A stretch of DNA of 11,986 bases, taken from Prochlorococcus sp. AG-315-I14 (GTDB taxonomy: Bacteria; Cyanobacteriota; Cyanobacteriia; PCC-6307; Cyanobiaceae). The DNA lies in NCBI GenBank assembly GCA_003283665.1, contig QBWF01000019.1, positions 1 to 11,986 on the forward strand, written 5' to 3'. The notes under the pieces are model-generated. The model saw only the letters and a list, made by a program, of their open reading frames with translations, made no database searches and was not told the origin of the DNA. Both the position numbers and the translations under genes were made by a program. Numbering within the stretch: position 1 is the first letter of the stretch; each line of letters opens with the position of its first letter. Of this stretch, positions 1 to 11,986 are shown piece by piece.

Positions 1-638
1 GCAAATATATTAGATTGCCTGCTATTGAAATTCTTGGTTCATCTGTTTCGTAAAATGGATAAACACAATGTCTTAATTTAGCAGGAAAGAAAAGCATATT
101 CCCCTCAAGTTTCGGTGACATCTTATATGCAATATTATTAACTTCTCCAAGGGTATCAATATATTCAAATTCAAAATTACCTGCTTTCTTCTCTCCTTCA
201 CTAATATCAATAAATTGTGGTAATTTGTGTTGAGATTCCCAATCATAAGGAATCTTCATCCAAATAGCAAAAGAATAGACACCAGAGTGATCATGATAAG
301 GGTTAAATTCTGTCTTATATTGATAGTTAACCCAAAGTTCATTTAATATCAATTTACTTTTAGGTCCCAATAATGTATTTTGAGTGATAGGGTCTCCTTT
401 TATAGAACTATTTTTACGATAAAAATTTATTAAAGGGACACAAACTGATTTATAAAAAAAAATAATCAATATCATCAAGAGAAAGACTTTGAGAAATATT
501 ACCTGCTAATTTATTACTAACATTCATATTTTTCGTTTTTGCAATATCAATAATCTTCCACAAATAATCAATAATTTCTTGGTCCAGTTTTACTTGCAGA
601 AAACCATTAATTGGACGAGATATATTTTTAACTTCCAT
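1..638 (-). pseudogene. 2OG-Fe(II) oxygenase (TIGR02466/PF13759-like), frameshifted, cut by the window edge
   Basis: Reading from ATG at 638, the frame ends after 62 codons at a TAA just past a run of nine T's (plus-strand A's at 454-462). Dropping one T restores an open frame to base 2, giving about 212 residues, close to the roughly 200 usual for this family. The restored protein has candidate iron ligands in NPYHDHSG (H115, H117), followed by VYSFAIWMKIPY. Near the end it has the distal His (RHCVYPF, H190) and the 2-oxoglutarate-binding Arg 12 residues later (RISIAGN, R202). Family members are presumed Fe(II)/2-oxoglutarate hydroxylases and are common in cyanophages and phage-derived islands; the substrate is unknown. 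The coding sequence beyond the shift is otherwise clean, so the break is recent, a sequencing artefact, or tolerated by slippage. The C-terminus runs off the left edge. Confidence 0.8.
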
Positions 639-687
639 TGCTTATTAAAATGCCAAGGAAAATAAACTCAAAGTAAAAATACAACCT

Positions 688-709
688 ATTGCCTAAACAT
701 TGCCTAAAC
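688..709. repeat. 11-bp perfect tandem repeat, two copies, upstream of the oxygenase
   Basis: The unit ATTGCCTAAAC occurs twice back to back (688-698 and 699-709). Read on the minus strand it is GTTTAGGC plus AAT, twice, which is an 8+3 spacing of one helical turn. It lies 50-71 bp upstream of the oxygenase ATG. The geometry resembles direct-repeat sites of OmpR/PhoB-type regulators, but the sequence does not match the cyanobacterial Pho box (CTTAACCT-like). The regulatory role is inference. Confidence 0.6.
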
Positions 710-1340
710 ATCTTATACTGTTGTAATATGTGAATTCAAAACGACTGCTATAATTGACTTTCCAGGAGTGTACTTTGACCAATGCATTCATGTCCTGAAA
801 ATAAATTAGTCTTGATATAACTCGAGTTAGGGTGTAAAAAAAGTTGGGCTGAGCAGGCATCCCAGAAGGATATACAGAAGTAGTCCAAAGAGAATAACCA
901 GAAGAATACCAACTCAAAAAAAGTATATAGCTAATAGAAATCCCCTTATATGATTAATTAACTGGGTGACTAGCCAAGAACACAGCGAACAAGACGAGGG
1001 AGGGGATTAAGTAGAAATACCTATAACCCTTGCAACGGAAAAAGAAATGAAGTTTTTCTGGCATAAACAAAATAATAGAAAAGCATGTAGGACGAATCAA
1101 TTATTATACAAAACTAAAAGAGAGATTCTTCTATATAAAATCAAATTAATCTATTAGATTGCTCATCAGAGCATGAAAAGGGAATAATTGCGAACTAAGG
1201 AATCTAAATTTAAGCCAAAATTATATTTTATATTTTTTCTATATTACTTTATTGATAGATTTAAGCCATCCGATGAAATAAGATACCTTTCAAATGCCAT
1301 ACTTCCCCTTGTCCCAGACGGGAAGAACAAACGTACCAAT
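710..1340. other. Intergenic stretch with no convincing gene; left junction region of the mobile element
   Basis: No ORF here looks like a real protein. A TTG-started 74-codon frame (917 to 693, minus), a 36-codon plus frame at 1047-1157 and a TTG-started 60-codon plus frame at 1188-1370 are present but lack clear ribosome-binding sites or recognisable motifs. Structure worth noting: AATCCCCT (939-946) and AGGGGATT (1001-1008) form an 8-bp inverted repeat around a comparatively GC-rich stretch, and CTTCCC (1302-1307) can pair with GGGAAG (1320-1325). The left end of the element probably lies in this interval. I found neither a tRNA gene nor an att repeat. Confidence 0.5.
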
Positions 1341-1353
1341 AGACGAATCGTCT
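1341..1353. promoter_or_regulatory. Hyphenated palindrome, candidate operator for the element's operon
   Basis: AGACGA-A-TCGTCT is a perfect 6+1+6 palindrome ending 37 bp before the ATG at 1391 and 13 bp before the TTG at 1367. Such sites often bind a dimeric repressor. No regulator of a known family is encoded nearby, so this rests on symmetry and position only. Confidence 0.35.
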
Positions 1354-1390
1354 TACATATTCTAATTTGAAGCAAGCAGCGCAAAAACCT

Positions 1391-2032
1391 ATGTCCATAA
1401 CGCCAGAAGTCATAGATATACCACTAGTCAGTCTATCGAATGCAACGGTTAAGGGGATGGATAGCTGGGCGGTAGAGGCGATGGAAGAATCCGTGGGTGA
1501 CATTAACGAACACCTGGGGAGAGCAGGCGCCTCACTTCGCTACGTGGCGTTACAGCTGACCGAAATCAAGAAAAACGTCAAACCGGGGAACTGGAAGGCT
1601 TTTCTTGAGTCAGGAGCCCTGGCCTGCTCTCCCAAGTATGCGACAGATCTAGTAGCTGCTCATACCAAATGGCTAGCGAATGCCGATGTGGAGGATTCTG
1701 TGATCGCACAATTAACCCCTCGCTCGCTGGCAGCCATGGCCAATGCTTCCGACACCGAGAGACAGAAGGTCTTTAATCTTATAGAAAATGCCGGAGCAAA
1801 GGACTCAATCACAGAGGCAAAAGTAAGAGCTGCAATGAAAGGCAAAAAGATATCAAAAAAGAAAGCACCTATAACTATCGACGAAAGATTAGAAAGAGAA
1901 ATTAATGCTAACGCTGAGCTAATGGACATGAACAAAAGGCTAAGAGAGGAGAATGCAAATCTAAGAAAGCAGCTCTCAAGTAAGTTGCTTGAGAACAACA
2001 AATGGGAGTTAAAGCAAAAAAGAATCAGTTAG
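1391..2032 (+). CDS. Hypothetical coiled-coil protein, first gene of the element, possible DNA-binding or regulatory role
   Basis: I do not recognise this 213-residue protein with certainty. The middle (GNWKAFLESG, then AHTKWLA, then LTPRSLAAMA) is helical and ends in a segment reminiscent of the helix-turn-helix end of ParB/KorB or DUF3102-type proteins. A Lys-rich linker (KGKKISKKK) precedes a C-terminal coiled coil of about 45 residues (ERLEREI...RLREENANLRKQL). A DNA-binding or partition-like role is inference. The frame is open from a TTG at 1367. I prefer ATG 1391 because the resulting N-terminus, MSITPEVID, matches that of the next gene (MSIDPEVIS); neither start has a clear Shine-Dalgarno. 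The first 400 bp are much GC-richer than the rest of the window, suggesting origin in a higher-GC picocyanobacterium or its phage. Confidence 0.75.
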   Translation: MSITPEVIDIPLVSLSNATVKGMDSWAVEAMEESVGDINEHLGRAGASLRYVALQLTEIKKNVKPGNWKAFLESGALACSPKYATDLVAAHTKWLANADVEDSVIAQLTPRSLAAMANASDTERQKVFNLIENAGAKDSITEAKVRAAMKGKKISKKKAPITIDERLEREINANAELMDMNKRLREENANLRKQLSSKLLENNKWELKQKRIS

Positions 2033-2068
2033 GCAATTAAACCCATCACAACTATTCTCTAAAAGCAT

Positions 2069-2269
2069 ATGTCTATTGATCCCGAAGTGATTTCTTCTTC
2101 TAGCTCGCAAAGCAAGAAATCAGTCAGAAGTTATCCCAAATGGGCTATCTATTGGTTAGGTGGTATTGGTGCCTTCATAGCAGTCAATCTAGTTAAGTCG
2201 TTAATACCAGTACTAATCATGGCCATCCTGATCGCTTTTATATGGTCTCAAGCAACTAAACCTTCATGA
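2069..2269 (+). CDS. Small membrane protein, unknown function
   Basis: This 66-residue protein has a Ser-rich hydrophilic head (residues 9-20) and two hydrophobic stretches (about 27-41 and 44-60) that could form a helical hairpin in the membrane. Its first nine residues, MSIDPEVIS, match seven of nine with those of the preceding gene although the codons differ. It starts 36 bp after that gene and its TGA overlaps the next ATG (ATGA), so the two are probably translationally coupled. A phage-style membrane role such as a holin is possible from size and topology, but nothing specific supports it. Confidence 0.65.
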   Translation: MSIDPEVISSSSSQSKKSVRSYPKWAIYWLGGIGAFIAVNLVKSLIPVLIMAILIAFIWSQATKPS

Positions 2270-2451
2270 GCATGACTAATACCGATTCCTTCTACGCCTT
2301 CCTCCAGTATCTAGCTGTCAATAAAGACGGTTCTTTTGACTACGACATAAAGAATAGGATGCTAGATAAATATAAGAAAAAGATTGGATCTAAAGAAATA
2401 CACAGAAGAGCATTAAGTATCTTCAATCCCAACAAAAAGGAGGTTGCCTAA
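2266..2451 (+). CDS. Small basic hypothetical protein
   Basis: A 61-residue soluble, Lys/Arg-rich protein (SFYAFLQYLAV, then DYDIKNRMLDKYKKKIG) with no membrane segment or family I recognise. The ATG overlaps the previous stop by four bases, and its TAA shares one base with the next ATG (TAATG). A second in-frame ATG lies two codons in. The predicted helical, charged character would suit a small nucleic-acid- or protein-binding factor, but that is a guess. Confidence 0.6.
   Translation: MSMTNTDSFYAFLQYLAVNKDGSFDYDIKNRMLDKYKKKIGSKEIHRRALSIFNPNKKEVA
2437..2443 (+). promoter_or_regulatory. Perfect Shine-Dalgarno for the 55-residue gene at 2451
   Basis: AAGGAGG lies seven bases before ATG 2451, inside the end of the preceding gene. 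It is the strongest ribosome-binding site in the cassette and decides the start of the short gene that follows. Confidence 0.75.
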
Positions 2452-2618
2452 TGAGTAAAGAAAGCAATCTAAGAAATGAATCCATACATCTTTACGACCC
2501 TATCAAAGAGGGATGGAGTTCATATGACATTAATTACATAAATGCATTAAGAAAAAAGAGGAAGCTGAAAAGTGAATACGAAGTAAATAAGACACAAAAA
2601 GAAAGGTATGCAGCATGA
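2451..2618 (+). CDS. 55-residue hypothetical protein with canonical ribosome-binding site
   Basis: This short gene reads MSKESNLRNESIHLYD at its start, then WSSYDINYINALRKKRK and a charged tail ending RYAA. It has no membrane segment and matches no family I know. Three things support it as real: the AAGGAGG seven bases upstream, the TAATG junction with the previous gene, and the ATGA overlap (2615-2618) with the next one. It fills what would otherwise be a 163-bp hole in an operon with no other gap above 36 bp before 4210. Confidence 0.7.
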   Translation: MSKESNLRNESIHLYDPIKEGWSSYDINYINALRKKRKLKSEYEVNKTQKERYAA

Positions 2619-2926
2619 TTCCATTCATTAGAAGCATTGAAGAACTAAAGGTTATGACTGATTCCAGGTCAGAGGTAGTCCATAGAAAACATAACAGAGA
2701 TATTGCTGAGGAAAGTGGACAAAGAAAAAGGTACTTACATTCAATAAGAGAAGAGAAAGTAGGTCTTCCAGGGATACCTAATAGGAATAGATTGAACTGG
2801 GTTAAAGGTAAAAAGGCTATTATTAAATTCCTTGATCATTTAGATTATAATAATCAAAATATTTCGTCTTATGAGATAACACTAATGAAAAAACAAGAGC
2901 AAAATCAATACCATGACGCTGCATAA
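2615..2926 (+). CDS. Hypothetical basic protein
   Basis: A 103-residue hydrophilic protein, rich in Lys, Arg and Glu, with no membrane segment. Segments such as SEVVHRKHNRDIAEESGQRK and LNWVKGKKAIIKFLDHL suggest helices and a possible nucleic-acid-binding surface, but I recognise no domain. The ATG overlaps the previous stop (ATGA), with a weak AAAGG eight bases upstream; the next gene begins two bases after its stop. The function is unknown. Confidence 0.6.
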   Translation: MIPFIRSIEELKVMTDSRSEVVHRKHNRDIAEESGQRKRYLHSIREEKVGLPGIPNRNRLNWVKGKKAIIKFLDHLDYNNQNISSYEITLMKKQEQNQYHDAA

Positions 2927-2928
2927 CT

Positions 2929-3258
2929 ATGAATAGAATAAAATATAAAAGTCTTTTAGAGTATTTATCTCTAACTCTAGTTTTATCCTATTTAATTTTC
3001 CATAATGTATTAATGATAATTAGTGGAATGATTATTGCCTTATATTGCACAGGTAAAGAAGGTGAATTACAAGTCTTTAAAATTAATAGGCGAAAGAAAG
3101 AAGTTAAGTTTAAATCTAAAAGAGAAACAAAGGAAAAAATCCATAAACAACAAGTTTTTCAAATCTGTTCTGAATCTGATCTGAAGCTAATTCAAAATAT
3201 TGAGGAGTTTGGATTCATACCTTCTATCAATACTGTTGACAAAGAGATTGATTTATGA
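2929..3258 (+). CDS. Membrane-anchored hypothetical protein with basic cytoplasmic tail
   Basis: This 109-residue protein has two hydrophobic helices (about 9-25 and 27-41), then a strongly basic stretch (NRRKKEVKFKSKRETKEKIH), then a neutral to acidic C-terminal part. The positive segment after the helices suggests that both termini face the cytoplasm. It starts two bases after the previous stop without an obvious Shine-Dalgarno, so translation is probably coupled, and its stop overlaps the next ATG. From this gene on the DNA becomes markedly more AT-rich. I recognise no family. Confidence 0.6.
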   Translation: MNRIKYKSLLEYLSLTLVLSYLIFHNVLMIISGMIIALYCTGKEGELQVFKINRRKKEVKFKSKRETKEKIHKQQVFQICSESDLKLIQNIEEFGFIPSINTVDKEIDL

Positions 3259-3452
3259 TTATGAATATAAATACATTCTTGCTTGGTCTAATAGTAATTT
3301 CTACTTACCTTAATCTATATCTTAATTATAATAAATATAAAAAGTCTAAAAAGAGGACCGAATTGCCGATTTCATCAAAGCAATGGAATAAGTTAATACA
3401 AGATAATAGCTTTAAATCATGGTTAGCAAATAAGGAAAGACTAAAAAAATGA
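3255..3452 (+). CDS. Small single-pass membrane protein
   Basis: This 65-residue protein has one hydrophobic helix near the N-terminus (about 5-23) followed by a basic tail (YNKYKKSKKRTELP) and a short amphipathic end (KQWNKLIQDN, then FKSWLANKERLKK). The topology is probably N-out, C-in by the positive-inside rule. ATGA overlaps join it to both neighbours. No domain is recognisable; the C-terminal part could be a small helical interaction module. Confidence 0.6.
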   Translation: MIMNINTFLLGLIVISTYLNLYLNYNKYKKSKKRTELPISSKQWNKLIQDNSFKSWLANKERLKK

Positions 3453-3640
3453 AAAAGATACTATTAATATATATTATATTTATTCTTTACTATCCTATTA
3501 AAGGATTTACTCAACCAATTAAAATACCTGTTATTCCTTATAATAAGAGAACTAATTCAGTTCCAATTAGAATTCACAATAAATGTAAATCTATTGTTAA
3601 TTACTCTAATTGTGTTAAAAGGTATGTAAGGAATTATTAA
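3449..3640 (+). CDS. Exported, highly cationic small protein with one Cys pair
   Basis: The 63-residue product opens with MKK and a hydrophobic core (residues 4-17) like a Sec signal peptide, with plausible cleavage near 19-22 (GFTQ). The rest, about 41 residues, has nine Lys/Arg, one His and no Asp or Glu; the whole protein contains no acidic residue. Two cysteines (C46 and C55, spaced C-x8-C) could form a disulfide after export. This profile resembles secreted antimicrobial or bacteriocin-like peptides, but there is no homology I can name. The start overlaps the previous stop (ATGA), with AAGGA about 12 bases upstream; the next gene follows after 7 bp. Confidence 0.6.
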   Translation: MKKILLIYIIFILYYPIKGFTQPIKIPVIPYNKRTNSVPIRIHNKCKSIVNYSNCVKRYVRNY

Positions 3641-3647
3641 TTAGGAA

Positions 3648-3872
3648 ATGAAAAAGATAAATACCAAAAGAGTTTTACGTACCTTATTTATACTTATTAG
3701 TTTTATAATAATTTATATATTTTGTATTTCTATTGCAAATAATCTTATATTAACTCCTATTATTAATTATCTTGCTGATTCTGAAACATCCAGGATATTT
3801 GTTTCTTGTCTTTTAGGCTGGTTTGGCATGTCGACACTATTCAATCTAATTGTAGAAGGTAAGAGCAAATGA
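3648..3872 (+). CDS. Small two-helix membrane protein
   Basis: This 74-residue protein has a basic N-terminus (KKINTKRVLR), a long hydrophobic helix (about 10-35), a polar link (LADSETSR) and a second helix (about 50-66, FVSCLLGWFGMSTLFNLIV). An AGGA lies a few bases before the ATG. Coupled by ATGA to the next gene and directly downstream of the exported cationic peptide, it could serve as a self-protection or export partner; that rests on position only. Confidence 0.6.
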   Translation: MKKINTKRVLRTLFILISFIIIYIFCISIANNLILTPIINYLADSETSRIFVSCLLGWFGMSTLFNLIVEGKSK

Positions 3873-4210
3873 GATTAGTTATCCCTTTCTTTCAAGATAT
3901 TGACGACTACTTTACTGTAAGAACTAAAACGATATCTCGAATAGCTATTGCTGACATAATGGATGATAATATGTTAATTAGGTGGTATAGCAAAATACTT
4001 GATAGTTCTTTATTAGTAAAAGATTTAAAAGGATTTGGTTATTTCGAATCAAAATATACTCATGGTTATGTTCAGGCTACTTTTCGTTTTAATAAGATTG
4101 CTATAGAGGTCATTAGGTTTCAATTGGAATTACGAGGTCTCAATCCTAAAAATACTAGAGATATTTCTATCATTGAAAAAAGAATAGGAAATTTTGGAGA
4201 TAATAAATAA
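3869..4210 (+). CDS. Hypothetical soluble protein
   Basis: A 113-residue protein of mixed alpha/beta character with no membrane segment. Distinct stretches are FFQDIDDYFTVRTKTI, IRWYSKILDSSLL, and an aromatic-rich block YFESKYTHGYVQATFRF that may be a beta-hairpin. I recognise no family. It is the last well-supported gene of the chain; its ATG overlaps the previous stop. The codons for KNTRD near its end share a 15-bp match with DNA just downstream, suggesting local duplication or decay at the 3' end of the operon. Confidence 0.55.
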   Translation: MRLVIPFFQDIDDYFTVRTKTISRIAIADIMDDNMLIRWYSKILDSSLLVKDLKGFGYFESKYTHGYVQATFRFNKIAIEVIRFQLELRGLNPKNTRDISIIEKRIGNFGDNK

Positions 4211-4244
4211 AAAGATAGGAGGATCGAATAAAATACTAGAGATA
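4149..4244 (+). repeat. 15-bp direct repeat flanking an orphan Shine-Dalgarno
   Basis: AAAATACTAGAGATA occurs at 4149-4163 (inside the end of the upstream gene) and again at 4230-4244. Between the copies, at 4217-4222, is a perfect AGGAGG with no ATG, GTG or TTG at usable distance. This looks like the remains of a rearranged gene start. Confidence 0.5.
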
Positions 4245-4272
4245 AACTAGCTATCGCTCAGGAATATAAAAA

Positions 4273-4404
4273 ATGGATTATTTTGAAATTTGTAATGACT
4301 TTGAAAAACAAGAGATATTAATTATAAATGAATATACTTTTAATAAATTCAGGCCTATAATTCAATTATCTCAATTGATTTTAAGGATAAAGCTTTATTA
4401 TTAA
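4273..4404 (+). CDS. Possible 43-residue protein or gene remnant at the end of the cassette
   Basis: ATG at 4273 opens a 43-codon frame (MDYFEICNDF..., then NEYTFNKFRPIIQL) ending at TAA 4402-4404, with CAGGA about ten bases upstream. Composition is like that of its AT-rich neighbours. It is separated from the preceding gene by 62 bp that contain a broken-looking gene start, so it may be the remnant of a longer gene. No family is recognisable. Confidence 0.3.
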   Translation: MDYFEICNDFEKQEILIINEYTFNKFRPIIQLSQLILRIKLYY

Positions 4405-4478
4405 AATCAACTAGTTCTTGATAAGACTATATTAATTTGTTTAGGATTTATGATTTCTAGAATTATATTTGTTTAAAT

Positions 4479-5813
4479 TTATTTAAAATTTAATCTATCA
4501 TAATATCGCTGAAGAAAATCATAAGAATTTCCGGTAAGCTTTCTAATTAGATAAATGTCCTTACCCTCATTAATTTGATTAGTGATATATGAGCTTCGAA
4601 GAGAATATAAAGTATAAGGTTGGTCAGGTTTAGAACCTTTTAACAAGTGAGATAAGTTAACTCTCATTTGATCCCACACTCTACTTATCTGAGAGTAAGG
4701 ATAAGGACGTGATGTAAATGGATTAATGAAGATATAATCCTTATCAGTTATCTTAACTAAACCATTCTCATTCCTAAATTTATCACTATAAGCCCTCCAT
4801 TTTATAAAGGAATCTCCTATATTAGTAGTTATTTTTCTAGTAGTATCTGTCCTAGAATCTATTATATATAAAACTGCCTCAGAAAAATCATTCTTTTTAC
4901 TTTTAGCCGTCTCATTATAATGAGGATTAAGCTCTACATCACACCACCTTAATCCCCCTTTAATACTCTCATTAAGAGTAAAATCACCATTTTTATTTAT
5001 CACTACTCCCTTTTCTATTAATCCTAATAGTTCCTTAGGCCTAGTTCCAGATTTATAAGAAACAAAAACAAATTCTCTCATCATCTGACGAAAGTATATA
5101 GTACGAATCTTTTTATTATTATTTATTTCCTTAGAGTATTTATCAAAATAATTATAGATAAGTGGCCAATCATCCTTTAAAGATATTGGTGGATTAGGAT
5201 CTGATTGATCTTGCTTAATTATTATTGGGCTTATGGAAGGTACTTCTTTTGCATAACCATTAGGAATTAAAAAGTTTTTATACCATTCCTTTAACCTAAC
5301 TAGATCCTTTCTGACAGTAGAAATCTTAGGAAAAGTATTTATCTTACTATTATCTATAATCTTCCAAGACTTATTGATTCTCCATTCATTGAAATCAAGA
5401 AAAGTTTCACTTTTAATATCAGATATCTTAGTTAATTTTTTTTCATTCTTTAAATATACTTGAATAATTGATCTTAATGAGGTTCTAATGCCTCGAACGG
5501 TTGCAATGGTGATTTTCCCATTGGATTGTCTTTTCTCTTTTATACTTATCCATTGATCTATTAAATCTTCAATTAGTGCATTTTTGGGATTCTCTTCTTC
5601 TATAATATCAAAATATAAATCTTCACCTCTCCTAGCAGCAATAGCTAAGTCAGGTTCATTCAATTTTCTATACTTATATAGCTTTGTACCTACTTTTAAT
5701 TGTCGATACTGCCAAAGTTCTGGCTCTTTTTCATAGCAAATAATACTAGCTCTTCCACCAAGGATCTTACGAATCTTTTTATTTCCAAACTCATCGACCG
5801 CTATCTTAGGCAT
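4479..5813 (-). CDS. Tyrosine recombinase (phage-type integrase)
   Basis: The 444-residue protein has an N-terminal part (1-75) like an arm-site-binding domain (KLYKYRKLNEPDLAIAARRG), a core-binding helical domain (about 76-190, LIDQWISIKEKRQSNGK) and a catalytic domain from about 215. Box I holds Arg258 (SGTRPKELLGL), a likely catalytic Lys is at 304-306 (AKSKK), and box II holds Arg406 (LYSLRSSYIT). The nucleophile is Tyr438 (QRYYDR), nine residues after position 429, which is the usual spacing. The two histidine positions are Tyr403 (HxxR motif) and Asn429 (usually G-H-S), an atypical active site. It would integrate and excise the element. It faces the cargo operon, with its start close to the presumed right end; directly repeated sequence lies 38-59 bp upstream. 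Confidence 0.9.
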   Translation of the reverse strand: MPKIAVDEFGNKKIRKILGGRASIICYEKEPELWQYRQLKVGTKLYKYRKLNEPDLAIAARRGEDLYFDIIEEENPKNALIEDLIDQWISIKEKRQSNGKITIATVRGIRTSLRSIIQVYLKNEKKLTKISDIKSETFLDFNEWRINKSWKIIDNSKINTFPKISTVRKDLVRLKEWYKNFLIPNGYAKEVPSISPIIIKQDQSDPNPPISLKDDWPLIYNYFDKYSKEINNNKKIRTIYFRQMMREFVFVSYKSGTRPKELLGLIEKGVVINKNGDFTLNESIKGGLRWCDVELNPHYNETAKSKKNDFSEAVLYIIDSRTDTTRKITTNIGDSFIKWRAYSDKFRNENGLVKITDKDYIFINPFTSRPYPYSQISRVWDQMRVNLSHLLKGSKPDQPYTLYSLRSSYITNQINEGKDIYLIRKLTGNSYDFLQRYYDRLNFK

Positions 5814-5850
5814 TTAGTGACTCGATCCAATCACAGAAAGTATATCTAAT

Positions 5851-5872
5851 AAGTTGGTCTTAAGTTTGGTCT
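5851..5872. repeat. Near-tandem 11-bp repeat upstream of the integrase
   Basis: AAGTTGGTCTT (5851-5861) is followed at once by AAGTTTGGTCT (5862-5872). One-turn-spaced repeats beside an integrase gene are typical of arm-type integrase or excisionase sites, or of an operator on the integrase promoter. The role is inference. Confidence 0.4.
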
Positions 5873-6291
5873 GCTAGGTAATTGCCAGGCCAATAGGGCA
5901 TTATATACTTCTTTTTATAAGTACATTTTATTATATGGGCTACTGCTGTAATATTTTCAAACAATTTATACAAGCAAAAACGTGTAAGAAACAATTATAT
6001 TCCTTATATTATTCTTACTATATGAAAGTTCTTAGGCGATTATTTTCTTTTAAGAAGTTAAATATAATAAAATAATGCTTATATATTTACTTTCTATAGT
6101 AATAAATATATCAAAATTTAAAATACAGAAATTAGTTGATTTAATTAAACAATAATATGCTTAAAAAGAATACTTAGATATTGCTAATGGTAGATACTTT
6201 TATTGAGGGACTATAAGGCATAATTATCAGAGCACATTTAAGTAAAGGGGATAGATATTTTTGATTAAGTTGCAAAACAAAAACTTGAGAA
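5873..6291. other. AT-rich intergenic region; no gene seen
   Basis: No reading frame of credible length and no tRNA fold were found. The start contains an imperfect palindrome (ATTGCCAGGCCAAT, 5881-5894) and a weak TACTT/AAGTA inverted pair just after it. If the element ends to the right of its integrase, its right attachment site should be here, but I saw no long match to the left side. Confidence 0.4.
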
Positions 6292-6319
6292 ATGAAATAG
6301 AAATTAATTACTATTTCAT
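6292..6319 (-). terminator. AT-rich hairpin after the peroxiredoxin gene
   Basis: On the minus strand ATGAAATAG (including the stop codon, 6319-6311) pairs perfectly with CTATTTCAT (6300-6292) across a 10-base loop. T-rich sequence (TTTTTGTTTT) follows about ten bases later. The stem has few G-C pairs, so termination may be weak. Confidence 0.4.
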
Positions 6320-6766
6320 AATTTCACCAAGCACTCTTAAAGCCTCATTAACATGTGCAGGACCATTTAGAAGATCTTTAAAGATATGACGTATTACCCC
6401 TTTAGAATCAACTATATAAGTAACTCTTCCATCCAATATACCTAGCACTTTAGGAACTCCAAAAATACTTCTCAATGAATTATCTTTATCACAGAGAAGA
6501 GGAAAAGGTAGCTTATTTTTATCTGCAAAAGATCTATGACTAGCCTCATCATCTCTACTTACTCCCCAAACTTCAGCTCCAAACAATTTAAATAAATCAT
6601 ATTTATCACGAAATCCACAATTCTCTGCTGTACATCCAGGAGTGTCATCCTTGGGATAGAAAAATAAAACTAATGGCTTTCCCATAGCTTGCTTGTTAGT
6701 CCTAATTACACCCAATTGATCAGATAATGAAAAGTTTGGTATTTCATCTCCCAATTTCAAAGCCAT
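6311..6766 (-). CDS. bcp: Peroxiredoxin of the PrxQ/Bcp family (thiol peroxidase)
   Basis: The 151-residue length is typical of Bcp/PrxQ. The active site PGCTAENCGFRD holds the peroxidatic Cys45 and a resolving Cys50 five residues later, the same arrangement as E. coli Bcp. The preceding FFYPKDDTPGCT block and the downstream GVSRDD and PFPLLCDKD blocks are family hallmarks. It reduces H2O2 and organic hydroperoxides at the expense of thioredoxin, a soluble defence important in photosynthetic cells. The start ATG (MALKLGD) gives a standard N-terminus. It is transcribed away from the TPR-methyltransferase gene with a TATAAT box upstream and appears to be a single-gene unit. Confidence 0.95.
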   Translation of the reverse strand: MALKLGDEIPNFSLSDQLGVIRTNKQAMGKPLVLFFYPKDDTPGCTAENCGFRDKYDLFKLFGAEVWGVSRDDEASHRSFADKNKLPFPLLCDKDNSLRSIFGVPKVLGILDGRVTYIVDSKGVIRHIFKDLLNGPAHVNEALRVLGEIMK

Positions 6767-6794
6767 AAGGTGATTTATTTAAATTAATAAAATT

Positions 6795-6800
6795 ATTATA
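6795..6800 (-). promoter_or_regulatory. Candidate -10 box for the peroxiredoxin gene
   Basis: A minus-strand TATAAT lies about 29 bp upstream of the ATG at 6766, a reasonable distance for a short leader. No good -35 element was seen, and in such AT-rich DNA chance matches are common. Confidence 0.35.
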
Positions 6801-6930
6801 TAGAAGTATAAGATGATCTGTAAGTTAGGATCTTAGAAAATGTTCTTACAAATACTTTAATTACTCGGATACAAGCTTTGCAAAAGCAGTCAAAGGGAAG
6901 AGTAGATATCCTTTAATGTAAAATAAAATT

Positions 6931-6951
6931 ATGGCGATGAAAAAGTTTTGA
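6931..6951 (+). promoter_or_regulatory. Six-codon leader ORF overlapping the TTG start of the next gene
   Basis: ATGGCGATGAAAAAGTTTTGA encodes MAMKKF and its TGA overlaps the TTG start at 6948 (TTGA). This is the arrangement of translational coupling, and could explain how a TTG without a Shine-Dalgarno is used. Alternatively it reflects a one-base indel in the T run: one more T would fuse the leader in frame. Confidence 0.35.
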
Positions 6952-9281
6952 GCGGATTTGGAACAAGAAAAAAGGAGCAAAAGTTCTCCTCAAAAAAATT
7001 TCTAAAGCTGAAAGAAAATGAACTAAAAGAACAATCCATCAGTCACCATATTAATGGTGACCTAATTAAGGCAGAGAAAGGATACATAGCATTTATAAAT
7101 AATGGATACTCAGATGCTGACATAATTTCAAATTATGCACTTATATGTCAAGAAAGAGGCGACACAAATAAAGCTATAAAATTATATGAAGATTGTATTT
7201 ATAAATTTCCTATTCATCTCTTTTCCAGAATAAATCTTGCATTTTTATATTATTCCTTAGATTACTTAGAGAAAGCAAAGTCAATCATTGATAAAGCTAT
7301 AGAGATTAAAGGCAATCTTGCTAATGCATATTGTATTAAAGGATTGATCGTAAAACGAATGGGTAATAGATCTGATTCAGAAGCATTATTTAAAAAGGCT
7401 ATCGAAATAGATTCAGAATATGTAGATGCGTATATTAACCTTGGATTATTATATAAAGAATCAAACAATTATGAAAAAGCAGAAAGAAATTATTTACATG
7501 CAATCGAGATAGATAATCATTCAGCAATAGCTCATTTAAATATTGGGGCTTGCTATAAAGAGCAAGGATTACTTGATAAGGGAATATTGCATACAGAAAT
7601 TGCATTAAAACTTAAATCAAACATTCCAAATGGCAATCTTAACTTGGCAACCATCTATAGAGAAAAAGGAGATTATTGTAAATCATATGAATTTGCAAAA
7701 AAGGAGCTCAAATCAAATAGTAATGAATCAATGACTTACCAACTAATAGGCAACTTATTTAAAGATAGAAAATTAATTAATCCCAATGCAAAATCAGACC
7801 GTGAGATACTATCAAAGCTTTTAAATAGAGAAGATATCTCACATAGAGAAATATTCTTAAACGTAAAAGACTTAGTATCAAACGAAGTTCTAAAAGGCAT
7901 TATGAAAGATGAAAGGTTATCAGAAAATAAAGATTTTAATATTATACGAAAGGATAAAGAGATACTAAAGGCTCTTACTTTAATGATATTTTGCAGTCCA
8001 AACTGGGAAAAAGCATTAAGGAATATTCGTAAGCAATTACTTTTAAATTACAACCAAAGAAAGAAAGAAGATAAACAGTCTATTAATTTCTTAATTGCAT
8101 TAGCATCACAATGTTTTTTAAATGAATACGTCTATGATCAAGAGGAGGAAGAACAGAAAGAACTAGAAAAACTAAAGCAGAGCTTTAGGATTGGAGAAAG
8201 ATCAGACTATATAATTTCATTACTTGCATGCTATGAGTCCTTATATACAATTGAGGAAGAAATCTCTTTTTTTAGTAAGAATAAATCTAAGAATAAATAC
8301 TTTAATGAATTACTACTTTTACAAATACAAGAGCCACATAAAGAAAAAAGCCTCTCTAAAACAATAACTAAATATGGAGAGATAGAAGATTCAGTATCAT
8401 TAAAAGTTAAAGATCAATATGAAGAAAACCCATATCCAAGATGGAGATATAATTCGTATTCAAAAGAAAACAAATTAAATATCTTTTCTGCAATTAATTC
8501 AGAAATTTCTCCAAGTCATATTGAGCCAGACGACATGGAGGTAAAAGATAGTAAAGCAAATATCTTAATTGCTGGATGTGGAACAGGTATACAGATTATA
8601 GAAGCCACAAGATATGAAAACTGTGAGATAACAGCAATAGACTTAAGTAATTCAAGTATCTCATACGCCAAGAGAAAAATTGAAGAGTATGGACTGGAAA
8701 ATATTAATTTATTTGAAATGGATATACTTGAAATCAAACAACTTAAGAAAGAGTTTGAGCTGATTGAATGCTCTGGAGTTCTTCACCATATGGAAAACCC
8801 GACTCTTGGATTGTCAAATTTATTAGGGGTTTTAAAGCCTAATGGTTATATGAAATTAGGATTATATAGTAAATATGCAAGAGAAATAATAACAAGAGTT
8901 AGAGAATTGATTAACAATGAGGGAATAGCATCAACTAGAGATGGTATTAGAAAGTTTAGAAGTGAAGTTCTAAATAGTAATATAAAAGATTTTAATGATA
9001 TTTCACTCTCATCTGACTTTTATTCAATGTCAATGTGTAGAGATCTTTGCTTCCATAGTCATGAAAGATGTTACTGCATTAAAGAAATAAAGGAAATTCT
9101 TTCGGACTTTAATCTGGAGTTCTTAGGATTTATTCTCCCTCAAAATCTTAAAGATAAATATAAAAGACAATATAATAATGATATATCACTAAAAGATCTT
9201 TCAAATTGGGAAATTTTCGAAGAAAACAATAAAGGTATCTTTAGAGATATGTATCAGTTTTGGGTCAAGAAGGTGAATTAA
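6948..9281 (+). CDS. TPR-repeat protein fused to a SAM-dependent methyltransferase
   Basis: The 777-residue protein has a basic N-terminus, about seven TPR units (roughly 24-260, e.g. KAIEIDSEYVDAYINLGLLY), a helical middle region (280-470), the linker motif QYEENPYPRW (490-499), and a class I methyltransferase domain (about 535-640). That domain shows the SAM-binding glycine motif ILIAGCGTG, acidic Asp565 (ITAIDLS) and GVLHHM. A C-terminal block CRDLCFHSHE (697-706) follows. From memory, this architecture recurs in picocyanobacterial islands, often beside polysaccharide or glycan genes; the acceptor is unknown and is probably a protein or glycan held by the TPRs. I chose the TTG because the GFG-containing N-terminus resembles that of related proteins. 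The last 17 bp overlap a convergent small gene. Confidence 0.85.
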   Translation: MSGFGTRKKEQKFSSKKFLKLKENELKEQSISHHINGDLIKAEKGYIAFINNGYSDADIISNYALICQERGDTNKAIKLYEDCIYKFPIHLFSRINLAFLYYSLDYLEKAKSIIDKAIEIKGNLANAYCIKGLIVKRMGNRSDSEALFKKAIEIDSEYVDAYINLGLLYKESNNYEKAERNYLHAIEIDNHSAIAHLNIGACYKEQGLLDKGILHTEIALKLKSNIPNGNLNLATIYREKGDYCKSYEFAKKELKSNSNESMTYQLIGNLFKDRKLINPNAKSDREILSKLLNREDISHREIFLNVKDLVSNEVLKGIMKDERLSENKDFNIIRKDKEILKALTLMIFCSPNWEKALRNIRKQLLLNYNQRKKEDKQSINFLIALASQCFLNEYVYDQEEEEQKELEKLKQSFRIGERSDYIISLLACYESLYTIEEEISFFSKNKSKNKYFNELLLLQIQEPHKEKSLSKTITKYGEIEDSVSLKVKDQYEENPYPRWRYNSYSKENKLNIFSAINSEISPSHIEPDDMEVKDSKANILIAGCGTGIQIIEATRYENCEITAIDLSNSSISYAKRKIEEYGLENINLFEMDILEIKQLKKEFELIECSGVLHHMENPTLGLSNLLGVLKPNGYMKLGLYSKYAREIITRVRELINNEGIASTRDGIRKFRSEVLNSNIKDFNDISLSSDFYSMSMCRDLCFHSHERCYCIKEIKEILSDFNLEFLGFILPQNLKDKYKRQYNNDISLKDLSNWEIFEENNKGIFRDMYQFWVKKVN

Positions 9282-9441
9282 ATAATTGATCTTCTAAGCC
9301 AGGAATAAACATTTTCGATAAAGAGTAAATAAAAAGTATCGCAAGTATATTTCCAAGCATTGCTATAGCAAAACGAATCCTTAAATCTTTTGCAAATGGA
9401 AGAATATTTTCCCAAAGTGACAATAACGGTCCGCCTGCCAT
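9265..9441 (-). CDS. 58-residue membrane microprotein, convergent overlap with the methyltransferase gene
   Basis: ATG at 9441 opens a frame MAGGPLLSLWENILPFAKDL, then a hydrophobic helix (about 24-40, FAIAMLGNILAILFIYS) and a short tail (MFIPGLEDQLF). The frame ends at TGA 9267-9265, inside the last codons of the TPR-methyltransferase gene on the other strand. The single helix with an amphipathic start resembles many picocyanobacterial thylakoid or membrane microproteins, but I cannot name a family. Confidence 0.6.
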   Translation of the reverse strand: MAGGPLLSLWENILPFAKDLRIRFAIAMLGNILAILFIYSLSKMFIPGLEDQLFNSPS

Positions 9442-9530
9442 TAGCTAATTAGTATTTATTCACTACTTTACTGTGGGAAGACCTAATTGGCTACATTGAG
9501 TAAGAAGATAAATTTTAAATAATAAATAAA

Positions 9531-9545
9531 CTTGACTTAATCAAG
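9531..9545 (-). terminator. Weak hairpin after the gene at 9557-9820
   Basis: CTTGA/TCAAG arms with a 5-base loop lie 12 bp past the stop of the minus-strand gene and are followed on that strand by TTTATTTATTATTT. The stem is only five pairs, so this is a weak candidate. Confidence 0.3.
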
Positions 9546-9556
9546 ATTGAGGATTA

Positions 9557-9820
9557 CTAAAAGTATCTTCCCATAAGGAAAAGAAGTAATACTCCTATCA
9601 ATATGAAAACAAAAGGATAAAGCAACGTGAGAAATATCTGATAGAGACTTTCAGGTCTGTTAAGTATAACCAAACCGACTACAAATACTATTATTGGAAA
9701 AATTATGAGTAATTTAATTCCCAGACCTTCATTCCAAGCTTTAAATTCATTATCATTAGAGAGGATATTACTTATCCTCTCATCTACAATCAAATCATCA
9801 GATTCCTTCTTATCTTGCAT
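9557..9820 (-). CDS. Two-helix membrane protein, unknown function
   Basis: The 87-residue product has an acidic, soluble head (1-33, with ESDDLIVDERISNILSND) and two hydrophobic helices (about 35-53 and 60-82) joined by a short loop with NRPES. Both ends would lie on the same side. It is divergent from the SemiSWEET gene, sharing a 78-bp intergenic region. No family is recognised, though the clean topology and host-like composition suggest a real gene. Confidence 0.65.
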   Translation of the reverse strand: MQDKKESDDLIVDERISNILSNDNEFKAWNEGLGIKLLIIFPIIVFVVGLVILNRPESLYQIFLTLLYPFVFILIGVLLLFLMGRYF

Positions 9821-9898
9821 AAACTTTTAATTTATTTCCTATAGTATAAATCAAAAGAATCAACCATTTCCGATGAGAACCTTATCTAATTCTAGCCA

Positions 9899-10189
9899 GT
9901 GATTACAATTCTAAGAACTTTAAATCTTACTGAATTATATGGCTTCATTGCAGCAATACTTACAACAATAGCTTTCTTACCTCAACTATATAAAACATGG
10001 ACTACTAAATCAGCTGAAGACGTATCTTTAGTTACTTTAATTCTTTTCATAATAGGCCTTATATGTTGGATAGTTTATGGAATCAAAATCGACTCAACTC
10101 CTATTTTAATTGCTAATATATTTACCTTAATTTTTAACTTTTCTATTTTAATTCTGAAATTAATATATAGTCATCCCCTAAAGACATGA
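9899..10189 (+). CDS. SemiSWEET family sugar transporter (PQ-loop)
   Basis: The 96-residue, three-helix protein is the length of bacterial SemiSWEETs, which dimerise to form a passive sugar uniporter in the membrane. The PQ motif is at 28-29 (FLPQLYKTW), followed by the conserved KSAEDVSLVT loop. Trp57 and Asn73, 16 residues apart, match the spacing of the substrate-binding Trp and Asn known in Leptospira SemiSWEET. Start: an in-frame TAG lies six bases upstream of the GTG at 9899 and no ATG occurs before the first helix, so GTG is forced. The sugar is unknown; in cyanobacteria glucose or sucrose would be likely. It appears monocistronic. Confidence 0.9.
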   Translation: MITILRTLNLTELYGFIAAILTTIAFLPQLYKTWTTKSAEDVSLVTLILFIIGLICWIVYGIKIDSTPILIANIFTLIFNFSILILKLIYSHPLKT

Positions 10190-10328
10190 AGTTATAGCCT
10201 TTTTTTCTTACTAATACTATTAAGCCATAAAAAATCTTAGATAATAACTGCACCTAGTTCATTAAAATTCAGAAATGTTTCTTCTTTTATATATATTAAT
10301 TTTACAGTTATTTAATCTAGTCTAGACG

Positions 10329-10334
10329 TATAAT
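10329..10334 (+). promoter_or_regulatory. Candidate -10 box for the 53-residue gene
   Basis: TATAAT sits 25 bp before the ATG at 10359, just after an 8-bp palindrome GTCTAGAC. No -35 element was found at standard spacing. Confidence 0.4.
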
Positions 10335-10358
10335 TATCTATGAATTAAATAAAAAAAA

Positions 10359-10520
10359 ATGCCAGCAGCAGACATTCATCTTCTTGGTAACTCCCTAGCT
10401 CTTCATCCACCTGTAATGATCGCTACCATTTGCCTATTTATGTACATAAGGAGTAAAGCTATTGCAAGTAGCAACCCAACTGAAAAAGTAAATCCTATTT
10501 TCCCTTTTAGAAACGTATAA
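10359..10520 (+). CDS. 53-residue single-pass membrane microprotein
   Basis: The frame begins MPAADIHLLGNSLALHPP, continues with a hydrophobic helix (about 19-30, VMIATICLFMYI) and ends in a polar tail finishing IFPFRNV. It has its own TATAAT box and a strong hairpin just after the stop, so it looks like a complete one-gene unit. The GC content and codon use are host-like, unlike random AT-rich frames. Size and layout are like those of small photosystem or membrane-complex subunits, but the sequence does not match any psb, psa, pet or ndh subunit I know. Confidence 0.65.
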   Translation: MPAADIHLLGNSLALHPPVMIATICLFMYIRSKAIASSNPTEKVNPIFPFRNV

Positions 10521-10526
10521 CTAACA

Positions 10527-10557
10527 CCAATTAAAATAAGCTATATATTTTAATTGG
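10527..10557. terminator. 11-bp hairpin between two convergent genes
   Basis: CCAATTAAAAT (10527-10537) pairs perfectly with ATTTTAATTGG (10547-10557) around a 9-base loop. It lies six bases past the stop of the plus-strand microprotein and 25 bp past the stop of the minus-strand gene. The stem is AT-rich and lacks a long U tract, so it may be a weak bidirectional terminator or a 3'-end stabiliser. Confidence 0.5.
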
Positions 10558-10581
10558 ATTACTAAATAAAATATATATTTT

Positions 10582-11016
10582 TCACCCAAAAGGATTTGTT
10601 CCTTTCAAAGGACCTACAAACAAAAATTCAATAATTGTTCCCATTATAGCGGCAGGAAAAACCCAAATAGACATAAATCTAATTCCCATAAATTTCATAC
10701 CTCCTTTCCCAGAGAAGGAATCTTTAGTCATGGTATAAACAGTTTCAGTATCAGTTACTTCGTAAGAATCACTAATACCCTTCTCATAGGGCCGAATAAA
10801 AACAATTTTACTTACAAAAAGATTTCTAATTGTATTAATAGCGATAATAGGCCAAACCCACATATAGAAAATACGACTGCCTAATCTATTACCATCTGAT
10901 TGTGGATTGCCCAAATCAATATTGATATTATCTTTTGGTAGTGCATCTTCAATTATTGAAGCAACCGCCTCTTGATTAGTTGTGAATTTAACTTGTGTAT
11001 TTTCAGAATCCATCAA
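10582..11016 (-). CDS. Membrane protein with an internal repeat, unknown function
   Basis: The 144-residue protein has a polar N-terminus (1-45), a hydrophobic segment (about 50-74), an acidic polar middle (77-105, YEVTDTETVY) and a second hydrophobic segment (about 113-135). The two hydrophobic parts share a pattern, WV[W/F]P then five residues then TI then LFV: residues 53-68 (WVWPIIAINTIRNLFV) and 118-134 (WVFPAAIMGTIIEFLFV, one residue longer). This suggests an ancient internal duplication. It ends GTNPFG. Two adjacent ATGs are possible starts. I know no family for it. Confidence 0.7.
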   Translation of the reverse strand: MMDSENTQVKFTTNQEAVASIIEDALPKDNINIDLGNPQSDGNRLGSRIFYMWVWPIIAINTIRNLFVSKIVFIRPYEKGISDSYEVTDTETVYTMTKDSFSGKGGMKFMGIRFMSIWVFPAAIMGTIIEFLFVGPLKGTNPFG

Positions 11017-11126
11017 AATCTTTAAATTTTAATGATTATAAGATGAATTCCTAATTTTTTGGTTTAAAGAAAAAATTAAATATTTATTGGTAACAAATTA
11101 AGATTTTTCGATTATTACCGAATAAT

Positions 11127-11162
11127 AAAAAAGACCCCTCTAAAAAAAAGCAGGTCTTTTTT
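11127..11162 (-). terminator. Rho-independent terminator of the PsbF-like gene
   Basis: AAAAAAGACC (11127-11136) and GGTCTTTTTT (11153-11162) form a 10-bp stem with a 16-base loop, giving a run of T's on the minus strand after the stem. It begins 20 bp past the stop at 11182. The symmetric A/T tails would let it work in both directions. Confidence 0.85.
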
Positions 11163-11181
11163 ATAAAATCTCAAAGATATA

Positions 11182-11475
11182 TTACGCGTTAATAACGCCT
11201 CTGCGTATGAATTGCATGGCAAAAATTGCTCCTAGAAAAAATACAGTCGGAATACCTAATGCATTCACAGCCAAAGTTCTAACAGTGAAAACTGGATATC
11301 CACCTGAAGGTCTTCCTTTATCTGCAACTATCGCGGTATCTTCCCAAACTTGTTCATTAACTACGGTGGGCCCATTATCCCAAACAAATACTCCCCATCT
11401 ACGTAACCAATAATCAGCAAAGGCAAGTGTAAAAATAAGTGGGCTTAGAACCAACAACAGTTTGAGTGTGTTCAT
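11182..11475 (-). CDS. PsbF-like (cytochrome b559 beta-like) membrane protein lacking the haem histidine
   Basis: The last 40 of 97 residues closely follow cytochrome b559 beta: YPVFTVR, then [17 protein letters not shown], then AMQFIRR, against the usual PsbF pattern YPIFTVRWLAVHxLAxPTVFFLG. The PsbF haem-ligating His is Asn71 here, and the preceding Trp is Thr67. The first 57 residues are extra: a hydrophobic helix or signal anchor (4-20), an aromatic stretch ([15 protein letters not shown]) and a Lys/Arg-flanked linker. Canonical PsbF is only about 40 residues, so this is a paralogue or fusion, probably in the thylakoid membrane, that cannot bind haem in the standard way. Photosystem assembly or association is inference. 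It has its own terminator and diverges from the gene at 11670. Confidence 0.75.
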
Positions 11476-11634
11476 CTATCTCTAGATATTTATTCTACAA
11501 ATCCTGGCATACGAGAGTCGAAAAGGCTTAATGAGAAGATGACCCTAACGATTCTGTAACAAATTGGTCCAAATTTAGAAGCTTTCTAGACACAAATATT
11601 TCTAAAGCTTTACTTCTGATAGGGTGTCTATGTT

Positions 11635-11647
11635 GCCTTTGAAAGGC
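11635..11647. promoter_or_regulatory. Palindrome upstream of the rightmost gene
   Basis: GCCTTT-G-AAAGGC is a perfect 6+1+6 palindrome ending 22 bp before the ATG at 11670, in the 194-bp region between two divergent genes. It could be an operator or a leader hairpin. The same region also contains two AGCTTT-centred motifs (11574-11590 and 11600-11616). Confidence 0.3.
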
Positions 11648-11669
11648 CTAAAACTAATTGGTTTCGTTT

Positions 11670-11986
11670 ATGGAATTCGGTTTTAAAGAAATTCTCCAGG
11701 GATTTGCTGGGATAAGCTTGATTATCTGGGCAGCAGTAATTGGACTCTGGCATACATATATGTTTCCAAGATTCTTTAAAGGAGATACTGCGCGAAGCTC
11801 TTCTCAAATTGACTTCTCAGCAGCAGCATCAGGTAGTTCAATATCAAACGAACAAAAGCCATGGTTTATTGATGATGAAGGGGGGACTCTTAACCCAACA
11901 AAAGCATTAACTGCAATTGGTCTTAAAGATAGAGGGAGTTATAGCAAAAAATCATTTGTAGTTGCTAATTTCAACCCAGTGGAAGC
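11670..11986 (+). CDS. Membrane-anchored hypothetical protein, cut by the right edge
   Basis: ATG at 11670 opens a frame still open at the end of the window, 105 codons visible. The N-terminus (MEFGFKEILQG) leads into one hydrophobic helix (about 10-31, FAGISLIIWAAVIGLWHTYMF). A Ser/Ala-rich linker and a soluble part (KPWFIDDEGG, then ALTAIGLKDRGSYSKKSFVV) follow. I recognise no domain. Codon use is host-like and it diverges from the PsbF-like gene. The C-terminal part outside the window may carry the informative domain. Confidence 0.65.
   Translation, partial: MEFGFKEILQGFAGISLIIWAAVIGLWHTYMFPRFFKGDTARSSSQIDFSAAASGSSISNEQKPWFIDDEGGTLNPTKALTAIGLKDRGSYSKKSFVVANFNPVE

Follow-up and report, generated by a model that had tools for sequence, protein, structure and literature searches.

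A small-gene cassette of Prochlorococcus as a probable immobilised descendant of an integrative element targeting glyQ

The contig analysed here in full (11,986 bp from Prochlorococcus sp. AG-315-I14; the window below) carries a cassette of ORF1, nine small genes (g1–g9) and a tyrosine recombinase, and sequence comparisons suggest that this cassette is probably the immobilised, partly domesticated descendant of a glyQ-targeting integrative element. Both the element ancestry and the immobilisation are argued for by intact relatives at glyQ, the collinearity of ORF1-g3-g4-g5 and purifying selection, together with a conserved and unique dyad, altered catalytic residues in the integrase and the lack of a good right core. 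The original prediction was of an integrase-bearing mobile element, of which the mobile origin and the membership of the integrase in the cassette stand, while current mobility does not. The integrase is assigned to the cassette since homologues of ORF1 and integrase are found between the same cores in AG-404-B19 and G078, and since the two genes apparently share a contig twice (P0009/P0044 and P0005/P0045).

The ORF list of the window gives nine forward-strand ORFs between 2069 and 4210, all starting with ATG: g1 (2069–2269), g2 (2266–2451), g3 (2451–2618), g4 (2615–2926), g5 (2929–3258), g6 (3255–3452), g7 (3449–3640), g8 (3648–3872) and g9 (3869–4210). They are joined by five 4-bp ATGA overlaps (g1/g2, g3/g4, g5/g6, g6/g7 and g8/g9), a 1-bp TAATG overlap (g2/g3) and gaps of 2 bp (g4/g5) and 7 bp (g7/g8), and they converge on the single tyrosine recombinase (4479–5813, reverse strand), all just as first described. 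The count of five membrane or exported products was also fair, as hydropathy in a 19-residue window exceeds 1.6 in g1, g5, g6 and g8 and reaches 1.58 in g7, which is possibly exported. Upstream lies ORF1 (1391–2032, forward strand); its likely ATG, at 1391, coincides with the left limit first given for the element. Searches of Pfam and PHROGs (for g8, Pfam only) returned no convincing family for ORF1 or g1–g9.

Comparison of G078 with G132 places the element boundaries in an 18-bp repeat within the start of glyQ, and by such alignments the integration hotspot lies at the first glyQ codons and carries a 17–18 bp core. At glyQ, AG-404-B19 and G078 have the two best-defined intact elements (8.9 and 10.7 kb), both in the order core, ORF1 homologue, phage-type RNA polymerase, intact tyrosine integrase, core. 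The AG-404-B19 polymerase matches 2,560 phage records, the best 15 of which are all from Synechococcus phages at 25.6–26.8% identity. Both elements are bounded by direct repeats, whereas the window has a left core and at best an 8-bp relic on the right. The left core (789–806, forward strand), a copy of the glyQ first codons, differs from the G132 core at 3 of 18 positions and is the best match in the window; with the two differing places left open and up to three mismatches allowed it is the only match and an exact one, at a setting where shuffled sequences average 0.94 matches. The stretch 790–830 aligns at 83–91% with relatives that have an empty site. On the right, the octamer AAGTACAT (5919–5926, forward strand), a post hoc observation, terminates a 17-bp stretch (5910–5926) located +97 from the integrase start, and three elements have their right core at +97 to +105, a fourth, G027, at +846. 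This octamer occurs within 45 bp of the place in 0.16% of shuffles and anywhere in the gap in 2%, while a match as good as 10 of 17 at the right-core position is reached by 17% of shuffles; we regard it as a possible relic.

The integrase belongs to the glyQ-site group, as shown by its profile match (phrog_1, E 5e-14), residue tables and a tree whose members of known place sit at glyQ or next to a glyQ core. Its catalytic lysine is replaced by arginine and one histidine by asparagine, and the C-terminal tail is missing, whereas the integrases of AG-404-B19, G078 and G191 have intact catalytic residues. Of 55 integrases, 4 have lost the catalytic lysine, and these all belong to the clade of the window, which contains five broken integrases, each with a different set of losses. 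Within this clade ORF1 is 82–88% identical, against 64–70% for the integrase; in comparison with AG-404-B19 the values are 44% and 54%. A search of genome contigs with the window integrase alone as query gave no match.

The fate of the remaining genes is best seen in the sister genus, the closest Prochlorococcus genus sampled, where ORF1 was found in 28 of 41 genomes. In all 28, g3 and g4 adjoin ORF1 in the same order, and g5, with its conserved C-terminal GFIP motif, follows in 27, the sequence of the remaining one stopping before g5. The g3/g4 ATGA overlap is retained in 27/27 and the 2-bp g4/g5 gap in 26/27, which, together with low median dN/dS (0.19 for g3, 0.23 for g4 and 0.38 for g5 among these relatives), indicates that the junctions of the middle genes exceed chance. 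With dN/dS of 0.043, compared to 0.041 for glyQ and 0.020 for bcp, ORF1 is, by this measure, subject to purifying selection of about the strength seen for glyQ. No empty site for the cassette was seen in the 28 genomes read; a satellite cleanly present in some strains and absent from others, as originally envisaged, is not what the conserved ORF1-g3-g4 order describes, and for ORF1-g3-g4-g5 the sister genus (28 of 41 genomes read) largely shows the opposite pattern of fixed order. Empty sites do exist for insertions adjoining the cassette to the left of ORF1, where 9 of 26 relatives have a glyQ-ORF1 gap of 475–525 bp and the other 17 a wider one. Of 20 glyQ neighbourhoods read beyond the genus, 18 have glyQ with neither cassette nor integrase, and with other genes between.

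These observations bear on whether a small satellite could still be mobile here, excising with the in-trans help of an intact relative's integrase. The good left core and the intact-looking integrase of G078 in the sister genus would allow for it, as would the adjoining oxygenase gene, which varies between present and absent without any integrase and is accompanied by a second core in G168 and G013. Nevertheless, with the right core at best a relic, g3 and g4 next to ORF1 in all 28 relatives that have it and purifying selection acting on the genes, we consider continued mobility quite unlikely. The oxygenase, a 2OG-Fe(II) cargo gene (2–638, reverse strand), is represented by two ORFs, 450–638 and 2–478, the latter cut by the contig start and matching PF13759 (E 5e-9); it is a single gene in G108, and among the 26 relatives having glyQ on the contig, 10 carry it in the space from glyQ to ORF1. 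Pieces of window 1–830 align at 71–78% with ten relatives, and in G168, G108 and G013 the alignment extends across the core.

DNA alignment shows the window to be collinear with relatives on both sides. After g9 lies a frameshifted remnant (4232–4401, forward strand; HMM and DNA alignment) of a 64-aa gene that relatives have after g5; the HMM matches it in two parts, each in a different frame (E 2e-5 and 2e-3). On the right, 6129–6233 (forward strand) is possibly a remnant of the DUF7222-like gene found left of bcp in relatives, with blastn identity of 77% over 56 bp in G108, a similar match in G019 and a tblastn E of 0.012. Next comes the conserved right neighbour bcp/AhpC-TSA (6311–6766, reverse strand; PF00578). 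It is 89–92% identical to its counterparts in relatives, against 41–50% for ORF1 compared with the sister-genus cassette, and the integrase with most of g6–g9 is seen at the glyQ place in the window only. Both facts would fit an independent insertion, by which the window element arrived separately from the sister-genus cassette; however, the order and junctions of g3-g4-g5, the 64-aa remnant and the left core context are the same, and the DUF7222 remnant is likely present on the right, so that separate arrival appears rather unlikely. No ORF1 match above 50% identity was found in 399 genomes of the order, and genus-level genome samples yielded no flank nearly identical to that of the window.

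The other small genes point back to the element family. Homologues of g1 stand next to ORF1-type genes in G078, G019 and G014. Tblastn of g2, g6, g7 and g8 against the loci analysed (E ≤ 0.01) matched g8 alone, at 45% in L124 (G014), 41% in L122 (G132) and 39% in G016, there located between g5 and the 64-aa gene; relatives of g8 adjoin RNA-polymerase fragments. One profile match (E 5e-8) connects g6 to a frame on the reverse strand where a G019 contig begins, and g7 has no homologue in the loci analysed by profile search or tblastn. For g2 and g7 the ORF pattern is the basis of the gene prediction, with one profile match (E 0.003) in addition for g2. The structure model of g4 is poor (pLDDT 64). 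A widespread marine protein, g9 counts 124 proteins among the matches listed, itself included, and its relatives, 76–77% identical, are found at distant chromosomal sites in G078, G152, G108 and G132; it was looked for in G168 and not found. The wide occurrence of g9 and the order fixed in the sister genus could also describe an ordinary chromosomal operon without element ancestry, beside the hotspot by chance. Yet relatives of ORF1, g1, g8 and the 64-aa gene adjoin RNA-polymerase or integrase genes, and the integrase belongs to a tree whose placed members are tied to glyQ or its core, which makes such an origin very improbable.

ORF1 resembles the ParB/SopB DNA-binding domain in its predicted helix-turn-helix fold, followed by a predicted C-terminal coiled coil. 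This fold would be common to ORF1 and the ParB/SopB/Spo0J DNA-binding proteins, but the length of ORF1 leaves no room for the N-terminal domain usual in ParB and, unlike them, ORF1 appears to have one dedicated site per genome. The dyad GACGAATCGTC (1342–1352), about 50 bp upstream of the ORF1 ATG, has a single match in the window and none in 200 shuffles. It is found at the same position in four of nine other ORF1 upstream regions tried (one imperfect), and of the 25 sister-genus ORF1 copies with a start found, 23 have CGANTCG at -45. The 19-bp dyad site occurs once per genome, at up to one mismatch, in 7/7 genomes. ORF1 is described as a putative DNA-binding protein and putative autoregulator, with the conserved dyad as the one argument for binding.

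Phage satellites carry capsid, terminase or packaging-hijack genes, and none of these was recognised among the window genes or the scanned proteins of the intact elements. IMG/VR scans, which reach close relatives only, gave no match for the window integrase, for alignments of the integrase and of ORF1, or for the RNA polymerase and integrase of AG-404-B19, and phage records gave none for element DNA or the window integrase; within the reach of these scans a packaged satellite is not favoured. Tycheposons, tyrosine-recombinase elements in Prochlorococcus islands, integrate at a tRNA gene. The window element is alike in recombinase and host, but a tRNA search found none in the window and, across 21 related loci, two that both lie away from the junctions, and the target is the glyQ 5′ end, so the suggested tycheposon label was dropped. 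Similar in design are the dusA-associated islands, which resemble the glyQ elements in having a tyrosine recombinase and a single shared target within a tRNA-related housekeeping gene, in its 5′ end, and which have diverse content with the integrase as the only universal feature (PMC4482086). The glyQ elements differ in target, in their picocyanobacterial hosts, in the ORF1 homologue and phage-type RNA polymerase of the two best-defined intact elements, and in the apparent immobilisation of the window copy. Another divergent tyrosine recombinase, from Prochlorococcus and Synechococcus islands, was reported in a preprint on language-model annotation, which places it typically by tRNA-Phe or tRNA-Cys and often near a small serine recombinase (PMC10187409); the window integrase would differ from it in this setting. 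In searches of the open-licence literature we found no publication combining glyQ, integrase and cyanobacteria, and none of the titles or abstracts listed describes such an element; as far as these searches show, the glyQ hotspot and the polymerase-bearing elements are new.

For the immobilised descendant, we propose that an ancestral tyrosine integrase put the element into the first codons of glyQ, and that the insertion would have duplicated the 17–18 bp core, so that glyQ retained its coding start. The ParB-like ORF1 would bind the dyad and control one translationally coupled operon from ORF1 to g9. The window integrase is presumably incompetent for recombination, either a relic or retained as a DNA-binding protein, and the small membrane proteins may now work for the host. 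That they regulate or limit related elements or phages is a tentative suggestion. More broadly, we hold it an evenly balanced possibility that there is an undescribed family of 9–11 kb elements at the glyQ 5′ end, some of them pairing a ParB-like regulator with a neighbouring phage-type RNA polymerase of the single-subunit kind, and that this family was domesticated in Prochlorococcus by keeping the regulator and small membrane genes, with the integrase disabled independently in several lineages. The glyQ start offers a testable non-tRNA integration hotspot in the ocean's most abundant phototroph, with a conserved and unexplained gene cassette tied to a mobile ancestor, while small elements with a T7-like RNA polymerase and no structural genes recognised in the scanned proteins prompt one to ask by what means they are expressed and spread.

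The window spans its entire contig (11,986 bp), and its right flank (carrying bcp and genes for a TPR-methyltransferase and a PQ-loop protein, among others) leads to one Prochlorococcus genus, the sister genus, with some match in 39 of 41 genomes and DNA identity of ~67–80% at the best places. Those members for which a name was obtained are Prochlorococcus assemblies of single-cell or similar type, and the genus is presumably the low-light I group. On re-reading the window ORFs, the nine small genes g1–g9 (2069–4210, forward) and their eight junctions were all exactly as the original prediction, which saw in them a translationally coupled cassette, had described. The recombinase assignment of the convergent integrase (4479–5813, reverse) is clear from Pfam and PHROGs, and no convincing family was found in these two collections for g1–g9 (g8 by Pfam alone) or for the preceding ORF1 (1391..2032, forward). 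Further right, a conserved 97-aa protein (11182–11475) matches cytochrome b559 (PF00283) at its C-terminus and has an unusual N-terminal half.

The start of glyQ is a site of repeated integration. In genome G078, glyQ and the resident ORF1 are separated by an element of 8.9 kb, and comparison with G132, which lacks it, places both element ends at an 18-bp stretch corresponding to the glyQ start. The AG-404-B19 element at this site, 10.7 kb long, is bounded on either side by an identical 17-bp core, and it shares with the G078 element a gene order of ORF1 homologue, small genes, phage-type RNA polymerase and integrase. In G027 an integrase lies at glyQ together with two core-like copies spaced 9.3 kb, and no RNA polymerase match was obtained; G191 has an integrase near glyQ, where a second core was not found, and in G194 and G231 a core adjoins the integrase, the ORF of which in G194 stops before the catalytic Tyr. 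Of the 26 sister-genus genomes whose contig includes glyQ, nine have a glyQ–ORF1 gap of 475–525 bp, ten have a 2OG-Fe(II) oxygenase gene in the gap, and seven have inserts or remnants of other kinds there. The window has its oxygenase and core arranged as in the oxygenase-bearing relatives; the oxygenase (2–638, reverse) is split into two ORFs, through mutation or sequencing error. A search through seven entire genomes gave exact core matches at the glyQ locus alone (six genomes, one each), and the eight matches elsewhere have two mismatches. G010 has three successive core-like copies between glyQ and ORF1 (locus L170, positions 4337, 6488 and 9077; 0, 3 and 4 mismatches), a pattern that suggests serial insertions. 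G062 has a 1.3-kb insert at glyQ (L201, 845–2186) with one 246-aa ORF, near-identical flanking repeats of ~29 bp and no integrase seen. Outside the sister genus, another 20 glyQ neighbourhoods showed no ORF1 or g3–g5, and among them G027 alone had an integrase of the glyQ-site kind. Genes of the far right flank of the window (10582–11475) lie within 4 kb of glyQ in G026 and G082, and therefore the whole stretch between is variable.

The G078 polymerase matches PF00940 (E 1.5e-36) and phrog_414 (E 1e-137) and is 51% identical to that of AG-404-B19. Polymerase matches occur in 37 of 400 genomes of the family, with E below 1e-100 in 16; nine of these 16 have an integrase, matched by one shared alignment, at most 10 kb away, and in two more the ORF adjoining the polymerase matches PF00589 (G286 above the curated cut-off, G097 just below it). 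No glyQ was found in the sequence retrieved on either side of the G101, G111, G233, G325 and G195 pairs, so the polymerase/integrase pair is a unit not limited to the elements at glyQ. The G101 pair occupies 7058–11658 of locus L139, beside a gene that is presumably ychF. At locus L138 a phage-type polymerase (6082–8517) sits inside a small integrative element and shares only ~26% identity with the closest phage enzymes among the matches listed (cyanopodovirus-type, Synechococcus phages).

The ORF1 alignment matches 40 of the 400 family genomes and recovered 23 Prochlorococcus loci. A resident copy of ORF1 is found in 28 sister-genus genomes, with g3 and g4 in all 28 and g5 and a 64-aa gene in 27; the 4-bp g3/g4 overlap is retained in 27 of 27 copies and the 2-bp g4/g5 gap in 26 of 27. 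Right of g5, no integrase was found in any of 27 copies, the stretch read reaching bcp in only 22 of these. The other 13 of the 41 genomes gave no ORF1 match, the contigs of G257 and G264 ending soon after bcp. Median dN/dS, rough because synonymous sites are near saturation, is 0.043 for ORF1, 0.096 for the 64-aa gene, 0.19, 0.23 and 0.38 for g3, g4 and g5, and 0.43 for the small gene between ORF1 and g3, against 0.041, 0.020 and 0.20 for the control genes glyQ, bcp and TPR-methyltransferase.

The structure model of ORF1 is all helical, and the six top entries in a structural search are ParB, Spo0J or SopB. A dyad lies 48–51 bp 5′ of ORF1 in the window, AG-404-B19, the G078 element, G005 and, imperfectly, one G074 copy; it is missing at that place in five of ten upstream regions examined, some with estimated start positions. 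Of 25 sister-genus copies, 23 have CGANTCG at exactly −45, and the 19-bp dyad site (≤1 mismatch) occurs once in each of seven genomes. This conserved position and the single site per genome argue for ORF1 as a putative dedicated autoregulator and against its being part of a partition system.

Genes g1 and g8 belong to the element family, as does the 64-aa gene. Genes g6–g9 lie between g5 and the remnant of the 64-aa gene, a slot in which G016 has a g8-like gene; a g6-like reverse-strand frame (L156, 9–128) stands where a G019 contig begins, left of a remnant element. The cassette has probably captured g9 (3869–4210), since this gene is widespread in marine genomes and lies elsewhere in the chromosome in four of five sister-genus genomes examined. 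Its family is highly conserved (one cluster has 1,366 members) and has no listed Pfam domain.

Mobility appears to have been lost in the window. The left core (789–806) is a good match, and no right core was found between integrase and bcp even when 6 of 18 mismatches were allowed; the octamer AAGTACAT, at the distance expected from three of four elements, is the sole possible core trace right of the integrase. The integrase has lost both its catalytic Lys and His. The Lys is kept in 51 of 55 aligned integrases, the four exceptions all falling within the window clade, and the His in 47 of 55, with Asn at this position also in the otherwise intact P0088 and P0089, so that His-to-Asn is not peculiar to the broken clade. 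The window integrase and four other short ones form one clade with P0060; all five are broken, by different sets of losses. Support is 0.98 for this clade and 0.40 for the node linking it to the AG-404-B19 group. P0060 ends directly after the Tyr, as do others in the clade, and has all six positions intact, which speaks against an old loss shared by these integrases. Within the window clade the integrase diverged faster than ORF1; the opposite holds in comparison with AG-404-B19.

The glyQ site of insertion is not described in the literature searched; the dusA islands (PMC4482086) offer the best comparison in mechanism. The window cassette is quite probably a grounded, partly domesticated integrative element, a verdict weakened slightly by the occurrence of the His-to-Asn change beyond the broken clade.
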